64,000 nucleotides of DNA from Thermanaeromonas toyohensis ToBE (GTDB taxonomy: Bacteria > Bacillota > DSM-521 > Neomoorellales > Neomoorellaceae). Both the position numbers and the translations under genes were made by a program. The stretch is taken from the NCBI RefSeq assembly GCF_900176005.1, contig NZ_LT838272.1:1135587-1199586 (forward strand), read 5' to 3'. Positions within the stretch are counted from its first letter, which is position 1. Every line of letters begins with the position of its first letter. Shown here piece after piece: positions 1 through 64,000 of this stretch. The notes under the pieces were generated by a model. The model saw nothing but the letters and a program-made list of their open reading frames with translations. It was not told the origin of the DNA and did no database searches.

Positions 1-1909
1 GCCTTTAAACCAATTGGTTCCTGGTGAAACTGTTACAGTAAGGGTTATGGTAGTGAGTTGGGAACAGAGGGAACTACGACCTAATCTCGTGCTGGTACGG
101 GCTGAAGTTTCTGACGGTCACCATAGGGGTTATGCCCTTTGGTTTAACCAACCTTACATTAAGCGCCGGTTGCCTCCAGGGAGCCTGGTCCTCCTTACCG
201 GGAAAGTTAGCCGCCGTTCTATTTTTCCGGAAATCCAAGTGGAGGAATATGAACTAGGGGATAGTGAAGGTTCAAGCCTAAACACAGGATATCTAGTCCC
301 TTTTTATCCTTCCACAGCAGGGCTAACGCAGCAGTGGTTTCGGAAGGTGGTTTTTCAAGCCCTCAGTGAATCTCTTCCCTTTGTGGAGGAAACGTTACCC
401 TTAAAATGGCGGGAAAGATATCGCCTGGTACCCTTATCCAAAGCTTTAAAGGATATCCACTTCCCCGCCGATGAAGAAGCTCTGCGTCAGGCAAGAAGAA
501 GATTAATTTATGAGGAGTTATTGATATGGGAACTAGCTTTAGCCTTACATAATCATAAGCGGAGGATGGTTGCCCCAGGTATTGCCCATAGCCGAGATAA
601 TACTTTAGTGGAAAGGTTTTTACGTAGTTTGCCTTTTTCTTTAACCAAAGCCCAGGAAAGGGTTATCCAAGAGATATTCGCTGATATGGAAGCCCCCCGT
701 CCTATGGCCAGGCTCCTGCAAGGAGATGTGGGGTCGGGCAAGACTATTGTAGCTGCTGCGGCCTTACTTAAGGCGGCCGCTGGTGGCTGGCAAGGAGCCC
801 TTATGGTACCTACGGAAGTGCTGGCTGAACAGCACTTCTTGACTTTTAAACGGCTGTTAGCCCCTTTAAGCTTACCTATAGCTTTACTTACTGGAAGCAC
901 TAGCCGCAAAGATAGAGAGAAAATTTTGCTTGGCCTAGAAGACGGTTATATCTCTATAATTATTGGAACCCATGCCTTGATACAACAGGATGTAAACTTT
1001 AAAGCTTTAGGCCTTGCTGTCATCGATGAACAGCACCGCTTTGGTGTGCGCCAGCGGGCGGAGCTTTCCTCTAAAGGCTTCCTTCCCGATCTTCTGGTGA
1101 TGACTGCTACTCCTATTCCTCGAACTTTAGCCTTAGTAGCGTACGGCGACCTGGATGTGTCTCTGCTTGATGAGTTACCACCAGGGAGAAAACCTGTGCT
1201 AACCTATGTTTTAAGCGAAAGCCAGCGGCAGCAGGCCTACCGATTGATCGCCCGGGAGGTTTTAGCTGGTCGGCAGGCTTATATTGTCTGTCCTTTGATT
1301 GAGGAAAGTGAAGTTTTGGAAGCCGCGGCCGCTACCGCTAAGGCTCAAGAATTGCAGACAAAAGTATTTCCGGGATTTAGAATAGGTCTCCTTCATGGCC
1401 GAATGCGGCCCGCCGAGAAGGAAGAAATTATGGAGCGTTTTCGTCAAGGCGAAATCCAAATTTTGGTTTCGACTACAGTTATTGAAGTAGGAGTAGATAT
1501 ACCCAATGCTACAGTAATGATGATCGAAGGTGCTGAACGCTATGGGCTAGCCCAGTTACATCAGCTCCGAGGTCGGGTAGCCCGGAGCTACTACCAGGCT
1601 TATTGCTTTTTAGTTACAAGGAATAATGATGTTGAGGCGAAGCGCAGGCTTAAGGTATTGGTAGAAAACCACGATGGGTTTGCCATCGCCGAAGCTGATC
1701 TTAAGCTCCGCGGACCAGGGGAATTATTTGGTACCCGCCAACATGGATGGCCGGAATTTCGCTTAGCTGAATTTCCCCGCGATCTTAAGGTATTAGAGCA
1801 AGCAAGAAAGGATGCCCACTTCCTTATCTCTTCTGGATACCTTGACCAGCCCGAATTCGCCGTCTTAAAAGCGTTAGCTGAAAGCAAGATCCAGCAACTT
1901 AAGTTGTGA
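1..1909 (+). CDS. recG: ATP-dependent DNA helicase RecG (5' end outside window)
   Basis: RecG remodels stalled replication forks and branched recombination intermediates in the cytoplasm. The frame is open to the first base, so the wedge-domain N-terminus lies outside the window. About 635 residues are visible against 680-780 usual for the family. Visible motifs are Walker A GDVGSGKT, the DExH-like DEQHRFGV, TATPIPRTLAL, VSTTVIEVGVDIPNAT and QLRGRVARS, followed by the RecG C-terminal region with LKLRGPGELFGTRQHG. In Firmicutes recG commonly precedes the rsmD/fatty-acid block, as here. I see no clear terminator after its TGA. The identification is firm. Confidence 0.96.
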   Translation, partial: PLNQLVPGETVTVRVMVVSWEQRELRPNLVLVRAEVSDGHHRGYALWFNQPYIKRRLPPGSLVLLTGKVSRRSIFPEIQVEEYELGDSEGSSLNTGYLVPFYPSTAGLTQQWFRKVVFQALSESLPFVEETLPLKWRERYRLVPLSKALKDIHFPADEEALRQARRRLIYEELLIWELALALHNHKRRMVAPGIAHSRDNTLVERFLRSLPFSLTKAQERVIQEIFADMEAPRPMARLLQGDVGSGKTIVAAAALLKAAAGGWQGALMVPTEVLAEQHFLTFKRLLAPLSLPIALLTGSTSRKDREKILLGLEDGYISIIIGTHALIQQDVNFKALGLAVIDEQHRFGVRQRAELSSKGFLPDLLVMTATPIPRTLALVAYGDLDVSLLDELPPGRKPVLTYVLSESQRQQAYRLIAREVLAGRQAYIVCPLIEESEVLEAAAATAKAQELQTKVFPGFRIGLLHGRMRPAEKEEIMERFRQGEIQILVSTTVIEVGVDIPNATVMMIEGAERYGLAQLHQLRGRVARSYYQAYCFLVTRNNDVEAKRRLKVLVENHDGFAIAEADLKLRGPGELFGTRQHGWPEFRLAEFPRDLKVLEQARKDAHFLISSGYLDQPEFAVLKALAESKIQQLKL

Positions 1910-2034
1910 ATTTTTTTCTTTACTTTAGATAAACTAAATTAAAGGGCATCGATAACCCCCAAAAGTAGTGTAGGTACAAAAAGTTAGTGTATATAGACAA
2001 GCGTTTATAAATTTAAAGAAGGGGGCGTAAAACA

Positions 2035-2430
2035 ATGAAAGTAGAGGAAGGAGAACAGGCCTTGTTAGCTTATTTTTCCAGTAGCAACTCCGCCCACGAA
2101 GCTGTATTAGCGTTGAGGCGTGCTGGGTTTCGGACGGCTCAGCTTGATAGGGTAGGCCGGTTTGGAGTGCGCTTTAACGATCGCTACAACAACCCCCTAG
2201 CCAACCAGGCTAACACCATTACAGGTTTGACTTTATACAGTGCAGATATTAACCCCCAGGTAAAAACAGACACCCGCGCCCTTCTAGGGGCAGACCCCTC
2301 AGTGAGCGGAGTGGGTCTAACTAATTATGGAGTAGCCGGAAATGAGGGGTTTTTAGTTACTGTTGTAGTTCCTCAACAACGGGTGGAGGAGGCCAATAAA
2401 ATTATTACCCAGTACGGCGGCCGGTTATAA
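2035..2430 (+). CDS. Hypothetical protein, 131 aa
   Basis: I do not recognise this family. The start is ATG behind GAAGGGGG. The N-terminal part (residues 8-35) looks like a beta-alpha unit, 'LLAYFSSSNSAHEAVLALR', reminiscent of small stress proteins that track residue pairs. The C-terminal part, with 'GFLVTVVVPQQRVEEANKIITQYGG', looks like a second beta-alpha-beta half ending in a helix. No signal peptide or membrane segment is visible. It stands between recG and a spore SASP gene, so a spore or stress role is possible, but only from position. Confidence 0.8.
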   Translation: MKVEEGEQALLAYFSSSNSAHEAVLALRRAGFRTAQLDRVGRFGVRFNDRYNNPLANQANTITGLTLYSADINPQVKTDTRALLGADPSVSGVGLTNYGVAGNEGFLVTVVVPQQRVEEANKIITQYGGRL

Positions 2431-2493
2431 TTTTTATTTTTTTAGTATTGTAATAAAAATTTTTGCTGACCAAATAATACTAGCTGAGTTTAA

Positions 2494-2522
2494 GCATAAA
2501 AGGGTCCCCACGAAGCATACTA
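2494..2522 (+). promoter_or_regulatory. Sigma-G/F-type promoter for the SASP gene
   Basis: GCATA (2494-2498), 17 nt, then CATACTA (2516-2522). This matches the forespore sigma-F/G consensus GHATR-N17/18-CATHHTA. It lies just upstream of the SASP start at 2555, as expected for a forespore gene. Confidence 0.65.
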
Positions 2523-2554
2523 GAACTAGACCAAGGGTTAAGGAGGTGAAATAG

Positions 2555-2914
2555 ATGCCTCGTGGAGGTAGGACCAACCGCCTCTTGATCCCACAAGCTC
2601 GGGCCCAGATGGAGAAATTCAAGCAGGAAGTGGCCAGTGAGCTGGGGATCTCTAACTACAGCGGTTACCTCGGCGATCTACCCTCCAAGGTAAACGGTTC
2701 GGTTGGGGGGTTGATGGTTAAGAAGATGATCGCCGCCTATGAGCAAACGCTTACCGGGACTGCCGCTGGCGGCCTTGGTGGCGATGTTGAGCTGGGCGCT
2801 GCTGAGCAGGTAACCGGGCGGATTAGCGGCCCCAACCCCGCTTTTACCACCGGTGGACAGAAATTAAACATCAATGCTCAGCAGTACAACGCCCAGTCTA
2901 CCGGCATGGTCTAA
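2555..2914 (+). CDS. Alpha/beta-type small acid-soluble spore protein with long C-terminal extension
   Basis: Alpha/beta SASPs coat spore DNA and protect it from UV and heat. Residues 10-66 hold the SASP core: LIPQARAQMEKFKQEVASEL and, further on, a GSVGGLMVKKMIAAYE segment. The stretch EVASELGI fits the GPR protease cleavage site (E-F/I-A-S/T-E-F/I-G-V type). The protein is 119 aa against 60-75 for the family, because of a Gly/Asn/Gln-rich tail from about residue 70. AAGGAGGTG precedes the ATG. The GPR gene follows on the opposite strand, so substrate and protease are neighbours. Confidence 0.92.
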   Translation: MPRGGRTNRLLIPQARAQMEKFKQEVASELGISNYSGYLGDLPSKVNGSVGGLMVKKMIAAYEQTLTGTAAGGLGGDVELGAAEQVTGRISGPNPAFTTGGQKLNINAQQYNAQSTGMV

Positions 2915-2937
2915 ACCCTCTTTCTCCCTCCTGGTCC

Positions 2938-2963
2938 AGGCGGGCCCTGCGCCCGCCTTTTTT
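2938..2963 (+). terminator. Rho-independent terminator after the SASP gene
   Basis: Perfect stem AGGCGGGC / GCCCGCCT with loop CCTGC, followed by a T run (2959-2963). The T run abuts the stop codon of the convergent gpr gene. Confidence 0.9.
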
Positions 2964-3940
2964 CAATGTAAGGGAATAGCCATTTTGGTTTGCAGCAAGG
3001 TGGTATGCAAGGTTTGATTCAGGGCAGCTCCCACCACCCAGGCCAGGTTATGGATTAGTTCGTCGATCTCCTTCGGGGTAACTGTTAAATTACCGCCGAA
3101 GGGCTTTAATATTTCCTGGACCAGCCCTTGAGCCCAGTTTGGGTTTTGTACCCAAGGGCTGCGCTCGATACCTTGGCCTGTTTTAGCTAGTGTTTCATAT
3201 ATGATTACTGCGGCGTGGACCACCGTAGGTATGCCCACCGCGATTACAGGTATACCCATAGTCTCGCGGTTTATGGCTGTGCGCTGTTTACCTACTCCTG
3301 AACCTGGACTGATACCGGTATCTGTAATTTGGATACTAGTCCCGATACGGCGCAGGTCCCCAGCTGCCAAGGCATCAATGGCTATAATAGCCCTCGGTTG
3401 GGTACGGTCTACCACACCCCGGATGATTTCTGCTGTCTCAATCCCCGTGGTACCCAGAACGCCAGGGGAAAGGGCGCTTACTGGCCTACTACCGGGAGGC
3501 AGGGTTTGGGGTGCATATTGGAACAGGTGTCGAGTAACGGTAAATTCGCCGATAACCTTAGGGCCCAAGGAGTCTGGCGTAGCTTGCCAATTACCAAGAC
3601 CTACCACCAATACCGGATCTGTCGGCCCTACCCGGAGGTGCTGAAGAAGAGCGGTTAATTTTTGGGCGAGCAGTTGAGCCACAGCTTCCTGTACCGGAGG
3701 GTTGGCCGTAAGTAAACCTGGGGCTTCTATGGTAATATATGTACCCGGGGGCTTTCCTAGAGCCTGCGCTCCTGTGGCACTAAAAATATGAATGGTTGTG
3801 ACGGTTGCCTGGGGATAATGTTCTTTGTCTTCTTTGACCCCTGGGATTTCCTGCTTAGTGGCACCACGTAAGAGAGCGTGGGCTTCTACCGCTAAATCTA
3901 GGTTTACGCCACAAGCGCGATAGAACTGGTAACGGTCCAC
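2963..3940 (-). CDS. gpr: Germination protease GPR (spore endopeptidase)
   Basis: GPR is the aspartic-type endopeptidase that starts degradation of alpha/beta SASPs during germination; it is made as a zymogen in the forespore. The 325-aa product carries family landmarks: 'MDRYQFYRACGVNLDLAVEAH' region at the N-terminus (propeptide), VLVVGLGNWQATPDSLGP, PGVLGTTGIETAEIIRGVV, RAIIAIDALAA and ISPGSGVGKQR. The start is GTG behind AAGGAGG. A sigma-G-like signal (GCATA, 17 nt, TAACCTA) can be read on the minus strand about 40 nt upstream. It is convergent with the SASP gene, its presumed substrate. Confidence 0.95.
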   Translation of the reverse strand: MDRYQFYRACGVNLDLAVEAHALLRGATKQEIPGVKEDKEHYPQATVTTIHIFSATGAQALGKPPGTYITIEAPGLLTANPPVQEAVAQLLAQKLTALLQHLRVGPTDPVLVVGLGNWQATPDSLGPKVIGEFTVTRHLFQYAPQTLPPGSRPVSALSPGVLGTTGIETAEIIRGVVDRTQPRAIIAIDALAAGDLRRIGTSIQITDTGISPGSGVGKQRTAINRETMGIPVIAVGIPTVVHAAVIIYETLAKTGQGIERSPWVQNPNWAQGLVQEILKPFGGNLTVTPKEIDELIHNLAWVVGAALNQTLHTTLLQTKMAIPLH

Positions 3941-4006
3941 GGGCTATTTTCCTCCTTGGATTTCCTGCAATAGGTTATCCAGAACTAAAAAAAATATGCA
4001 TGGGCA

Positions 4007-4031
4007 GGGAATTTCTCCCCAGGTGTTGAAT
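4007..4031 (+). promoter_or_regulatory. Weak sigma-H-like promoter upstream of the selenoprotein
   Basis: GGGAATT (4007-4013), exactly 11 nt, GTTGAAT (4025-4031). The -35 has one mismatch to AGGAWWW; the -10 fits RNNGAAT. It is the weakest of the eight related signals in the window and lies upstream of a consensus sigma-A promoter. Confidence 0.35.
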
Positions 4032-4051
4032 AAATTTAGTAGGTGCTAATA

Positions 4052-4080
4052 TTGACAGCGAAAAAGGGCTATAGTATAAT
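4052..4080 (+). promoter_or_regulatory. Consensus sigma-A promoter for the selenoprotein-trx operon
   Basis: TTGACA (4052-4057), 17-nt spacer, TATAAT (4075-4080): a perfect -35/-10 pair. The selenoprotein start codon is 26 nt downstream of the -10. Confidence 0.9.
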
Positions 4081-4105
4081 CCTGCACAAAAGGAGGGATG
4101 AAAAA

Positions 4106-4390
4106 GTGGAAATAAGAATTTCCCCCAAGGCGGAGGAATACATCAAAGGGAAAACAAATGCTATAACTATTCGCTTGGAAATGTGTGGTAGTTGAGCTGG
4201 GCTTACTGTTAGACCTGCCGTGTTAGCAGGACCTCCCCGTGATCCCAGCGGTTACCTAGTACATCAGGTAGATGGATTACAGGTTTATATTCAAAAAGGG
4301 ATAAAAGCTACCAATCGAGGGCTCGATATAGATCTTATAGGATTTGGCCCCTTTAAACAACTAGTAGTGGATGGGATTTCCCTGCACTAG
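4106..4390 (+). CDS. HesB-like selenoprotein (CC/Se motif family), in-frame UGA = Sec30
   Basis: The frame starts at GTG 4106 behind AAAGGAGGG and would stop at TGA 4193-4195, but it stays open for another 64 codons to TAG 4388. Read with selenocysteine the product is 94 aa with the motif MCGSU-AGLTV, matching the known HesB-like/'CC/Se motif' selenoprotein family, which resembles A-type Fe-S carriers. A hairpin CCTGC-CGTGTTA-GCAGG begins 18 nt after the UGA with GU in its loop, as expected of a bacterial SECIS. It precedes trxA by 27 nt, so a thiol/selenol redox role is likely; the precise function is not known. A simple pseudogene is unlikely because both halves conserve the family pattern. 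Confidence 0.87.
4214..4230 (+). promoter_or_regulatory. Putative bacterial SECIS hairpin
   Basis: Stem CCTGC (4214-4218) / GCAGG (4226-4230), loop CGTGTTA, starting 18 nt after the UGA at 4193-4195. Bacterial SelB-binding SECIS elements lie in this distance range and carry G/U in the apical loop. Confidence 0.7.
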
Positions 4391-4417
4391 TGAATTTTAG
4401 ACTTAGGAGGTGACATC

Positions 4418-4744
4418 ATGGCTGGGCAGGTTATTAATGTAGATCAAGGGGATTTTGAAGCGGAGGTTCTTACAGCTCCTATACCTGTAGTAGTGGATTT
4501 CTGGGCCGCTTGGTGTGGTCCATGCCGGATGATGGCTCCTGTCTTAGAGCAGGTGGCTGCTGAATACGGTGGACGTATCAAGTTTGTAAAATTAAATGTA
4601 GATGAAAACCAGGAACTCGCGGCCCAGTATGGGATTATGAGTATCCCTACCCTAGTTATCTTTAAGGATGGCGAGGAAATAGGTCGTTTGATAGGGTACA
4701 TGCCTAAGGAGAAGTTAAAACAGAGCCTGGATTCCCTCCTTTAA
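4418..4744 (+). CDS. trxA: Thioredoxin
   Basis: Cytoplasmic dithiol-disulfide oxidoreductase. The 108-aa product is full length, with the active site WAAWCGPCRMM near residue 32, the cis-proline loop MSIPTL and the C-terminal GYMPKEKLKQ helix. AGGAGGTG lies in front of the ATG. It follows the HesB-like selenoprotein by 27 nt and is followed by a small ferredoxin, which suggests a redox operon. The reductase is not in the window. Confidence 0.96.
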   Translation: MAGQVINVDQGDFEAEVLTAPIPVVVDFWAAWCGPCRMMAPVLEQVAAEYGGRIKFVKLNVDENQELAAQYGIMSIPTLVIFKDGEEIGRLIGYMPKEKLKQSLDSLL

Positions 4745-4782
4745 TGGGAGAGAGTACCGAGAGGATTGCGGAGGAAGAGAAG

Positions 4783-4974
4783 ATGCAAAGACGGCAAGCA
4801 TATATAGATGCTTCCCGGTGTGATGGTGCCTCAGATTGTCCTCCACGGGACAATTGTCCTGCGGGGGCCATTTTCCGGGAAGGGGATGAGGGACCTTATT
4901 TTGTAGGTCCTGAATGCCGTGGCTGTGGCCGATGCATCTCTTTCTGTAATCTAAAGGCTATTACTTTGCTTTAG
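4783..4974 (+). CDS. Small ferredoxin-like 4Fe-4S protein
   Basis: A 63-aa protein with clustered cysteines: CDGASDCPPRDNCPAGA in the first half and CRGCGRCISFCNLKA in the second. The second is a clear C-x2-C-x2-C-x3-C 4Fe-4S pattern; the first is irregular. I place the start at ATG 4783, which has GGAGG 8 nt upstream; an ATG at 4744 overlaps the trxA stop but lacks a ribosome site. It probably passes electrons within the selenoprotein-thioredoxin operon, though its partner is unknown. Confidence 0.82.
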   Translation: MQRRQAYIDASRCDGASDCPPRDNCPAGAIFREGDEGPYFVGPECRGCGRCISFCNLKAITLL

Positions 4975-4995
4975 GTCTAGAACAGTAGTAGGCAA

Positions 4996-5040
4996 TTAGT
5001 GGGAGACCAGCTAGCTCCTCGTGGTTACGGGTGAAGGGAG
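4996..5040 (+). other. Possible structured RNA ahead of the terminator
   Basis: After the ferredoxin stop the transcript can fold GGGAG (about 5001-5005) with CTCCT and a small CGT-GGTT-ACG hairpin, just before the strong terminator at 5041. This could be a 3' UTR or a riboswitch-like element. A molybdenum/tungsten cofactor riboswitch came to mind because the next gene is molybdopterin-related, but I could not match its core. Confidence 0.25.
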
Positions 5041-5078
5041 AGCGGAGCTACCGGGAATTCCGGTGGCTCTGCTTTTTT
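5041..5078 (+). terminator. Rho-independent terminator of the trx operon
   Basis: A 14-bp stem (5041-5054 with 5060-5073, two G-U pairs), GAATT loop and T run to 5078. It isolates the selenoprotein-thioredoxin-ferredoxin operon from the next gene. Confidence 0.93.
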
Positions 5079-5123
5079 GGTTAAAGCTGTTTTCCCGAGT
5101 GATAAATTTTACTTAATTGGAGA

Positions 5124-5149
5124 AGGCATCTTTTAGATTGTGTCGAAAT
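5124..5149 (+). promoter_or_regulatory. Sigma-H-like promoter of the molybdopterin-binding gene
   Basis: AGGCATC (5124-5130), 11 nt, GTCGAAAT (5142-5149). The -10 is identical to those before spoVS and rbr. The -35 has one mismatch in AGGA. Confidence 0.55.
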
Positions 5150-5168
5150 GTTGTAATAAAAGGGAGGG

Positions 5169-6215
5169 GTGACTTTGAAAAAGATTAAGGTAGAGGATAG
5201 TATAGGGTATGTTTTAGCCCATGATCTAACTAAAATAGTGCCTGGTGAGTTTAAAGGGTGCCGCTTTAAAAAAGGGCATATTATTCAGGAAGAAGATATT
5301 CCAGAACTATTGAATATGGGTAAAGAGCATATCTACGTACTGGAACTTAGCCCCCAAGACGTGCACGAAGATGAAGCAGCCTTAAGATTAGCTAGGGCAG
5401 CTGTGGGGTGGGAGAATACAGGGCTTAAGATAGGGGAACCTTCTGAAGGCCGGGTCAATGTAGTTGCTGAGTATCCTGGGCTTCTTAAGGTCAATCTCTC
5501 AGCCCTTAAGGCGATTAACCAGATTCCCGATGTCATTTTAGCTACCTTGCATAACAATTATCCTGTTCAAGGAGGACAAGTGGTAGCAGGTACCCGGGTT
5601 ATCCCTTTGGTCACGAAGGAGGAATATGTGGCCAGGGCTGAAGATATTTGTCGGGCAGCAGGGGGGATTTTAAAGATAGCTCCTTATCGACGCCTCCGGG
5701 TAGGTGTGGTTACTACGGGAAACGAAGTATATAAGGGCCGGATAAAGGATGCCTTTGGGCCAGTAGTCAAGGCTAAAATTGTCCAATACGGGTGCCAAGT
5801 AGAAGAGGAGAAAATAGTACCGGATGATGCTGTAATTATAAGCCAAGCTATTAGAGAGATGGTGGACCGGGGACTTGAACTCATACTCATTACTGGTGGG
5901 ATGTCAGTAGACCCTGATGATGTAACCCCGCTAGGTATACGTTTAACAGGGGCTGAAGTAATTGCCTATGGTGCACCTGTATTGCCTGGGGCTATGTTTA
6001 TGCTGGCCTACCTTGAAAGTGTCCCTTTAATGGGTTTGCCTGCCTGTGTCATGTATTACCGGGCTACTATTTTTGATTTAGTCTTGCCCCGTATTTTAGC
6101 TGGAGAACGGCTCACTCAAGCAGACATAGCGGATCTCGCTGCGGGTGGGCTTTGTCTTGGCTGCCAGGAATGCCGCTATCCGGTTTGTCCCTTCGGGAAG
6201 GGTGGGTTATCTTAA
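5169..6215 (+). CDS. Molybdopterin-binding domain protein (MoeA/MogA-like)
   Basis: The 348-aa protein contains a MoCF-binding domain in its second half: VVTTGNEVYKGRIKDAFGP, then ITGGMSVDPDDVTPLGI and LPGAMFMLAYLES, the fold that binds molybdopterin in MoeA and MogA. The N-terminal 150 residues (IGYVLAHDLTKIVPGEFKG) correspond to the MoeA N-region but are shorter than in true MoeA. The C-terminus ends in a cysteine-rich tail, CLGCQECRYPVCPFGKGG, which could bind a metal or Fe-S cluster. The start codon is TTG with GGGAGGGG upstream. A role in Mo/W cofactor handling fits an organism relying on formate dehydrogenase, but the reaction is not clear. Confidence 0.85.
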   Translation: MTLKKIKVEDSIGYVLAHDLTKIVPGEFKGCRFKKGHIIQEEDIPELLNMGKEHIYVLELSPQDVHEDEAALRLARAAVGWENTGLKIGEPSEGRVNVVAEYPGLLKVNLSALKAINQIPDVILATLHNNYPVQGGQVVAGTRVIPLVTKEEYVARAEDICRAAGGILKIAPYRRLRVGVVTTGNEVYKGRIKDAFGPVVKAKIVQYGCQVEEEKIVPDDAVIISQAIREMVDRGLELILITGGMSVDPDDVTPLGIRLTGAEVIAYGAPVLPGAMFMLAYLESVPLMGLPACVMYYRATIFDLVLPRILAGERLTQADIADLAAGGLCLGCQECRYPVCPFGKGGLS

Positions 6216-6232
6216 TAAAAATATAAAAAAAT

Positions 6233-6260
6233 CCGCTCCCCAGCGAGGAGCGGTAGTTTT
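6233..6260 (+). terminator. Terminator after the molybdopterin-binding gene
   Basis: CCGCTCC (6233-6239) pairs with GGAGCGG (6247-6253), loop CCAGCGA, then TAGTTTT. An A-rich tract precedes it, so it could also act on the minus strand. Confidence 0.8.
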
Positions 6261-6349
6261 CGCCGCCGACGGGCACCGGCGGCGTGGGAGAGGAGAAACC
6301 GGAGGAAGAGCTCATGGGGGAGGGTTGTTAGGTAACCCTAAGCTCTTCT
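6261..6349 (+). ncRNA. Candidate structured RNA upstream of rsmD
   Basis: Two strong hairpins follow each other in a 200-nt gene-free stretch. One has an 8-bp GC stem CGCCGCCG / CGGCGGCG (6261-6284). The other is nested: outer GAAGAGCT (6305-6312) with AGCTCTTC (6341-6348), inner AGGGTT / AACCCT (6321-6339). Between them lies a purine-rich strip GTGGGAGAGGAGAAA. An Rfam family 'ylbH leader' is known upstream of rsmD in low-GC Gram-positives; I cannot tell whether this is it. The rsmD promoter at 6407 lies downstream, so it may be a separate transcript. Confidence 0.35.
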
Positions 6350-6406
6350 GGCTATATTATGGGAAATGGAAGCCTGTTCTATACATGGGAAGGAGAAATT
6401 TTTTTG

Positions 6407-6415
6407 TGATATAAT
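6407..6415 (+). promoter_or_regulatory. Extended -10 promoter of rsmD
   Basis: TGATATAAT: an extended -10 with perfect TATAAT (6410-6415), 18 nt before the rsmD ATG. No good -35 is visible. Confidence 0.55.
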
Positions 6416-6432
6416 AGCCCGGGGGTATCCTA

Positions 6433-6993
6433 ATGTTACGCATTATAGGCGGGATAGCCCGGGGAAGGCAACTTAAAGTACCTCGTGGCTCTAATATCAG
6501 GCCTACTTCTGCACGCGTACGAGAAGCCCTTTTTAACATTGTACAAGTAGAGGGAAAAAGCTTTTTGGATGTTTTTGCAGGTGCAGGCGGGGTGGGTCTT
6601 GAAGCTTTAAGCCGCGGGGCAAGGGGAGCTACTTTTATTGAAAACCATCCCTTGGCTTTAAAAGCCCTCCGGGAAAATCTAATACTCACAGGTTTTACTG
6701 ACCGGGCAGAGGTTATTGGTCAAGATGCTTTACGAGCTGGACAGAGGCTGTTGGAACAGGGTTATAGGTTCGATATTATTTTCCTGGATCCACCCTACGA
6801 GAAGGGGTTAGCGGAGAAGGTGGTACCTATTTTGGGGGAGCTACTTTCTCCAGATGGGTGGCTAATCTTAGAAAGTAGGAGCCGGGAAGTCCCACCAGAG
6901 ATCCCAGGCGCGGCTTTAGTAGACGAGCGCCGCTATGGGGATTCTGCATTGCGTTTTTACCGGAAGGTAGTAGAGGAAAGGGGAGAAGGGTGA
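6433..6993 (+). CDS. rsmD: 16S rRNA (guanine966-N2)-methyltransferase RsmD
   Basis: RsmD methylates G966 of 16S rRNA during 30S assembly, using SAM. The 186-aa product has the N-terminal MLRIIGGIARGRQLKVP, the SAM-binding FLDVFAGAGGVGLEALSRGA and the catalytic IIFLDPPYEKG motif. In related genomes coaD usually follows directly; here the next 80 nt hold no coaD and the following gene is a coiled-coil protein. The identification is firm. Confidence 0.95.
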   Translation: MLRIIGGIARGRQLKVPRGSNIRPTSARVREALFNIVQVEGKSFLDVFAGAGGVGLEALSRGARGATFIENHPLALKALRENLILTGFTDRAEVIGQDALRAGQRLLEQGYRFDIIFLDPPYEKGLAEKVVPILGELLSPDGWLILESRSREVPPEIPGAALVDERRYGDSALRFYRKVVEERGEG

Positions 6994-7072
6994 AGAATAG
7001 ACAAAGGAGACTAAATGTTATGGTAGGTTATGGTAGGCTAGCGCAAGAAGGGCGAATGGGGGTAACTTTAGG

Positions 7073-7573
7073 GTGAAGATTATAGAGCTTATAGATGAAC
7101 TAGAAAAGATAGTGGAGAAGTCGCCCAGGATCCCGTTTACTGAGCGGATTTTAGTTGAGGGGAGTTTGCTGCTCGATTACTTAGACCGGTTACGGACCCT
7201 GCTTCCAGATGAGCTGAGACAGGCCCAATGGATACAGCAAGAAAGGGAGCGCCTGCTTGCCGAAGCCCAGCAGCAAGCCAAGGAGCTTCTGGCTGAAGCG
7301 GAGCAAAAAGCTCAATCGCTAGTCCAAGAGACGGAGTTGGTAAAACAAGCCAGGGTAGAAGCCGGGGAGATAACAAGCAGGGCACGCCGGTTGGCCGCAG
7401 AGATTAAGACCAGGGCTGTAGCTTATGCTGACGAAGTCTTACGGGAGCTAGAAAACTATCTTTCGGAAATTCTATCCAATATAAAGCAGGGACGACAGGA
7501 ACTAGAGGCTTATCGTCCCAGCTCTTCTCCATCAGCGTCTCCGGATGATCAAGGACCAGACCCCAAGGCTTAA
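7073..7573 (+). CDS. Coiled-coil protein, ATP synthase subunit b-like helix
   Basis: A 166-aa soluble protein. Residues 55-140 are a long charged helix rich in Ala/Glu/Gln/Arg (LAEAQQQAKELLAEAEQKAQ region), similar to the b-subunit stalk or DivIVA-like coiled coils. It has no membrane anchor. The C-terminal 20 residues are Pro/Ser/Asp-rich and disordered. The start is GTG. Its 3' end overlaps the convergent ylbJ by 42 nt. The function is unknown; it sits where coaD is usual. Confidence 0.82.
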   Translation: MKIIELIDELEKIVEKSPRIPFTERILVEGSLLLDYLDRLRTLLPDELRQAQWIQQERERLLAEAQQQAKELLAEAEQKAQSLVQETELVKQARVEAGEITSRARRLAAEIKTRAVAYADEVLRELENYLSEILSNIKQGRQELEAYRPSSSPSASPDDQGPDPKA

Positions 7574-8749
7574 GAAAGCCAGGAAAGTAAAGATAAAGAA
7601 ATTCCATAACCCGAAGCTAATATAGTAAACCCATAGAGTTGGCCAGGAGGATGGAGGTGGTGAGAAAGGCCGTTCCAGGAGCTTAATTACGGGTTCTGCT
7701 GGGCCATAGAAAAATAGGACTAGCTGGGAAGCTAAAACGGCGTGGAAAAAGCGGGCCAATATAAAGGGCCAGAGGCGCAAGTTCGTAGAACTTATCATGG
7801 AGGCTACCTGGGCATGGATAGAAAGGCCAGCCCATCCCAAGATAAAGCTAATGGTGGCTAGGCGTGTAGTAAGCGGTAAAGGTAATTCACTGGCTAGTTT
7901 GGTTCCTATGGTCATCTCTAAACAACCAGCCACCAGGGCCGGGGCTACCTGGGGATCTAGGTTTAAAAGGCGGAGCAGGGGTTTTAGGATAAGGCTTAAG
8001 TTATTTGTCCACCCCCAAAGCTGGATCATGCGGATAAATACAGAGAAGACTATAATAAAGCCGCCTATGGTGAGGAGGGCTTGAAAGGAATGCCTGATGG
8101 CTTCCCCAAGGAGGTGTCCTAAAGGCGGGGACTTTTGTTGCTGCCCGCGCAAGAAGACTTCCCAGGCCCGGCGGAGCCAAAAACGCCAGGCCAGGGTTTC
8201 TTTAGAAGAGGCGGCATCAGAGCGTCGATAAAACCGGAATATAAGACCTAAGAATAAGTTAGCTCCATAATGAGCTGCGGCAATAATGGGTCCTATCTCG
8301 GGTTTTTGCAACATTCCTACGGCTACAGCCCCAAGCATGAAAAGTGGGCTAGCGTTATTTGTGAAACAGATTAACCGTTCTCCCTCTGCTGCTGTAAGGA
8401 CTCCTTGGTTTTTAAGCTGAGCTGTCAAAGAGGCGCTCAAGGGGGCCCCTGAAGCGTAACCCATGATCACTACTAAACCTGCTGCACCAGGGATATTAAA
8501 AAGGGGCCTCATGATCGGCTCTAAAAGCACTCCCAAAAAATGTATTATACCTAATCCCAATAAAAGCTGAGAAAGTACAAAAAAGGGCAGCAGAGCAGGC
8601 ACCACGATCTGCCACCAGGCTTGTAGACCGGTGAGGGCGGCCTCAAAGGCCTGGCGCGGGTGAAGGATGACGCTACCGGTAAGTATTACTATAAGTACAG
8701 TAGTGACAAGGTTTAGTATAAGAGAAGAAGGGGTTTTAGCCAATGCCAA
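7532..8749 (-). CDS. ylbJ: Sporulation integral membrane protein YlbJ
   Basis: YlbJ belongs to the nucleoside-recognition/gate-domain membrane family and is needed for spore cortex formation in Bacillus. The 405-aa product has about eight hydrophobic segments, including the N-terminal LILNLVTTVLIVILTGSVIL. It carries the family stretches PALLPFFVLSQLLLGLGI, GYASGAPLSASLTAQL and LICFTNNASPLFMLGAVAVG. It is divergent from ackA and overlaps the coiled-coil gene tail to tail. No terminator is evident. Confidence 0.9.
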   Translation of the reverse strand: MALAKTPSSLILNLVTTVLIVILTGSVILHPRQAFEAALTGLQAWWQIVVPALLPFFVLSQLLLGLGIIHFLGVLLEPIMRPLFNIPGAAGLVVIMGYASGAPLSASLTAQLKNQGVLTAAEGERLICFTNNASPLFMLGAVAVGMLQKPEIGPIIAAAHYGANLFLGLIFRFYRRSDAASSKETLAWRFWLRRAWEVFLRGQQQKSPPLGHLLGEAIRHSFQALLTIGGFIIVFSVFIRMIQLWGWTNNLSLILKPLLRLLNLDPQVAPALVAGCLEMTIGTKLASELPLPLTTRLATISFILGWAGLSIHAQVASMISSTNLRLWPFILARFFHAVLASQLVLFFYGPAEPVIKLLERPFSPPPSSWPTLWVYYISFGLWNFFIFTFLAFLSLGVWSLIIRRR

Positions 8750-8824
8750 TTATCCTACCCCCTCATTTTCAAATATACTAACGTTAAGATGGGATTAGAC
8801 CTTAAGGAGGGTGAAAGGGTAAAA

Positions 8825-10030
8825 GTGAAAATACTAGTACTCAATTGTGGAAGTTCCTCAGTAAAATATCAACTCTTTGATATGGCTGAGGAAAAATCCC
8901 TGGCCAAAGGATTGGTAGAACGCATAGGTCTTCCTGGTTCACGTTTAACTCATCGCCCGGTGGGCAAGGAAAAGATAGTAAAGGAGGTTCCCGTACCCGA
9001 TCACGGGGCAGCCATTAAGCTTTCCTTGGAAGCTTTAACTCATCCCCAGCATGGTGTAATAAAAGAATATAGCGAGATCCGCGGAATCGGTCACAGGGTG
9101 GTTCACGGTGGCTCCTTTTCTGCCTCAGTATTAATCGATTCCCAAACTAAGGATTTAATTGCGGAGCTAGAAGCCCTGGCTCCCCTACATAACGGCCCGG
9201 CTTTGCGAGGGATTACGGCTTGCGAGGTTATATTGCCCCACACGCCTCAGGTAGCTTGCTTTGATACAGCTTTTCATCAGACCATGCCAGATTACGTCTA
9301 TACTTACGCTTTACCCTATGAGCTTACTCAAAAATACCAGATCCGGCGTTATGGTTTCCATGGCACCTCCCATAAGTATGTAGCTCAACGGGCTGCTGAG
9401 CTGGTTGGCCGACCGTGGGGGGATCTTAAAATAATTACTTGCCACCTGGGTAACGGATCTAGTATCACAGCCATAAAAAACGGAAAATCTTATGACACCA
9501 GTATGGGATTTACACCTTTACCTGGCTTAGTCATGGGAACACGTTGTGGGGATATCGATCCAGCCATCGTAACATTTCTTATGGAGAAGGAAGGATGGAC
9601 TACTAAAGAGGTGGAGGAGGTTTTAAACCGACGTTCAGGAGTCCTGGGGGTTTCTGGCTTAAGCAGCGATTTTCGCGATATTGAGGAAGCTATGGAGGTC
9701 CAAAATGAGCGAGCCCGGTTAGCATGGGATATGTTTGTTTATAGTGTTCGCAAGTATATTGGAGCCTATATAGTAGCCCTGGGGGGGTTAGATGTTCTGG
9801 TCTTCACGGCTGGGCTAGGGGAAAACTCACCACGGGTTCGCCTGGACATTTGCCAGGGGTTGGACTTTTTAGGTATCCAAATTGACCAAGACAAGAATAA
9901 TGTACGTGGTGAGGAGAGGGAAATTACAGCGCCGGGGGCACAGGTGCGGACCTTTGTTATCCCGACTAATGAGGAATTGATGATCGCTAAGGATACTCAG
10001 GCTGTTTTACAGGAGAAGGGGTTAATGTAA
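8825..10030 (+). CDS. ackA: Acetate kinase
   Basis: AckA converts acetyl phosphate and ADP to acetate and ATP, the ATP-yielding last step of acetogenesis. The 401-aa product has every landmark: LVLNCGSSSVKYQLF, GHRVVHGG, FHGTSHKYV, CHLGNGSSITAIKNGKS and FTAGLGENS. I choose GTG 8825 because families begin at KILVLNCGSS; an upstream ATG (8789) adds 12 unlikely residues. AAGGAGG and a nearer AAAGGG precede it. No phosphotransacetylase gene is adjacent. Confidence 0.96.
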   Translation: MKILVLNCGSSSVKYQLFDMAEEKSLAKGLVERIGLPGSRLTHRPVGKEKIVKEVPVPDHGAAIKLSLEALTHPQHGVIKEYSEIRGIGHRVVHGGSFSASVLIDSQTKDLIAELEALAPLHNGPALRGITACEVILPHTPQVACFDTAFHQTMPDYVYTYALPYELTQKYQIRRYGFHGTSHKYVAQRAAELVGRPWGDLKIITCHLGNGSSITAIKNGKSYDTSMGFTPLPGLVMGTRCGDIDPAIVTFLMEKEGWTTKEVEEVLNRRSGVLGVSGLSSDFRDIEEAMEVQNERARLAWDMFVYSVRKYIGAYIVALGGLDVLVFTAGLGENSPRVRLDICQGLDFLGIQIDQDKNNVRGEEREITAPGAQVRTFVIPTNEELMIAKDTQAVLQEKGLM

Positions 10031-10079
10031 ACTTGCCTGTGAGGACAAGAGGGATGATCTACAGGTTTGTGGCCTACTG

Positions 10080-10109
10080 TTGACAGTATAGAAGGGTGTC
10101 CGTTATAAT
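10080..10109 (+). promoter_or_regulatory. Consensus sigma-A promoter for yceD-rpmF
   Basis: TTGACA (10080-10085), 18 nt, TATAAT (10104-10109), directly before the DUF177 gene at 10127. Confidence 0.85.
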
Positions 10110-10126
10110 GAGCGAGGTGAACCGCA

Positions 10127-10666
10127 GTGAAAATTGGGATAAATGAGCTTAAGATGAAACCGGGAAACCAATTAAGGTTTAGTTTTGAGGAAACGTGGAG
10201 GGAGCTTCAAGGAGGTAAAGAGAGCATTCCTGTGGTGGCACCGGTAAAGGTAGAAGGGGAACTTACAAACACAGGCAAGTTTATTTATTTAAAGGGCGAG
10301 GCTTCAACCAGTTTAAAGTTGCGCTGTGCCCGATGTTTAGAGACCTTTATTTATCCCCTTGAGGTACCCTTAGAAGAGGAATACTGTAGCGAGGCTGTAT
10401 TCCAGTCTCTTCCAGAGGAAGATGCCTTGCGGGATGAAGTCCGCGTTTATCAAGGGGATATTTTGGACTTAAAGCCTGCAGTGGAAGAGGCTTTTATCCT
10501 GGCTCTACCTATGAAATGGGTTTGTCAGGAGGAGTGCCGGGGGTTATGCCCCCGGTGCGGGAAGAACCTAAATATAGAACAATGCGATTGCCGGGAAGAA
10601 GAGGTTGATCCGCGCCTGGCCAAATTAGCCAAATTGTTATCTGAAGATAGGAAAGGAGGTTCGTAA
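10127..10666 (+). CDS. yceD: DUF177 protein YceD (rRNA accumulation protein)
   Basis: DUF177/YceD proteins accompany rpmF in most bacteria and affect 23S rRNA accumulation. The 179-aa product has the paired cysteines LRCARCLETF in the middle and a C-terminal CRGLCPRCGKNLNIEQCDC segment that can bind zinc, then DPRLAKLAKLL. The start is GTG with GCGAGGTG upstream. The rpmF start is 3 nt after its stop. Confidence 0.93.
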   Translation: MKIGINELKMKPGNQLRFSFEETWRELQGGKESIPVVAPVKVEGELTNTGKFIYLKGEASTSLKLRCARCLETFIYPLEVPLEEEYCSEAVFQSLPEEDALRDEVRVYQGDILDLKPAVEEAFILALPMKWVCQEECRGLCPRCGKNLNIEQCDCREEEVDPRLAKLAKLLSEDRKGGS

Positions 10667-10669
10667 AGG

Positions 10670-10855
10670 TTGGGAGTACCGAAAAGGAGGGTTTCTAAGG
10701 CCCGTAAGAATAAGCGGCGTTCTGCATGGGCTAAAATGTCTCCTCCCACCTTGGTACCTTGCCCGCAATGCCACGAGCTGAAACTTGTCCACCGGGTTTG
10801 CCCTCATTGTGGATACTATAAAGGGCGAGAGGTGCTTAAAGTAGCTGAGGAGTAG
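10670..10855 (+). CDS. rpmF: 50S ribosomal protein L32
   Basis: A 61-aa L32 of the zinc-binding type: basic N-terminus GVPKRRVSKARKNKRRS and two CxxC pairs (CPQC, CPHC) followed by YYKGREVL. The start is TTG with GGAGG (in AAAGGAGG) upstream. It is the usual partner of yceD, with a terminator 8 nt downstream. Confidence 0.97.
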   Translation: MGVPKRRVSKARKNKRRSAWAKMSPPTLVPCPQCHELKLVHRVCPHCGYYKGREVLKVAEE

Positions 10856-10862
10856 ATTTTAA

Positions 10863-10889
10863 ACCGGCAATGGAGCCGGTTTTATTTTT
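10863..10889 (+). terminator. Terminator after rpmF
   Basis: ACCGGC (10863-10868) / GCCGGT (10875-10880), loop AATGGA, then TTTATTTTT. It separates rpmF from the fapR promoter. Confidence 0.85.
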
Positions 10890-10907
10890 AGGAAGCTTTG
10901 TTAGGCC

Positions 10908-10936
10908 TTGCATAAAAGTGCCAACCCGTCTATACT
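10908..10936 (+). promoter_or_regulatory. Sigma-A promoter of the fapR-fab operon
   Basis: TTGCAT (10908-10913), 17-nt spacer, TATACT (10931-10936). The following genes are tightly packed. Confidence 0.7.
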
Positions 10937-10954
10937 TATTATAGCCTGGTAATA
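10937..10954 (+). promoter_or_regulatory. Candidate FapR operator
   Basis: TATTATAGCCTGGTAATA is an interrupted palindrome (arms TATTA/TAATA) immediately after the -10 element, at the transcription start. FapR is known to control its own operon in Bacillus at such a place, but the arms differ from the Bacillus TTAGTA-type consensus. Confidence 0.35.
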
Positions 10955-10987
10955 TTACATGGTCCCAAAGAAGGTCGGAGATAATCC

Positions 10988-11578
10988 GTGCCACGGCTAC
11001 GCAGCAGGCGGGAAGAGCGCCAAAAGGCCCTCCTCCGGTACTTAGAAGAGCATCCCTTCGCCACCGATGAAGAACTGGCGGCGCGGTTTAAGGTGAGTAT
11101 TCCGACCATCCGCTTGGACCGCTTGGCTTTAGGGATCCCAGAAGTGCGGGAGCGGGTGATGACTTTAGCCCAGGAAGCACGAACCCGGATGCGGGGGATT
11201 ACGGAGGAGGAATTGATAGGGGAGCTGATAGAACTCCAGCCCGGACGGTTAGGTATCTCCTTGCTAGAAGTACGTCCTGAGATGCTAATTAAGCCTGGGG
11301 GAGCGTGCCGTGGCTATTATCTTTTTGCCCAGGCTAATTCCCTAGCTCTGGCCACGGTAGGCAAGGAAATGGTTTTAACCAGCAGCGCCCGGGTACGGTA
11401 TCGGCGTCCGGTGTATGAAGGGGAGAAAGTAATAGCTAGGGCTACAGTCAAGGTGCAGCGAGGAAGTACATTCCTGGTTTCTGTCCATTCACGCGTCAAC
11501 ACAGAAATAGTTTTTAAAGGCCAATTTGTGATCATGGCTCCCGAAGTGGAGAGTAACCAAGGAGGAGTAACCAGTTGA
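10988..11578 (+). CDS. fapR: Fatty acid/phospholipid synthesis repressor FapR
   Basis: FapR senses malonyl-CoA and represses lipid synthesis genes. The 196-aa product has an N-terminal winged helix (DEELAARFKVSIPTIRLDRL, residues 22-41) and a C-terminal hot-dog domain (from about residue 95) that binds the ligand, including RPVYEGEKVIARATVKV. The start is GTG. It overlaps plsX by 4 nt and heads the operon it is expected to regulate. Confidence 0.94.
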   Translation: MPRLRSRREERQKALLRYLEEHPFATDEELAARFKVSIPTIRLDRLALGIPEVRERVMTLAQEARTRMRGITEEELIGELIELQPGRLGISLLEVRPEMLIKPGGACRGYYLFAQANSLALATVGKEMVLTSSARVRYRRPVYEGEKVIARATVKVQRGSTFLVSVHSRVNTEIVFKGQFVIMAPEVESNQGGVTS

Positions 11579-12594
11579 AAATAGCTGTGGATGCCATGGG
11601 TGGCGATCATGCGCCGGCGGCCGTTGTGCGGGGTGCGGTAAGGGCGGCCGAAGAGGGTTTAGCTGAGATTATCCTGGTAGGAGATGCTAGCGCTATAGAA
11701 AGAGAGCTTAAAGCTCTTCCAGCTACTAAAAAATTAGAGGTTGTACATACTGAACAGGTCATTACTAATGAGGAACCCCCAGCGCTAGCCCTACGACGCA
11801 AAAGGGAAGCTTCCATCGCCCTTGCTACGCGATTAGTAAAGGAGGGCCGTGCCCAGGCGGTAGTTTCCGCCGGAAGTACAGGTGCCCAGATGGCGGCTGC
11901 CCTTCTTATCCTCGGCCGTAGCGGGAACATCCAACGGCCAGCTATTGCTACCCTTTTGCCCACCCTTCAAGGTCCCAAGCTACTCTTAGATGCGGGGGCT
12001 AATGTAGATTGCCGCCCCGAGCATCTCTATGAGTTTGCCCACATGGGAAGCCTCTATGCTAGCAAAATTTTGGGTGTTTCTGAACCCCGCGTGGGTCTCG
12101 TAAATATTGGGACAGAAGCTGCTAAGGGGAATGAAGTAACTTTAGCAGCTTATCAATTGCTAAAAGAAGCGGAAATTAATTTTGTAGGCAATGTAGAAGC
12201 CCGGGATCTCCCGCGTGGGGTGGCCGATGTCTACGTATGTGACGGCTTTACGGGCAATGCCTTGCTTAAATTTGGAGAAGGCCTGGCCGAGGCTTTCTTT
12301 ATTAAAATTCAGAGCGAAGTAAACAAGAGCTTTACTGCCCGTTTAGGGGCAGCTCTCCTTTTGCCTACTTTACGGCGTCTTAAGCGGGAGGTGGATTATG
12401 CCGAGTACGGTGGGGCTCCCCTTTTAGGGGTTCAAGGCATCAGCATAATATGTCATGGCAGCTCCGACGAACGGGCTATTTACAACGCTATCCGAGTAGC
12501 AGTGCGTTGTGTGCAGGAAAGGCTCGTAGAGAGCCTGGGGCTACTCCCAAGAATTAATAGCGAGAGAAAGAAGGTGGAGGATTGGCAGGGTTAA
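11575..12594 (+). CDS. plsX: Phosphate acyltransferase PlsX
   Basis: PlsX makes acyl phosphate from acyl-ACP for phosphatidic acid synthesis. The 339-aa product opens with KIAVDAMGGDHAP and contains VSAGSTGAQMAAALLILGR, LLDAGANVDCRP, NIGTEAAKGN and VCDGFTGNALLKF, all typical. The start is TTG, overlapping fapR, and its end overlaps the TTG start of fabH by 13 nt. Confidence 0.96.
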   Translation: MKIAVDAMGGDHAPAAVVRGAVRAAEEGLAEIILVGDASAIERELKALPATKKLEVVHTEQVITNEEPPALALRRKREASIALATRLVKEGRAQAVVSAGSTGAQMAAALLILGRSGNIQRPAIATLLPTLQGPKLLLDAGANVDCRPEHLYEFAHMGSLYASKILGVSEPRVGLVNIGTEAAKGNEVTLAAYQLLKEAEINFVGNVEARDLPRGVADVYVCDGFTGNALLKFGEGLAEAFFIKIQSEVNKSFTARLGAALLLPTLRRLKREVDYAEYGGAPLLGVQGISIICHGSSDERAIYNAIRVAVRCVQERLVESLGLLPRINSERKKVEDWQG

Positions 12595-13580
12595 AAAGGG
12601 CTGGTATTATTGGTACAGGTTCCTACTTACCAGAAAGAGTTTTGACTAATGAAGATCTGGAAAAGATAGTGGATACTAGTGACGAGTGGATACGTACCAG
12701 AACTGGTATCCGGGAGCGCCGTGTGGCTAGGGAGCAGGAGGCCGCCTCTGACTTAAGCCTAAAAGCTTCTGAGCGGGCTTTAGAGAGTGCCGGGGTAAGA
12801 GCAGAGGAGATCGAGTTAATTATTGTAGCTACGGTTACACCGGATACCCTTTTCCCAGCTACAGCCTGTCTAGTACAGGATAGGCTGGGGGCTAAAAAGG
12901 CCGCTTGTTTTGATCTTTCTGCCGGTTGTACTGGCTTTTTATACGCCTTAGGGGTAGCCCAGCAATTCGTGGCCTGTGGAACCTATCAGAAGGTTCTTGT
13001 CATTGGAGTGGATGTATTAACCAAGATTATTAACTGGGATGATAGGAGCACTTGTGTTTTGTTTGGTGATGGGGCGGGTGCAGTAGTGCTAGGGCCTGTT
13101 CCCGAAGAGGAGGGGATACTTTCCCTTTACCTAGGAGCTGACGGGAGCGGCGGTCCATTACTGGTAATGCCGGCGGGAGGTTCGAGGTTACCGGCTTCAC
13201 TAGATACAGTAACGCGCAAATTGCATACTATTCACATGCAAGGCTCAGAGGTTTTTAAATTCGCGGTACGGATCATGGGAGAAGCTTCCCTGAAAGCCCT
13301 TGAGCAAGCTAGTCTGACCAAGGAAGATATAGATCTTTTGATCCCCCACCAAGCTAATATGCGCATTATAGAGGCGGGGATGAAAAGGTTGGGTTTACCG
13401 CCAGAAAAGGTTTATGTTAACCTCGATCGGTACGGCAACATGTCTAGCGCCTCTATACCTGTGGCCCTCGATGAGGCGCAAAAGCAAGGGAAGCTTGCCC
13501 GGGGTGATAACGTACTCCTCGTTTCCTTTGGTGCTGGTCTTACTTGGGGAGCGGCAGTGGTAAGATGGAGCATGGATTAA
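12582..13580 (+). CDS. fabH: Beta-ketoacyl-ACP synthase III FabH
   Basis: FabH condenses acetyl-CoA-type primers with malonyl-ACP to begin fatty acid synthesis. The 332-aa product carries the catalytic triad: Cys in DLSAGCTGFLYAL, His in LLIPHQANMRII and Asn in LDRYGNMSSASIP. The start is TTG inside the end of plsX with GGTGGAGG before it. Fully consistent in length and order. Confidence 0.97.
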   Translation: MAGLKRAGIIGTGSYLPERVLTNEDLEKIVDTSDEWIRTRTGIRERRVAREQEAASDLSLKASERALESAGVRAEEIELIIVATVTPDTLFPATACLVQDRLGAKKAACFDLSAGCTGFLYALGVAQQFVACGTYQKVLVIGVDVLTKIINWDDRSTCVLFGDGAGAVVLGPVPEEEGILSLYLGADGSGGPLLVMPAGGSRLPASLDTVTRKLHTIHMQGSEVFKFAVRIMGEASLKALEQASLTKEDIDLLIPHQANMRIIEAGMKRLGLPPEKVYVNLDRYGNMSSASIPVALDEAQKQGKLARGDNVLLVSFGAGLTWGAAVVRWSMD

Positions 13581-13622
13581 AAAGATTTGGGGAGCCAGAA
13601 TGGGAAGGGGAGGCTATTTATC

Positions 13623-14573
13623 GTGTGGCGTACGCCCTTATGCGATCTTTTGGGCATTACCTATCCTATCCTCCAGGGTGGTATGGCCTGGGTGGCCACA
13701 GGGGAGCTGGCAGCAGCGGTCTCCTCTGCTGGAGGGTTAGGGATAATTGGGGCAGGTAACGCCCCACCGGAGATGGTTAGGCAAGAGATCCGTAAGGTCC
13801 GGGAGCGTACAGATCGTCCCTTCGGGGTAAACCTCTATTATATGTCTCCTTACATAGAAGAGCTGGTGGACCTGGTAGTGGAAGAGCGGGTGCCGGTGGT
13901 TACTACGGGAGCAGGGAATCCTGGTAAGCATCTTCCGCGGTTCCGGGAAGCCGGGATCAAGGTTATCCCTGTAGTAGCCTCTGTGGCCCTGGCTAAGCGG
14001 TTGGAACGCTTGGGTGTTGATGCTCTTATAGCCGAAGGGATGGAATGTGGGGGACATATTGGAGAGATAACCACCATGGCGCTAGTACCCCAAATTGTAG
14101 ACGCTGTTAAAATACCGGTGATCGCAGCAGGAGGTATCGCTGATGGTCGCGGCTTGGCTGCAGCTTTAGCTTTAGGAGCTCAAGGGGTGCAAATGGGGAC
14201 CCGTTTTATCTGCGCTAGCGAATGTACAGTACATCCCAATTACAAGGAGGCTATCTTGCGGGCTGGAGATCGGGATACGGTAGTAACCGGTGGTCATGGG
14301 CATTATGTTCGCGTCCTGCGCAATAAATTATCTCGCCAGTTTGAAGAGCTAGCTGCTCGGGGCGCTAGTTGGGAAGAAATGGATAAACTAGGTGCGGGGA
14401 AACTACGGGCAGCAGCCGTAGAGGGAGATATAGAGTATGGCTCTGTCATGGCTGGTCAAATAGCTGCTTTGGTCAAAGAGATTAAACCCGCAGCCGAAAT
14501 TATTAAGGAAGTAATGGAAGAGGCTACAGCTATACTTTTCCGGCTGGGCGACATGGTAAAAGGTGGAAATTAA
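13623..14573 (+). CDS. fabK: Enoyl-ACP reductase II FabK (FMN-dependent)
   Basis: FabK is the flavin-dependent enoyl-ACP reductase that closes the elongation cycle; it replaces FabI. The 316-aa product has LCDLLGITYPILQGGMAWVA, NLYYMSPY and the FMN-binding IAAGGIADGRG followed by GAQGVQMGTRF. I place the start at GTG 13623, with GGGGAGG 9 nt upstream; longer readings add residues not seen in the family. It lies 42 nt after fabH. Confidence 0.93.
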   Translation: MWRTPLCDLLGITYPILQGGMAWVATGELAAAVSSAGGLGIIGAGNAPPEMVRQEIRKVRERTDRPFGVNLYYMSPYIEELVDLVVEERVPVVTTGAGNPGKHLPRFREAGIKVIPVVASVALAKRLERLGVDALIAEGMECGGHIGEITTMALVPQIVDAVKIPVIAAGGIADGRGLAAALALGAQGVQMGTRFICASECTVHPNYKEAILRAGDRDTVVTGGHGHYVRVLRNKLSRQFEELAARGASWEEMDKLGAGKLRAAAVEGDIEYGSVMAGQIAALVKEIKPAAEIIKEVMEEATAILFRLGDMVKGGN

Positions 14574-14683
14574 AGGGAGTAAAAGAAAAAATTTAAGGGA
14601 GAAAAGATTTTAAGAGATTTTAAAGGGAAAAGACAAAGAAGAGGAAAAAGATAAAGAGGAAGAAATAAAAAGGAGGAGAAACT
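14574..14683 (+). other. Purine-rich intergenic tract
   Basis: About 110 nt between fabK and fabD are nearly all A and G on the plus strand, ending in AAAAAGGAGGAG before fabD. No gene or terminator is visible. It could be an unstructured loading region for ribosomes or simple drift. Confidence 0.6.
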
Positions 14684-15625
14684 TTGCAGGCTGGTATTGT
14701 CTTTGTATTTCCAGGCCAAGGCTCCCAGTATGTAGGTATGGGAAAGGAACTAGCCCAGGCCTTCCCTATAGCTGCCCAGACCTTTAAGGAAGCGGAGGAA
14801 ACTCTAGGTTGGCCCTTAACTAAGCTTTGTTTTGAGGGCCCACCGGAGGAACTGGCCCAAACCCAGATCACCCAGCCGGCTGTTTTGGCGGTAGAGGTAG
14901 CGTGTTTGCGCGTTCTTACAGAACATGGTGTAGAGCCTCAGGCGGCGGCTGGCCATAGCTTAGGAGAATATGCAGCGCTGGTGGCAGCAGGAAGTCTAAG
15001 TTTTCCTCAGGCGTTAAAGCTCGTTGCTCGGCGGGGGGAGCTCATGGCCCAGGCTTGTGCACCAGGCAAAGGAGGCATGGTAGCTGTTTTGGGGGTTTCC
15101 GCGGCCCAGGTGGAAGAGATATGTCGACGGGTAAAGAGGGGGGTAGCAGAACCGGCTAATTATAACGCACCTGGGCAGGTAGTGGTGGCTGGGGACCAGG
15201 AGGGCTTAGAAGAACTTATGGAGTTAGCTCGAAAGGAAGGAGCCAAAAGGGTGGTACAGCTTAATGTCAGTGGTCCCTTCCATTCTAGCCTGATGAAGCC
15301 GGCTGCCGAGGGGTTGAAGGTGGAATTAGAAAGGGTCACTTTCTCCCGCCCCAGGATTCCGGTAGTCTCCAACGTTACTGCTGACTATGTCCAGGAGGTC
15401 GAAGAGATTAGGCAAAATCTAATAACCCAAGTAGCTAGCCCAGTCCGTTGGGAGGAGAGTATTAAAAGATTGATTAGCGATGGCTTCGAGATCTTTATAG
15501 AGGTAGGTCCAGGGAACGTACTGAGCGGCCTGGTACGGCGTATAGCACCTGAGGTGAAACTTGCCCGCGTGGAAGATCCGGAAACTTTGGTTAACACATT
15601 AAAGATGCTGGGGAAGGAGGGCTAG
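14684..15625 (+). CDS. fabD: Malonyl-CoA:ACP transacylase FabD
   Basis: FabD loads malonyl groups onto ACP. The 313-aa product has [14 protein letters not shown], the nucleophile motif [10 protein letters not shown] and the catalytic His in [10 protein letters not shown]. The start is TTG behind AAAAAGGAGGAG. fabG begins 1 nt after the stop. Confidence 0.97.
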
Positions 15626-15626
15626 C

Positions 15627-16370
15627 GTGATCCTGGCCGGACAGGTAGCGGTGGTTACTGGAGCTTCACGGGGAATAGGGAGGGCTACTGCCTTAGCTTT
15701 AGCCCGCGCGGGAGCCAAGGTGGTGGTAAATTACCTAACCCAAGAAGAGGCGGCCCTGGAAGTGGTAAACCTTATTCATCAGGGAGGAGGCCAGGCCCTG
15801 GCCCTAAAGGGGGATGTGTCCCAAAAGGAGGAGGCCCAGGCCCTTATTGAAGGCGCTTTATCCGCTTTTGGAAGGGTGGACATCTTGGTAAACAATGCGG
15901 GCATTACCCGGGATAATCTCCTCCTACGGATGCGCCATGAGGACTGGGAAGCTGTTTTACGGACCAATCTCACAGGGGTTTTTTTCTGCTGCCAGGCAGC
16001 TCTAAAGCCCATGTTCCGCCAGCGTACAGGGCGGATTATAAATATCACCTCAGTGGTGGGCTTGACTGGAAATACGGGGCAGGCCAATTATGCGGCAGCC
16101 AAGGCAGGGGTCATCGGCTTTACCAAATCGTTGGCTAAAGAAGTGGCTTCCCGGGGTATACTGGTCAATGCTGTAGCCCCTGGCTTTATAACCACCGATA
16201 TGACAGAAAACTTAGGAGAGGAGGTGCGCAAGTCTTTCCTAGAACGTATTCCTTTGGGCCGGCCGGGACAGCCAGAAGAAGTGGCGGATGTAGTGGTGTT
16301 TTTGGCTTCTCCGGCCTCCCGTTACATCACAGGACAGGTTATTGTCGTAGATGGGGGCCTTAGTATGTAA
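15627..16370 (+). CDS. fabG: 3-oxoacyl-ACP reductase FabG
   Basis: NADPH-dependent ketoreductase of the fatty acid cycle. The 247-aa product shows [16 protein letters not shown] (cofactor site), [14 protein letters not shown], catalytic Ser-Tyr-Lys in ITSVVG and YAAAKAG, and the C-terminal [17 protein letters not shown]. The start is GTG. All lengths are normal. Confidence 0.97.
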
Positions 16371-16408
16371 CGGGATATTGTTTTATTCTTGGAAGGAGGT
16401 GAACTAGG

Positions 16409-16642
16409 GTGGATAGTATCTTTAATAAGGTTAGGAGCATAGTGGCGGAACAATTGGGGGTCGATGAAGAAGAAATAACCCCGAATACTTCCTTCGAGGA
16501 TCTCAATGCGGATTCCTTGGATATTGTAGAACTTATAATGGCTTTAGAAGAGGAATTTGACATTGAGATCCCTGACGAGGATGCAGAAAAACTTACTACA
16601 GTAGGTGCGGCAGTGGAGTACATCCGGGAACATATCAAGTAG
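16409..16642 (+). CDS. acpP: Acyl carrier protein
   Basis: ACP carries growing acyl chains on a phosphopantetheine attached to Ser in [12 protein letters not shown] (residue about 35). The 77-aa acidic product is standard. The start is GTG behind GGAGGTGAAC. A strong hairpin lies between it and fabF, probably raising ACP mRNA relative to downstream genes. Confidence 0.97.
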
Positions 16643-16660
16643 GAGAAGCTTTTAGAAAGT

Positions 16661-16694
16661 GGCCTGCTTTGGGAGTAAACCAAAGCAGGCCTTT
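16661..16694 (+). terminator. Strong hairpin between acpP and fabF (attenuator or mRNA stabiliser)
   Basis: Perfect 12-bp stem GGCCTGCTTTGG (16661-16672) / CCAAAGCAGGCC (16680-16691), 7-nt loop, only TTT after it. It is too poor in T to be a full terminator, so partial termination or 3' end protection of acpP mRNA is more likely. Confidence 0.7.
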
Positions 16695-16728
16695 AGGACT
16701 AACTCCTCAAGAATGCGGGGGAGAGCAG

Positions 16729-17970
16729 GTGCGTAAACGGGTAGTTATCACTGGGATGGGCGTAATTTCTCCCATAGGCAACGATAAGGAAACCTTCTGG
16801 CGGTCCCTGGTCGAGGGGAAATCAGGGATAGGGCCTATTACTCGCTTCGATGCTAGCGGATTGCCCACCCGTTTTGCTGCCGAAGTAAAGGACTTTGATC
16901 CTACTCAAGTTTTAGAAAGGAAAGATATTAAGCGTATGGACCGCTTCAGCCAGTATGCTGTGGTGGCCACCAAGATGGCCTTACAAGATGCTGGGTTGGA
17001 AGTTAATAAAGTGGGGCCTGAACGGGTGGGAGTAGTGTTCGCCACTGGTATTGGGGGAATGGAAACTTTTGAGGAACAGACTCGTATCTTGCTCGAAAAG
17101 GGGCCAGGCAAGATCAGCCCGTTTTTTGTGCCCATGATGATCGCTAATATGGCGGCAGGGCAAATAGCTATTCATACGGGAGCGCGAGGCCCTAATTTTA
17201 CTGTGGTGAACGCCTGTGCTGCTGGTACTAATGCGGTAGGGGAGGCCTTCCGGGTGCTCCAGCGGGGAGAAGCCGAAGTAGTTATTACTGGTGGAAGCGA
17301 GGCTAGTGTGACCCCCTTAGCCCTGGCTGGCTTTAGCGCTATGAAGGCCCTTTCTACCCGGAATGAAGCGCCGGAGAAGGCTAGCCGACCTTTTGATCGT
17401 TTACGAGATGGCTTTGTCCTGGGTGAGGGAGCTGGTGTACTTATATTGGAGACTTTAGATCATGCTTTAGCCCGGGGGGCGAGGATCTATGCCGAAGTGG
17501 CCGGGTACGGCTGTACAGCTGATGCCTATCATATAACTGCCCCGGATCCTGAGGGTCAAGGGGCTGCCCAGGCTATGGCTTTAGCCTTAGCTGATGCCGG
17601 TGTACAGCCAGGAGAAGTAGATTATATAAATGCCCACGGTACTTCTACAGATCTTAATGACCGGATTGAAACTTTGGCCATTAAAAAGGTTTTTGGTGCC
17701 CATGCTTATAAGCTGGCCATAAGCTCCAATAAGTCTATGATTGGGCACCTTTTAGGGGCGGCCGGAGCTGTGGAACTTATTGCCACTACCCTTACCATTT
17801 ACGAGGGGATTATTCCACCTACTATAAATTATGAAGAACCGGATCCCGAATGCGATCTCGATTATGTACCCAATAAAGCGCGGCGGCAAGAAGTGAAAGT
17901 GGCCTTATCCAATTCCTTTGGCTTTGGAGGCCATAACGCTACCGTTTTACTTAAGCGGGTGGAAGTTTAG
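16729..17970 (+). CDS. fabF: Beta-ketoacyl-ACP synthase II FabF
   Basis: FabF is the elongating condensing enzyme. The catalytic residues are visible: Cys in [10 protein letters not shown], His in [11 protein letters not shown] and His in [15 protein letters not shown] set the start at GTG 16729, giving [15 protein letters not shown] and the usual 413 aa; an upstream TTG would lie inside the acpP-fabF hairpin. Its TAG overlaps the GTG of rnc. Confidence 0.95.
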
Positions 17971-18680
17971 TGGAAGAGGGAAGAAGGCAAAAGTTACAAG
18001 CCTTTCTTCGAAAATGGGGCCTGCAAGTCACGGAGCTCGAGCTTATAGATCTTGCCCTAACCCATCCCACCTATGCTATAGAACATAATTTACCGGACCA
18101 TAACCAGCGGCTAGAGTTTTTAGGCGATGCAGTGCTGGGTTTAGCGGTAGCGGAATATTTATATAAAGAGCTACCCACTTTAAGTGAAGGAGAGCTTACC
18201 CGCCTCCGGGCAGCCATAGTCTGCGAGGCTAGTCTAGCCCAGGCTGCCCAAACCTTAGGTTTAGGCGAATTGCTCCTTTTAGGTCGGGGCGAAGAACAAA
18301 GCGGTGGTCGCCAGCGTCCCTCTAATTTAGCCGAGGCCTTGGAAGCATTTTTTGGTAGCCTCTACCTCACCTTAGGCCTTTCGGTAGTTAAAGGGCTGGT
18401 GCGGCGCCTTTTCGCCCATTTTTTGAAGGAAGAGGCTCGTCGGGAGGTTATAGATAGTAAGAGTAGGCTTCAAGAGTGGGTTCAGAGCAGGGGACCAGAA
18501 AATGTGACCTATCAGCTTTTAGCCCAATGGGGGCCGGACCACGATAAAAGATTTAGGTGCGGCGTTTTTTACCGGGGGAAGCTTTTAGCCACAGGGGAAG
18601 GTAAAAGTAAGAAGGAAGCAGAACAGGAAGCCGCCCGCAAGGCCCTGGAACAACTATGTACTCATGGTCTTCTTCCCTAG
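17970..18680 (+). CDS. rnc: Ribonuclease III
   Basis: RNase III cuts double-stranded RNA in rRNA processing. The 236-aa product has the signature RLEFLGDAVLGLAVAEYLY, acidic catalytic ALEAFFGSLYL and a C-terminal double-stranded-RNA-binding domain with GKSKKEAEQEAARKALE. It overlaps the fabF stop by 1 nt and ends the operon. Confidence 0.96.
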   Translation: MEEGRRQKLQAFLRKWGLQVTELELIDLALTHPTYAIEHNLPDHNQRLEFLGDAVLGLAVAEYLYKELPTLSEGELTRLRAAIVCEASLAQAAQTLGLGELLLLGRGEEQSGGRQRPSNLAEALEAFFGSLYLTLGLSVVKGLVRRLFAHFLKEEARREVIDSKSRLQEWVQSRGPENVTYQLLAQWGPDHDKRFRCGVFYRGKLLATGEGKSKKEAEQEAARKALEQLCTHGLLP

Positions 18681-18772
18681 ATAATAAACTTTTGGAGAAT
18701 AACTTTGGGAGAATAGCTTAGCTTTTCAATTAAAATATGCTGTATAAAATGCTAGTAACCCCTGGGAAAGGC

Positions 18773-18798
18773 AGGATTTACTATGTTGGCGTCGAAAT
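18773..18798 (+). promoter_or_regulatory. Sigma-H promoter of spoVS
   Basis: AGGATTT (18773-18779), 11 nt, GTCGAAAT (18791-18798), fitting RNAGGAWWW-N11/12-RNNGAAT. In B. subtilis spoVS is transcribed by sigma-H, which supports the call and calibrates the same pattern elsewhere in this window. Confidence 0.75.
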
Positions 18799-18871
18799 AA
18801 TATATAAGATTTTTAGATAAAATCGGAAAAAGAGCCTACACAGGCCGCTACAAACTAAGGGGAGGAGGACC

Positions 18872-19132
18872 ATGGAAGTACTAAAGGTGTCTGCACAATC
18901 TAATCCCAAGGCTGTAGCTGGGGCCCTGGCAGCTGTCTTTCGCCAATACGGTAAGGCCGAGGTTCAAGCTGTAGGGGCAGGGGCGGTAAACCAGGCAGTT
19001 AAGGCTATTGCCATTGCCCGCGGGTTTATCGCTCCCAATGGTATAGACTTAGTAATGATCCCTGCCTTTACCGAGATAAACATTGATGGCGAAACACGAA
19101 CAGCTATAAGGTTTATTGTAGAGCCGAGATAA
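18872..19132 (+). CDS. spoVS: Stage V sporulation protein S
   Basis: SpoVS is a small Alba-like protein needed for late sporulation. The 86-aa product is nearly the consensus: EVLKVSAQSNPKAVAGALAA, AVGAGAVNQAVKAIAIARGF and a terminal AIRFIVEPR. The ATG has GGGGAGGAGG upstream. It stands alone with a sigma-H-type promoter upstream and a terminator downstream. Confidence 0.97.
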   Translation: MEVLKVSAQSNPKAVAGALAAVFRQYGKAEVQAVGAGAVNQAVKAIAIARGFIAPNGIDLVMIPAFTEINIDGETRTAIRFIVEPR

Positions 19133-19143
19133 AACAACGACGG

Positions 19144-19174
19144 GAACTGCTCAAAAACTTGGGCAGTTTCTTTT
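19144..19174 (+). terminator. Terminator after spoVS
   Basis: GAACTGCTC (19144-19152) pairs with GGGCAGTTTC (19161-19170, one bulge), then TTTT. It lies 19 nt before the smc start. Confidence 0.7.
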
Positions 19175-19192
19175 ATGGGGGTCTGAACTCCT

Positions 19193-22100
19193 TTGTTGTT
19201 GAAATCCTTGGAAATCCAAGGTTTTAAAACCTTTGTGGACAGGATTAAATTAGAATTTGGGCCTGGTATCACCTGTATCGTAGGCCCTAATGGAAGCGGA
19301 AAAAGTAATATTGTAGACGCCATAGCTTGGGTTCTTGGTGAACAAAGCGCCCGGGCCCTCCGGGGTTCACGCATGGAAGATGTAATTTTTGCAGGCAGTG
19401 AAAAGCGCCGGCCTGTAGGGTTAGCAGAGGTCACCCTTGTATTAGATAATACCGACGGCACCTTGCCCCTCCCTTATCCTGAAATAGCTATCACCCGACG
19501 TCTAATGCGCTCGGGGGAGAGCGAATACAAATTAAATAAGATCCCCTGCCGGCTACGCGACATTCAGGAGTTACTTATGGATACCGGAGCAGGAAGGGAA
19601 AAGTTTTCTTTTATAGGTCAAGGTCGGCTAGAAGAAATTTTAACTGCCCATCCGGAAGAAAGGCGCCTTCTTTTGGAGGAGGTCGCAGGTATCACCCGTT
19701 CCCGGTGGCGGAAGGAGCAAGTTTTAAAACGCCTGGCGGAGACGGAGCAAGACCTAGTAAGATTAAAGGATATTTTACGCGAATTGGAAACTCAGCTAGA
19801 ACCCTTAGAAAAAGAAGCCCAGAGGGTCCGTCGCTACCAAAAATTAGTGAAGGCCCTCCGGCTAGCTGAATTGATAGAAAAGGAGAAAGAACTTAAAGCG
19901 CTGACCCAGAAAATAGAGGATTGCAAGGAGCGAAAAGAAAAGCTTCAAGGAGAGTTTATAAAAGTCCAGGAGGAAAGGGAGAGACTAGCTGAACTTTTAA
20001 CCCACCGGGCCCAGGAGGTCGAAACTGCCGAGTTAGAAAAACAGCGCCTGGAAAGGGAGCTCCGGACACAAGCGGCAGAACTCGAGAAGACCAGAGGGGA
20101 GGAAAGGATTCTAAAGGAAAGACAGGAACTTATAAATAAACGCCTGGCCGAATATGAGCAGGAACTCTCCCTTTTAGAAAAGGAATTGGCAAGCCTAGCG
20201 AGTGAGCAAAAAGGTTGTCTCCAACGCCTTGCTCAGTTAAAAAAAGAAAGGGAAGATTTACAGGCTGAAAGCTTAGAGTTAGAGGGAAAAATTAGGGAGT
20301 TACAGGCCCGAAAAGAGCAAGCGTTAAGGGGTTTGGCCCGCTGGCAGGAGGAGTTCCGTCAAGCGGGTGATTCTTTTTTACACCTTCAAAGTGAATGGGC
20401 GCGCCTTTTAGAGCGGGAAGGGCTAGAAAAACATCGCTTAGCCCAGGAGAAGGGTGAACTCAAGGATCTCATAGCTAAAGCTCAAAGGTTGCAGCAGGAC
20501 AAGGAAAATTGGCGCATAGAGCTTAAAAAGTGGGAAACCACGCTAGAAGGTTTAAAAAGTAGAAGGTATACTCTTAAAGATGAGATGGCTACCCAGCAAA
20601 AAAACTTAAAAGAACTTGAAACCCATTTATCCTCCTTGGAAGAGCGTCGCCAAGCTTTGCTTACCCATTTGCGGGTATTATATCGAGCCCGGAAGGAGCG
20701 CCAAGGATTTTTCGAGGGTGTAAAAGCTATCCTTACCGCCGCTGAAAAGGGGAATATAGGGGGGATCCTAGGAGTAGTAGCAGAAAAGATTGAAGTTCCC
20801 CCTGGCTTGGAAAAGGCTCTGGAAGCTGCTTTGGGGTCTGCTGCCCAGAACATCCTGGTAGAGACCGCTAAAGATGCGGAGGCGGCTATTAGATTCCTCA
20901 AGGAAACTAAGGGAGGATGGGCTACTTTTCTTCCCCTAGATTGGCTATTCTCGCGTACACTCCCAGCAAGGCCTTTAGACGTTGTAGGAGAAGAAGGAGT
21001 ACTAGGGGTAGCCTCTGAACTTGTACAATATGAAAAGACCCTGCAACCGGCCATGGAGTATCTATTGGGTTATACTATCGTAGTACGCGATGTGAACCTG
21101 GCCTTGAGGCTAGCTCCCCGCCTACGGCCACCAGCACGCCTGGTTACCTTGGACGGAGACTTGATACATCCCCAGGGTACCATAACTGGCGGCTTCCTAT
21201 ATAAGCGCCAAGGTTTTTTCACTCAGATGGCGGAAATTAGGAGTAGGGAAGAAGAAGTGGTCGCCATCGAGGCCGAGCTCCAGAGGATAAAGGAGGAAAG
21301 GAACAAGCTAGTTTCTGTTTTGGATGAAGCCCGGGAAGAATTGTTAAAATTAGAAGGTGAGATCTCTACTGCGAAAGGCCGGATTCCAGTCCTGTTGCAA
21401 GCTATAAGCGAAGCAGCAGAAGAACTTAGAGCGCTGGAGGATAAAATAAGTTTAAGGAAAAGTAAACTTGAAGGGATAAACGAGGTTTCTCTTAAGCTCC
21501 TAGAACAGAAAGAACTACTCAAAAATCAGATGGAAGCTATAAAGGCCCATAAGGTTAGCCTAGAAGAGAAGTTAAGGATAGCCACTCGAGAAGTAGAGGA
21601 GGCTGAAGAAAATCTTAAATCTAGCCAGCAACGCTTGGCTAGTGTCCTGACCCGGTTAGAAACCCTGGAACTTATTTCCCGGGAACTAGAAGCCCAATTG
21701 ACCTCGTTGGAAAGGCGGCAGGGAAACTTATCCTCCAGGCGGCGGGAAATTTTAAGGGAGAAGGAAGAAAAAGAGAAGGTGGTGGTAAGGCTTAAGCAAG
21801 AATACCAAAACCTGATAGAGAAGCTTAAGGAGCTTATTACCTCCTATGGCCAGTTGGAAGAAACTCTCCAACACGTTACGAAGGCCGCCTGGGAACAACA
21901 AAAAGAGTATTCCAGGTTGGTTGCTCAAAGGAATGGGTTAGAGCGGGAAATGGAAGACCTTTCTAATCGGCTACAAAAAGAAGAAGTAAATTTGGCCCGG
22001 TTAGAAGCGGCTTTAAATAATGGCTACCAGCAGCTTAATTTGCTTTACGGCCCTGATTGGCCGGAGTTACTAGCCAAACCGCGTCCCCATTTGCTTAAGA

Positions 22101-22750
22101 AAGTACCTGAAGCGAAGAAACGTCTCAGCGCTAAATTAGAAGAACTAGGGCAGGTAGACGTGGGGGCCTTAGGTGAATTTGAAAGACTTAAGTCCCGTTA
22201 TCAACAGCTTGCCAAAGAAGTGGCTGATCTGGAAAATGGGAGGGCTTCCCTTCAAGCTGCCCTCCGGGAAATTGACACCTTTATGGCAGCTAAGCTACAG
22301 AACACCCTAAGGGAAGTGCAAGAAGCTTTTAATTACCTTTTCCAGGAATTGTTCGGCGGCGGAGAAGCTAAATTAGTCCTTAGCGGGGATGGAGATATCC
22401 TCTCAGCAGGTATAGATGTCATTGCACGGCCTCCAGGGAAGAAACCCCAACACCTGGCCCTCCTCTCCGGTGGCGAGAAAGCGTTGACAGCAGTGGCTTT
22501 TGTTTTTGCTCTGTTAAAAGTGAGGCCCCAATCCTTCTGCATTTTTGATGAGATTGATACCGCTTTGGATGAGGCAAATGTACAACGCTTCGCCCAGCTT
22601 TTGCGTTCCTTTTCTTCTAAGACCCAGTTCATAGTGATTTCCCACCGCCACGGCACTATGGAAGCTGCCGACGTCCTGTACGGGGTCACTATGGAGGAAG
22701 AAGGGGTATCCCGGCTTGTTTCCGTGCGCCTGGAACAAATACCAGCTTAA
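19193..22750 (+). CDS. smc: Chromosome partition protein SMC
   Basis: SMC is the condensin ATPase that folds and segregates the chromosome. The 1185-aa product has an N-terminal Walker A GPNGSGKSN (about residue 32), two long coiled coils, a hinge around residues 510-670 (GILGVVAEKIEVPPGLEKAL) and the C-terminal signature LALLSGGEKALTAVAF with Walker B FCIFDEIDTALDEANV. The start is TTG with only a weak GGGGG site. ftsY follows. Confidence 0.97.
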   Translation: MLLKSLEIQGFKTFVDRIKLEFGPGITCIVGPNGSGKSNIVDAIAWVLGEQSARALRGSRMEDVIFAGSEKRRPVGLAEVTLVLDNTDGTLPLPYPEIAITRRLMRSGESEYKLNKIPCRLRDIQELLMDTGAGREKFSFIGQGRLEEILTAHPEERRLLLEEVAGITRSRWRKEQVLKRLAETEQDLVRLKDILRELETQLEPLEKEAQRVRRYQKLVKALRLAELIEKEKELKALTQKIEDCKERKEKLQGEFIKVQEERERLAELLTHRAQEVETAELEKQRLERELRTQAAELEKTRGEERILKERQELINKRLAEYEQELSLLEKELASLASEQKGCLQRLAQLKKEREDLQAESLELEGKIRELQARKEQALRGLARWQEEFRQAGDSFLHLQSEWARLLEREGLEKHRLAQEKGELKDLIAKAQRLQQDKENWRIELKKWETTLEGLKSRRYTLKDEMATQQKNLKELETHLSSLEERRQALLTHLRVLYRARKERQGFFEGVKAILTAAEKGNIGGILGVVAEKIEVPPGLEKALEAALGSAAQNILVETAKDAEAAIRFLKETKGGWATFLPLDWLFSRTLPARPLDVVGEEGVLGVASELVQYEKTLQPAMEYLLGYTIVVRDVNLALRLAPRLRPPARLVTLDGDLIHPQGTITGGFLYKRQGFFTQMAEIRSREEEVVAIEAELQRIKEERNKLVSVLDEAREELLKLEGEISTAKGRIPVLLQAISEAAEELRALEDKISLRKSKLEGINEVSLKLLEQKELLKNQMEAIKAHKVSLEEKLRIATREVEEAEENLKSSQQRLASVLTRLETLELISRELEAQLTSLERRQGNLSSRRREILREKEEKEKVVVRLKQEYQNLIEKLKELITSYGQLEETLQHVTKAAWEQQKEYSRLVAQRNGLEREMEDLSNRLQKEEVNLARLEAALNNGYQQLNLLYGPDWPELLAKPRPHLLKKVPEAKKRLSAKLEELGQVDVGALGEFERLKSRYQQLAKEVADLENGRASLQAALREIDTFMAAKLQNTLREVQEAFNYLFQELFGGGEAKLVLSGDGDILSAGIDVIARPPGKKPQHLALLSGGEKALTAVAFVFALLKVRPQSFCIFDEIDTALDEANVQRFAQLLRSFSSKTQFIVISHRHGTMEAADVLYGVTMEEEGVSRLVSVRLEQIPA

Positions 22751-22821
22751 GAAAAGGATTCCCCCTGGCTAAAGCATCAATCTCTTAGCCGAGTATAAAT
22801 TAAGGGGAGGTAGGGGAGCAG

Positions 22822-23739
22822 TTGCAGTTTTTACAGAGACTTAAGGCGGGACTTTCCAAGACCCGGGAAAATTTAGCTAGTAGGATAGAAAAGCTCTTTA
22901 CAGGGACACAAAAAATAGAAGAAGGCTTTTTTGAGGAACTGGAAGAAATTTTACTTGGGGCCGATGTGGGTGTAACTACCACTTTGCAGTTGGTAGATAA
23001 CCTTCGCCAAAGGGCGAAAAAGGAGAGGAATGTAGATACTTCATTCCTTTTTTCTGCCCTCCGGGAAGAAGTTATAAAGCTCCTGGGGGAAGAAGTACGG
23101 CAGCTAAACTTATCCCCTAGCCCGCCTACAGTTATCCTAGTAGTAGGTGTTAACGGGAGCGGAAAAACAACAACTGCTGGTAAGCTAGCTTATCGTTTTA
23201 GCCGGCAGGGGAAAAGGGTTATTTTGGCGGCAGCCGACACCTTCCGGGCTGCAGCAGCCGAGCAGCTAGCTATTTGGGCTAAAATGGCTGGGGCAACCTT
23301 AATACGGCACCAGCCGGGAGCCGATCCTGGGGCTGTAGCCTTCGATGCAGTGAAGGCCGCCCTTAGCCGTCAGGCGGATGTAGTTCTAGTAGACACAGCC
23401 GGGCGCCTGCATACTAAATATAATCTAATGGAAGAACTTAAGAAAATACGCCGGGTTATTGAAAGGGAACTACCCGGAGCACCCCATGAAGTATTGTTAG
23501 TCCTAGATGCTACCATAGGGCAGAACGCCCTTGCCCAAGCCCGGCTGTTTAAAGAGGCCGCAGGGGTAACGGGTATCGCTTTAACTAAATTGGATGGCAC
23601 GGCCAAAGGCGGGGTCGTTTTAGCCATCGCCCATGAACTGAATATCCCGGTAAAAATAGTGGGCCTGGGTGAGGACCCGGAGGATTTGGAAGATTTCCGA
23701 CCGCAGGAGTTTGTCCTGGCCCTTTTTGATAAGCCTTGA
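22822..23739 (+). CDS. ftsY: Signal recognition particle receptor FtsY
   Basis: FtsY is the GTPase docking SRP-ribosome complexes at the membrane. The 305-aa product has the NG domain only, without the long acidic A domain of E. coli: [45 protein letters not shown] and [10 protein letters not shown]. The start is TTG behind GGGGAGG. A small GGCTAA/TTAGCC hairpin (22767-22790) lies between smc and ftsY. Confidence 0.97.
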
Positions 23740-23765
23740 TTTAAAAAACGAAGGGGAGAAGAAGT

Positions 23766-25079
23766 ATGGCCAAATTACTCATTAAAGGATGTATCATTGT
23801 TCCTGTTAATGGGCCGGTCATCGAAAGAGGAGCCATCGCTATAGAGGGAGACTATCTTACGTATGTGGGCCCCCAAGAAACTCTCCCCCCTGGATGGGAA
23901 GGGGCCGAACTGATAGAAGCTCAAGGCATGGTAGCCTTACCAGGTTTGGTGAACAGCCATACCCATGCGGCTATGACCCTCTTCCGGGGGTATGCTGACG
24001 ATTTGCCCTTGCGCCAGTGGTTGGAAGATAAAATCTGGCCCTTAGAAGGGAAGCTCAAAAAGGAAGATATCTATTGGGGTACCATGCTTGCCCTGGCCGA
24101 GATGATACGTTCTGGTACCACCACCTTCGCCGATATGTATTTTCATATGGAGGTAGTGGCCCAAGGGGTGGTGGAAGCGGGCTTAAGGGCCTGCTTGTGC
24201 CAGGGCCTTATAGGCGTGCAGGATATAGCGGGTTTAAGGTTACGGGCTGGGGAGAGCCTGGTCCGGGAATGGCAGGGGGCAGGGGAAGGCCGGATCACCA
24301 CTATGCTGGGGCCCCATGCACCTTATACTTGTTCCCCTGAGTATTTAGTTAAAGTGGCCGACCGTGCCGCCAAGCTAGGGGTGGGATTGCACATCCATCT
24401 AGCTGAGACTCGGCAGGAGGTCGAAGAGATTAAGAATAAATACGGTCTTCCGCCTGTAGCCCATGTGGCCAAATTAGGCCTCTTTAAGGTGCCCACCTTG
24501 GCTGCCCACTGCGTACATTTAACTGAAGAGGAAATACATATTTTAGCTGAAAATAAGGTGGGAGTAGCCCATTGCCCGGAAAGCAATTTGAAACTAGCCA
24601 GCGGTATTGCTCCAGTACCTGCTATGCTTAAAGCTGGTGTCCGGGTGGCCATTGGGACCGATGGAGCAGCCAGCAACAACAACCTTGATATGTGGGAAGA
24701 AACGCGGACAGCAGCTCTTCTGGCTAAAGGAGTTACCGGGGATCCCACAGCCCTTAAAGCCAGCGAAGCTTTGACCCTGGCCACCTTAGGCGGCGCCCGG
24801 GCCTTAGGGCTAGAGAAGGAGATAGGAAGCCTAGAACCGGGCAAGAAGGCGGATGTGATCCTAGTTAGGACTAGTGGCCCCCACTGGCGACCCCTTAACG
24901 ATGTTGTGGCCCACTTAGTCTATTCTGCCCGGGCAGAAGATGTGGATACAGTAATTGTCAACGGCCGCGTATTAATGAATCGCGGAGAGCTTAAGACCTT
25001 AGACCTGGAACGTATATATACTGAGGTGAACCGAAGAATGGCAGATCTTACCGGATCTCCTCGCTTTTTAAAGGTATAG
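23766..25079 (+). CDS. mtaD: 5-methylthioadenosine/S-adenosylhomocysteine deaminase
   Basis: An amidohydrolase of the MtaD/SsnA-like family that deaminates methylthioadenosine, SAH or related nucleosides. The 437-aa product has the metal site [45 protein letters not shown] and [19 protein letters not shown] recycling suits an organism rich in methyl transfer. Its 3' end overlaps the convergent kinase gene by 32 nt. Confidence 0.9.
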
Positions 25080-26205
25080 TCACGCTCACAGTTGTACCCT
25101 TACCCGGAGCAGTGATTATCCTTAGCTGACCGTTTAAAAGTTGTACCCGTTCACGCATCCCGAGGAGGCCATAACCTCCTCCTTCTTTTCTATTCTGGAC
25201 GGCTTCCAAGTCAAAGCCCTGCCCCTCATCGCGGATTACCACAGTAACTTTATCGGGCAACATTTCCATCTTAACCACTGCGCTCTTCACTTTAGCATGC
25301 TTCTTGATATTGTTAACGGCTTCTTGAATAATGCGGAAGAGGGCGATCTCCACGGCACTGTCCAGGCGGCGTTGTTGACCAAAACAAAGGAAATCCACTT
25401 CCAGTCCATACTGCTCGGCATAAGTAGAGAAATAGCGTTTCAAGGCAGGTACAAGTCCCAGGTCATCGAGGACCATGGGTCGTAGGTCGAAGATGATTTT
25501 GCGTATATCTTGGAGACTGGTAAGTACGATGTTTTGCAAGGCCTGGAGCTCATCCCGAACCTTGCCCGGGTCCTTATCTAAAAGTTTTACACAGTATTCC
25601 GCCCGCATGACTATATTGGCTAAGGACTGGGCGGGACCATCATGGATTTCCCGCGCTACGCGCCTACGCTCCTCTTCCTGGGCGCGTATAATACTAAGCG
25701 CTAAGTGGTATGTTTGTTCCAGTTCACCTATCCTGGAGGTTAGATCTTGGAGTTCCCCGGTTAAAAATTTAAGCACAACTCCTACCTGGTGCACGAGTTT
25801 CTCGGCTTTTTCCATTGTGAGCTGCAAACGCCGCAAGCTAATCTCCAGGTGGTTCCGGCGAAAGCTTAGTAATTTTTCCTTTTCCCGCAAGCGAATAAGC
25901 TCCACCTGCAGGTTATAAGCTTCCTCATAAGCTTTTTTGATATCTTGCTCAGTGTACCGGTGGAAATCTTGGCTGACCTCGGCTAGGCGGAGCCTGGCCC
26001 TTTTTTCAGCCTGTTCCAGCCTATCTACTTCTTCTATAAGGGCTTGAAGCTCAGCTTTAACCTCGGCCAATTCTGCACTGACCTCTTTTACCTCAAGGCG
26101 GGTGTTTTCAGCGATTTCATAGATCTCGGAGCGGTTGCGTTCAATGGTTTCAATGGTTTCCTTAAGGATATGGTCCAGGGCCCTAAGGTCTTGCACCAGG
26201 TTCAC
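25048..26205 (-). CDS. DegS-like cytoplasmic histidine kinase
   Basis: A 385-aa soluble kinase. Residues 1-165 are a charged coiled coil like the DegS sensor region. A HisKA_3 dimerisation domain follows with phospho-acceptor His in REIHDGPAQSLANIV, then a HATPase domain with EAVNNIKKHAK, IRDEGQGFDL and GGGYGLLGMRERV. It is the last gene of the Tad pilus transcription unit, 14 nt after a HAMP membrane protein. No NarL/DegU-type response regulator is in the window; the only receiver domain in the unit is in the CpaE protein. Confidence 0.9.
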   Translation of the reverse strand: MNLVQDLRALDHILKETIETIERNRSEIYEIAENTRLEVKEVSAELAEVKAELQALIEEVDRLEQAEKRARLRLAEVSQDFHRYTEQDIKKAYEEAYNLQVELIRLREKEKLLSFRRNHLEISLRRLQLTMEKAEKLVHQVGVVLKFLTGELQDLTSRIGELEQTYHLALSIIRAQEEERRRVAREIHDGPAQSLANIVMRAEYCVKLLDKDPGKVRDELQALQNIVLTSLQDIRKIIFDLRPMVLDDLGLVPALKRYFSTYAEQYGLEVDFLCFGQQRRLDSAVEIALFRIIQEAVNNIKKHAKVKSAVVKMEMLPDKVTVVIRDEGQGFDLEAVQNRKEGGGYGLLGMRERVQLLNGQLRIITAPGKGTTVSVTIPLKSEEIR

Positions 26206-26219
26206 TCCGTTCCAGCAGT

Positions 26220-27536
26220 TTAAATCTTGTATTGAGCTGCCAGAGCGTGGAGCCGTTCCCCTAAGCGTAAGAGCCTTTTAAGGTGAATATGGATTTCTGC
26301 CCAATCAGGCTCCCCTTCTTCTTTTGGCCAGTGCAGCAACAAGTTGCGTAAGACGCTTAAGGGTTCTTCCAAGCTTTGGACTAAAATTTGGGCTGATTCC
26401 TTTAATTCTCCATACCTCTCTTGAATCTCCTCCTGCTCTAAGGCTTCTTTAGCTCGCATTTTTCCTTCCAGTTCTTGCCATGTATCTTGGAGAGAAGAAC
26501 ATTGCTCTTCTAAAAGATTTAATTCAGCCAAGATTCTTTGGGCGGCCTTAAGATCCACTTGTACTATATCCAATAGTTTAGAAATCCTGGTTTGGGTTTC
26601 CTCTAAGAGTAGGTTTATGTTTTGAAGGGAGCGGTGTAATTCTTCGGCAGAAGCGATCAAATCGTCCCTTCCTGATTTAGCTGCTTCTAGCGCTACTTCA
26701 ATTATGAAGGAGGCTAACCGTCCTGTTAGGGATTTTAAACTTATCATATGGTGAGACCACGGTTCACCCTGACTTAAGATTAGCTCATGGTACTCCTGCC
26801 CTTTATTGAAAGCGGAACGGAATTCCCTAAGCTGACGGGTCACTGAGTCTAAAATGCTAACAGTTTCACTAATCATACCCCGGCATTCGCTGCTCCATTG
26901 GCTACTTATTTTTTGCCTTTCATCCAGGCGTTTCAGCCCTTCACTGATTTTATTAGCTAAGGTTGTAGATTGGATAAGCACATTTAATTGTTCCTGGGCG
27001 CTTTCTCGTATATAGGTTAAATGTTGGTAGAAATTATTTCTTGCTTGAGCACTACCTTCCAGGGTTTCAGCGAGTTTTTCTATCGCCTTTTGCCAATCAG
27101 CTGTACTTGTTTTTACAGTATCTACTAAATTGGCTAAGTGAAAGGATAGGTTGTTAAAACGTTGGGCCAGGGTTTCCCATTCATCTCTAGGTATCTCCAG
27201 ACGATGGCGGAGATCACCAGTTGAAGCTAGCTCTGTAACAGCCTCCAGTTGGCTAAGGCGTTTCCGCCAAATTATCCTAGCCAAATTAAGCGAGCATAAT
27301 AGAGTAGCTGCTACCAGGCTGGCGGTATATGTAATGCGGATAAAAGCCATATTTTTCCAATATTTTTGCCACCCTATCGTGCCCAAGTTTCCTGTATTTA
27401 TTTCTGAAGTTAACTTTAAAAACATTACCTTTTCATACTGGAAGTAGGCCACAGTAATACATAAGATGAGGCTTACGAACAAAAGGGACCAGATTAACTC
27501 TTTCTTACGGACACCCACATGGATTTTAAAGGTCAT
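26220..27536 (-). CDS. Membrane protein with HAMP domain, no kinase or MCP signalling tip
   Basis: A 438-aa protein. Two membrane segments (LIWSLLFVSLILCITVAYF near residue 15 and a second near residue 70) flank a short outer loop of about 35 residues. A HAMP domain follows, with LASTGDLRHRLEIPRDEWE and FNNLSFHLANLV, then about 300 residues of helical coiled coil. I see no chemotaxis hairpin tip, kinase or cyclase motif. I use ATG 27536, with GGGAGGG upstream, rather than an earlier ATG. Next to a DegS-like kinase it may be the transmembrane sensor partner; that is inference. Confidence 0.85.
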   Translation of the reverse strand: MTFKIHVGVRKKELIWSLLFVSLILCITVAYFQYEKVMFLKLTSEINTGNLGTIGWQKYWKNMAFIRITYTASLVAATLLCSLNLARIIWRKRLSQLEAVTELASTGDLRHRLEIPRDEWETLAQRFNNLSFHLANLVDTVKTSTADWQKAIEKLAETLEGSAQARNNFYQHLTYIRESAQEQLNVLIQSTTLANKISEGLKRLDERQKISSQWSSECRGMISETVSILDSVTRQLREFRSAFNKGQEYHELILSQGEPWSHHMISLKSLTGRLASFIIEVALEAAKSGRDDLIASAEELHRSLQNINLLLEETQTRISKLLDIVQVDLKAAQRILAELNLLEEQCSSLQDTWQELEGKMRAKEALEQEEIQERYGELKESAQILVQSLEEPLSVLRNLLLHWPKEEGEPDWAEIHIHLKRLLRLGERLHALAAQYKI

Positions 27537-27891
27537 GGCTTTTTTCCCTCCCATAAAGTACAAGTTTATCGCCTACACTGGTGTTAGTCGCCAGAATGCG
27601 CCCAGCCGGCAATTCTACTACAGCTTGGGAGGAAAGTACCCAAGGGCTAAAACGAAAAGGGGGGAAGTTCTTTAAGGCAAGTAGAACTTTGCCTTCCTTC
27701 GATAAGAAAAGTATATCTAGGGGGAAACGTAAAAACCATGTGTGGATACCTTTACAGGGGTATAATAGTAAAGCCTCCCCATCTTCTAGTTTTTGTTTCC
27801 CCATCCATCCTTTAAACCTCTCCTTGAAGGTGCAGGCCAAGCGAACCTGGTGGGCTAGTACTACTTGTTTAGTGAGATTCCACAAAACCAT
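27526..27891 (-). CDS. DUF192 family protein
   Basis: The 121-aa product matches the COG1430/DUF192 fold: ARLACTFKERFKGWMGKQKL, then LLLYPCKGIHTWFLRFPLDI and a C-terminal VELPAGRILATNTSVGDKL. DUF192 genes are often found next to type II/Tad secretion genes, as here after tadC. No signal peptide is evident. The function is unknown. It overlaps the HAMP gene by 11 nt. Confidence 0.88.
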   Translation of the reverse strand: MVLWNLTKQVVLAHQVRLACTFKERFKGWMGKQKLEDGEALLLYPCKGIHTWFLRFPLDILFLSKEGKVLLALKNFPPFRFSPWVLSSQAVVELPAGRILATNTSVGDKLVLYGREKSHDL

Positions 27892-27942
27892 TTTTTTACC
27901 CCCTTATTCCTGCCGAGGTATATACCCGTAGCTATTCCGGTT

Positions 27943-28860
27943 TTAGTCTAAAAAATATTCAACCACTCTAATTAGGGCTGGACCTAGAAGGACCACAAAT
28001 AGGGCTGGAAATATAAAAAAGACTAAGGGGAAGAGCATTTTTACAGGGGCTTTCATAGCTGCTTCTTCAGCCTGTTTCTGCCGTTTTAGGCGCATCTGCT
28101 GGGCATGGAACCGAAGGACGTTACCGATACTTAGACCCAGTTGATCAGCCAAGATTATAGCTGAAGTAAAGGAAGCTAACTCTTCTACTCCAGTACGGTC
28201 GGCCAGGCTCCTCAAGGCCTGGGCCCTACCTTTACCCATTCTTATTTCTTGCAAAGTAAAGGCTAATTCTTGAGTTAAAGGGCCCTTGCTTTTTTCTACT
28301 ACTTTAAGTAAAGCGCTGTCTAAGCTTAAGCCAGCTTCCACACTTACCGTAAGGAGATCCAGTACCCCGGGTAAGGCTTTCTCTATAGCCCGCTGGCGAG
28401 CCTTGCTACGGATCTCTAGATATATGTCCAGAAAATACCATCCTGCAAGCCATCCTCCTACGATAAGGGAAGCCCAAAGGCCAGGTTTTTCCAATAATCT
28501 TATGGATATCCCCGCTGCTCCGGCAGCACATAACCCGCTAGTCAAGTACTTAAGGACCAAGAGTTCGCGCGGGCTTAACTTGCCTTGCAAGTGGGCGTAG
28601 ATTATTTTCCGGTATAGTTCGGCTTCCTTTTTAGCTGGGAGGATCTTAATAATTTTATGGCTTAAGCTATGTAAGAGAGGTTTTACTATACGGGAATAGA
28701 AAGGTAGCTTAAGTTCTTCTTCCCTAGGTGTCCGACCGGGGGTATTCCCAAATATTTTTTCGAGCTTATGAACAGCCCGTGTAGAGAACCGGGAAGAAAG
28801 GGCTAAGGCTAAGGTTAGAATTGTGGCTAGGAACTCGACTGCAATAACTGCTCTTCCCAT
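27943..28860 (-). CDS. tadC: Tad pilus inner-membrane platform protein TadC
   Basis: The 305-aa product has a GspF-type domain: LPGVLDLLTVSVEAGLSLDSAL, then IRMGKGRAQALRSLADRTGVEEL. Membrane segments are at the N-terminus, around residues 110-150 and at the C-terminus (MLFPLVFFIFPALFVVLLGP). With TadB it forms the platform driven by the CpaF ATPase. It lies 11 nt after tadB. Confidence 0.92.
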   Translation of the reverse strand: MGRAVIAVEFLATILTLALALSSRFSTRAVHKLEKIFGNTPGRTPREEELKLPFYSRIVKPLLHSLSHKIIKILPAKKEAELYRKIIYAHLQGKLSPRELLVLKYLTSGLCAAGAAGISIRLLEKPGLWASLIVGGWLAGWYFLDIYLEIRSKARQRAIEKALPGVLDLLTVSVEAGLSLDSALLKVVEKSKGPLTQELAFTLQEIRMGKGRAQALRSLADRTGVEELASFTSAIILADQLGLSIGNVLRFHAQQMRLKRQKQAEEAAMKAPVKMLFPLVFFIFPALFVVLLGPALIRVVEYFLD

Positions 28861-28871
28861 GGGTACTCCTC

Positions 28872-29840
28872 CTAAAACTCTATACGTACTATTCTACGAA
28901 TAAGGAGAACGCCAATAATTTGAGCTGTTGCAGCACCCATTAACATAATTAAACCAGCCCTAGTGCTAAAAAGGGGATTTAAGTAACCAGGATTAAGCAT
29001 CTGTATCATGGCGGCTAAAGCTAGAGGTAGCAAGCTGATTATAAAGCCAGAGATACGGCCCTGGGCAGTAAGGGTCTTGATCTCGGATTTTATCTTGACC
29101 CGCTCTCTAATAGTATGGGCTATATTTTCCAGTACCTCTGCCAAGTTACCTCCTACCTGGCGCTGGATCAGGAGAGCAGTAATCACCAGGTCTAAATCTT
29201 CACTTTTTACGCGTTGGCCTAGACTGATCAGAGCTTTTTCTGTATCTGTACCCCAGTTGATCTCCAGCAAAGTAAGACCGAACTCCCTGGAAATGGGTTC
29301 AGGCATCTCGCGACGGATCATGTCCATGGCTTGTAAGAAGCTAAAGCCCGAACGTAGGGCATTAGCCATGGTAAGGAGGGCTTCCGGAAGCTGGTAGTTG
29401 AATTTATTAAGGCGCCTGCTTTGCCGGAAGCGCAAAGCTCCCCAGGGGAGATACATCCCTACACCAGCTATTAGTAAGGTGGCTAGGGGTTCACTTGACC
29501 CTAGGTACGCTATAAGTCCTAATCCGAGGGAAGATAAAACCATTATTCCAGCGAACTCTTCCGGCCTTAAGGGCAGATCGGCCCGGGCCAGTTCTTCCTC
29601 TGCTTTTTTAGCCCACTTCTTGGTACCCATTAGCAGGCTTCCCAGGAGTTTAAGGAGTTGGCGGAGTCTAGAGAACTGCTTTTCAGGGGAAAGGTTAACT
29701 TGCATAAATTCCCGCTCTCCAAGAAGTTTTTTAAGACGTGTTACCCTTTGCACTTTCCCTTCCCTTAAGGAGATCCCGAGTCCGCCCACCACTAGTATTT
29801 CCAGGAAAACAAGAACTGCTATTAAGGTTGGACTCTCCAT
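28872..29840 (-). CDS. tadB: Tad pilus inner-membrane platform protein TadB
   Basis: The 322-aa GspF-type protein has LPEALLTMANALRSGFSFLQ, INWGTDTEKALISLGQRV and IQRQVGGNLAEVLENIAHTI, plus membrane segments near residues 10, 105 and the C-terminus. It sits 21 nt after cpaF in the canonical order cpaF-tadB-tadC. Confidence 0.93.
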   Translation of the reverse strand: MESPTLIAVLVFLEILVVGGLGISLREGKVQRVTRLKKLLGEREFMQVNLSPEKQFSRLRQLLKLLGSLLMGTKKWAKKAEEELARADLPLRPEEFAGIMVLSSLGLGLIAYLGSSEPLATLLIAGVGMYLPWGALRFRQSRRLNKFNYQLPEALLTMANALRSGFSFLQAMDMIRREMPEPISREFGLTLLEINWGTDTEKALISLGQRVKSEDLDLVITALLIQRQVGGNLAEVLENIAHTIRERVKIKSEIKTLTAQGRISGFIISLLPLALAAMIQMLNPGYLNPLFSTRAGLIMLMGAATAQIIGVLLIRRIVRIEF

Positions 29841-29861
29841 AAAAGTGCCTTCCTTTCTTTT

Positions 29862-31187
29862 TTAGTAGCCAGGGGCAAAGATTTCAGGAGGCAACTTTAT
29901 ATCGCGGGCCTCTAACTTATGTAAGAACCGGGGTCTGATCCCGGTAGCTACAAAGCGGCCGCGCACCCGGCCGGCTGAATCGTAACCTTCTTGCTGGAAC
30001 AAGAATATATCCTGAAGGGTGATAACCTCTCCCTCCATACCTACTACTTCGGTTATATGGGTTATCTTCCGGGAACCATCTTTAAAACGGCTTTGGTGGA
30101 TAATTAAGTCGATGGCGGAGGCTATTTGTTCCCTTATAGCTCGTACCGGTAGATCCATACCAGCCATAAGAACCATAGTTTCCAAGCGGGAGAGCATATC
30201 GCGCGGTGAATTGGCGTGACCAGTAGTTAGAGAACCATCATGGCCTGTATTCATGGCCTGCAGCATGTCTAAGGCTTCACCGCTCCGCACCTCTCCTACC
30301 ACAATGCGATCCGGGCGCATACGCAAGGCATTTCTTACCAGGTCCCGGATGGTGATGGCACCTCGCCCTTCGATATTGGGAGGTCGGCTCTCCAAGGTGA
30401 TAACATGTTCTTGGCGTAATTGTAACTCGGCAGCGTCTTCTATGGTAATAATCCTTTCATCTTCCGGGATAAAGGAAGATAGGACGTTCAAGGTGGTGGT
30501 CTTCCCGCTCCCTGTGCCTCCGGATACAATAATGTTTAACCGCCCCTTCACGCAGGCTTCTAAAAAGAAGGCCATCTGGGGTGTTAGGGTGCCTAGTTGG
30601 ATTAAATCTTGTATCTTTAAGGGGTCTTTAAAAAATTTCCGTATGGTAAGCACAGGGCCATTCAGGGATATAGGCGGGATAACGGCATTAACCCGGGAGC
30701 CATCCGGAAGACGGGCGTCTACCATGGGTACGCTTTCATCTATGCGCCGTCCCAGGGGAGCTACAATTTTTTCAATGATGTGCATTACATGGGAGGCATC
30801 GCGGAATTTAACTTCTGTACGTTCAAGCTTTCCTCGGCGTTCTACATAAACTTGGTCCGGTCCGTTTACCATTATTTCGGAAATCTCCGGATCCTTAAGT
30901 AAGGGAGTGATAGGTCCCCAGGCTATTGTATCATCTGTGATTTCCCTAGCCAAGCGCTGGCAATCTGGCCGAGGTAAAGGGGTTCCCATTTCCTCAAGGA
31001 TCTTAAGTACCCTATGTTCAATTGTGTTAGCCAACTCTTCTTCTTTTATCCCATCGCCCAGGGGTTGTTCTTTCAATTCTTCGATTATCCTTTGATGAAC
31101 TAGCTGTTTTAATTCTCCATAAGGGTCCTTCTTGTTATCTGGGGTCCTCGTTTCTCCCTTTTGTTGGAGCCGGGCGAGAAGGGACAT
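29862..31187 (-). CDS. cpaF: Tad secretion ATPase CpaF/TadA
   Basis: The assembly ATPase of Flp pili. The 441-aa product has Walker A SGGTGSGKTTTLNVL, Walker B-like RPDRIVVGEVRSGEALDMLQ, the His box TGHDGSLTTGHANSPRDML and an N-terminal winged region (DTIAWGPITPLLKDPEISEI). The start is ATG. It lies 6 nt downstream of the cpaE-like gene. Confidence 0.96.
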   Translation of the reverse strand: MSLLARLQQKGETRTPDNKKDPYGELKQLVHQRIIEELKEQPLGDGIKEEELANTIEHRVLKILEEMGTPLPRPDCQRLAREITDDTIAWGPITPLLKDPEISEIMVNGPDQVYVERRGKLERTEVKFRDASHVMHIIEKIVAPLGRRIDESVPMVDARLPDGSRVNAVIPPISLNGPVLTIRKFFKDPLKIQDLIQLGTLTPQMAFFLEACVKGRLNIIVSGGTGSGKTTTLNVLSSFIPEDERIITIEDAAELQLRQEHVITLESRPPNIEGRGAITIRDLVRNALRMRPDRIVVGEVRSGEALDMLQAMNTGHDGSLTTGHANSPRDMLSRLETMVLMAGMDLPVRAIREQIASAIDLIIHQSRFKDGSRKITHITEVVGMEGEVITLQDIFLFQQEGYDSAGRVRGRFVATGIRPRFLHKLEARDIKLPPEIFAPGY

Positions 31188-31193
31188 GACGAA

Positions 31194-32435
31194 TTATTCC
31201 CCCCTTAAGATAGAGCCTAAAGAAAACTTACGGAAGAAAAGGGTTTTTCTTTGGGGCTTTTTTACTGGAGACTGTTCTGGGGTAACTAATACTTGAGCTA
31301 GTTTCTTCACTTTTAAGGCTAAAGGACTACCTGGTTGAGCCAGGACAAAGGGATGCCCGCGATTAAGGGAAGCCAGCACAGTTTTTTCATCCTGGGGTAG
31401 AATAGCCAGGGGTTTAACACCCAAAGTTTCTTCTATCTCCTGCGGTTTTAGACTGTTCCACCGCCCAAATTTGTTTACCACAGCTTTTACCTTTCCGGCC
31501 TGATTGAGCTTTTGTAATACTTCTAGATCGGTCCGGGCGTGCTTAAGACCGGCCAGATCGGGGGTTAAAATGAGAAGGATGTCCTGGGACCAATCGAACA
31601 GAGCTAAGTTTAAGTCATTGAAGGCGGGAGCTGTATCTAAAATTATGTAGGTATAATTATTTTTAAGCAAGTTGAGAAGGGTTTCTACCTGGTTTACCCC
31701 TACAACTTCTCCTTCTTCCGGCCGGAGAGGGGCGGGTAAAACTTTAAGACCGGAGAGATGGGGATAAAGGTATCCGTTTACTAGGCTACTTTCTGCCCAA
31801 TCCTGTTCCTGTACGAGTTCAGCTATACTACCCCTGGGCGATATATTAAGTAGCAGGGCTACATCCCCGCCCTGGAGATTTAAATCCACCAAGACAACTT
31901 GGCCCCGGGCGCGTTGGGCCAAGCTAACCCCTAGATTACAGGCTATTGTTGTTTTACCTACTCCACCTTTAGTAGAAAATACTGTAATTACCCGGCGCTC
32001 TACAACTTGAGGTTCGGCTGGGGAAGAGAGGGCTGGAGCTTTAATCAAAGCTACTTGCCGCTTATGGGCTTGCCCTACCCTCCGTATAGTTTCTGCCAGC
32101 TCGCTGCTACTAAAGGGTTTTACCAAGTAATCTCTAGCTCCAGCGGCCATGGCTTTACGCAGGTATTCAGTTTCTCCTTGGATAGAAATAATAACTACTG
32201 CCGTTTCTGGCAATTTACTGGTTATAGCTTCTGAAGCAGCTATCCCGTCCATCCCCGGAAGGTTGATGTCCATAAGTACTACATCTGGGCGAAGGGTTTC
32301 GGCTAAGAGGAGGGCCTCTTCAGCGTCCCCAGCTTCCCCTATTACCTTTATATCTTCTTCAAAGTAAAGTAAGCGCTTAATATCTTCCCGGGTAGTGGCT
32401 ATATCATCTACAATAAGGACAGTGATGGGGTTCAT
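31194..32435 (-). CDS. cpaE: Response-regulator/MinD-type fusion, CpaE/TadZ
   Basis: A 413-aa fusion. Residues 1-125 form a receiver domain with intact acidic pocket (VDD near the start), phospho-acceptor Asp in VVLMDINLPGMDG and Lys in LVKPFSSSEL. Residues 145-380 form a MinD/ParA-type ATPase with FSTKGGVGKTTIACNLG. TadZ/CpaE proteins position the pilus machine at the pole; many receivers are degenerate, but this one looks able to be phosphorylated. It overlaps cpaB by 4 nt. Confidence 0.93.
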   Translation of the reverse strand: MNPITVLIVDDIATTREDIKRLLYFEEDIKVIGEAGDAEEALLLAETLRPDVVLMDINLPGMDGIAASEAITSKLPETAVVIISIQGETEYLRKAMAAGARDYLVKPFSSSELAETIRRVGQAHKRQVALIKAPALSSPAEPQVVERRVITVFSTKGGVGKTTIACNLGVSLAQRARGQVVLVDLNLQGGDVALLLNISPRGSIAELVQEQDWAESSLVNGYLYPHLSGLKVLPAPLRPEEGEVVGVNQVETLLNLLKNNYTYIILDTAPAFNDLNLALFDWSQDILLILTPDLAGLKHARTDLEVLQKLNQAGKVKAVVNKFGRWNSLKPQEIEETLGVKPLAILPQDEKTVLASLNRGHPFVLAQPGSPLALKVKKLAQVLVTPEQSPVKKPQRKTLFFRKFSLGSILRGE

Positions 32436-33175
32436 TGCATTACCTCCGGTTTAGAAAGAAGTTCGTAGATTTTTAAAGGAGGAAGATAAATAGGCTCCCT
32501 ATCGCTTGGCGACCGCAAGAGCAATCTAAGGCTCCCTTTTTCTGAACTTAAGACCAGGGATTGGGCTTGTTTAGGAGTTACAAGGAGGGTGATGTTGCGC
32601 TGGCCTCCTTGTTTTTTACCTTCCAGGCTAGATGGGGTATTTTCCAGGGATTGATCTACGGAGAGGACTTCTACGTTTTGAACGACTAAAGAGGTTGTAC
32701 TGACCTTATCTTGGCCAGGCCCGGGGCTTACCTCCAAGGTGGCTAGAATATCGACGCGATCTCCTGGCCGCAGCAAACCGGCTAGGCCCGATACGTCATT
32801 TACGGCTATAGTCACGGCCCGTTTGCCAGGGGTTACCAAGAAGGCCAGCTCATTAGTGGCTTCTTTCCCGGTAACTAGCTTTTCCTGGCGGAGTATCTCT
32901 CCTTGTAGTATCTCGGTTCGGGTTATTTTCCCTAAGGCCTCGCGAGTTTCTGTTAAAAAGTGGCCGCTTAAGTATCCAGGAGGTAGATATTTTATTTCTA
33001 ACATAGAAGCTGTTATGGGAGTCCGGGCCGGTATTCTCTCTTTAGCGACCACTACAGGTTGAAAATCACCCTTTTGCCGGTACCTTTCTTCCAGTTTCTG
33101 CAGGTAAAAATATACCGATATAGCTGTGATGAGGGATAAGGAAAAGAAGAGTACCCATAATAATTTCTGGCGCAA
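32432..33175 (-). CDS. cpaB: Flp pilus assembly protein CpaB/RcpC
   Basis: The 247-aa product has one N-terminal membrane segment (LLWVLFFSLSLITAISVYFY), then a SAF-like domain PVVVAKERIPARTPITASML and an RcpC domain with VTIAVNDVSGLAGLLRPGDR. CpaB proteins belong to the outer assembly of Tad pili; in Gram-positives they sit outside the membrane. Its end overlaps cpaE. Confidence 0.92.
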   Translation of the reverse strand: MRQKLLWVLFFSLSLITAISVYFYLQKLEERYRQKGDFQPVVVAKERIPARTPITASMLEIKYLPPGYLSGHFLTETREALGKITRTEILQGEILRQEKLVTGKEATNELAFLVTPGKRAVTIAVNDVSGLAGLLRPGDRVDILATLEVSPGPGQDKVSTTSLVVQNVEVLSVDQSLENTPSSLEGKKQGGQRNITLLVTPKQAQSLVLSSEKGSLRLLLRSPSDREPIYLPPLKIYELLSKPEVMQ

Positions 33176-33191
33176 AAGCTAATCTTCCCCC

Positions 33192-34112
33192 TTACTTAAC
33201 AAGCTTGATACCTTCCAAACCATAATCGGGCTGTTGAGGGTCAGCTTCTCCAGCTACTATGGTCCGAATGAAATAGCCTTCAATATAATTTTCGTTCCCT
33301 TCCCCCCGCACCTGTTCTACCAAGAAGGCGGCAAAACCGATAATAGTTATGGAGCTTATCTGGTGTCCCTCAAGGGTAGAGGGGTTGTAGAGCGGGACTA
33401 TCAATATCCGAGGGCAATCAGGTTCGAAATGCTGGGGCGTACAAGGAGGAGAATGTTGACAAAGGGCAAGACGATACTCTATGGCCCTTCTTGTGGGATG
33501 GGACATATTACCGGTTTCTGTAGGGACCTCGTCACCGACTTTTAGCCATCCAGGATACCCGTACTTTAAGTTGTCCTCGTATTGACTTGCGCCTGTTCCT
33601 CCTAAAGACAAGGCTGAGTAGTTACCAGGACCCAGAGGCGATTCTTGCCCTGCAGCCTGCTTCAAGGTATATTTAACCCCTAACTGGTAATCCTGCCAGG
33701 GAACAGCCAGGGGAGCCGCCTTCTTTACAGCTTTTATACCCCCGATACGAGCAATAGCTTGAGCTTTTGCCTCTCCGCGGTGAAAGCCTAATACTGGAGC
33801 TAGAAAGTAGGATAATTCCTTACGGGCCTTGACGGTTAGGGAAGTATTATCCGGGGATACTTCCGTTTCTATGGATTCTGCGCCGTTTAAGGAAGCGTAT
33901 TCGGCAGCCACTATGCGGGCACGGTCGGGATTAAAAGGTAACTCCCTGACCCCGGCCAGGGCAGCTGCATCTACAGCGTTCAGGAGTTTATGCCGGGCTG
34001 CAGCCAGAAGGCCGAGATCAATTACCAAGGCTACGAAGCCCAGCAAAACCACCATGTTTATAGCCACCAGAACCAAAGCTCCTCCCTTTTCGTCCCGCCA
34101 GAATAGATCCAT
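33192..34112 (-). CDS. tadG: TadG-like pseudopilin/von Willebrand-region protein
   Basis: The 306-aa product starts with a cytoplasmic KGG-type motif and one membrane segment (ALVLVAINMVVLLGFVALVI), then ARHKLLNAVDAAALAGVREL, the 'Flp pilus-assembly TadE/G-like' signature. The rest is an extracellular domain containing CQHSPPC and a single pair of further cysteines. It is shorter than proteobacterial TadG and has no visible vWA motif. Confidence 0.88.
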   Translation of the reverse strand: MDLFWRDEKGGALVLVAINMVVLLGFVALVIDLGLLAAARHKLLNAVDAAALAGVRELPFNPDRARIVAAEYASLNGAESIETEVSPDNTSLTVKARKELSYFLAPVLGFHRGEAKAQAIARIGGIKAVKKAAPLAVPWQDYQLGVKYTLKQAAGQESPLGPGNYSALSLGGTGASQYEDNLKYGYPGWLKVGDEVPTETGNMSHPTRRAIEYRLALCQHSPPCTPQHFEPDCPRILIVPLYNPSTLEGHQISSITIIGFAAFLVEQVRGEGNENYIEGYFIRTIVAGEADPQQPDYGLEGIKLVK

Positions 34113-34115
34113 AAG

Positions 34116-34502
34116 TTATTCCACCCTCATAACGGTCTCTACTTTTAAGGGGAAGGGGTTAGGTATTAACTGGGAAAGGAGCGGTGTAAATAACCTTGCT
34201 TCATACTCGATCCTTACCTGTAAAGCAACTCCTGGTCGGCGTAGGGCTTCTTCTGGCGTGATAAGGATTTTATCGTCCGTGATCTCCAAGGTGGGAGCTG
34301 CTTCTTTTATTCGAGCTCGGATAGCTTCGTCGCTAGCGCCCACTGCGCCTACCCGGGCTCCCTCACGGCTGGCACTGAGGAGAAGGAGATAATCCCCTAG
34401 GATATGACCTAGATCCCAGGTGCCCATAATGAGGAGCACGAGTAAGGGTAAAATTAAAGCCATCTCTACTAGGGCTTGACCCTGACAATCTCGAAGCCTC
34501 AT
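34116..34502 (-). CDS. tadE: TadE-like pseudopilin
   Basis: A 128-aa protein with a short basic leader, CQGQALVEMALILPLLVLL at residues 5-23 (TadE signature), and ASREGARVGAVGA after the membrane helix. I place the start at ATG 34502, overlapping the prepilin peptidase stop (ATGA) with AGGAGG upstream; longer readings extend into the peptidase gene. Confidence 0.9.
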   Translation of the reverse strand: MRLRDCQGQALVEMALILPLLVLLIMGTWDLGHILGDYLLLLSASREGARVGAVGASDEAIRARIKEAAPTLEITDDKILITPEEALRRPGVALQVRIEYEARLFTPLLSQLIPNPFPLKVETVMRVE

Positions 34503-34960
34503 TTCAGCGTAACCCACCCACCTCCTATATAAGTAAACAGGGCACCCAAGGCCAGAATAGCCCCATAAGGTAACGTATCGGTAGAGGCGACCTTTCCTGT
34601 AAGGAGGGTTAGTTTTTTCTGGCGGACCAAGTGGATTAGGGCCCATACTCCGCCTATTAAAGCACTGGACAAGAAAGTATGAAAAGTAAATTGGGGTCCT
34701 TGTAGAGCGCCGATGGTAGCCAGCATTTTCACATCTCCGGCCCCCATACCGCCCGAGTAATAGGGTAATGCTAGGAGGAGAAATCCTAAAGCTAACCCTG
34801 CCCCGCTTTGCTTAAGCCCTTGTAGACCTCCTTCCATCCCAGCAAGGAGGAACCCCAATAGTAGCGCTGGAAGCAAGACATGGTTGTATATTAAACGCTT
34901 TTTTAAATCAGTAAAGGTACACGTAAAAAGTAACAACAAAAATACCGCATCTTTTACCAT
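34499..34960 (-). CDS. cpaA: Prepilin peptidase (A24 family, CpaA/TadV)
   Basis: Cleaves the leader of Flp prepilin and pseudopilins. The 153-aa membrane protein has both catalytic Asp sites: TDLKKRLIYN near residue 17 and GAGDVKMLATIGA near residue 75. It lacks the N-methyltransferase domain, as usual for CpaA. It follows the pilin gene after a strong terminator-like hairpin. Confidence 0.94.
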   Translation of the reverse strand: MVKDAVFLLLLFTCTFTDLKKRLIYNHVLLPALLLGFLLAGMEGGLQGLKQSGAGLALGFLLLALPYYSGGMGAGDVKMLATIGALQGPQFTFHTFLSSALIGGVWALIHLVRQKKLTLLTGKVASTDTLPYGAILALGALFTYIGGGWVTLK

Positions 34961-34977
34961 ACAAACACCAGCCTTTT

Positions 34978-35019
34978 AAAAAACGACCCTACCTAAGAGC
35001 TAAATCTCAAGTAGGGCCG
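34978..35019 (-). terminator. Terminator/attenuator between flp and cpaA
   Basis: On the minus strand a 15-bp stem (35019-35005 with 34998-34984, a few G-U pairs) with a 6-nt loop is followed by TTTTTT. Partial read-through would give far more pilin mRNA than assembly mRNA. Confidence 0.85.
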
Positions 35020-35040
35020 TGGGGGGTAAGGGTTGATAAA

Positions 35041-35208
35041 CTATTGACCAGATATGGTCTGGGCTATTCGTTGAAAAATATTGTTTAAACCGCCACCTAG
35101 TAAAGTGAGGGCACCGATAACTACGATGGCTACCAGGGCTAATATAAGACCATATTCCGCCATCCCTTGACCACTTTCGTCTTTCCAGAATTTTCTAAGC
35201 CAGCCCAT
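35041..35208 (-). CDS. flp: Flp-type pilin
   Basis: A 55-aa major pilin. The leader MGWLRKFWKDESG ends at Gly13, and the mature start QGMAEYGLILALVAIVVIGA has Glu at +5, the Flp cleavage pattern for the A24 peptidase encoded next. The hydrophobic helix is followed by a short GGGLNNIFQRIAQT tail. The start is ATG with GAAAGGGGC upstream. The leader RNA contains a small TAGCC/GGCTA hairpin. Confidence 0.93.
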   Translation of the reverse strand: MGWLRKFWKDESGQGMAEYGLILALVAIVVIGALTLLGGGLNNIFQRIAQTISGQ

Positions 35209-35371
35209 TATGCTTTGCCCCTTTCTAGAGAATTTAGGATTTGTAAGCTGGTCTACTTTAAATTTTAGCCTTCTTTTGGCTAGTTTCTATCCGGCTTTAG
35301 CCTCATTTTGATATATGACTAGGTCCCCTTTTTACCAGGCGTATGGTCCTAATTTATAATTGAGCCCCATC

Positions 35372-35402
35372 TTGACAATCATATACTGTACTGCTGTATG
35401 CT
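35372..35402 (+). promoter_or_regulatory. Possible promoter of the Ldh2 gene
   Basis: TTGACA (35372-35377) is a perfect -35. The -10 is weak: TGTATG at 17 nt or TATGCT at 19 nt. A CTGTA/CTGCTGTATGCTGTA repeat lies across it and might bind a regulator. Confidence 0.4.
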
Positions 35403-35464
35403 GTAGGTAGCACTTCCAGCAGATGGGCTTTGAATGGGTAGGTACTTAAAGGAGCTGCTTAAAG

Positions 35465-36538
35465 GTGGGTATATCAGTGGCTACAGAGTTCTTAAATAAT
35501 CCAGTGATGATACAGAATTTAAGCTTTTACTGCCGGGCTATTGCGGAAAAGGCGGGGGTACCGCGGGAGGATGCTCAGATACTTGTGGAGGCCTTAATAG
35601 AAGCCGATCTCCGTGGTGTCCACACCCACGGTGTGGCCCGGCTCGGCATGTACCTGGAGCGCGTGAAGCGGGGAGTACTCAATCCGGCGGCCAAGGTTAA
35701 AGTAGTGACCGAGGCAGGAGCCGTTGCCGTGGTCGATGGCGATAATGGTTTGGGACCTGTTGTGGGTCGGCGCGCCTTGGAGCTAGCTCTAATTAAAGCT
35801 AGGGAGTATGGGGTGGGCGTAGTTGGTGTAAGGCATAGTAATCATTTAGGAGCGCTAGGGGTTATAGCTGCTTATGCTACTTACCACCATATGATGGGGA
35901 TAATTTTTACCAATACCTCACCTATAATGGCTCCTTGGGGAGGTTATAAACCTATCTTAGGCAACAATCCTTTTGCTATTGCCGTACCTCGCAAGGGCGA
36001 AGACCCGTTGGTACTAGATATCTCATTAAGTAAGACAGCCCGCGGTAACATTATTCTGGCGGCAAGGGAAGGGAACCCTATTCCGCGCGATTGGGCAATA
36101 AATGAACGCGGTGAACCCACTACAGATCCCCAAGAAGCGTTACGCGGTGCAGTACTCCCTATGGCGGAACACAAAGGGTATGGCCTGGCCGTGATGGTGG
36201 ATATTTTGGCGGGCGTTTTAACCGGTGCTGCTTTTGCTTCCGAGGTTGGTTCTTTAATCCCACCCGACTTCAGTAAGCCACTTAATATGGGGCATTTAAT
36301 TATAGCCTTGGATATATCTAGGTTCCTGCCCTTGGAGGAATTTTACCGGCGCTTAGAGGAATTTATTGGGGTGATAAAAAGTTCCCCCCTTGCTGTGGGA
36401 TTTAAAGAAATACTGCTCCCCGGAGAAAGGGGAGCGAGGGAGAAGAAAAAATGCCTTAAAGAGGGTTTGTACCTGGAAAGCACGACTTTAGATGAATTGA
36501 GGCGCTTAGGGGAGGAATATAATGTCAGAGGGGGTTAG
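35465..36538 (+). CDS. Malate/L-lactate dehydrogenase family (Ldh2/YbiC) oxidoreductase
   Basis: NAD(P)-dependent 2-hydroxyacid dehydrogenase of the Ldh2 fold, which includes malate, sulfolactate and ureidoglycolate enzymes. The 357-aa product has LRGVHTHGVARLGMYLERV, GVRHSNHLGALGVIAAYAT, FTNTSPIMAPWGG and GNNPFAIAVP, then HKGYGLAVMVDILAGVLTG. The substrate cannot be told from sequence. It is a single gene, divergent from the Tad operon and ended by a terminator overlapping its stop codon. Confidence 0.9.
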   Translation: MGISVATEFLNNPVMIQNLSFYCRAIAEKAGVPREDAQILVEALIEADLRGVHTHGVARLGMYLERVKRGVLNPAAKVKVVTEAGAVAVVDGDNGLGPVVGRRALELALIKAREYGVGVVGVRHSNHLGALGVIAAYATYHHMMGIIFTNTSPIMAPWGGYKPILGNNPFAIAVPRKGEDPLVLDISLSKTARGNIILAAREGNPIPRDWAINERGEPTTDPQEALRGAVLPMAEHKGYGLAVMVDILAGVLTGAAFASEVGSLIPPDFSKPLNMGHLIIALDISRFLPLEEFYRRLEEFIGVIKSSPLAVGFKEILLPGERGAREKKKCLKEGLYLESTTLDELRRLGEEYNVRGG

Positions 36539-36553
36539 CCACCCCCTCCTTTT
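36528..36553 (+). terminator. Terminator overlapping the Ldh2 stop codon
   Basis: GAGGGGG (36528-36534) / CCCCCTC (36542-36548), loop TTAGCCA containing the TAG stop, then CTTTT. Confidence 0.85.
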
Positions 36554-36576
36554 AATATTTAACTTATTTAACTTAT

Positions 36577-37266
36577 TTAACTTACTACTTCAAAGGCTTC
36601 TTTACCAGCACCGCAGATGGGGCAACTCCAGTCTTCTGGTAATTGGTCAAAAGTTGTACCTGGGGCTACTCCATGCTCAGGATCCCCTTTAGCAGGATCA
36701 TAGATGTAATTACAGATTGTACACCGGTATTGCGGGGCAGTAGGTATTTGAGTGGAAGCCATGGCGGGTACAAAGGTGGGAGCGGTTTTGGGCGTAGTGC
36801 CGCGCTTTACTTGGTGGTAGTAGGCATAAGTCATAGGTTCCCCCTGACGCAACATTTCAGCTTCCGTAAGGGTTCCTATGAATACAGTACGGGTATGTAC
36901 ATCGAGGCTACTAGTAACCCTGGCCTCCAAATAGGCTAGGGTGTGTTCTGTTAAGTAGGGAAGTCCTGCAGGGGTAAGTTTATAAGAAATTCCAGCAAAT
37001 TTATCCACTTCCCGGCCGCTCTTAAACCCGAACTGGCCGATGAGCGACAAAGGTGCCTCTTTAGCCAACACCGAAACAGCAAAGATACCATTATCCCTAA
37101 TAAATTCATAAGTTAAATTTTGCTTATTGATGCTCACTGCTATTGTCGGCGGCTCAGAGGAAATCTGGAAGACTGTATTAGCAATTTGACCGTTTAAGCG
37201 CCCTTCCTTTTTAGCAGTTACCACATAGACTCCATAGGAAAGGTTGTATAACGCTTTGGGATCCAT
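36577..37266 (-). CDS. hrb: High-molecular-weight rubredoxin Hrb (flavin reductase-rubredoxin fusion)
   Basis: Residues 1-165 are an FMN-binding flavin reductase domain ([20 protein letters not shown]); residues 178-229 are a rubredoxin, with [20 protein letters not shown] and [14 protein letters not shown]. Hrb of Moorella is known to pass NADH electrons to FprA, making an oxygen and nitric oxide reductase system. The fprA gene lies directly upstream in the same operon. A short 9-bp tandem repeat lies at its stop codon. Confidence 0.95.
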
Positions 37267-37300
37267 AAACTAACTCCTTTCACCCTATAGATTATTAAAA

Positions 37301-38494
37301 TTATCCTCCTATTCTACTAGCTATCTCCCGACCCAAGTTCTGGCAACGCTTAAGATCGTCAGGGCTGGGTACCCATTGTACAGTCAAATTCGCTTCGATT
37401 ACTTCTATCTTAGCAGCTTTTAAACGCTCCTCAATTACTTTCTGGGCCCCACCACCCCATCCATAAGCGCCAAAGGCCACCCCGAGCTTATTCTTGGGCC
37501 TTAAGCCTACAAGATCATCTAGTAAGGGGGACACTGCAGGCAGTACATCGTTGTTAATAGTAGGTGAACCTAAAAATACGGCCCGTGCCTCTAGCAGCTC
37601 CTTTATAATTTCATTCCGGTCTGACACAGAGATCTTAAATAGCTTTACCTCTATTCCTCCCTCGGATAGGCCCTCAAGCAAAGCATAAGCCATCTTTTCT
37701 GTGCTGCCCCACATGGTATCATAAGCTATAATTGCCTTGGGCTTGCCCCGGCATTCTGCCCAGCGGGCATAGGCTTCTATAATACGGCTTGGATTCTGGC
37801 GCCAGATTATACCATGGCTAGGTGCAATAGTTTTTATCACTAGCCCCATTTTTTGGATTTCTTCTAGCTTTTTGGTAATCAGATGGCTAAAGGGGAAGAG
37901 GATATTGGCATAATACTTAGCGGCTTCATCCATTACGAGTAGCTCATCTACTTCATCATCGAAGCGGGCTGTGGTAGCTAGATGCTGGCCAAAGGCATCG
38001 TTAGGAAGAAGAAGACCTTCCTCTGGTATATAAGTAAACATGCTGTCTGGCCAGTGGAGCATGGGAGCTTCTATAAACTTAAGGGAGCGGCGGCCAAGGC
38101 TTATAACGTCCCCTGTCTTTACTACCTTATATTTAAATTCCCTGCCATAATAGGCTTTAAGGCCCTCTAAGCCACGCTGGGTGCATAAAACTAAAGCATC
38201 GGGGCAGAGATCCATTATAGCTGGGAAGGCGCCGGAATGGTCGATTTCAGTGTGGTTGATAATTAGATAATCCAGCCTTACTGGATTAATAAGCGACTTT
38301 AGGTTACCAATTAATTCCCCGGCGAAAGGCCCATATACAGTATCTACTAGGGCTATTTTATCATCTACTATAAGGTAGGCGTTATAAGTAGTACCGCGGG
38401 GAGTGGAAAAAGCGGGCCCATGAAAATAACGTATATTCCAGTCTATAGCTCCTACCCAATATATCCCTTCCCCCAAAGCCACTGGTCGGCCCAT
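37301..38494 (-). CDS. fprA: Type A flavoprotein FprA (flavodiiron O2/NO reductase)
   Basis: The 397-aa protein has an N-terminal metallo-beta-lactamase domain with diiron ligands HTEIDHSG (about residue 80) and APMLHWPDSMFTY, and a C-terminal flavodoxin domain with AIIAYDTMWGSTEKMA and GAYGWGGGAQKV. It reduces NO or O2 with electrons from Hrb. It sits between rbr and hrb on the minus strand. Confidence 0.96.
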   Translation of the reverse strand: MGRPVALGEGIYWVGAIDWNIRYFHGPAFSTPRGTTYNAYLIVDDKIALVDTVYGPFAGELIGNLKSLINPVRLDYLIINHTEIDHSGAFPAIMDLCPDALVLCTQRGLEGLKAYYGREFKYKVVKTGDVISLGRRSLKFIEAPMLHWPDSMFTYIPEEGLLLPNDAFGQHLATTARFDDEVDELLVMDEAAKYYANILFPFSHLITKKLEEIQKMGLVIKTIAPSHGIIWRQNPSRIIEAYARWAECRGKPKAIIAYDTMWGSTEKMAYALLEGLSEGGIEVKLFKISVSDRNEIIKELLEARAVFLGSPTINNDVLPAVSPLLDDLVGLRPKNKLGVAFGAYGWGGGAQKVIEERLKAAKIEVIEANLTVQWVPSPDDLKRCQNLGREIASRIGG

Positions 38495-38518
38495 AAAAGA
38501 TACCTCCTTTTTTGTAAG

Positions 38519-39094
38519 TTAGTAGTTAGTCACCAGAAGTTCAAAGAAGGCGCGGGGATGGGCACAGGCAGGGCATACTTCGGGCGCTTCCTTGCCTTCA
38601 TGGATATACCCACAATTGCGGCAACGCCAGGTTACCTTTTCTTCTCGTTTAAACACCTGGCCGCCTTGGAGATTACTTAAAAGAGCCCGGAAACGGTCTT
38701 CATGTCCTTTTTCGGCCCTGGCGATGGCTCGAAATACAGCAGCAATCTCATGGAACCCTTCCTCTTCAGCTACCTGGGCGAAGGAAGGGTACATGGAAGT
38801 GTATTCATAGTTTTCTCCTGCAGCGCTAGCGGCTAGATTTTCAGCTGTAGTTCCGATAATACCGGCTGGGAAAGTACCGGTTATCTCGACTTCTCCACCC
38901 TCTAAAAATTTAAAGAGACGCTTAGCGTGCTCCTTTTCATTCTCGGCAGTGTCCAAGAAAAGGGCCGCAATTTGCTCGTAACCTTCCTTTTTGGCTTGGC
39001 TGGCGTAAAAAGTATACCTATTGCGTGCCTGCGATTCGCCAGCAAAGGCTAGTAATAAGTTTTTTTCAGTGCGTGTTCCTTTGATGCTGGCCAT
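38519..39094 (-). CDS. rbr: Rubrerythrin
   Basis: Non-haem diiron peroxidase protecting anaerobes from hydrogen peroxide. The 191-aa product has the ferritin-like domain ([19 protein letters not shown] and [37 protein letters not shown]) and a C-terminal rubredoxin-like [21 protein letters not shown] use ATG 39094, preceded by AAGGAGG; an upstream start would extend into the promoter. It is first in the rbr-fprA-hrb operon. Confidence 0.96.
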
Positions 39095-39139
39095 ATCGAT
39101 GTTTTTCCTCCTTAAAATTAAGTATCTCTTAAAAAATAG

Positions 39140-39165
39140 ATTTCGACGTTTTTTTGCTTTATCCT
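39140..39165 (-). promoter_or_regulatory. Sigma-H-like promoter of rbr
   Basis: On the minus strand AGGATAA (39165-39159), 11 nt, GTCGAAAT (39147-39140). The -10 is identical to that of spoVS. Confidence 0.6.
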
Positions 39166-39180
39166 GCCATCCTTGGCAGG
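39163..39180. promoter_or_regulatory. Perfect palindrome in the rbr/dfx divergent promoter region
   Basis: CCTGCCA-TCCT-TGGCAGG, 7-bp arms, overlapping the rbr -35. It could be a redox-regulator operator, or a hairpin; it has no long T run on either strand. Confidence 0.5.
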
Positions 39181-39216
39181 TTTTACACAAAAGGAAACAA
39201 AAGTTAAAAGAAAAGA

Positions 39217-39242
39217 AGGAATGACGCTAGTGATGGCGAAAT
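39217..39242 (+). promoter_or_regulatory. Sigma-H-like promoter of dfx
   Basis: AGGAATG (39217-39223), 11 nt, GGCGAAAT (39235-39242). It is the divergent mate of the rbr promoter. Confidence 0.5.
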
Positions 39243-39279
39243 GGAAATAGTAACCTTATGAATAAAAGGAGGCTTGTTT

Positions 39280-39657
39280 ATGACGGCCTTAGGCCAAGTT
39301 TACAAGTGCAATATTTGTGGTAACATTGTTGAGGTATTGCATACAGGAGCAGGAACCTTAGTATGCTGTGGCAAACCCATGGTATTGCTAGCCGAAAATA
39401 CAGTAGAAGCAAGCAAGGAAAAGCATATACCGGTTATTACCCGGGTAGAAGGTGGTTTTAAAGTAACCGTTGGTTCGGTTCCCCATCCCATGGAAGAAAG
39501 CCATTACATTGAATGGATCGAATTGCTGGCCGGCGGGCAAATCTTACGGCAACATTTAAAGCCAGGGGAGTTCCCTGAAGCTGAATTTTCCACCAAGGCT
39601 GAAACAGCCCTGGCTAGAGCTTATTGTAACTTACATGGGCACTGGCGGTCGGAATAG
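39280..39657 (+). CDS. dfx: Desulfoferrodoxin (superoxide reductase)
   Basis: Reduces superoxide to peroxide, which rubrerythrin can then remove. The 125-aa product has centre [17 protein letters not shown] with CCGKPM, and centre II His/Cys ligands in [15 protein letters not shown] and YCNLHGHW. I use ATG 39280 with AAAAGGAGG 7 nt upstream rather than TTG 39274. A ferritin-like gene follows. Confidence 0.96.
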
Positions 39658-39659
39658 GA

Positions 39660-40133
39660 GTGAAAGAGATGTTCCGGGCTAGCGAGATATTCGATTTTGC
39701 CCTAGCAATTGAAAAAAACGGCCAAGCTTTTTATCAGGCCATGGCAGCTTTAGCTAAAGATGAGAGAGTAAAGGAGCTGTTTCAGAGGCTAGCCGAAGAA
39801 GAGGCTCAGCACTTTCAAGATTTTGCCCGCTTGAAAGAGAAGGTCACCAGTTATAATCCACCAGAATCTTATCCTGGAGAATATGAAGCTTATATGAAAG
39901 CTTTAGTAAACAGCCATGTCTTTTCCCAAAAGTTAGATCCCGAGGCTTTGGCCCAGGGTATATCTTCCGACCAGGAGGCCTTAGATCTAGCTATCCAGTT
40001 GGAGAAGGATGCCCTCTTGTTTTTTACAGGTTTAGGTAATTTAGTTTCTTACGTAGAAGTTAAATTTGTTGATGAGCTTTTAGCACAGGAAAGAAAGCAC
40101 TTGTGCGAGCTATGTAGTTTGCGCCATAGGTAA
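39660..40133 (+). CDS. Ferritin-like diiron protein (rubrerythrin family without rubredoxin)
   Basis: The 157-aa product has two Glu-x2-His-type halves of a four-helix diiron bundle: DFALAIEKNGQAFYQAMAAL, RLAEEEAQHFQDFARLKE, then DLAIQLEKDALLFFTGLGNL and DELLAQERKHLCEL. It lacks a rubredoxin domain. The start is GTG, 2 nt after the dfx stop, so the two are cotranscribed. Its end overlaps the remnant of an aminotransferase gene on the other strand by 24 nt. Confidence 0.88.
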   Translation: MKEMFRASEIFDFALAIEKNGQAFYQAMAALAKDERVKELFQRLAEEEAQHFQDFARLKEKVTSYNPPESYPGEYEAYMKALVNSHVFSQKLDPEALAQGISSDQEALDLAIQLEKDALLFFTGLGNLVSYVEVKFVDELLAQERKHLCELCSLRHR

Positions 40134-40250
40134 TTTCTTAAGGAAACGTTCTAGCCGGTCTAGGCCTTCTTTGATATTTTCCATGGAGTTGGCGTAAGAG
40201 ATGCGCAGGTATCCTTCGCCATTTTGACCGAAGTCGATGCCCATTTGGAA

Positions 40251-40541
40251 CGTCAGAGGCAACGTCGAGAGGAATATTGCCGTTCCAGATGATATGAGAT
40301 AGTGGCAGTTATTGCAGAACAGGGTTCGGACCTGAATGAAAAGCGCAAAAGACTTGCACGGCTCTTCAGGATGGTCCGGGAAGGGAAAATGGACCCGGTG
40401 GTAATCGAATTTAAAGACCGGTTGGCCCGTTTCGGCTTCACCTATATCGAGCGCTTCTTTAACGCTTTTGGCGTAAGGATAGAGGTCGTTAACGAGGAAG
40501 AGCCGAAATCTCTTCAGGAAGAGCTGGTACAGGACATGCTC
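40251..40541 (+). mobile_element. Relic of an IS607-type serine recombinase (TnpA)
   Basis: Translated from 40251 the segment reads RQRREEYCRSR, an in-frame TGA at 40290, then YEIVAVIAEQGSDLNEKRKR, DPVVIEFKDRLARFGF and YIERFFNAFGVRIEVVNEEE, then KSLQEELVQDML. This is the C-terminal half of IS607-family TnpA. The catalytic serine region is missing and the end runs into unrelated sequence. No TnpB is left. It interrupts the aminotransferase gene. Confidence 0.82.
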
Positions 40542-40686
40542 TCCAAGCCCGGTAGCCGAAGGCCTGAAGCCGGGAAAATGTGGGCCTCCCTATTTACCAG
40601 GGGTACCGGGCTTACCAGACGGTGATGGAGGTAGCCGTCGGTACCAACAGCATATTTCTTGGTGGTGTCTGTACAATGAGTACCTA

Positions 40687-40713
40687 ACAAAGCTATAGAT
40701 TGTTTAGCTTTGT
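40687..40713 (+). repeat. Inverted repeat near the right edge of the insertion
   Basis: ACAAAGCTA (40687-40695) and TAGCTTTGT (40705-40713) are perfect 9-bp arms with a 9-nt loop, about 20 nt from the point where aminotransferase sequence resumes. It may be the end structure of the lost element. Confidence 0.6.
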
Positions 40714-41056
40714 ATAGGGAAAATTGACCTCTTTTTCCAAGAGCACGCTTAAAGTCAACAGAGCTGGAGAGGTACCGGAGGTAACCATTATTTGATCGGG
40801 AGACACTTTTACGCCGTACTTGCGCAGGTAGTAGCGGGCTATTTCTTCCCGGAGCTCTGGTTTACCCAGGCTATGAGTGTAATGGGTATCTCCCTTTTTT
40901 AAAGCGCGCCAGGCTGCCTCTTTAATAGGCTCAGGTGTAGGAAAATCAGACTCGTCGATCTCCAGATGAATAATGGTTTTACACATTGCTTTGTTCGCCC
41001 AAGAAAGGGGTAAATCCTGCTAAGCATACTAAAGGTTTTTACTAGGCAAAACTAGG

Positions 41057-41620
41057 CTAGAAAATGCTTTCTACCCGGACTTCTAGTCCAGGTATTACCC
41101 GCGACTTAACTACTCCCTGTTCTTCTACTTCCTGATCCAGGACAAACTTACCTTCTTGTAAATAAAAAATTTGTATCGACTTAACCTGGGGATCGACTAT
41201 CCAGTATTCCTGTACACCCTTCTTCTCATAAACCTTGTACTTGCTGCGCAGATCATAATAACCAGTATTAGGGGAGAGAATCTCTACTACAAGGTCTGGG
41301 GCACCTTTAATGCATTTCTCCTCAATAATATCTAGTCTTTCGTTGGAAATAAAAATTATATCCGGCTGGTAGGTTTCCGTTTCGTCCAGGTAGACATCGA
41401 GCGGGGCATATAGTACAATACCTAATTTCTTTTCCAAAACATAAGTGGCCATCTGTAACTCTAATTTCATAGATACCATCTGATGATACGGTGTAGGCGA
41501 AGGCGTCATTACTAGTTTCCCCCCGATGAGTTGATAAGGTGCTCCTTCTGGTAGGCGGCAATAATCTTCATAGGTGTACCGCTCCCGTCCTGCTGCCAGT
41601 TCTGCCAGTATAGCGCTCAT
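41057..41620 (-). CDS. Uma2 family (DUF820) PD-(D/E)XK protein
   Basis: The 187-aa product matches the Uma2 fold: YTYEDYCRLPEGAPYQLIGG, LVMTPSPTPYHQMVS, QPDIIFISNERL and DLVVEILSPNTGYYDLRSK, with the acidic and lysine residues expected of the restriction-like nuclease core. The role of these proteins, abundant in cyanobacteria and thermophiles, is not known. It stands alone. About 190 nt on its 5' side show no other gene. Confidence 0.9.
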   Translation of the reverse strand: MSAILAELAAGRERYTYEDYCRLPEGAPYQLIGGKLVMTPSPTPYHQMVSMKLELQMATYVLEKKLGIVLYAPLDVYLDETETYQPDIIFISNERLDIIEEKCIKGAPDLVVEILSPNTGYYDLRSKYKVYEKKGVQEYWIVDPQVKSIQIFYLQEGKFVLDQEVEEQGVVKSRVIPGLEVRVESIF

Positions 41621-41807
41621 TTGCTTCCCCCTCCATTCCTCTGGTATTGACTTCCTCCTGGTAGCTTTTTACCTTAATTTTAGCCTTAAGCCTGCCTATT
41701 AGCAAGGGACTAACTTTTCCTCTAATTTATTCCTCGTTTTATGATTCATGTGTTCAGAAAGCGGAGAGGAAGCGGAGTGAAAGTGGAGAGGGTCCCGGCA
41801 AGTGGAG

Positions 41808-42122
41808 TTAAATGTAATTTAATAAGACCATGGCTGCCATGCCGCATAAGATGGTGAGGGCTATACTGCGCGTCCTAATAGCTATTAGGCTGGTGGGTAT
41901 AGCTGCTAGGAGATAAGGATTTCCTACCAAGGCGAATTTCCCTTCCGGGAGAAATAAAGCAGGGGCCAGCAGAGCGGCCAGCACAGCCGCAGGGATATAG
42001 CTTAGCCAGCGTAAGAATATATTTGGCAGTTGCGTGCGGCTTAAGAGTACCAGAGGCAACATGCGGGGTAGATACGTTACTAAAGCCATACCAAGGATAA
42101 CTAACAGGATCTGTCGATCCAC
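41808..42122 (-). CDS. azlD: Branched-chain amino acid exporter small subunit AzlD
   Basis: A 104-aa protein with four hydrophobic segments (ILLVILGMALVTYLPRMLPL, then YIPAAVLAALLAPALFL). It is the usual partner of AzlC, whose gene it overlaps by 22 nt. Together they export branched-chain amino acids or analogues. Confidence 0.92.
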   Translation of the reverse strand: MDRQILLVILGMALVTYLPRMLPLVLLSRTQLPNIFLRWLSYIPAAVLAALLAPALFLPEGKFALVGNPYLLAAIPTSLIAIRTRSIALTILCGMAAMVLLNYI

Positions 42123-42793
42123 GGTTCTACAGCCACCCCTATAGTGGCCGCCAAACAGGCGGCCAAGATAATATTCCAGTTGCTGGGCAGAAAAAGCGCC
42201 ATAACTACCGATAAAATTCCTGCTATCCCTGCTACTAGCATGGTCTTTTTATTTTTAAGCTGCAGGATAAGTAAGATAATAAACATGGCCGGCAGAGCAA
42301 AATTGAAGCCTAAACGGCTGGGGTCTCCCAAGAGATTTCCGCTCAAGCCGCCTAGGAAAGAAGCCAATACCCAGGAAAAGTGGGAGGTAAGGTGCAGGGT
42401 AAAATGATAAAAAAGGCTGGGCTTATAGTTCCCGTAATGGGTCATGGCCATGGCAAAAGTTTCGTCCGTGATTTCTGCCGAGAGCAAAGCTAAGAAGCTG
42501 GGATGGTAACGCCTGAGGTAGGGTACCAAGGAAGCGCTCATGAGCAAGTGGCGCAGGTTAACTAAGAAGGTTGTAAAAATAATAGAAAGAGCTGCGGCGC
42601 CGTTGGCTAGAAGACTAACGGCGATAAACTGAGCAGAGCCGGCGTACACTAGCATCGACATTAGCACGGTGGTGAAAAGATCTAACCCGGCTTCCCGAGC
42701 CAGTACACCGTAAACAAAACCCAGAGGTAAATAGCCCAAGACAATGGGAAAGGCGCTTTTTAAACCGCGCCCTATTTCTTCTTGCCAGTCCAT
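42101..42793 (-). CDS. azlC: Branched-chain amino acid exporter large subunit AzlC
   Basis: The 230-aa membrane protein has AFPIVLGYLPLGFVYGVLAR, LVYAGSAQFIAVSLL and LRHLLMSASLVPYL, followed by AEITDETFAMAMTHY, the AzlC signature. A GGAGG site precedes the ATG. It pairs with the overlapping azlD. Confidence 0.93.
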   Translation of the reverse strand: MDWQEEIGRGLKSAFPIVLGYLPLGFVYGVLAREAGLDLFTTVLMSMLVYAGSAQFIAVSLLANGAAALSIIFTTFLVNLRHLLMSASLVPYLRRYHPSFLALLSAEITDETFAMAMTHYGNYKPSLFYHFTLHLTSHFSWVLASFLGGLSGNLLGDPSRLGFNFALPAMFIILLILQLKNKKTMLVAGIAGILSVVMALFLPSNWNIILAACLAATIGVAVEPWIDRSC

Positions 42794-42919
42794 TTCCTCC
42801 AGCCCCCTTGCCTGTCCTATCTTACAATAAGCCTAGGAGGAAAGTCAATCTAATCAAAACCCAGGATGTACAGACGTTTCGGCGTTCCATCCAACCGCCT
42901 TTCCGATTGCAGCACCCTC

Positions 42920-42960
42920 AGAAGGAATTATCAAATAAAAGTAGAATAGTTGTATAAACA
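42920..42960 (+). repeat. 41-nt promoter/operator repeat, copy 1 (before gntR)
   Basis: It contains AGGAATT (42923-42929), 11 nt, GTAGAAT (42941-42947), a full sigma-H-type match, and TGTATAAACA (42951-42960) four nt downstream. Copy 2 at 44641-44681 is 36/41 identical. The rest of this 300-nt gap (42794-43095) holds a small GTGCC/GGCAC hairpin near 43014 and no gene. Confidence 0.75.
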
Positions 42961-43095
42961 GTAAAAAACATCGAGGCCAGTTAACTTTCCGGCTGTCGGG
43001 CGCCCTCCTTAAGTGCCGGGGATAAGGCACCTAAATTATTTAAGAAGGCGGGGAGGTAACTAAAGAAAAGAGAGAATTGCGAGGTGAGTTAATAC

Positions 43096-43827
43096 GTGTC
43101 TATAGACAAAAGCTCATTTATACCCCCGTACTATCAGTTAGCTCAAATTCTCGAACGCCAGATCAGGTCAGGTGAATACCGTCCTGGCGATGCCTTGCCC
43201 TCCGAAGCAGAACTTAGCGAAAAATATGGGCTTAGCCGAATGACTGTGCGGCGAAGTCTTAGCCAGCTGGCCAGGGCTGGCCTCATCCGCACTGAAAAGG
43301 GGAAGGGGACCTTTGTCTCCCGGCCTCAGCTTGACCGGGCTGTTTTTGTAATGGATGAATTTCACAAAGAGATGGCTGCCCGGGGCCTAACTTCCAGTGT
43401 TCGGCTCCTGGAAGCCAGGCTAGTTCCTGCCCCAGAAAAGGCGGCCAGGAAATTACAACTCCCAGTAGGCACCAAAGTGCTTTATATTCGCCGTTCCCTA
43501 TTAGCTGATGGGGAACCCATGGCCTATGATCGCAAATACCTCCGTTATGACCGGGGGCGGCCTATACTAGAGAACGAACTCCAGTACCAGGCGCTGCCGG
43601 ATATGGTAGAGAAACATGCCGAGGTTCTACCTGCTAGTAGTAAAATGATTCTCCAGGTGACCCTCCTAAATGACGAAGAGGCCCGTGCCCTCCATGTGGC
43701 GCCAGGATCACCAGCCTTCTTGCTAGAGCAAATACTTCTAGCCAGCGATGGCCGGCCGGTAGGTTGGGGCTGGTGCTTATACCGTGGAGATCGGTATCAA
43801 TTGACTTCAGTTCCAGGAACGATTTAA
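43096..43827 (+). CDS. GntR-family regulator (HutC/UTRA type)
   Basis: The 243-aa product has an N-terminal winged helix (YQLAQILERQIRSGEYRPGD, LSEKYGLSRMTVRRSLSQLA) and a C-terminal UTRA ligand domain (LPVGTKVLYIRRSLLADGEP, YDRKYLRYD). The start is GTG. A perfect palindrome TGTCTATAGACA overlaps this start, and related sites lie in two upstream promoter repeats, so it probably represses itself and the corrinoid genes. The effector would be a substrate or product of the methyltransferase pathway. Confidence 0.93.
   Translation: MSIDKSSFIPPYYQLAQILERQIRSGEYRPGDALPSEAELSEKYGLSRMTVRRSLSQLARAGLIRTEKGKGTFVSRPQLDRAVFVMDEFHKEMAARGLTSSVRLLEARLVPAPEKAARKLQLPVGTKVLYIRRSLLADGEPMAYDRKYLRYDRGRPILENELQYQALPDMVEKHAEVLPASSKMILQVTLLNDEEARALHVAPGSPAFLLEQILLASDGRPVGWGWCLYRGDRYQLTSVPGTI
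43097..43108 (+). promoter_or_regulatory. Palindromic operator over the gntR start codon
   Basis: TGTCTATAGACA is a perfect 12-bp palindrome beginning at the second base of the GTG start. Its core GTNTANAC is the half-site type of HutC-family GntR proteins. TGTATAAACA and TGTATAGACA in the two 41-nt repeats fit the same pattern. Confidence 0.7.
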
Positions 43828-43909
43828 ACCCTGGGATAAGAACCGCCAGGATTAAGAAGAAATCAAAGAATAAAAAATGATAATGATTATTAGGAGAAGG
43901 TGGTTTACT

Positions 43910-44581
43910 TTGGGTCCTTTAGCCCTGGCTATGGCCGAATTGGATGAAAAGAGGGCCCTAGAACTGGTAAAGCTAGCGCTGCGTGAAGAGAAGTCACCTT
44001 TAGAGATCGTAGAAGAATGCCGGCAGGGGCTTAAAGTAGTAGGTGAACGTTATTCCTGCGGGGAATATTTTCTAAGTGATTTGATCATGTCGGCGGAAAT
44101 ATTTCAAGAAGTGTTACGGGCCTTAGAACCTTATTTACCCGTCTCGTCCACCCCACAAGAACAACCCAATAAGGCAGACATCGTTTTTGGAACGGTGGAA
44201 GGGGACATTCATGACATTGGAAAGAATATAACTATTTCCCTTCTGCGCTGTGAAGGTTTTCGAGTTTATGACGCAGGTGTAGATATCCCACCCGATGTCT
44301 TTTTAACTCTCCTCCGGGAAACAGGCGCTCAGGTTTTGGCGTTATCTGCTCTGCTGACTTCTTCCTTTGAAGCTATGCGCCGGACCGTCCAATTGGTCCG
44401 CATGATGGCTCCGAAGCCCCCGGTGAAAATAATAATAGGAGGATTGGTAAATGAACGTGTCTGCCAGTACGTGGGGGCCGATGCTTGGGTGCGAGAGGCA
44501 GGAGAAGGGGTGGCTATCTGCCGGCGCTGGTTAGGGATGAGAGTTGTTAGGGGGCGGGCTGAGAAGATTATGGGACTATAA
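43910..44581 (+). CDS. Methyltransferase corrinoid protein, first copy
   Basis: B12-binding methyl carrier of the MtvC/MtaC/MtbC type. Residues 15-85 form the helical cap (ALELVKLALREEKSPLEIVE), and residues 95-215 the Rossmann B12 domain with DIHDIGKN, whose His is the lower cobalt ligand, SALLTSSF and GGLVNERV. TTG 43910 has AGGAGAAGG 9 nt upstream and lines up with the start of the second copy; an ATG at 43877 lacks a ribosome site. It reads through from gntR. Confidence 0.88.
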   Translation: MGPLALAMAELDEKRALELVKLALREEKSPLEIVEECRQGLKVVGERYSCGEYFLSDLIMSAEIFQEVLRALEPYLPVSSTPQEQPNKADIVFGTVEGDIHDIGKNITISLLRCEGFRVYDAGVDIPPDVFLTLLRETGAQVLALSALLTSSFEAMRRTVQLVRMMAPKPPVKIIIGGLVNERVCQYVGADAWVREAGEGVAICRRWLGMRVVRGRAEKIMGL

Positions 44582-44640
44582 AAAATCTTCCGTGGCTTCT
44601 TACCTAGAACCAGTAGAAGGCAAAAAATTTTTATCTTTGA

Positions 44641-44681
44641 AGAAGGAATTATCAAACAGAAGTAGAATATATGTATAGACA
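44641..44681 (+). repeat. 41-nt promoter/operator repeat, copy 2 (before second corrinoid gene)
   Basis: AGGAATT (44644-44650), 11 nt, GTAGAAT (44662-44668), then TGTATAGACA (44672-44681). It has 36 of 41 identical bases to copy 1, with all promoter and most operator positions kept. Confidence 0.75.
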
Positions 44682-44729
44682 AATAGACTAGAACTGTTAT
44701 CTTCACTAATCTACAAAGGGGTGTATGGG

Positions 44730-45362
44730 ATGACTTTGTTGGGACAATTGCTGGCTGATCTACAAGAGGAAAAGGTATTAAATGAAGTAAGGGCTCAGTT
44801 GGCAGCAGGGAAAGATCCTTTACAGATTATTGAAGAATGCCGCCAAGGTATGCAGCTAGTAGGGGAACGGTTTGAACAGAAGGAATATTTTGTGTCAGAT
44901 CTGGTGATGTCAGCCGCTATTTTTAGCCAAGTGACAGAATTGATCGCTCCTCACCTAAAAGGAGAAGCAGGTGGCCCAAAAGGTAAGGTAGTGATCGGCA
45001 CTGCTAAGGGAGATATCCACGATATAGGCAAAAATATTGTAATTGCTATGCTTCAGTGCCATGGGTATGAGGTCATCGATTTGGGGGTGGACGTAGAGCC
45101 GCAAAAGTTTGTAGACGCGGTTCGAGAAAGCGGGGCGGGTATTGTAGGTATTTCCTGTTTGTTGACAGTAGCTTTCCCTGCCCTTAAGGAGACGGTGGAT
45201 GCTTTTGTGGAGGCTGGTATACGTGATCGGGTGAAGATCATGATTGGCGGTGCGCCTGTAAACGAGAAGGTTAAGGAGTATGCTGGTGCTGATGCGGTGG
45301 GAAGAGATGCTATGGCAGCAGTGAATTTAGCTAGGGAATTTTTAAAAGTATTTTCAAAATAG
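44730..45362 (+). CDS. Methyltransferase corrinoid protein, second copy
   Basis: A paralogue of the upstream gene. The 210-aa product has the helical cap (VLNEVRAQLAAGKDPLQIIE, CRQGMQLVGERFEQKEYF) and B12 motifs DIHDIGKN, SCLLTVAF and GGAPVNEKV. I use ATG 44730, with AAAGGGG about 9 nt upstream. It has its own promoter/operator repeat, so the two corrinoid proteins may be made under the same signal in different amounts. Confidence 0.93.
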   Translation: MTLLGQLLADLQEEKVLNEVRAQLAAGKDPLQIIEECRQGMQLVGERFEQKEYFVSDLVMSAAIFSQVTELIAPHLKGEAGGPKGKVVIGTAKGDIHDIGKNIVIAMLQCHGYEVIDLGVDVEPQKFVDAVRESGAGIVGISCLLTVAFPALKETVDAFVEAGIRDRVKIMIGGAPVNEKVKEYAGADAVGRDAMAAVNLAREFLKVFSK

Positions 45363-45642
45363 GTGCGTTTAAATGTAAACTAGAGCATGTTTTACAGCAG
45401 TAGCTGGTGTAACCCTTTATGCAAGGGCCTGCTTTCCTTTATATATTGGAAGCAAGGTTAGCTTCTTTAAAGCTGTTGCCTCAGGTTTGTAGGTTGGGTG
45501 GGAGTCTCTGGGTTTTTATGGAGTGGTGTATGTTATTGTTCACACAGGCTACTAAGTTTAGTGTTTCGGGAAACAAATGATGGGGGAACACGAAGGAGAG
45601 ATCATTTTTGTGAAAAAATAAAGCTATAAGGGGGCGATACAA
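45363..45642 (+). other. 280-nt gap with no recognised gene
   Basis: Between the second corrinoid gene and the 45-aa gene I see an imperfect inverted repeat TGTAAAC...GTTTTACA near 45374 and an AT-rich end, but no terminator, no sigma-H pattern and no coding region. Confidence 0.5.
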
Positions 45643-45780
45643 ATGGGTAACAATAGTAACCAATGGGGGGCCATGGCCCAAGTGTTTTTCGGCAAGGAGA
45701 CACATGATTACGAAAGCTTTGAGAAATTAATGGAAGCCATTATCAACAAATTGAGGGAAAAAGCAGGATGCGATGATTAG
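45643..45780 (+). CDS. Small protein, 45 aa, unknown
   Basis: ATG with AAGGGGGCG 6 nt upstream opens a frame MGNNSNQWGAMAQVFFGKET, then DYESFEKLMEAIINKLREKA and a C-terminal CDD. The second half is an amphipathic helix. I do not recognise it. It sits between the corrinoid protein and the UroD-type methyltransferase, so it may be an accessory subunit of the system. No membrane segment. Confidence 0.55.
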   Translation: MGNNSNQWGAMAQVFFGKETHDYESFEKLMEAIINKLREKAGCDD

Positions 45781-45862
45781 TAGACATTTAAGTGTCAATG
45801 GTACCTACGTATTTGGAGGTAGTGTTAATTTGTAAAACAATTTTGGGGGGAGATGGATTAAA

Positions 45863-46963
45863 ATGATGACTAGCAAGGAACGTGTAAGAGCAGCTATTAA
45901 TTTACAGAAACCTGATAGGGTTCCAGTTGCACCTCTTCTGGAATGGTATATTCCATTTCAGGCAGGTATTACAACTAAGGAGTTCATTTTTGACTTTGAT
46001 AAGGCATGTAATGCGATCATACAAGTTTGGGAAAAGCATGGAAAAGATATAGATTACATTGTAACTTTCCCCTATAAGTTCCTACATTACTTACCTTTCC
46101 CAACATCTCATTCTGTTTTGTTTTTTAATTGGATTATACCAGATGGGAATGAGTTACCACAGTTTAGGGAATACCCGCCAATCATGAAGTTTGAGGACTA
46201 TGATCGCGTTATGGAAAAGGGGTGGGTAGAACTCTTACGTGACGTATCAGTGCAGCATGTGCTGGAGCCCTTACAAGAAATTAAGAAGCTTCGCGAAATC
46301 AACCTTGAATGGCAAGAAGTGAGGAAAGTACAACCGCTGGCTGCGTGTTATGTTATGCCACCGGCGGAGTTACTTTCTTTTGCCCGGGGCTTTCAGGAAT
46401 TTACCATTGACCTGTATCGTCACAAGAAAAAGATTCTTGAATTCGGCGAGTTTATGATTCGCGGAACTATTGATTGGGCTGTCTGCGCCTGTGAGGCCGT
46501 AGGTGTTGATATTGCTTTCATTTACGGTGGTCGTATATCCGCATCATTTCTTTCCCCTCGGCTGTTCGAAGAGGTTTGTTGGCCCCACTTAAAACAATTA
46601 GTGGATGGGCTTGCGGAAAAGAATATTATATCCCTTTTACATTTCGATGGCGATTGGGAACCTATGTATCCTTACTTGAAGGAACTCCCTCAGGGAAAAT
46701 GTATTTTGGAATTGGAGAAGTCGGATATTTATAAGGCAAAAGAAATGTTAGGCGATCGTATGTGTATAATGGGGAACGTAGATTCTACTATCCTTCGTTA
46801 TGGGACACCAGAGGATGTAAAAAGGGAATGTAAAAAGCTTATTGAGATATGTGGGGAAGGCGGCGGATTTATTTTGAGTTCCGGTTGTGAAGTTCCGTTG
46901 GATACTCCATTTGAAAACGTACAGGCTATGATTGAGGCTGCAAAAGAATATGGTGTGTACTAA
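45863..46963 (+). CDS. UroD-family corrinoid methyltransferase (MtvB/MtaA-like)
   Basis: The 366-aa protein belongs to the uroporphyrinogen decarboxylase superfamily, whose members move methyl groups from a substrate to a corrinoid protein or from it to a thiol. It begins MTSKERVRAAINLQKPDRVP and has VGVDIAFIYGGRISASFLSP and ILSSGCEVPLDTPFENVQAM. At the place of the MtaA zinc motif HxC it reads LLHFDGDW, that is His-x-Asp, with a later Cys in SSGCEV. With an MtrH-type gene and corrinoid proteins beside it, the three-component vanillate O-demethylase MtvABC of Moorella is the best known parallel. The gene is clearly more AT-rich than its neighbours. Confidence 0.85.
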   Translation: MMTSKERVRAAINLQKPDRVPVAPLLEWYIPFQAGITTKEFIFDFDKACNAIIQVWEKHGKDIDYIVTFPYKFLHYLPFPTSHSVLFFNWIIPDGNELPQFREYPPIMKFEDYDRVMEKGWVELLRDVSVQHVLEPLQEIKKLREINLEWQEVRKVQPLAACYVMPPAELLSFARGFQEFTIDLYRHKKKILEFGEFMIRGTIDWAVCACEAVGVDIAFIYGGRISASFLSPRLFEEVCWPHLKQLVDGLAEKNIISLLHFDGDWEPMYPYLKELPQGKCILELEKSDIYKAKEMLGDRMCIMGNVDSTILRYGTPEDVKRECKKLIEICGEGGGFILSSGCEVPLDTPFENVQAMIEAAKEYGVY

Positions 46964-47136
46964 CCTAGGTTTATTTGCTAGTCCTCCGGTGTTGGCTATG
47001 GTCGTAATTTAATTCTGGCCTGGGTCCAACGCTCTGAGATACTTGTTGGCATTTCTGGTTATAGTACCGTTTCAAAATTCTATTAAGATGCAACTCTGTA
47101 CTGAAACCTACTACATTTATTAGGGAGGCTACAGCT

Positions 47137-48051
47137 TTGCTTTCCTTCACAGTTCAACAAAAAGTTTTCACCTGGGGTGAAACCTGTGTTGGCGGGCAGC
47201 CGGGCGAGCGCCCGCCAGTGCTTATCGGGAGCATCTTTTTCAGCGGGCATCGCATCGTGAGCGATCCAGTGAAGGGTATTTTTGATAGGGTACGGGCCAA
47301 GGAGTTGCTTGACGCTGAGGCCGAGCTAGCCGAGACCTACGGTCTAAAGCGTATGATCGATGTTATTGGAGATACGGAGGAGGCCCTTACAAAGTATATC
47401 GAATTTGTAGCTACCCACACTGAAGACCCCATTCTTGTAGATTCTTCTTCCACTGATGTGCGGTTGAGGGTATGCCGGCGCTTCAAAAATACCGAGGTTT
47501 GGCCGCGGTTGATTTACAATTCCATCGACGAGCACCATACCGAGGCCGAATGGGAGGAGTTGACCTCCCTGCGATTAGAGGCGGCGGTGATCCTGGCCTT
47601 TTCCCCCCGGGCCCTACGGCCAGCAGCTCGTCTGCGCTTGCTATGCGGGGAGGACGGCCAGAGTGGATTACTGGGCCGCGCCCGGGCCGCGGGCATTGAT
47701 AAGCTGTTAGTGGATGTGGGCTGCTTGGATGTACCGGGCACTTCATGGAGTGCTATAATGATCAAGGAAATTAAAGAAAAACTGGGTTATCCGGTCGGCT
47801 GCGCGCCTTCCAACGCTTTCCATACCTGGCAGAAATCGCGCCTTCAAGAGGAAAAGGCGATGGCAGCGGCGGGGGCAGCAGTTTACACGTTACCTCTGGT
47901 CTATGGTGCTGATTTCATCTTTTATGGGCCCGTCCGCCATGCGCCTTGGGTTTACCCCGCCTGCGCCACGGCCAGTGCTATAATAGCGTATGGTGCCCGG
48001 TTAAATGGCTTAAGGCCGGTAAAAGCTCATCCTTTATATAAAATCTTTTGA
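47137..48051 (+). CDS. MtrH-family methyltetrahydrofolate:corrinoid methyltransferase (MtvA-like)
   Basis: Expected to move the methyl group from the corrinoid protein to tetrahydrofolate, feeding the acetyl-CoA pathway. The 304-aa product has KVFTWGETCVGGQPGERPPV, LIGSIFFSGHRIVSDPVKG, PILVDSSSTDVRLRVCRRF, LLVDVGCLDVPGTSWSAI and GCAPSNAFHTW, all MtrH-type. The start is TTG behind GGGAGG. It is strikingly GC-rich around 47560-47710, unlike the gene before it. Confidence 0.9.
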   Translation: MLSFTVQQKVFTWGETCVGGQPGERPPVLIGSIFFSGHRIVSDPVKGIFDRVRAKELLDAEAELAETYGLKRMIDVIGDTEEALTKYIEFVATHTEDPILVDSSSTDVRLRVCRRFKNTEVWPRLIYNSIDEHHTEAEWEELTSLRLEAAVILAFSPRALRPAARLRLLCGEDGQSGLLGRARAAGIDKLLVDVGCLDVPGTSWSAIMIKEIKEKLGYPVGCAPSNAFHTWQKSRLQEEKAMAAAGAAVYTLPLVYGADFIFYGPVRHAPWVYPACATASAIIAYGARLNGLRPVKAHPLYKIF

Positions 48052-48078
48052 ACCGGTGGGGTATGAGGCGATTAAAAC

Positions 48079-48759
48079 ATGGGGCGATATATGGTCATTG
48101 CCTGTAAAGTTTTAGAAGAAGAACTTTTATCTCTGGGTCTAGATGGGTACGAATGGTATTTTTTGGATCAAGGGTTGCACCGTTCACCAGACCAGCTGCG
48201 GCTGGCTTTACAGGAGGCCATTGATAGCATTCGTAACAGTGAAAGAATATTACTGGGGTATGGTTTTTGCGGCGGAGCCTTGGAAGGACTGCGGGCGCGA
48301 ACCGTACCCCTTACTATTCCAAGACTAGATGATTGCATTCCGCTTCTTCTGGGTTCAGTGGAGGCTAGGAAGGCGTGGGGGTCTGAGACATACTTTTTAT
48401 CGGCTGGCTGGTTAGCTGGGGAAGAGAGCCTGGTGCGGGAGTATGCGCGTTGTGTTTCCCGTTATGGTGAAGAACGAGGGAGCCTTCTAATACGTCAACT
48501 TTTCTGTCATTACCGCCGGGTAGTATTTATAAAGACAGGGCGGCAAGGAGAGGACTTAGAGGGAGAAAAGGTGCGTGAAGTAGCGGAAAAGATTGGACTA
48601 AGATTCGAGGTAACCGATGGGCATAAAGGCTATTTACAGAAGCTGTTACAGGGTCCCTGGGATAATCTATTCCTGCACGTGCCTCCCGGGGAGGTAGTTA
48701 CACTAGGAAAGTATTACGGTCACAGTCATTCCAAAGAGCGGATGAACTTGAACTCTTGA
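48079..48759 (+). CDS. DUF1638 family protein
   Basis: The 226-aa product fits DUF1638: MVIACKVLEEELLSLGLDGY, LHRSPDQLRLALQEAI, LLGYGFCGGALEGLRARTVP and RLDDCIPLLLGS. Genes of this family are repeatedly found beside corrinoid methyltransferases in acetogens and methanogens. The role is not known. It directly follows the MtrH-type gene. Confidence 0.88.
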   Translation: MGRYMVIACKVLEEELLSLGLDGYEWYFLDQGLHRSPDQLRLALQEAIDSIRNSERILLGYGFCGGALEGLRARTVPLTIPRLDDCIPLLLGSVEARKAWGSETYFLSAGWLAGEESLVREYARCVSRYGEERGSLLIRQLFCHYRRVVFIKTGRQGEDLEGEKVREVAEKIGLRFEVTDGHKGYLQKLLQGPWDNLFLHVPPGEVVTLGKYYGHSHSKERMNLNS

Positions 48760-48801
48760 TCCCTGAAATTCTATTTGTTTCTTAATGGTGGGGAACCTAG
48801 G

Positions 48802-49395
48802 ATGGAGTTAGCTGAACTTTTGAGGCTTAATGAACTTTGGGGGCCGGTATATCCTTATCTGGCCAGGCATGTGCAAGAAGTTCTGCCACCTGAGGCTAAG
48901 GAAATCCTGGAACTAGGACCCTTTTCTGGCGGGATAACCTGGGCTTTAGCGGAAGTTTTGCCTTATGCGTTTTTTACCATAGGTGAGGAAAGGCAGGAAG
49001 TAAGGGATTGGCTAAAAGAAGAAGGTCGAAAGCGGAGGCTTTTAAATCGCCTCCATTTGGTAAATACACCTCTTAAGCCTTTGGCTTTTCCTGATGAGAG
49101 GTTTGAAGGTGTAATTTTCCGCGGAGCCTTTTTCTTTCTGGATGTGGATGTTCTTAAGGAAATATATCGGGTCCTTAAGAGGGGAGGGAAGGGTTTCGTG
49201 GGTGGAGGATTTGGTAAGTTTACCCCTCCTGCCGTTATTAAAAGCATTGCCGAAGAATCCCGCCAGCTTAATTACCGGCTGGGGAAAAGATGGTTGGCGG
49301 TAGAAGAAGTAAAAAATATAGTACTAGCTGCTGGATTATCACACAGCTGCCAAATATGTACTGAAGGCGGCTTGTGGGTGATTGTGGAAAAGTAA
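48802..49395 (+). CDS. SAM-dependent methyltransferase, class I
   Basis: A 197-aa protein with a class I SAM fold: EILELGPFSGGITWALAEVL as motif I, PLKPLAFPDERFEGVIFRGA and then KEIYRVLKRGGKGFVGGGFG. I use ATG 48802 with GGTGGGG upstream; an earlier TTG at 48775 has no site. It follows DUF1638, and homologues beside methyltransferase clusters suggest a role in the system, but the substrate is unknown. Confidence 0.82.
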   Translation: MELAELLRLNELWGPVYPYLARHVQEVLPPEAKEILELGPFSGGITWALAEVLPYAFFTIGEERQEVRDWLKEEGRKRRLLNRLHLVNTPLKPLAFPDERFEGVIFRGAFFFLDVDVLKEIYRVLKRGGKGFVGGGFGKFTPPAVIKSIAEESRQLNYRLGKRWLAVEEVKNIVLAAGLSHSCQICTEGGLWVIVEK

Positions 49396-49489
49396 AGGTG
49401 CTCCCGTACATGGCAAGGGGAATGGCATAGGCTAGCAGAGAGTTTTATAGGTGGCTTATTACTTTTTTTAGGATATAATTAGGTTTGAG

Positions 49490-50134
49490 GTGGTGGAGGG
49501 GGTGGATAAAGATCTTACAGAAACAATTAAAAAACGTTATAACCGCACAGCTTTCTTTTATGACTGGATGGATCGGGTGATTTCTCCCCATTGGCGAAAG
49601 CTTGTCTGGCAGGAGGCTTATGGCCGGGTGCTGGAGGTGGGAGTGGGTACAGGGGCTAATTTCCCTTTTTATCCTCCTTATTGCCAGGTGACGGCCATAG
49701 ACTTTAGCCCCAAGATGCTGGAACGGGCCCAGCAGAAACTTTATTTAGCGCGGGCCCCGGTGACGCTACTGGAGATGGATGTACAGCAACTTAAATTTCC
49801 CTCTGGTAGTTTTGATACGGTGGTGGCCACTTTTGTTTTTTGCAGTGTCCCTGACCCGGTGCGCGGGTTACAAGAAGTATGCCGGGTCTGCCATCCAGAG
49901 GGGAAAATTGTTTTGTTAGAGCACGTTCGCAGCGAAAATAGGCTTTTAGGATCCCTTATGGATCTGCTAAATCCTCTAATTGTTTACCTTTTCGGCTCTA
50001 ACATTAACCGGCGAACTGTAGAGAATGTAAAGAAAGCAGGAATAAAGATTGAAAGGGTGGAGAATCTCGCTGGGGAGATAGTAAAGTTAATTGTAGGAAG
50101 ACCAAAAAGAGATAACCCCAGGCTAGCAGATTAA
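49490..50134 (+). CDS. SAM-dependent methyltransferase (UbiE/PmtA-like)
   Basis: The 214-aa product has RYNRTAFFYDWMDRVISPHW, VLEVGVGTGANFPFYPP (motif I), DVQQLKFPSGSFDTVVATFV and PEGKIVLLEHVRSENRLL, close to small-molecule or phospholipid methyltransferases. The GTG start is uncertain by four codons. TATAAT at about 49474 suggests a separate promoter. A strong terminator overlaps its 3' end, so it closes the plus-strand block. Confidence 0.85.
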   Translation: MVEGVDKDLTETIKKRYNRTAFFYDWMDRVISPHWRKLVWQEAYGRVLEVGVGTGANFPFYPPYCQVTAIDFSPKMLERAQQKLYLARAPVTLLEMDVQQLKFPSGSFDTVVATFVFCSVPDPVRGLQEVCRVCHPEGKIVLLEHVRSENRLLGSLMDLLNPLIVYLFGSNINRRTVENVKKAGIKIERVENLAGEIVKLIVGRPKRDNPRLAD

Positions 50135-50154
50135 ATCTTTAGCCTGGGGTTTTT
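50115..50154 (+). terminator. Terminator between the methyltransferase block and gatC
   Basis: ACCCCAGGCTA (50115-50125) / TAGCCTGGGGT (50140-50150), perfect 11 bp, then TTTT. It overlaps the stop codon of the SAM methyltransferase and faces the end of the convergent PTS operon. Confidence 0.9.
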
Positions 50155-50169
50155 ATATTGTTTTACTTT

Positions 50170-51423
50170 TTATAGCTTGGATAAAGACATAAGTTTTAAT
50201 ATCACCCAAGTTAACGGATTAGCGCCATCACAGATGGAGGAGATGGCAGTGGCCCCTTCTGGGAATTTGAAAGCAGCGTCTACAGCAGCCTGGGTATGAA
50301 GGGGAGATACATTAGTAGCGATCAACAGGCCTACGGCAATTACTATGGCGCCGATTATAACTGAGCGGAAAACGTTACCGCGACAGATGGGGGCTACCAT
50401 AGCTACCATGAAGGGAATAGTGGCCAGGTCCCCAAAGGGGAGAACACGGTTTCCAGGTACAATTAAAGCTAAAAGAATAGTAATAGGCACCAGTATTATT
50501 CCGGTGGAGATGGCTGCTGGATGTCCTATGGCTATAGCAGAATCAAGACCAATGTAGAATTCTTTACCAGCAAATCTTTTTTGGAATAGCTCGCGAGCTG
50601 CTTCAGAGACAGGGATAAGCCCTTCCATTAAGATTTTTACCATACGCGGCATAAGCAACATGACTGCTGCCATAGCTACACCAAGCTGAAGAACTTTCTT
50701 AGCTTCAAATCCTGCTAGGATACCTAGGATAAGGCCTAGTACCAATCCCATGATTAAAGGTTCACCTAAGATACCATATTTTTGCTGGATCTTCTCTGGA
50801 TTTAGCTCAATTTTGTTTAAACCTGGTATCCGATCAATTAAAGCATTGAGGGGTATAGCAATCGGCACATAGGCAGCGGAAAACCCATGGGGCAAAGAAA
50901 TACCTGGGATTTCGTAAAAATTTTGTATGAGAGTAGCTGTCCAATCCGCAAGTTTTAATACAATAGCAGCGTTTATGGCAGCGGCAACAGCTCCCCAGGC
51001 AAAGCTTCCTGTAGCTGCTGTTACTAAGGCACCGGTGAAGGCGAAATGCCAAAAGTTCCAAATATCAACGTTTATTGTACGCGTAAGTTTAGTTAAAAGC
51101 ATAATAAGATTAACAGCTAATCCAATAGGGATGACCACGGCTCCTATTTTGGAAGCAAAGGCAATGGCCGCTGCTGCTGGCCAACCTACGTCTATTACAT
51201 TAAGGTGGATGCCAAAACGATTAACCATGCCTTGGGCTGCTGGTCCTATGTTATTGACTAGAAGCCCTATTACCAGGTTTATACCTACAAAACCCACACC
51301 AATAGTTAAGCCAGAGCGAAAAGCTCGGCCTGGCCGTTGGCCTAACAGGAGACCTAGGACAAAGATTATAATAGGTAGCATTACAGTGGCACCAAGATCT
51401 AGGATAAATTTAATAATACTCAT
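50170..51423 (-). CDS. gatC: PTS galactitol-type EIIC permease
   Basis: The 417-aa protein has about ten membrane segments, with VMLPIIIFVLGLLLGQRPGR at the start and the family stretches GLTIGVGFVGINLVIGLL and ISSICDGANPLTWVILKLM near the end. It matches EIIC of the galactitol family. With the EIIB and EIIA genes upstream it forms a complete three-gene system. No sugar-phosphate enzyme accompanies it, so the substrate is open. Confidence 0.93.
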   Translation of the reverse strand: MSIIKFILDLGATVMLPIIIFVLGLLLGQRPGRAFRSGLTIGVGFVGINLVIGLLVNNIGPAAQGMVNRFGIHLNVIDVGWPAAAAIAFASKIGAVVIPIGLAVNLIMLLTKLTRTINVDIWNFWHFAFTGALVTAATGSFAWGAVAAAINAAIVLKLADWTATLIQNFYEIPGISLPHGFSAAYVPIAIPLNALIDRIPGLNKIELNPEKIQQKYGILGEPLIMGLVLGLILGILAGFEAKKVLQLGVAMAAVMLLMPRMVKILMEGLIPVSEAARELFQKRFAGKEFYIGLDSAIAIGHPAAISTGIILVPITILLALIVPGNRVLPFGDLATIPFMVAMVAPICRGNVFRSVIIGAIVIAVGLLIATNVSPLHTQAAVDAAFKFPEGATAISSICDGANPLTWVILKLMSLSKL

Positions 51424-51480
51424 CTAGTATAAAACCCTCCTAACTTAAAATTTAATTTAAACTTGTTCACTACAACCCAT

Positions 51481-51765
51481 TTACTTAAGGGCTTGGGCAA
51501 TCTGATCTAATAATGTTTCTTCACCTAAACCAGTAAGAAAGGCAAGGCCCTTTATGACTGGGACAGGCGTACTTACATTAATTGGTGTAGTAGCTACTAT
51601 AAGATCCACCTCTTTAGCATAACTTGGAACTTCTACCACTTTAGCCTGGATGGTATCAACCTCGATGCCCCGTTTTTTTAGCCCTTCTTTTACTTTTTCG
51701 GCCACTACTGTAGAAGTAGCAATACCTGTACCACAAACAATTAATACCCGTTTTTTGCTTACCAA
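51481..51765 (-). CDS. gatB: PTS galactitol-type EIIB
   Basis: A 94-aa phosphocarrier with the active Cys in RVLIVCGTGIATSTVVAEKV and the hydrophobic VPSYAKEVDLIVATT. It passes phosphate from EIIA to the incoming sugar. The gene is between gatA and gatC. Confidence 0.94.
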   Translation of the reverse strand: MVSKKRVLIVCGTGIATSTVVAEKVKEGLKKRGIEVDTIQAKVVEVPSYAKEVDLIVATTPINVSTPVPVIKGLAFLTGLGEETLLDQIAQALK

Positions 51766-51825
51766 TTTTCTGCTTACCTCCTACCTTGTAAAATTTTTAA
51801 TAGGAGTTAAGAAAATTTCTTTCCA

Positions 51826-52305
51826 TTATCCCTTCTCCTCACCCCCTAATCTTAATTTTTGGGTTAATAGGGAATATACTTGTTCAGCATTTTGGGCAGA
51901 AATAAGGTTAGCCAAGCTTTCGCCGTCTTGTAAAAAACTAGTCAATTCTTTAAGAACACTTAAATGACTATGGGGCTGGGTAAGGGCTAGCATAAATATG
52001 GTATGTACTTCCACGGTTTTAGTTGGTTCATCCATGCGAGCAAAAGAAACGGGGGTTTTTAGAATACCAACAGCTATACTATCTTGCAGGACATGCTGGG
52101 TGTCTGCATGGGGAATCGCTACATTGTATTTACCTAGCTCCAGCCCGGTAGGGAACTTCTTCTCCCTCTCAATTACAGCTGCCGGGAAGCTAGGTTTTAC
52201 TACTCCTTTTTCTAAAAGCAAGTTGCCTAGTACATTTAGGGCCTCATAGGCTGAACTGGCTTCCAGGGAGGTAATAATCAGGTCGCGGCTAAATAGACTG
52301 ATCAC
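51826..52305 (-). CDS. gatA: PTS EIIA (fructose/mannitol/galactitol type)
   Basis: The 159-aa product has the phosphorylated His in KYNVAIPHADTQHVL and the family helices AYEALNVLGNLLLEKGVV and SVLKELTSFLQDGESLANLI. Its start overlaps the end of the LevR-type regulator gene by 17 nt, so both come from one transcript. Confidence 0.93.
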   Translation of the reverse strand: MISLFSRDLIITSLEASSAYEALNVLGNLLLEKGVVKPSFPAAVIEREKKFPTGLELGKYNVAIPHADTQHVLQDSIAVGILKTPVSFARMDEPTKTVEVHTIFMLALTQPHSHLSVLKELTSFLQDGESLANLISAQNAEQVYSLLTQKLRLGGEEKG

Positions 52306-55162
52306 TAGTTAAGACCTCCTTGACTGCTTTTGCCGTTGGAGCATGAAGCAAGCGGTTAAAGATAGCCTGTTTTTCGAGCTTATGCCGGAGCTTAAGCACG
52401 AGGTGAGCGTTGTCTACTGTCAAAGCTAGCATACATATTATCTTTACCATTTGCCCTTCGCCCCACTCTATAGGTATCTGGGAGATGGCTATAGCTATGG
52501 CCGGCTTTAGGACATTTTCCGGGCTACCATGAGGGATAGCCACCTGGGGCAAAAGGATAGCAGGGGAAAGGAGCTCCCGTTTTAGAACATCGGTCAGGAA
52601 TTCTGGGAGTACTGCTCCCCATTCCCTTAGCCCTTGAAAAAGCAACTCTATTGCTTGGGGCTTGTTAACTTCTCCTTGCCAGAGGTAAATAAGATCTTCG
52701 TGCATAGCTTCGTCCAAGCCTATTTCTTTTTTAGTGAGAGGGGATAACTTTACATTTAATTCAGACCGCGTTAAAGAAAAGGCGGGAATAAAAGGTATAT
52801 CTTTAATCTGGGGATCTATGGTCCCCATTATGGCTACTACTCGCCTTTTTTGTCTAATTTCTTTAAGACGTGCCTCGAAGGGTGTTTCTCCCAAATAACT
52901 TATAGGGATTATCTCTATTGCCCTCTCTATTTCTGGTAATCGATTTTTTATTTCTCGCTTTAGTAACATGGCCCCTCCCTGACCAGTAAGGCACACAGTC
53001 AAAATAGCTGGTGGTTGCTCTAAAACCAGGTTAGGGGAAGACAAGCTAGAAGCTAGTTTTTCTAGATCCATCTCGGGTAGCAGGGCTCTGCGGGTGGCTT
53101 CAATGGTTAACATAGTAGTAGCTGGTATTATATTTTTAACTGGTACACCAGCACGGAGGCCAGCTACTTGGGCCATTTCCCCCAAAGCCTGGGTATCGGC
53201 TAGCACCAGAACCCCTTTCCCTTCATCTATTTCCCGGATGGTCTGAGCCAATTTTTCTAAAAATACCTGAGAGTCTTCTTGCAGAGCAACAAGCCCTTTA
53301 GCGTGGCATACTCCTAAAAGATTATTAGCCACCTCAGCCATGGCAGGAGCTACTTGGCCATGGCTTAAAACAAGGATACCCACTTTTTTCCCCTGTTCTG
53401 GTCTTTTTTCTTTAAAAATCTGTAAATATAAGGTCAAAAAGCCTATTTCTTCTGGGGGCAAAGCAGTGCCACTGATTTCTTGAAAATAGACGGCCAGCTT
53501 GCGAGCTACTTCATATTCCAAGGGATACTTTTCCTTTATATGAGCTAAAGAGAAATCCGCTTTTAGCTTAAGGGAAGCTCTCCTTTTTAAGGCTTCTTCT
53601 ATATGCAAACTCAAGGCGATCAATATATGGGGATCTAGAGGCCCTAATTCTTGTTGGGCGATCCTTATTAACTTTTGGCAGATGTCAATTATCTCCGGGC
53701 TAGCCAATTTTTTAAGCTCGTCTTCGGATAGGGCGGTTTTTCTTTTGGTCACCCATTTAGCCCAGGAGGAAAACTTTAATTCAATTTCTTTGGTGATTTG
53801 CTGATTTATGTCATTTACTGATAGCCCTTGACTTAACAGCTCCTGGAATCTGTTTTCAATATAATCATAGATTTCCCGCGTGCCCTGATAAACTTCTGGC
53901 GAAGGAGTAGTCTTTTCTTTTAGCCTGCTGGGCAATACAACAGTTTCGGTAATATCTAGCTCCTCTAAATCGGTTTCTAAAGTGCTTAGTTTTTTTAACC
54001 CTTCTTTTACTACCTGGGGGAGTTCATAGTAAGTTATCTTAATGGTTTTGTTTACCCCCGAGATGTAGCGTAAGTAGGCTGAAGCGCAGCAGGTTTTGAT
54101 GTCACTAGCGAGCTGCCCAATATTGCCCGGGCAATCATAAAAGAGAAAAGCGTAAAACACCTCCGGCTTTATCTCAAAAGGTAAATTTATTACCTCAGCC
54201 TCTCGCAAGAAAAATGCTTTTATTAAGGCCAGCCGCTCGCTTAACGGCCGCTGGGCTAGAGAAGGAAGCTCTATGATCATGGGGATTCTTCGCTTAAAGG
54301 CGGAAAGCAAGTAAGAATGGATGTTTTCGGTGGTAGCCCCAATTAGCAATACCTTTATTTCGTGCTCATATTCTGTCTCCCCTAGGCGCCGGAATTTTCC
54401 TTTATCGATGACCTGGAAAAGTATTTCCTGACCTTCAGGAGGTAAGCGGTGGATCTCATCTAAGAATAAGATGCCGCCGTGGGCTTTTTCTATTAACCCA
54501 CTTTTGTTTTTTTCTGCTCCCGTAAAGGCCCCCTTTACATACCCAAATAATTGGGACACTAAAAGCTGGGGGTTATGAGCATAATCGGCGCAGTTAAAGG
54601 TTACAAAGGGTGCCCCCGGAGACAGGCGGCCGCTTTCTACGGCAAAGTTGTACATGGCTAAAGCTAGCTCGCTTTTTCCTACCCCTGTGGGTCCTATCAG
54701 CAAAGTATGAAGGCCGTGCGGTGGATAAAGAATAGCTGCCTTGGCTTTTTCAATAGCCGGTTTTAAGCTTCCTTCATATCCTATAAAGTGGGTAAAAGAA
54801 AGGCCTGGATGGATAGGGGTAGGCAAGATAGGGGAAGGAGAACCTTCCTCCAGGTTGTTAATCTCTTTAAGAAGCAAACTTACTGTAGAGCGGGATATAC
54901 GGAACCCTTCCTCCCTTAAAGCCTGGGTTATTTTGCGCTCTGAAAGATGAGGATTGGTTTGTAAAATATTTTTAATAGACTTAAGTAAGAGGGGTTTACG
55001 GCGTTCACGGGAATCGGGTATACCTAGCTCCTGGCGCAACATGGTAACCTCACAGCGGGGGAGTCGTAATATCTCGGCTAGAGCCTCGTCCGGTAGGGGA
55101 TTTTTCTTGTCCTCTTTAAGTATGAGTTGTTTAAGTTCCCATTTCTTTTCTTTCACTTTCAT
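52289..55162 (-). CDS. LevR-type sigma-54 activator with PTS domains
   Basis: A 957-aa regulator. N-terminal winged helices (SERKITQALREEGFRISRS) precede an AAA+ sigma-54-activator domain with Walker A IGPTGVGKSELALAMY, the sigma-54 contact GAFTGA in YVKGAFTGAEKNKSG, and LFLDEIHRLPPEGQ. Then come PRD-type helices, an EIIA-Man-like domain (SHGQVAPAMAEVANNLLG), an EIIB-Gat-like region (TVCLTGQGGAMLL) and a C-terminal EIIA-2-like domain (VAIPHGSPENV). I set the start at ATG 55162: the sigma-54 promoter at 55186 puts +1 near 55175, which makes the GTG at 55174 unlikely. Confidence 0.92.
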   Translation of the reverse strand: MKVKEKKWELKQLILKEDKKNPLPDEALAEILRLPRCEVTMLRQELGIPDSRERRKPLLLKSIKNILQTNPHLSERKITQALREEGFRISRSTVSLLLKEINNLEEGSPSPILPTPIHPGLSFTHFIGYEGSLKPAIEKAKAAILYPPHGLHTLLIGPTGVGKSELALAMYNFAVESGRLSPGAPFVTFNCADYAHNPQLLVSQLFGYVKGAFTGAEKNKSGLIEKAHGGILFLDEIHRLPPEGQEILFQVIDKGKFRRLGETEYEHEIKVLLIGATTENIHSYLLSAFKRRIPMIIELPSLAQRPLSERLALIKAFFLREAEVINLPFEIKPEVFYAFLFYDCPGNIGQLASDIKTCCASAYLRYISGVNKTIKITYYELPQVVKEGLKKLSTLETDLEELDITETVVLPSRLKEKTTPSPEVYQGTREIYDYIENRFQELLSQGLSVNDINQQITKEIELKFSSWAKWVTKRKTALSEDELKKLASPEIIDICQKLIRIAQQELGPLDPHILIALSLHIEEALKRRASLKLKADFSLAHIKEKYPLEYEVARKLAVYFQEISGTALPPEEIGFLTLYLQIFKEKRPEQGKKVGILVLSHGQVAPAMAEVANNLLGVCHAKGLVALQEDSQVFLEKLAQTIREIDEGKGVLVLADTQALGEMAQVAGLRAGVPVKNIIPATTMLTIEATRRALLPEMDLEKLASSLSSPNLVLEQPPAILTVCLTGQGGAMLLKREIKNRLPEIERAIEIIPISYLGETPFEARLKEIRQKRRVVAIMGTIDPQIKDIPFIPAFSLTRSELNVKLSPLTKKEIGLDEAMHEDLIYLWQGEVNKPQAIELLFQGLREWGAVLPEFLTDVLKRELLSPAILLPQVAIPHGSPENVLKPAIAIAISQIPIEWGEGQMVKIICMLALTVDNAHLVLKLRHKLEKQAIFNRLLHAPTAKAVKEVLTSDQSI

Positions 55163-55185
55163 CAAACCCCTCACTTTTTGTTTTT

Positions 55186-55201
55186 AGCAAGAAATATGCC
55201 A
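55186..55201 (-). promoter_or_regulatory. Sigma-54 promoter of the levR-gat operon
   Basis: On the minus strand TGGCATATTTCTTGCT: GG and GC are separated by exactly 10 nt, near the consensus TGGCAC-N5-TTGC. It precedes the gene of a sigma-54 activator, so autoregulation is likely. Confidence 0.8.
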
Positions 55202-55301
55202 GCCCTTTAAAATCTTAGGAGATCTGTAGGAGGACAACAAAGTTGGCCATCCCTTCACTAACCATTTTAGCAAAGGGAGTAAGAAATTAATTTCACAAAG
55301 A

Positions 55302-55326
55302 AGGAATTAAGAAAGAATGCGAGAAT
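55302..55326 (+). promoter_or_regulatory. Sigma-H-like promoter of sorC
   Basis: AGGAATT (55302-55308), 11 nt, CGAGAAT (55320-55326). A palindrome TGAAC-AAAATTTCA near 55357 downstream could be an operator. Confidence 0.55.
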
Positions 55327-55390
55327 AATAAATATAGAACAGATGTACAACCCATGAACAAAATTTCATAAGACTTGATGAGGATTTCGT

Positions 55391-56374
55391 ATGAATAACC
55401 AGGAGCACTTGCATTTCCTAATACGGGTAGCAGAGTTATATTACTTAGAAGGTTTAAACCAACAAGAGATTGCAGCTAAATTTCGGGTTTCCCGAGCTAC
55501 CATTTCACGGGCTATCCAGCAAGCCCGCGAGCTAGGAATAATAAAAATCGAAATAAACGGGTACAAAGAAGATTTTCTTGATTTAGAAAGGGAGTTGGAG
55601 AGCAGATTTGGCTTGCGGGAAGCCATTTTGGTTCCTAGCAGCGATAGCATTGAACAGTTATTCAAAAACATAGGGAAAGCTGTGGCAGGGTATTTATTGC
55701 GTATTGTACGCCCGGGTGATATTATAGGGGTTTCTTGGGGAAGAACATTACGGGCAGCCATAGAGGCTTTAAAGGAAACGCATGTCAGTCGTAGGAATAT
55801 AACAGCAGTTCCTTTAGTAGGAGGGGTAGGAGAGACTAACCTGGAAGTACATTCTAATAGCTTGGCTATGGAATTAGCTAATATATTTGGTGGTACCTGG
55901 CATGCCCTCCATGCACCTGCTCTGGTAAGCTCGGCTGCTGTCTGTCAGGCTTTACTTGAGGATAGCTCAATTCACGAGGTGCTGGAGAAGGGGAAGAAGG
56001 CTGATATAGCCTTAGTAGGTATAGGGGCTACAGTAGAGTCTTCTACCATGATCGATACGGGGTATTTCACCCTACAAGAGATTGAGGCTTTGAAACTAAA
56101 AGGGGCGGTAGGGGACACGTGTTCCCGCTTTTTCGACCTAGAAGGCAATAGCTGCGCTCCAGAGTTAGAAAAAAGAACTATAGGTATAAGTCTAGAAGAT
56201 TTAAAAAAAATCCCGATAGTTATAGGTGTAGCTGGGGGTAGCAATAAAGTTAAATCTATCTGGGGAGCTTTAAAAGGAAGGCTTATAAATGTTCTGGTAA
56301 CCGATGAAAGAACTGCCCGAGAGGTGCTGGATATAGGGAGGAGAGGTCTTTTTAGATGTCATGGTCGTATATAA
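55391..56374 (+). CDS. SorC-family sugar-binding transcriptional regulator
   Basis: The 327-aa product has an N-terminal helix-turn-helix (YYLEGLNQQEIAAKFRVSRA) and a C-terminal phosphosugar-binding domain (GVSWGRTLRAAIEAL, VPLVGGVGE, DIALVGIGA, IGVAGGSNKVKSIWGALKG). SorC/DeoR-like proteins sense phosphorylated polyols. It heads the glucitol-type operon, overlapping gutM by 19 nt. Confidence 0.93.
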   Translation: MNNQEHLHFLIRVAELYYLEGLNQQEIAAKFRVSRATISRAIQQARELGIIKIEINGYKEDFLDLERELESRFGLREAILVPSSDSIEQLFKNIGKAVAGYLLRIVRPGDIIGVSWGRTLRAAIEALKETHVSRRNITAVPLVGGVGETNLEVHSNSLAMELANIFGGTWHALHAPALVSSAAVCQALLEDSSIHEVLEKGKKADIALVGIGATVESSTMIDTGYFTLQEIEALKLKGAVGDTCSRFFDLEGNSCAPELEKRTIGISLEDLKKIPIVIGVAGGSNKVKSIWGALKGRLINVLVTDERTAREVLDIGRRGLFRCHGRI

Positions 56375-56742
56375 TACTGGCTTTAGGAGTAGCGTGGCTA
56401 TTACAGGTTATTTTAAGCTTCTGGCAAATGCGGGATTATCGTGCTACCTGGGAGAGGTTACTAGCCCATAAGGATGGGTATATAGGGTTCGGAGCAGTTC
56501 GCCAGCGTTGGGGGAAAGGGGCCATGGCTTTTATCTTGGCGGATAGAGAAGGAAGAGTCAAAGAATGCTGGCTTATGGAAGGATTAAGTACGCTGGCTAG
56601 ATTCAAGAAAAAGGATTTAACCCCTGGGACCTTACCAGAATTGATAGAGCGCTTAAAAGGTGAGACCGCACCTGGGTTAAGGGCTCTTTCTATAGCTGCT
56701 CAACAAGCATTGGCTAGAATGGAGGATAGAAAAGTTGAGTAA
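56356..56742 (+). CDS. gutM: Glucitol operon activator-like protein GutM
   Basis: The 128-aa product has one N-terminal membrane segment (YIILALGVAWLLQVILSFWQ) and the GutM features HKDGYIGFGAVRQRWGKGA and FILADREGRVKECWLMEG. GutM belongs to sorbitol operons and acts with the main regulator. The ATG lies inside the end of the sorC gene. A small gene overlaps its 3' end. Confidence 0.9.
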   Translation: MSWSYIILALGVAWLLQVILSFWQMRDYRATWERLLAHKDGYIGFGAVRQRWGKGAMAFILADREGRVKECWLMEGLSTLARFKKKDLTPGTLPELIERLKGETAPGLRALSIAAQQALARMEDRKVE

Positions 56743-56908
56743 AATCCCGCTTTTAAAGCCGGGGAATCGTATTTATCAGCTATTACCATACAAAAAAGCT
56801 TATGTGGTAGGAAAAGAAGGTATATTTCTAATTGAAGTTAAAACGGTAGAGGAGGTAATAAAAAATTATAAAAATAGTCACCTGTCAGGGCCAAGGGCCG
56901 GCGGGTAA
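56735..56908 (+). CDS. Small protein, 57 aa, overlapping gutM
   Basis: TTG 56735 lies in the last codons of gutM with GGAGG 9 nt upstream. The frame reads SKIPLLKPGNRIYQLLPYKK, then AYVVGKEGIFLIEVKTVEEV and a basic tail to TAA 56906. The beta-rich part resembles nothing I know. Its stop codon lies in the terminator stem that follows. Real expression is plausible from the ribosome site and coupling. Confidence 0.6.
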   Translation: MSKIPLLKPGNRIYQLLPYKKAYVVGKEGIFLIEVKTVEEVIKNYKNSHLSGPRAGG

Positions 56909-56942
56909 ATAAAATTTCAATAGACCGCCGGCTTTAAGTTTT
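56897..56942 (+). terminator. Terminator-like hairpin before srlA
   Basis: GCCGGCGGGT (56897-56906) pairs with ACCGCCGGC (56924-56932, one bulge), then CTTTAAGTTTT. It could attenuate transcription into the PTS genes. The remaining 90 nt before srlA show no clear promoter. Confidence 0.6.
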
Positions 56943-57031
56943 CTAAGGGGGTGGGATAAAGAGTTAGGCTGATTATTTTAACTTAGTCTCTTACCCAAAT
57001 TTATTAAAATTCCAGGAGGTGCTAGAGGTTT

Positions 57032-57559
57032 ATGGAAACATTAGCGCACATAGCGGAGGGATTTATAGGGCTTTTTAAAGAGGGTGGGAAGGTTTTTGTT
57101 AGTCTACTTACCGGAATTATTCCTACTCTGATCACCCTTATAACCGCAGTTAACGCCTTGATCAAATTTGTAGGTCAAGAGCGTATTGAACGGTTTGCCC
57201 AAAAAATAACCGGCAATATAGTACTAAGGTACACGGTATTACCAGTGATGGCTGTATTCTTTCTTACCAATCCCATGGCTTATACTTTTGGGAGGTTTTT
57301 ACCCGAAAAATATAAGCCTGCCTTTTATGATGCAGCTGTATCCTTTGTTCATCCTATTTTAGGATTATTTCCCCACGCTAATCCGGCAGAACTTTTCGTG
57401 TACATGGGTATTGCCCAAGGCATCCAAAAGCTTAACTTACCTTTAGGCCCCCTGGCCATACGCTACTTCTTAGTGGGTATAATAGTCATTTTCCTCCGGG
57501 GCATAGTTACAGAAAAGATTACCCAAGCCATGCTAGCACGGCGAGGAAGCGAGTTATAA
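57032..57559 (+). CDS. srlA: PTS glucitol/sorbitol-type EIIC
   Basis: The 175-aa membrane protein has GEGFIGLFKEGGKVFVSLLT-like N-terminus, TGIIPTLITLITAVNALIKF and the conserved FLTNPMAYTFGRFLPEKYKP. It matches SrlA/GutA. It pairs with the EIIBC protein encoded 28 nt downstream. Confidence 0.94.
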   Translation: METLAHIAEGFIGLFKEGGKVFVSLLTGIIPTLITLITAVNALIKFVGQERIERFAQKITGNIVLRYTVLPVMAVFFLTNPMAYTFGRFLPEKYKPAFYDAAVSFVHPILGLFPHANPAELFVYMGIAQGIQKLNLPLGPLAIRYFLVGIIVIFLRGIVTEKITQAMLARRGSEL

Positions 57560-57587
57560 GGCTAAAGATTAAGGAGGGGAGAAAGTT

Positions 57588-58574
57588 ATGGCTTATCGCA
57601 CAGTTAAAGTGGAAAAAGGAGAAGGCGGTTGGGGTGGCCCGCTATATATTACCCCCACTGAAAAGCGTAATAAAATAGCTTGCATCACTGGTGGGGGTAT
57701 TCATCCTGTGGCCCAGCGTATAGCAGAGCTAACTGGAGCAGAAGCAGTAGACGCCTTTAAGACTTCTGTGCCGGCTGAAGAGATGGCCTGTGTGGTTATA
57801 GATTGTGGGGGGACAGCTAGAGTAGGTGTATATCCTAAGATGGGTGTGCTTACAGTTGATGTTACCCCCACTTTTCCCTCGGGTCCTCTTATGGCTTTTA
57901 TAAACGAGAAAAACTTTGTCTCGGGCGTTAAACCCAAAAATGTTATCCTGGTGGAAGGCTCGGAAGAAGTTGCCCACGAAAAGATAGAAACAGCACCCTC
58001 AAGAGAGGCTCAAGTTATAGCTCCTTCAGTACCCCAGGAGGTACCTCGTCGGTCGTTTATTGAGCGAATTGGGCGGGGGATGGGGGGCATAGTTGCAATT
58101 TTCTACCAGGCAGGAAGAGAAACAGTAGACCAGGTTATAAGGAACATAATACCCTTTATGGCTTTTGTATCTACTATTATCGGTATAATTCTTTACTCAG
58201 GTATTGGAAATGTAATAGCTAAAATTATAGCTCCCCTGGCCGGTACCTTACCTGGTTTATTGCTTATTTCTCTTGTGTGCGCCTTACCTGTTTTATCGCC
58301 TCTTTTAGGTCCTGGGGCAGTAATAGCTCAGGTGGTAGGGGTGTTGGTAGGTGTAGAAATAGGAAGGGGTAACGTTCCTCCCCAATTTGCTCTTCCTGCT
58401 CTTTTCGCCATTAATCCTCAGGTGGGATGTGATTTTATACCGGTAGGCCTGACTTTAGGGGAAGCCAAGCCTGAGACCATTGAAATTGGAGTACCTGCTG
58501 TACTATTTTCCCGGCAGATTACAGGGCCTATAGCGGTAATAATAGCTTATCTATTTAGTTTCGGCCTCTATTAA
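57588..58574 (+). CDS. srlE: PTS glucitol/sorbitol-type EIIBC
   Basis: The 328-aa product starts with KVEKGEGGWGGPLYITPTEK and CITGGGIHP; the phospho-Cys is in VIDCGGTARVGVYPK. The C-terminal half has the membrane domain (FMAFVSTIIGIILYSGIGN, LLGPGAVIAQVVGVLVG, NPQVGCDFIPVGLTLGEAK). It is full length. A hairpin separates it from srlB. Confidence 0.95.
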   Translation: MAYRTVKVEKGEGGWGGPLYITPTEKRNKIACITGGGIHPVAQRIAELTGAEAVDAFKTSVPAEEMACVVIDCGGTARVGVYPKMGVLTVDVTPTFPSGPLMAFINEKNFVSGVKPKNVILVEGSEEVAHEKIETAPSREAQVIAPSVPQEVPRRSFIERIGRGMGGIVAIFYQAGRETVDQVIRNIIPFMAFVSTIIGIILYSGIGNVIAKIIAPLAGTLPGLLLISLVCALPVLSPLLGPGAVIAQVVGVLVGVEIGRGNVPPQFALPALFAINPQVGCDFIPVGLTLGEAKPETIEIGVPAVLFSRQITGPIAVIIAYLFSFGLY

Positions 58575-58601
58575 AGAGATTTTAAGGAGATAAAGTAAAA
58601 A

Positions 58602-58676
58602 ATGAAAAAAGCTGGCCGGGCTGGATTTATAAAAAGGATATACCAGCCCGGCTGGCTTCTGGGAGGTTTGCTTTGA
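58602..58676 (+). CDS. Possible 24-aa leader peptide between srlE and srlB
   Basis: ATG 58602 with AAGGAG about 13 nt upstream reads MKKAGRAGFIKRIYQPGWLL then GGLL and TGA 1 nt before the srlB GTG. The peptide is basic at the start and hydrophobic at the end. It is encoded almost entirely within a hairpin, so translation of it could control folding and srlB translation. It may also be chance. Confidence 0.35.
   Translation: MKKAGRAGFIKRIYQPGWLLGGLL
58611..58656 (+). promoter_or_regulatory. Long hairpin between srlE and srlB
   Basis: A 14-bp stem (58611-58624 with 58643-58656, two G-U pairs) around an 18-nt AT-rich loop. No T run follows on the plus strand. It may protect the srlA-srlE mRNA 3' end or control srlB translation. 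Confidence 0.7.
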
Positions 58677-58677
58677 A

Positions 58678-59055
58678 GTGGGCCAGGTTATTTTTAGCAC
58701 TAAGGTTACTAGCTTAGGACCGCTGGTACCTGAATTCATAAAAGAGAAGATCTTGGTGTTCTTCCAAGAGGGGGCTCCCCCTGAGCTGATGGAGATATCG
58801 GTGTTACATCAACCGGAAATATTAACGGGAGAAGTAAAGCCGGGAGACATATTACTTATCAATAACCATTCTTTTAAAATTACAGCGGTCGGGGAGATAG
58901 CTAATGCCAATTTAAAACATTTAGGCCATCTAGTTATCAAGTTTAATGCCAGAACTTTTCCTGAGCTACCAGGGGATGTGTGTGTAGAAGAAAAGGAGAT
59001 CCCTCCCCTCTTTCCTGGTACTTTAGTCCAGATAATTGGACAAGGACGAAATTAG
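58678..59055 (+). CDS. srlB: PTS glucitol/sorbitol-type EIIA
   Basis: The 125-aa product has FQEGAPPELMEISVLHQPE, ILLINNHSFKITAVGEIAN and LKHLGHLVIKFNARTFPELP, the GutB fold. The start is GTG with GGGAGG upstream. It completes the PTS with srlA and srlE. Confidence 0.92.
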   Translation: MGQVIFSTKVTSLGPLVPEFIKEKILVFFQEGAPPELMEISVLHQPEILTGEVKPGDILLINNHSFKITAVGEIANANLKHLGHLVIKFNARTFPELPGDVCVEEKEIPPLFPGTLVQIIGQGRN

Positions 59056-59068
59056 GGGGTAATTAGTC

Positions 59069-60352
59069 ATGCTTAATATTAATTACAAATTAGCTCAACT
59101 AGAGGAGGAAGGGCGTTTTATAAAAGTAGGATTAGTAGGTGCAGGCCAGATGGGCACAGGGATGGTTAACCAAATAAGTCTTATGAAAGGTATGGAGGTA
59201 GTAATAATAGCTGATTTGGACTTAGAGAGAGCTAGACAAGCCTATATCTATAGGGGAGAGGATCCTGGCCGCATAATAAAGGCCGATACCCGGGAAGAGG
59301 CTTTAAAGGCTTTGGAGCAGGGCCGACCGGCTATAACTGATAATGCGCGGCTAATTTGTGAACTAGACCCAATTGATGTAGTGGTAGATGCTACTGGTGT
59401 GCCGCAGGTAGGGGCTGAGATAGCCTTTTTAGCTATCCAAAATGGGAAGCATGTGGTTACCCTTAACGTAGAAGCAGATGTTACGGTAGGACGGATTCTC
59501 TCCCGGTTGGCCCAGCGAGCAGGTGTTGTTTATACCTTGGGCGCTGGCGATGAACCAGCCTGTATAAAAGAGTTATATGATTTCGCCGAGGCTTTAGGTT
59601 TTAAAGTCATAGCTTGCGGTAAGGGGAAAAATAACCCGTTGGATTATTATTGCACACCCGAAAGCTTGATTGAGATAGCCCGGGTCAAAGGGGCCAATCC
59701 TAAGATGTTAACTTCTTTCTATGATGGTACTAAAACTATGGTGGAAATGGCTGCTGTAGCCAATGCTACAGGGTTATTGCCCGATGTCCCTGGCATGCAT
59801 GGACCCCAAGCAACAGTAGAGGAATTACCCCGTATTTTTGAGTTAAAAGAGAGAGGAGGTATTTTAAATTCTTTAGGTGTGGTGGATTTTGTAATAGGAG
59901 TGGCCCCCGGGGTTTTTGCCATAGTAACTACAGATAATTTAAAAGTTCGGGAAGAGCTAGCTTATCTTCAAATGGGAGAAGGGCCTAATTATGTCCTCTA
60001 CCGACCTTATCATTTGACTAGCCTAGAGACCCCTCTTTCTATTGCTCGAGCTGTAATTTATGGTGAGCCCACCCTCGTCCCCCGCTTTCATGCAGCAGAA
60101 GTAGCGGCAGTGGCTAAGAAAAAACTTTTACCAGGGGAAATATTGGATGGGATAGGGGGTACTACGGTGTACGGGTTAATAGTCAAAGCAGAGGAAGCCG
60201 AGAGCCAGGGTTATCTTCCTATGGGGCTTACAGGGTGTAAATGTGTGGTAAAAAGACCAGTAGAACGAGGAGAGGTGCTCCGGTGGAGCGATATTTCCTT
60301 GGAAGAAGAAAACGCTTTAGTACAGCTATACCGGTTGCAAAAGATTATGTAG
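59069..60352 (+). CDS. COG4091 dehydrogenase: homoserine-dehydrogenase-like NAD domain plus SAF domain
   Basis: The 427-aa product has a Rossmann domain with VGLVGAGQMGTGMVNQISLM and VVVDATGVPQVGAEIAFLAI, the middle YTLGAGDEPACIKELYDFAE, and a C-terminal SAF domain with LLPGEILDGIGGTTVYGLIV and KCVVKRPVERGEVLRWSDI. It is not a real homoserine dehydrogenase, which has a different C-terminus. Placed between polyol PTS genes and acoA, it probably oxidises, perhaps with rearrangement, the imported polyol phosphate. No sorbitol-6-phosphate dehydrogenase is present to do this. The substrate is unknown. Confidence 0.85.
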   Translation: MLNINYKLAQLEEEGRFIKVGLVGAGQMGTGMVNQISLMKGMEVVIIADLDLERARQAYIYRGEDPGRIIKADTREEALKALEQGRPAITDNARLICELDPIDVVVDATGVPQVGAEIAFLAIQNGKHVVTLNVEADVTVGRILSRLAQRAGVVYTLGAGDEPACIKELYDFAEALGFKVIACGKGKNNPLDYYCTPESLIEIARVKGANPKMLTSFYDGTKTMVEMAAVANATGLLPDVPGMHGPQATVEELPRIFELKERGGILNSLGVVDFVIGVAPGVFAIVTTDNLKVREELAYLQMGEGPNYVLYRPYHLTSLETPLSIARAVIYGEPTLVPRFHAAEVAAVAKKKLLPGEILDGIGGTTVYGLIVKAEEAESQGYLPMGLTGCKCVVKRPVERGEVLRWSDISLEEENALVQLYRLQKIM

Positions 60353-60366
60353 GGTGGCCGGATTTG

Positions 60367-60383
60367 TTGGAATGAAAGTTGCA
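60367..60383 (+). promoter_or_regulatory. Sigma-54 promoter before acoA
   Basis: TTGGAATGAAAGTTGCA: GG (60369-60370) and GC (60381-60382) with exactly 10 nt between. It lies about 50 nt before the acoA start. Acetoin dehydrogenase operons are known to be sigma-54 dependent in several bacteria. Confidence 0.65.
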
Positions 60384-60431
60384 AAACAATTTTGTGGCTA
60401 AAGAAGCTTAGGGGCGGGAGAGTGGAAACAA

Positions 60432-61385
60432 GTGGATAAAGCGATGGCTGGCGATATTTACCGCAAGATGCTATTAATACGGCGTTTTGAGGAGCAGGTG
60501 GACAACTTTTTTGCTAAAGGTATGATCCACGGTACTACTCACCTTTACATCGGGGAAGAAGCCGTGGCAGTGGGGGCTTGTGCGGCCATAGAGCCGGAAG
60601 ACTATATCACTAGTACTCACCGCGGACACGGCCATTGTATAGCTAAAGGCGGCGATATTAAACTTATGATGGCTGAGCTTATGGGCAAAGCTACAGGTTA
60701 TTGCCAGGGTAAAGGGGGATCCATGCATATAGCTGATCTAAATATTGGGATACTAGGGGCTAACGGGATTGTGGCAGGAGGGATACCCATCGCTGTAGGG
60801 GCAGCCCTGGCTTTAAAAATGCAAAGGCGAAAAGAAGTGGTTCTTTGCTTTTTCGGTGATGGCGCCTTAGCCCAAGGCGCTTTTCATGAGGCGGCTAATT
60901 TAGCTGGCCTGTGGAAATTACCGGTAATATTTATATGCGAAAATAACCAATATGGCATGTCGCTAGCCGTAAGGAAAGCCCTGGCTTGCCAAGATATAAG
61001 CATTTGGGGCCAAAGCTATGGCATGCCAGGTATACGTGTAGATGGAAATGATGTAGAAGCGGTAATGGAAGCAGTTAAGGAGGCTGTAGCTAGGGCCAGG
61101 CAGGGAGAAGGGCCCAGCCTAGTAGAATGTGTAACTTACCGCTGGCGGGGCCACTCCAAGAGTGATGCTAATCGCTACCGGACCAAGGAAGAAATTGAAC
61201 AATGGAAGGAGCGCTGCCCCTTAAAAAGGTGGCGAAACAAGCTACTTGAACGAAATCTTTTTACCGAAGAAGAATTAAAGGCCATAGAGAAAGCAGTAGA
61301 AGAAGAGATCGCTTTGGCTATAGCTTTTGCCCAGGAAAGTCCGGAGCCAGGGCTCGAGATTTTAGAAGCTGACGTATACGCTTAA
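60432..61385 (+). CDS. acoA: Thiamine-dependent dehydrogenase E1 alpha (AcoA-like)
   Basis: The 317-aa product has the TPP motif from CFFGDGALAQGAFHEAANLA to CENNQYGMS, and HRGHGHCIAKGGDIKLMMAE, KGGSMHIADLNIGILGANGI. It belongs to the acetoin/branched-chain 2-oxoacid E1 alpha group. AcoA with AcoB cleaves acetoin or a related ketol, passing an acyl unit to E2. The start is GTG. acoB follows after 27 nt. Confidence 0.93.
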   Translation: MDKAMAGDIYRKMLLIRRFEEQVDNFFAKGMIHGTTHLYIGEEAVAVGACAAIEPEDYITSTHRGHGHCIAKGGDIKLMMAELMGKATGYCQGKGGSMHIADLNIGILGANGIVAGGIPIAVGAALALKMQRRKEVVLCFFGDGALAQGAFHEAANLAGLWKLPVIFICENNQYGMSLAVRKALACQDISIWGQSYGMPGIRVDGNDVEAVMEAVKEAVARARQGEGPSLVECVTYRWRGHSKSDANRYRTKEEIEQWKERCPLKRWRNKLLERNLFTEEELKAIEKAVEEEIALAIAFAQESPEPGLEILEADVYA

Positions 61386-61412
61386 AGAACATCCCAGGGG
61401 GTCGCTACATTT

Positions 61413-62390
61413 ATGAGGGAGATAACTTATAAAGAAGCCATAAGAGAAGCTTTGCGGGAGGAACTGCTCCGCGATGAGAGGGTGTTCTTGCTGGGAGAAG
61501 ATATTGGGGTATATGGAGGAGCCTTTGGTGTAACCTTAGGGCTTGTTGAAGAATTTGGTGAAGAACGGATTAAAGATACCCCTATTTCAGAAGCCGCTAT
61601 AATTGGAGCGGCGACAGGAGCTGCTTTAATGGGGATGCGGCCAGTGGCAGAGATCATGTTTTCGGACTTTATCACCTTAGGCATGGACCAACTAGTGAAC
61701 CAAGCAGCCAAAATACGGTATATGTTTGGAGGGAAAGCTAAGGTACCCCTAGTGGTAAGAACGCCTTTGGGTTCAGGGACAGGAGCTGCAGCCCAGCATT
61801 CCCAAAGTTTAGAGAATTGGTTTGTCCATGTACCCGGGTTAAAGGTAGTTATGCCTTCTAATGCATATGATGCCAAGGGTTTGCTTAAATCTGCTATCCG
61901 GGATGATAATCCGGTAGTATTTTTCGAGCATAAGCTGCTTTATAACACTAAAGGGTTAGTCCCTGAAGAAGAATATCTTATACCTTTAGGACAAGCTGAT
62001 ATTAAACGACAAGGTCAAGATATAACTATAATTGCTACTGGGATAATGGTATCCCGGTCCCTTGAAGCGGCCCATATTTTATCTAAAGAAGGCGTAGAGG
62101 TAGAAGTTGTAGATCCCCGTACATTGGTGCCGCTAGATAAAGAGACAATTATAAATTCAGTAAAGAAAACAGGGCGGGCGCTAGTAGTACATGAAGGATG
62201 TCAGCGTGGAGGTTTCGGTGGGGAAATAGTTGGGTTACTTTGCGAAAGCGAAGCGTTTTACTATCTTGACGCGCCCATATGGAGGGTGGCCGGCAAAAAT
62301 ATACCTATCCCCTATAACCGGAGGTTAGAAAGCGCGGCTGTACCCCAAGTACAGGATATTGTAGCAGCAGTAAGGAGGCTGGTGGCCTGA
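61413..62390 (+). CDS. acoB: Thiamine-dependent dehydrogenase E1 beta (AcoB-like)
   Basis: The 325-aa product has [60 protein letters not shown] and [15 protein letters not shown]. It forms the E1 heterotetramer with AcoA. It overlaps the acoC start by 1 nt. Confidence 0.94.
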
Positions 62391-63487
62391 TGTCTTTTGT
62401 AATGACTATGCCTAAACTGGGTATGACCATGGAAGAAGGAACTATTCACAAGTGGTGGAAAAACGTGGGGGAGGAAGTAAGACAAGGAGAAATTCTTCTA
62501 GAAATCCTTACAGATAAAGTTAATATGGAAGTAGAGGCACCTGTGTCAGGTATACTTAAGGAGATAAAAGCCCAGGAAGGAGAGGTAGTAAAGGTAGACG
62601 AACCTATTGCCGTAATTTTATTACCTGAGGAAGAACAAAGAGAAGAAGCTTTTAACTTAGAGCCCCAAAAGGTTAAAGAAGAAAAAGTCAAGGCTACCCC
62701 GGCTGCCCGCTATATTGCACAGCAAGCAGGGATAGATTTAAGGAAAGTACAGGGGAGTGGCCCAGCAGGAGAGATCAGGAAAAAAGATGTAGAAGACTTC
62801 ATTTCGGATAGGGGAGCCATGGAAGTTGACCTCGTACCTTTGACTGGGGTACGTAAAGTAATTGCCGATAAGATGTTGGCAAGTTATACCAGTATACCCC
62901 ATGTCACCTTGGTTACCGAAGCCAAAGCTTCAGAACTAGTTAACCTTTGGATTAAGCTAAAACCCATAGTAGAGCAAATAGCTAGTACCAAATTATCTTT
63001 TACTTCCCTGCTAGCTTACTTCTTGATTAAGGTCTTAAGTAAATATCCTTATATCAATGCCCGCCTAGAAGGGGATAGTATAAAAAGATATAAAGAGGTT
63101 AACTTGGGGATAGCTGTGGATACCCCAGAGGGCTTATTAGTGCCAGTGATAAAAAAAGCAGATAGGATGGGTTTAGGTGAGCTGGCCAAGGCTATAGAAG
63201 AAAAGGTGTATAAAGCCCGGGAAGGGAGGCTTATTCCTGAAGATCTAACAGGAGGTACGTTTACTCTTTCCAATCTAGGTATGTTCGATATAGATTTCTT
63301 TACCCCCATCATAAACAAACCAGAAGTAGGTATCTTGGGTGTAGGGCGGATTAGGGAATTTTCTGGTCAGAAATGGCTAACCTTAAGCCTCTCTTTTGAC
63401 CACCGGGCTTTGGATGGAGGTCCGGCAGCTAGGTTTTTGAAGGCGCTAAAGGAGGTTTTGGAAGATCCTATAAAGGTGATAATCTAG
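62390..63487 (+). CDS. acoC: Dihydrolipoamide acyltransferase E2 (AcoC-like)
   Basis: The 365-aa E2 has an N-terminal lipoyl domain (Lys in EILTDKVNMEVEAPVSG), an E3-binding domain (ATPAARYIAQQAGIDLRKVQ, GSGPAGEIRKKDVEDF) and the catalytic domain ending in LSFDHRALDGGPAARFLKAL. It passes the acyl group to CoA. An E3 (dihydrolipoamide dehydrogenase) is not in the window, so it must come from elsewhere. Confidence 0.94.
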   Translation: MSFVMTMPKLGMTMEEGTIHKWWKNVGEEVRQGEILLEILTDKVNMEVEAPVSGILKEIKAQEGEVVKVDEPIAVILLPEEEQREEAFNLEPQKVKEEKVKATPAARYIAQQAGIDLRKVQGSGPAGEIRKKDVEDFISDRGAMEVDLVPLTGVRKVIADKMLASYTSIPHVTLVTEAKASELVNLWIKLKPIVEQIASTKLSFTSLLAYFLIKVLSKYPYINARLEGDSIKRYKEVNLGIAVDTPEGLLVPVIKKADRMGLGELAKAIEEKVYKAREGRLIPEDLTGGTFTLSNLGMFDIDFFTPIINKPEVGILGVGRIREFSGQKWLTLSLSFDHRALDGGPAARFLKALKEVLEDPIKVII

Positions 63488-63556
63488 TTACCTGGGCAGA
63501 AAGGGGAAAATTTTGATATAGTAGAGATAGTAACACTTAAAGAAGGTGATATAGCT

Positions 63557-63886
63557 ATGAAAAAGATTGAAGTAGAGCTTTTCTGCCCCCAATGTTTGGA
63601 GAACACTGTGCATAGGGCAACTTGTGTAGGGGATTTCCTCCTAACCTTAGAATGTTCTAATTGCGGTAAAAAGACTAGGGTAAGCCGCCGGGTGCCGGTT
63701 AAAGAGTTAACCCAGGACTTTTTAGAGAGGCTAATGACCAAGCCTTTAAGGATTACAGAGGAGCTCCGCCGTTCTCCGCACAAAACTCTTTTATCTTTAC
63801 CTAGAAGGGCTATAACCAAACCCTTACGCCTAATGCAGGAAGTAATGGATGATTTGGGGTTGCTCGGGAGGGAGAGGAAAAGTTAA
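63557..63886 (+). CDS. Zinc-ribbon protein, 109 aa
   Basis: The N-terminal 45 residues contain two CxxC pairs, LFCPQCLENTVHRATC and LECSNCGKKTRVSRR, a zinc ribbon. The rest is a basic helix (RITEELRRSPHKTLLSLPRR). I know hypothetical proteins like this in Moorella-type genomes but not a function. Its stop overlaps the start of the HPr-like gene (TAATG), so they are cotranscribed. Confidence 0.75.
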   Translation: MKKIEVELFCPQCLENTVHRATCVGDFLLTLECSNCGKKTRVSRRVPVKELTQDFLERLMTKPLRITEELRRSPHKTLLSLPRRAITKPLRLMQEVMDDLGLLGRERKS

Positions 63887-64000
63887 TGGTAGCTAAAGAA
63901 GCTGTTCTGCTAAACGAAGCCGGCCTGCATGCACGACCGGCTGCTCTTTTTGTTCAGGAGGCCAAGAAGTTTAAGAGCAAGATCATAGTGCATAAAGGAG
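63886..64000 (+). CDS. ptsH: HPr-like phosphocarrier (cut by the right edge)
   Basis: ATG 63886 overlaps the TAA before it. The visible 38 residues read VAKEAVLLNEAGLHARPAAL, then FVQEAKKFKSKIIVHKG. The phosphorylated His is in GLHARPA (about residue 15), as in HPr. The Ser46 region that tells HPr from Crh lies outside. In this place it would feed the two PTS systems upstream. Confidence 0.88.
   Translation, partial: MVAKEAVLLNEAGLHARPAALFVQEAKKFKSKIIVHKG

Follow-up and report, generated by a model that had tools for sequence, protein, structure and literature searches.

The window, a 64,000-nucleotide stretch of the Thermanaeromonas toyohensis ToBE genome, contains a small selenoprotein gene (4106-4390, + strand) that encodes a 94-residue member of the CC/Se family with a predicted HesB-type fold. 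The frame runs from GTG 4106 to the TAG at 4388-4390 and contains a single in-frame TGA (4193-4195) followed by 64 sense codons; the joined product, VEIRISPKAEEYIKGKTNAITIRLEMCGSUAGLTVRPAV...ISLH, carries the motif MCGSU. It is preceded by a putative ribosome binding site (AAGGAGGG, 4090-4097, +) and by a sigma-70-type promoter, TTGACA-17-TATAAT (4052-4080, +), that matches the consensus at 12 of 12 positions; by chance alone, 1.9 sites of weaker match would be expected in this region.

Two further genes follow on the same strand. The first, 27 nt downstream, encodes a 108-residue thioredoxin (4418-4744, +; TIGR01068, 133.6 bits versus a cut-off of 96.8; PF00085) with WCGPC in its translation. 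The second encodes a small ferredoxin-like protein (4783-4974, +) with weak 4Fe-4S dicluster matches that fall below the cut-off; homologues are similarly placed at eight other loci, and it is these homologues that set the start at 4783, the reading frame being open from 4744. The unit ends at a terminator-like hairpin with a T run (5036-5079, +; −31.4 kcal/mol, z −7.26), which was not picked up by the pattern scan used for the promoter. Promoter and strong terminator-like hairpin bracket the selenoprotein, thioredoxin and ferredoxin-like genes, which form one operon. The initial annotation had read the same frame, with its sole TGA and MCGSU motif, and had placed the three genes behind one consensus promoter, and on each of these points it was borne out. 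The gene past the terminator-like hairpin (5169-6215) encodes a molybdopterin-binding domain (PF00994), and many relatives have its homologue at the corresponding position.

Family membership and reading of the UGA codon

The 94-residue product matches NF041239, the 'CC/Se motif family (seleno)protein' model, with 97.7 bits (cut-off 40), residues 1-90 lying on positions 1-90 of 91 and U30 aligning with the Sec or Cys of relatives at the motif position. No Pfam family matched the product, PF01521 included, and TIGR01911 (cut-off 66.35 bits) gave no match to it at E 0.001 and none in its own genome; hence, of the HesB and CC/Se models against which the initial annotation had suggested searching, the second answered and TIGR01911 did not. 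The gene product is a new member of an already known family. A 2026 review (PMC13188914) gives NF041239 as a CxxU selenoprotein, a 'hypothetical protein predicted in Moorella thermoacetica', and this one table entry is the only place where the family was met in our literature searches. The closest named relative comes from a Thermanaeromonas metagenome-assembled genome (88% identity). Of 18 genomes from the taxonomic family of T. toyohensis, 16 carry the gene, with one in-frame TGA in every main copy, and across a sample of the phylum a match was found in 89 of 398 genomes. By hand count, selA occurs in 70 of the 73 genomes with an above-cut-off match of the TGA form versus 272 of 398 overall. 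Two genomes of the same family also have a second copy (L046:3326-3592 and L047:3444-3707), in which the motif (VGTAGG and IGTAGG) lacks both Sec and Cys.

The UGA codon (4193-4195, +), putatively read as Sec30, has Sec or Cys opposite it in almost every aligned relative, and the genome contains selA, selB, selD and selC, the last as a tRNA-Sec scoring 71.4 bits. The absence of these genes, or homologues that all stop ahead of the UGA, had been named beforehand as grounds for giving up the selenoprotein assignment, and neither was found. The gene is a real small selenoprotein gene, in which Sec insertion itself is predicted from the sequence. In the standard code one reading frame closes at 4195 and another opens at 4220, as would be the case if UGA 4193 were a plain stop and the downstream frame either a remnant or an independent short gene from GTG 4220. 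We consider this very improbable in view of the exchange of Sec and Cys at this codon across many families, the unbroken protein family that spans it, the complete set of sel genes and the covariation of the SECIS hairpin described below. UAA and UAG were also considered as Sec codons for copies in one genome (G388) that are listed with TAA or TAG, and were rejected: the aligned stretch is free of stops and has Cys at the Sec site, so that the stops lie outside it. The selD gene of T. toyohensis (G000:C1:2435711-2436643, L134) has an in-frame TGA of its own and is probably itself a selenoprotein gene.

The apical hairpin CCUGC-CGUGUUA-GCAGG (CCTGC-CGTGTTA-GCAGG in the DNA; 4214-4230, +) starts 18 nt past the UGA and has GU in its loop, as originally described. 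It can be extended to a larger fold (4196-4249, +) with an outer helix, GCUGGG/CCCAGC, directly after the UGA, which at −22.5 kcal/mol is only weakly better than shuffled sequences (z −1.94; z 0.44 for a 45-nt piece). In the single window sequence the hairpin is weak evidence, because the codons for PAV..AG yield the stem in about 30% of synonymous shuffles. A plain comparison of Sec with Cys members (hairpin in 61 of 72 versus 1 of 15) is confounded by residue differences, and synonymous-shuffle and covariation tests were therefore used. When each of 72 Sec relatives was compared with its own synonymous shuffles, a perfect stem was seen in 61, versus 23.1 expected. Sixty Sec relatives could be aligned in a single register without gaps; among them, 98% of the apical-stem cells are paired, both sides vary in four of the five pairs, and the covariation score lies above all 500 shuffles. 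The covariation and the excess of perfect stems in relatives mark the hairpin as SECIS-type. Rfam RF00031 gave no match here, but also none in any control genome, and is therefore uninformative.

The stem also leaves its mark on the protein. Behind the Pro at +7, the residues at +8 and +11 after Sec are Ala/Ala in 37 of the 60 Sec relatives, Thr/Val in 15 and Ala/Val in 6, and never Thr/Ala. These pairs are restricted because the stem demands G-C, A-U or G-U pairing, which Ala/Ala or Thr/Val maintains; the RNA element thus shapes the protein that it encodes. One Cys copy (L042:5705-5959, TGC) is nevertheless followed by a hairpin, CCTGT-CGTGTTT-GTAGG, which looks like a relic SECIS left after a change from Sec to Cys.

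Predicted fold and the residues around Sec30

An AlphaFold2 model (60 relatives) has a pLDDT of 93.9 and a pTM of 0.84, and its leading matches in a fold search of the PDB are IscA and SufA (VIA Z 8.6, rmsd 3.1 over 87 residues to 1x0g_C), whereas a search of the PDB by sequence found no relatives. Profile comparison relates the family to the HesB-like selenoproteins (97.5%, E 7.8e-12), with Sec aligned on Sec, and to the A-type proteins (70.8%, E 3.8e-5), with Sec on the cysteine of GGC. The term 'HesB-like' in the initial annotation is thus right as regards predicted fold and distant homology, while the family is NF041239 and not that of the TIGR01911 (UxGP) HesB-like selenoproteins: the product has UAGL in place of UxGP, most of the relatives having U[GSR]GP. 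The three-ligand set of A-type proteins is not present, since Sec stands at the position of the first Cys and no Cys follows Sec30, so that the C-terminal CGC is absent.

Within the matched stretch, to which the counts are restricted, a single further Cys is the rule in Sec members, and it lies in the same turn as the Sec. Among 72 Sec members the only other Cys is at −3 in 26, as in T. toyohensis, at +1 in 16, at +3 in 8 and at −1 or +4 in a few, and 11 have no second Cys in that stretch. The retention of one extra thiol in the turn, at a position that shifts between members, suggests that the two residues may work as a pair, through either an internal bond or a shared ligand.

A sister clade has two adjacent UGA codons at this site. 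It was first seen as weak double-TGA matches in the phylum sample and comprises 11 loci (L164-L173 and L176) from four families and 10 genomes; both TGAs are present at every locus (for example L167:1501-1785, +), and most have the motif GUUNAFYAPSG. Profile comparison shows it to be homologous to the CC/Se family (99.0%, E 8.6e-18). The hairpin after its UGA-UGA has 6 pairs, each of them formed in all 9 distinct rows of the alignment, and a loop that is often AGGUCU; its covariation is modest, the score being reached by 19 of 500 shuffles. The upstream gene was tested for and found to be an aldehyde ferredoxin oxidoreductase at four loci (L165, L167, L170 and L176) and is asparaginase-like at L172, and the gene downstream at L167 encodes an [FeFe]-hydrogenase-type protein. 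No adjacent Sec-Sec motif appears in the available portion of the table in PMC13188914 or in our literature searches, which leaves its novelty unproven. Neighbouring selenocysteines of this kind would, if confirmed, be unusual.

Gene neighbours, proposed mechanism and known systems

In the T. toyohensis taxonomic family, the selenoprotein gene is directly followed by a thioredoxin gene at 15 loci. Elsewhere, family genes lie beside a thioredoxin-like protein and CcdA (f43), a thioredoxin-thioredoxin reductase fusion (f49) or a CoA-disulphide-reductase-like protein with rhodanese (f48). Thioredoxin or disulphide reductases thus recur beside the CC/Se family in other lineages, though not everywhere. 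No single neighbour dominates outside f1 and none is universal, HTH_3 regulators being the commonest. The ferredoxin-like gene occurs at nine loci within the T. toyohensis family; outside that family the matches were weak, the best being a small protein directly upstream in f34. Of the selenol-thioredoxin-Fe-S unit proposed initially, the thioredoxin link therefore holds in other lineages, and the three-part unit is not general because the ferredoxin link is essentially limited to this taxonomic family and one weak match beyond it. In f38 and f92 (L039, L081-L084 and L089) the gene is followed by an opposite-strand XRE regulator and then, in most, by a thioredoxin and an ABC transporter of zinc/manganese type as read by eye. 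Some Cys or distant members (L117, L105, L045 and L042) lie amid arsenic genes that encode ACR3 (at L117, with an SBF-family homologue at L045), an ArsC-type LMWPc (phosphatase-fold) protein, an ArsR-like protein and ArsA.

We favour a mechanism in which a selenol-thiol pair on a HesB scaffold is recycled by thioredoxin, and give it about an even chance. Sec-tRNA-Sec would be brought in by SelB bound to the hairpin that closely follows UGA 4193, and Sec would be placed in a beta-hairpin turn of the HesB/IscA-type fold, at what sequence and predicted fold indicate is the conserved first cysteine of A-type proteins. Sec30 and one neighbouring thiol, here Cys27 in CxxU, would form a reactive pair that is oxidised, or loaded, by the substrate and that the thioredoxin of the operon could then reduce again; turnover would consist of either the reduction of a small oxidant or the release of a soft metal or metalloid. 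The single nearby Cys that is usual in Sec members argues for such a pair, as does the sister clade, where +1 is also Sec, and the thioredoxin in the same operon, its recurrence in the taxonomic family and the f43, f49 and f48 neighbours agree with the proposed partner. Against it, 11 of the 72 Sec members lack a second Cys within the matched stretch, many members have no thioredoxin nearby, and the thioredoxin of f38 and f92 is outside the operon, behind an oppositely oriented regulator.

The arsenic clusters around Cys and distant members also speak against the selenol-thiol mechanism and point to a metal or metalloid role. In the main rival explanation, which we rate as clearly less probable though not exclusive of the first, a soft ion such as iron, arsenic(III) or another would be held by Sec30 and Cys27, which might belong to different subunits of a dimer. 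Thioredoxin would merely keep the ligands reduced, and the protein could stand in for IscA in this anaerobe. The HesB fold, the location of Sec at the A-type Cys position and the lack of a PF01521 match in the genome are all consistent with such a carrier, as are the ACR3, ArsC-type, ArsR and ArsA genes of the arsenic clusters. However, these clusters belong to Cys and distant members and not to the 4106-4390 operon, the C-terminal CGC ligands are missing, and a second ligand is absent from the matched stretch of some members.

Other neighbours would fit a protein that serves selenoenzymes or selenium metabolism instead of thioredoxin, such as one carrying selenium or electrons to glycine reductase and other anaerobic oxidoreductases. 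Glycine reductase component C genes lie next to the gene in f22, as does an Fe-S electron-transfer subunit of an oxidoreductase at L103, and the UGA-UGA clade adjoins aldehyde ferredoxin oxidoreductase; but such neighbours are lineage-specific, those in f22 are on the opposite strand behind a regulator, and Cys forms exist, and we regard this explanation as improbable. A broader and rather speculative generalization is that CC/Se proteins might be HesB-fold carriers of anaerobes that lack IscA-type proteins. They would bear a movable chalcogen pair in one turn (CxxU, UC, UxxC, CC and, in the sister clade, UU), recharged by thioredoxin or other disulphide reductases, and the role of this pair would be to bind, or to reduce, a soft metal or metalloid.

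Among known proteins, DsrR (2k4z), which we take to be a dsr-locus protein without the A-type cysteines, shares the HesB-type fold (VIA Z 7.5) at 8% identity. IscA and SufA (PF01521) share the predicted fold and have their first conserved Cys where Sec is found here, but differ in the C-terminal CGC and in the PF01521 match that the product lacks, with 14% identity in the structural alignment. IscA has also been linked to the thioredoxin system (PMC12683245). The HesB-like selenoproteins of TIGR01911 are homologous by profile and agree in Sec position and kind of fold, whereas the 94-residue product falls outside their model, departs from UxGP and has an extra Cys three residues before Sec. 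From the NF041239 family nothing defining separates it: the match is full-length and above cut-off, with one Sec at the expected place and CxxU. New for this family are the HesB fold, the Sec position common to it and the HesB-like selenoproteins, the analysis of the thioredoxin operon and the RNA covariation, and the co-transcribed thioredoxin provides a concrete candidate partner for its protein.
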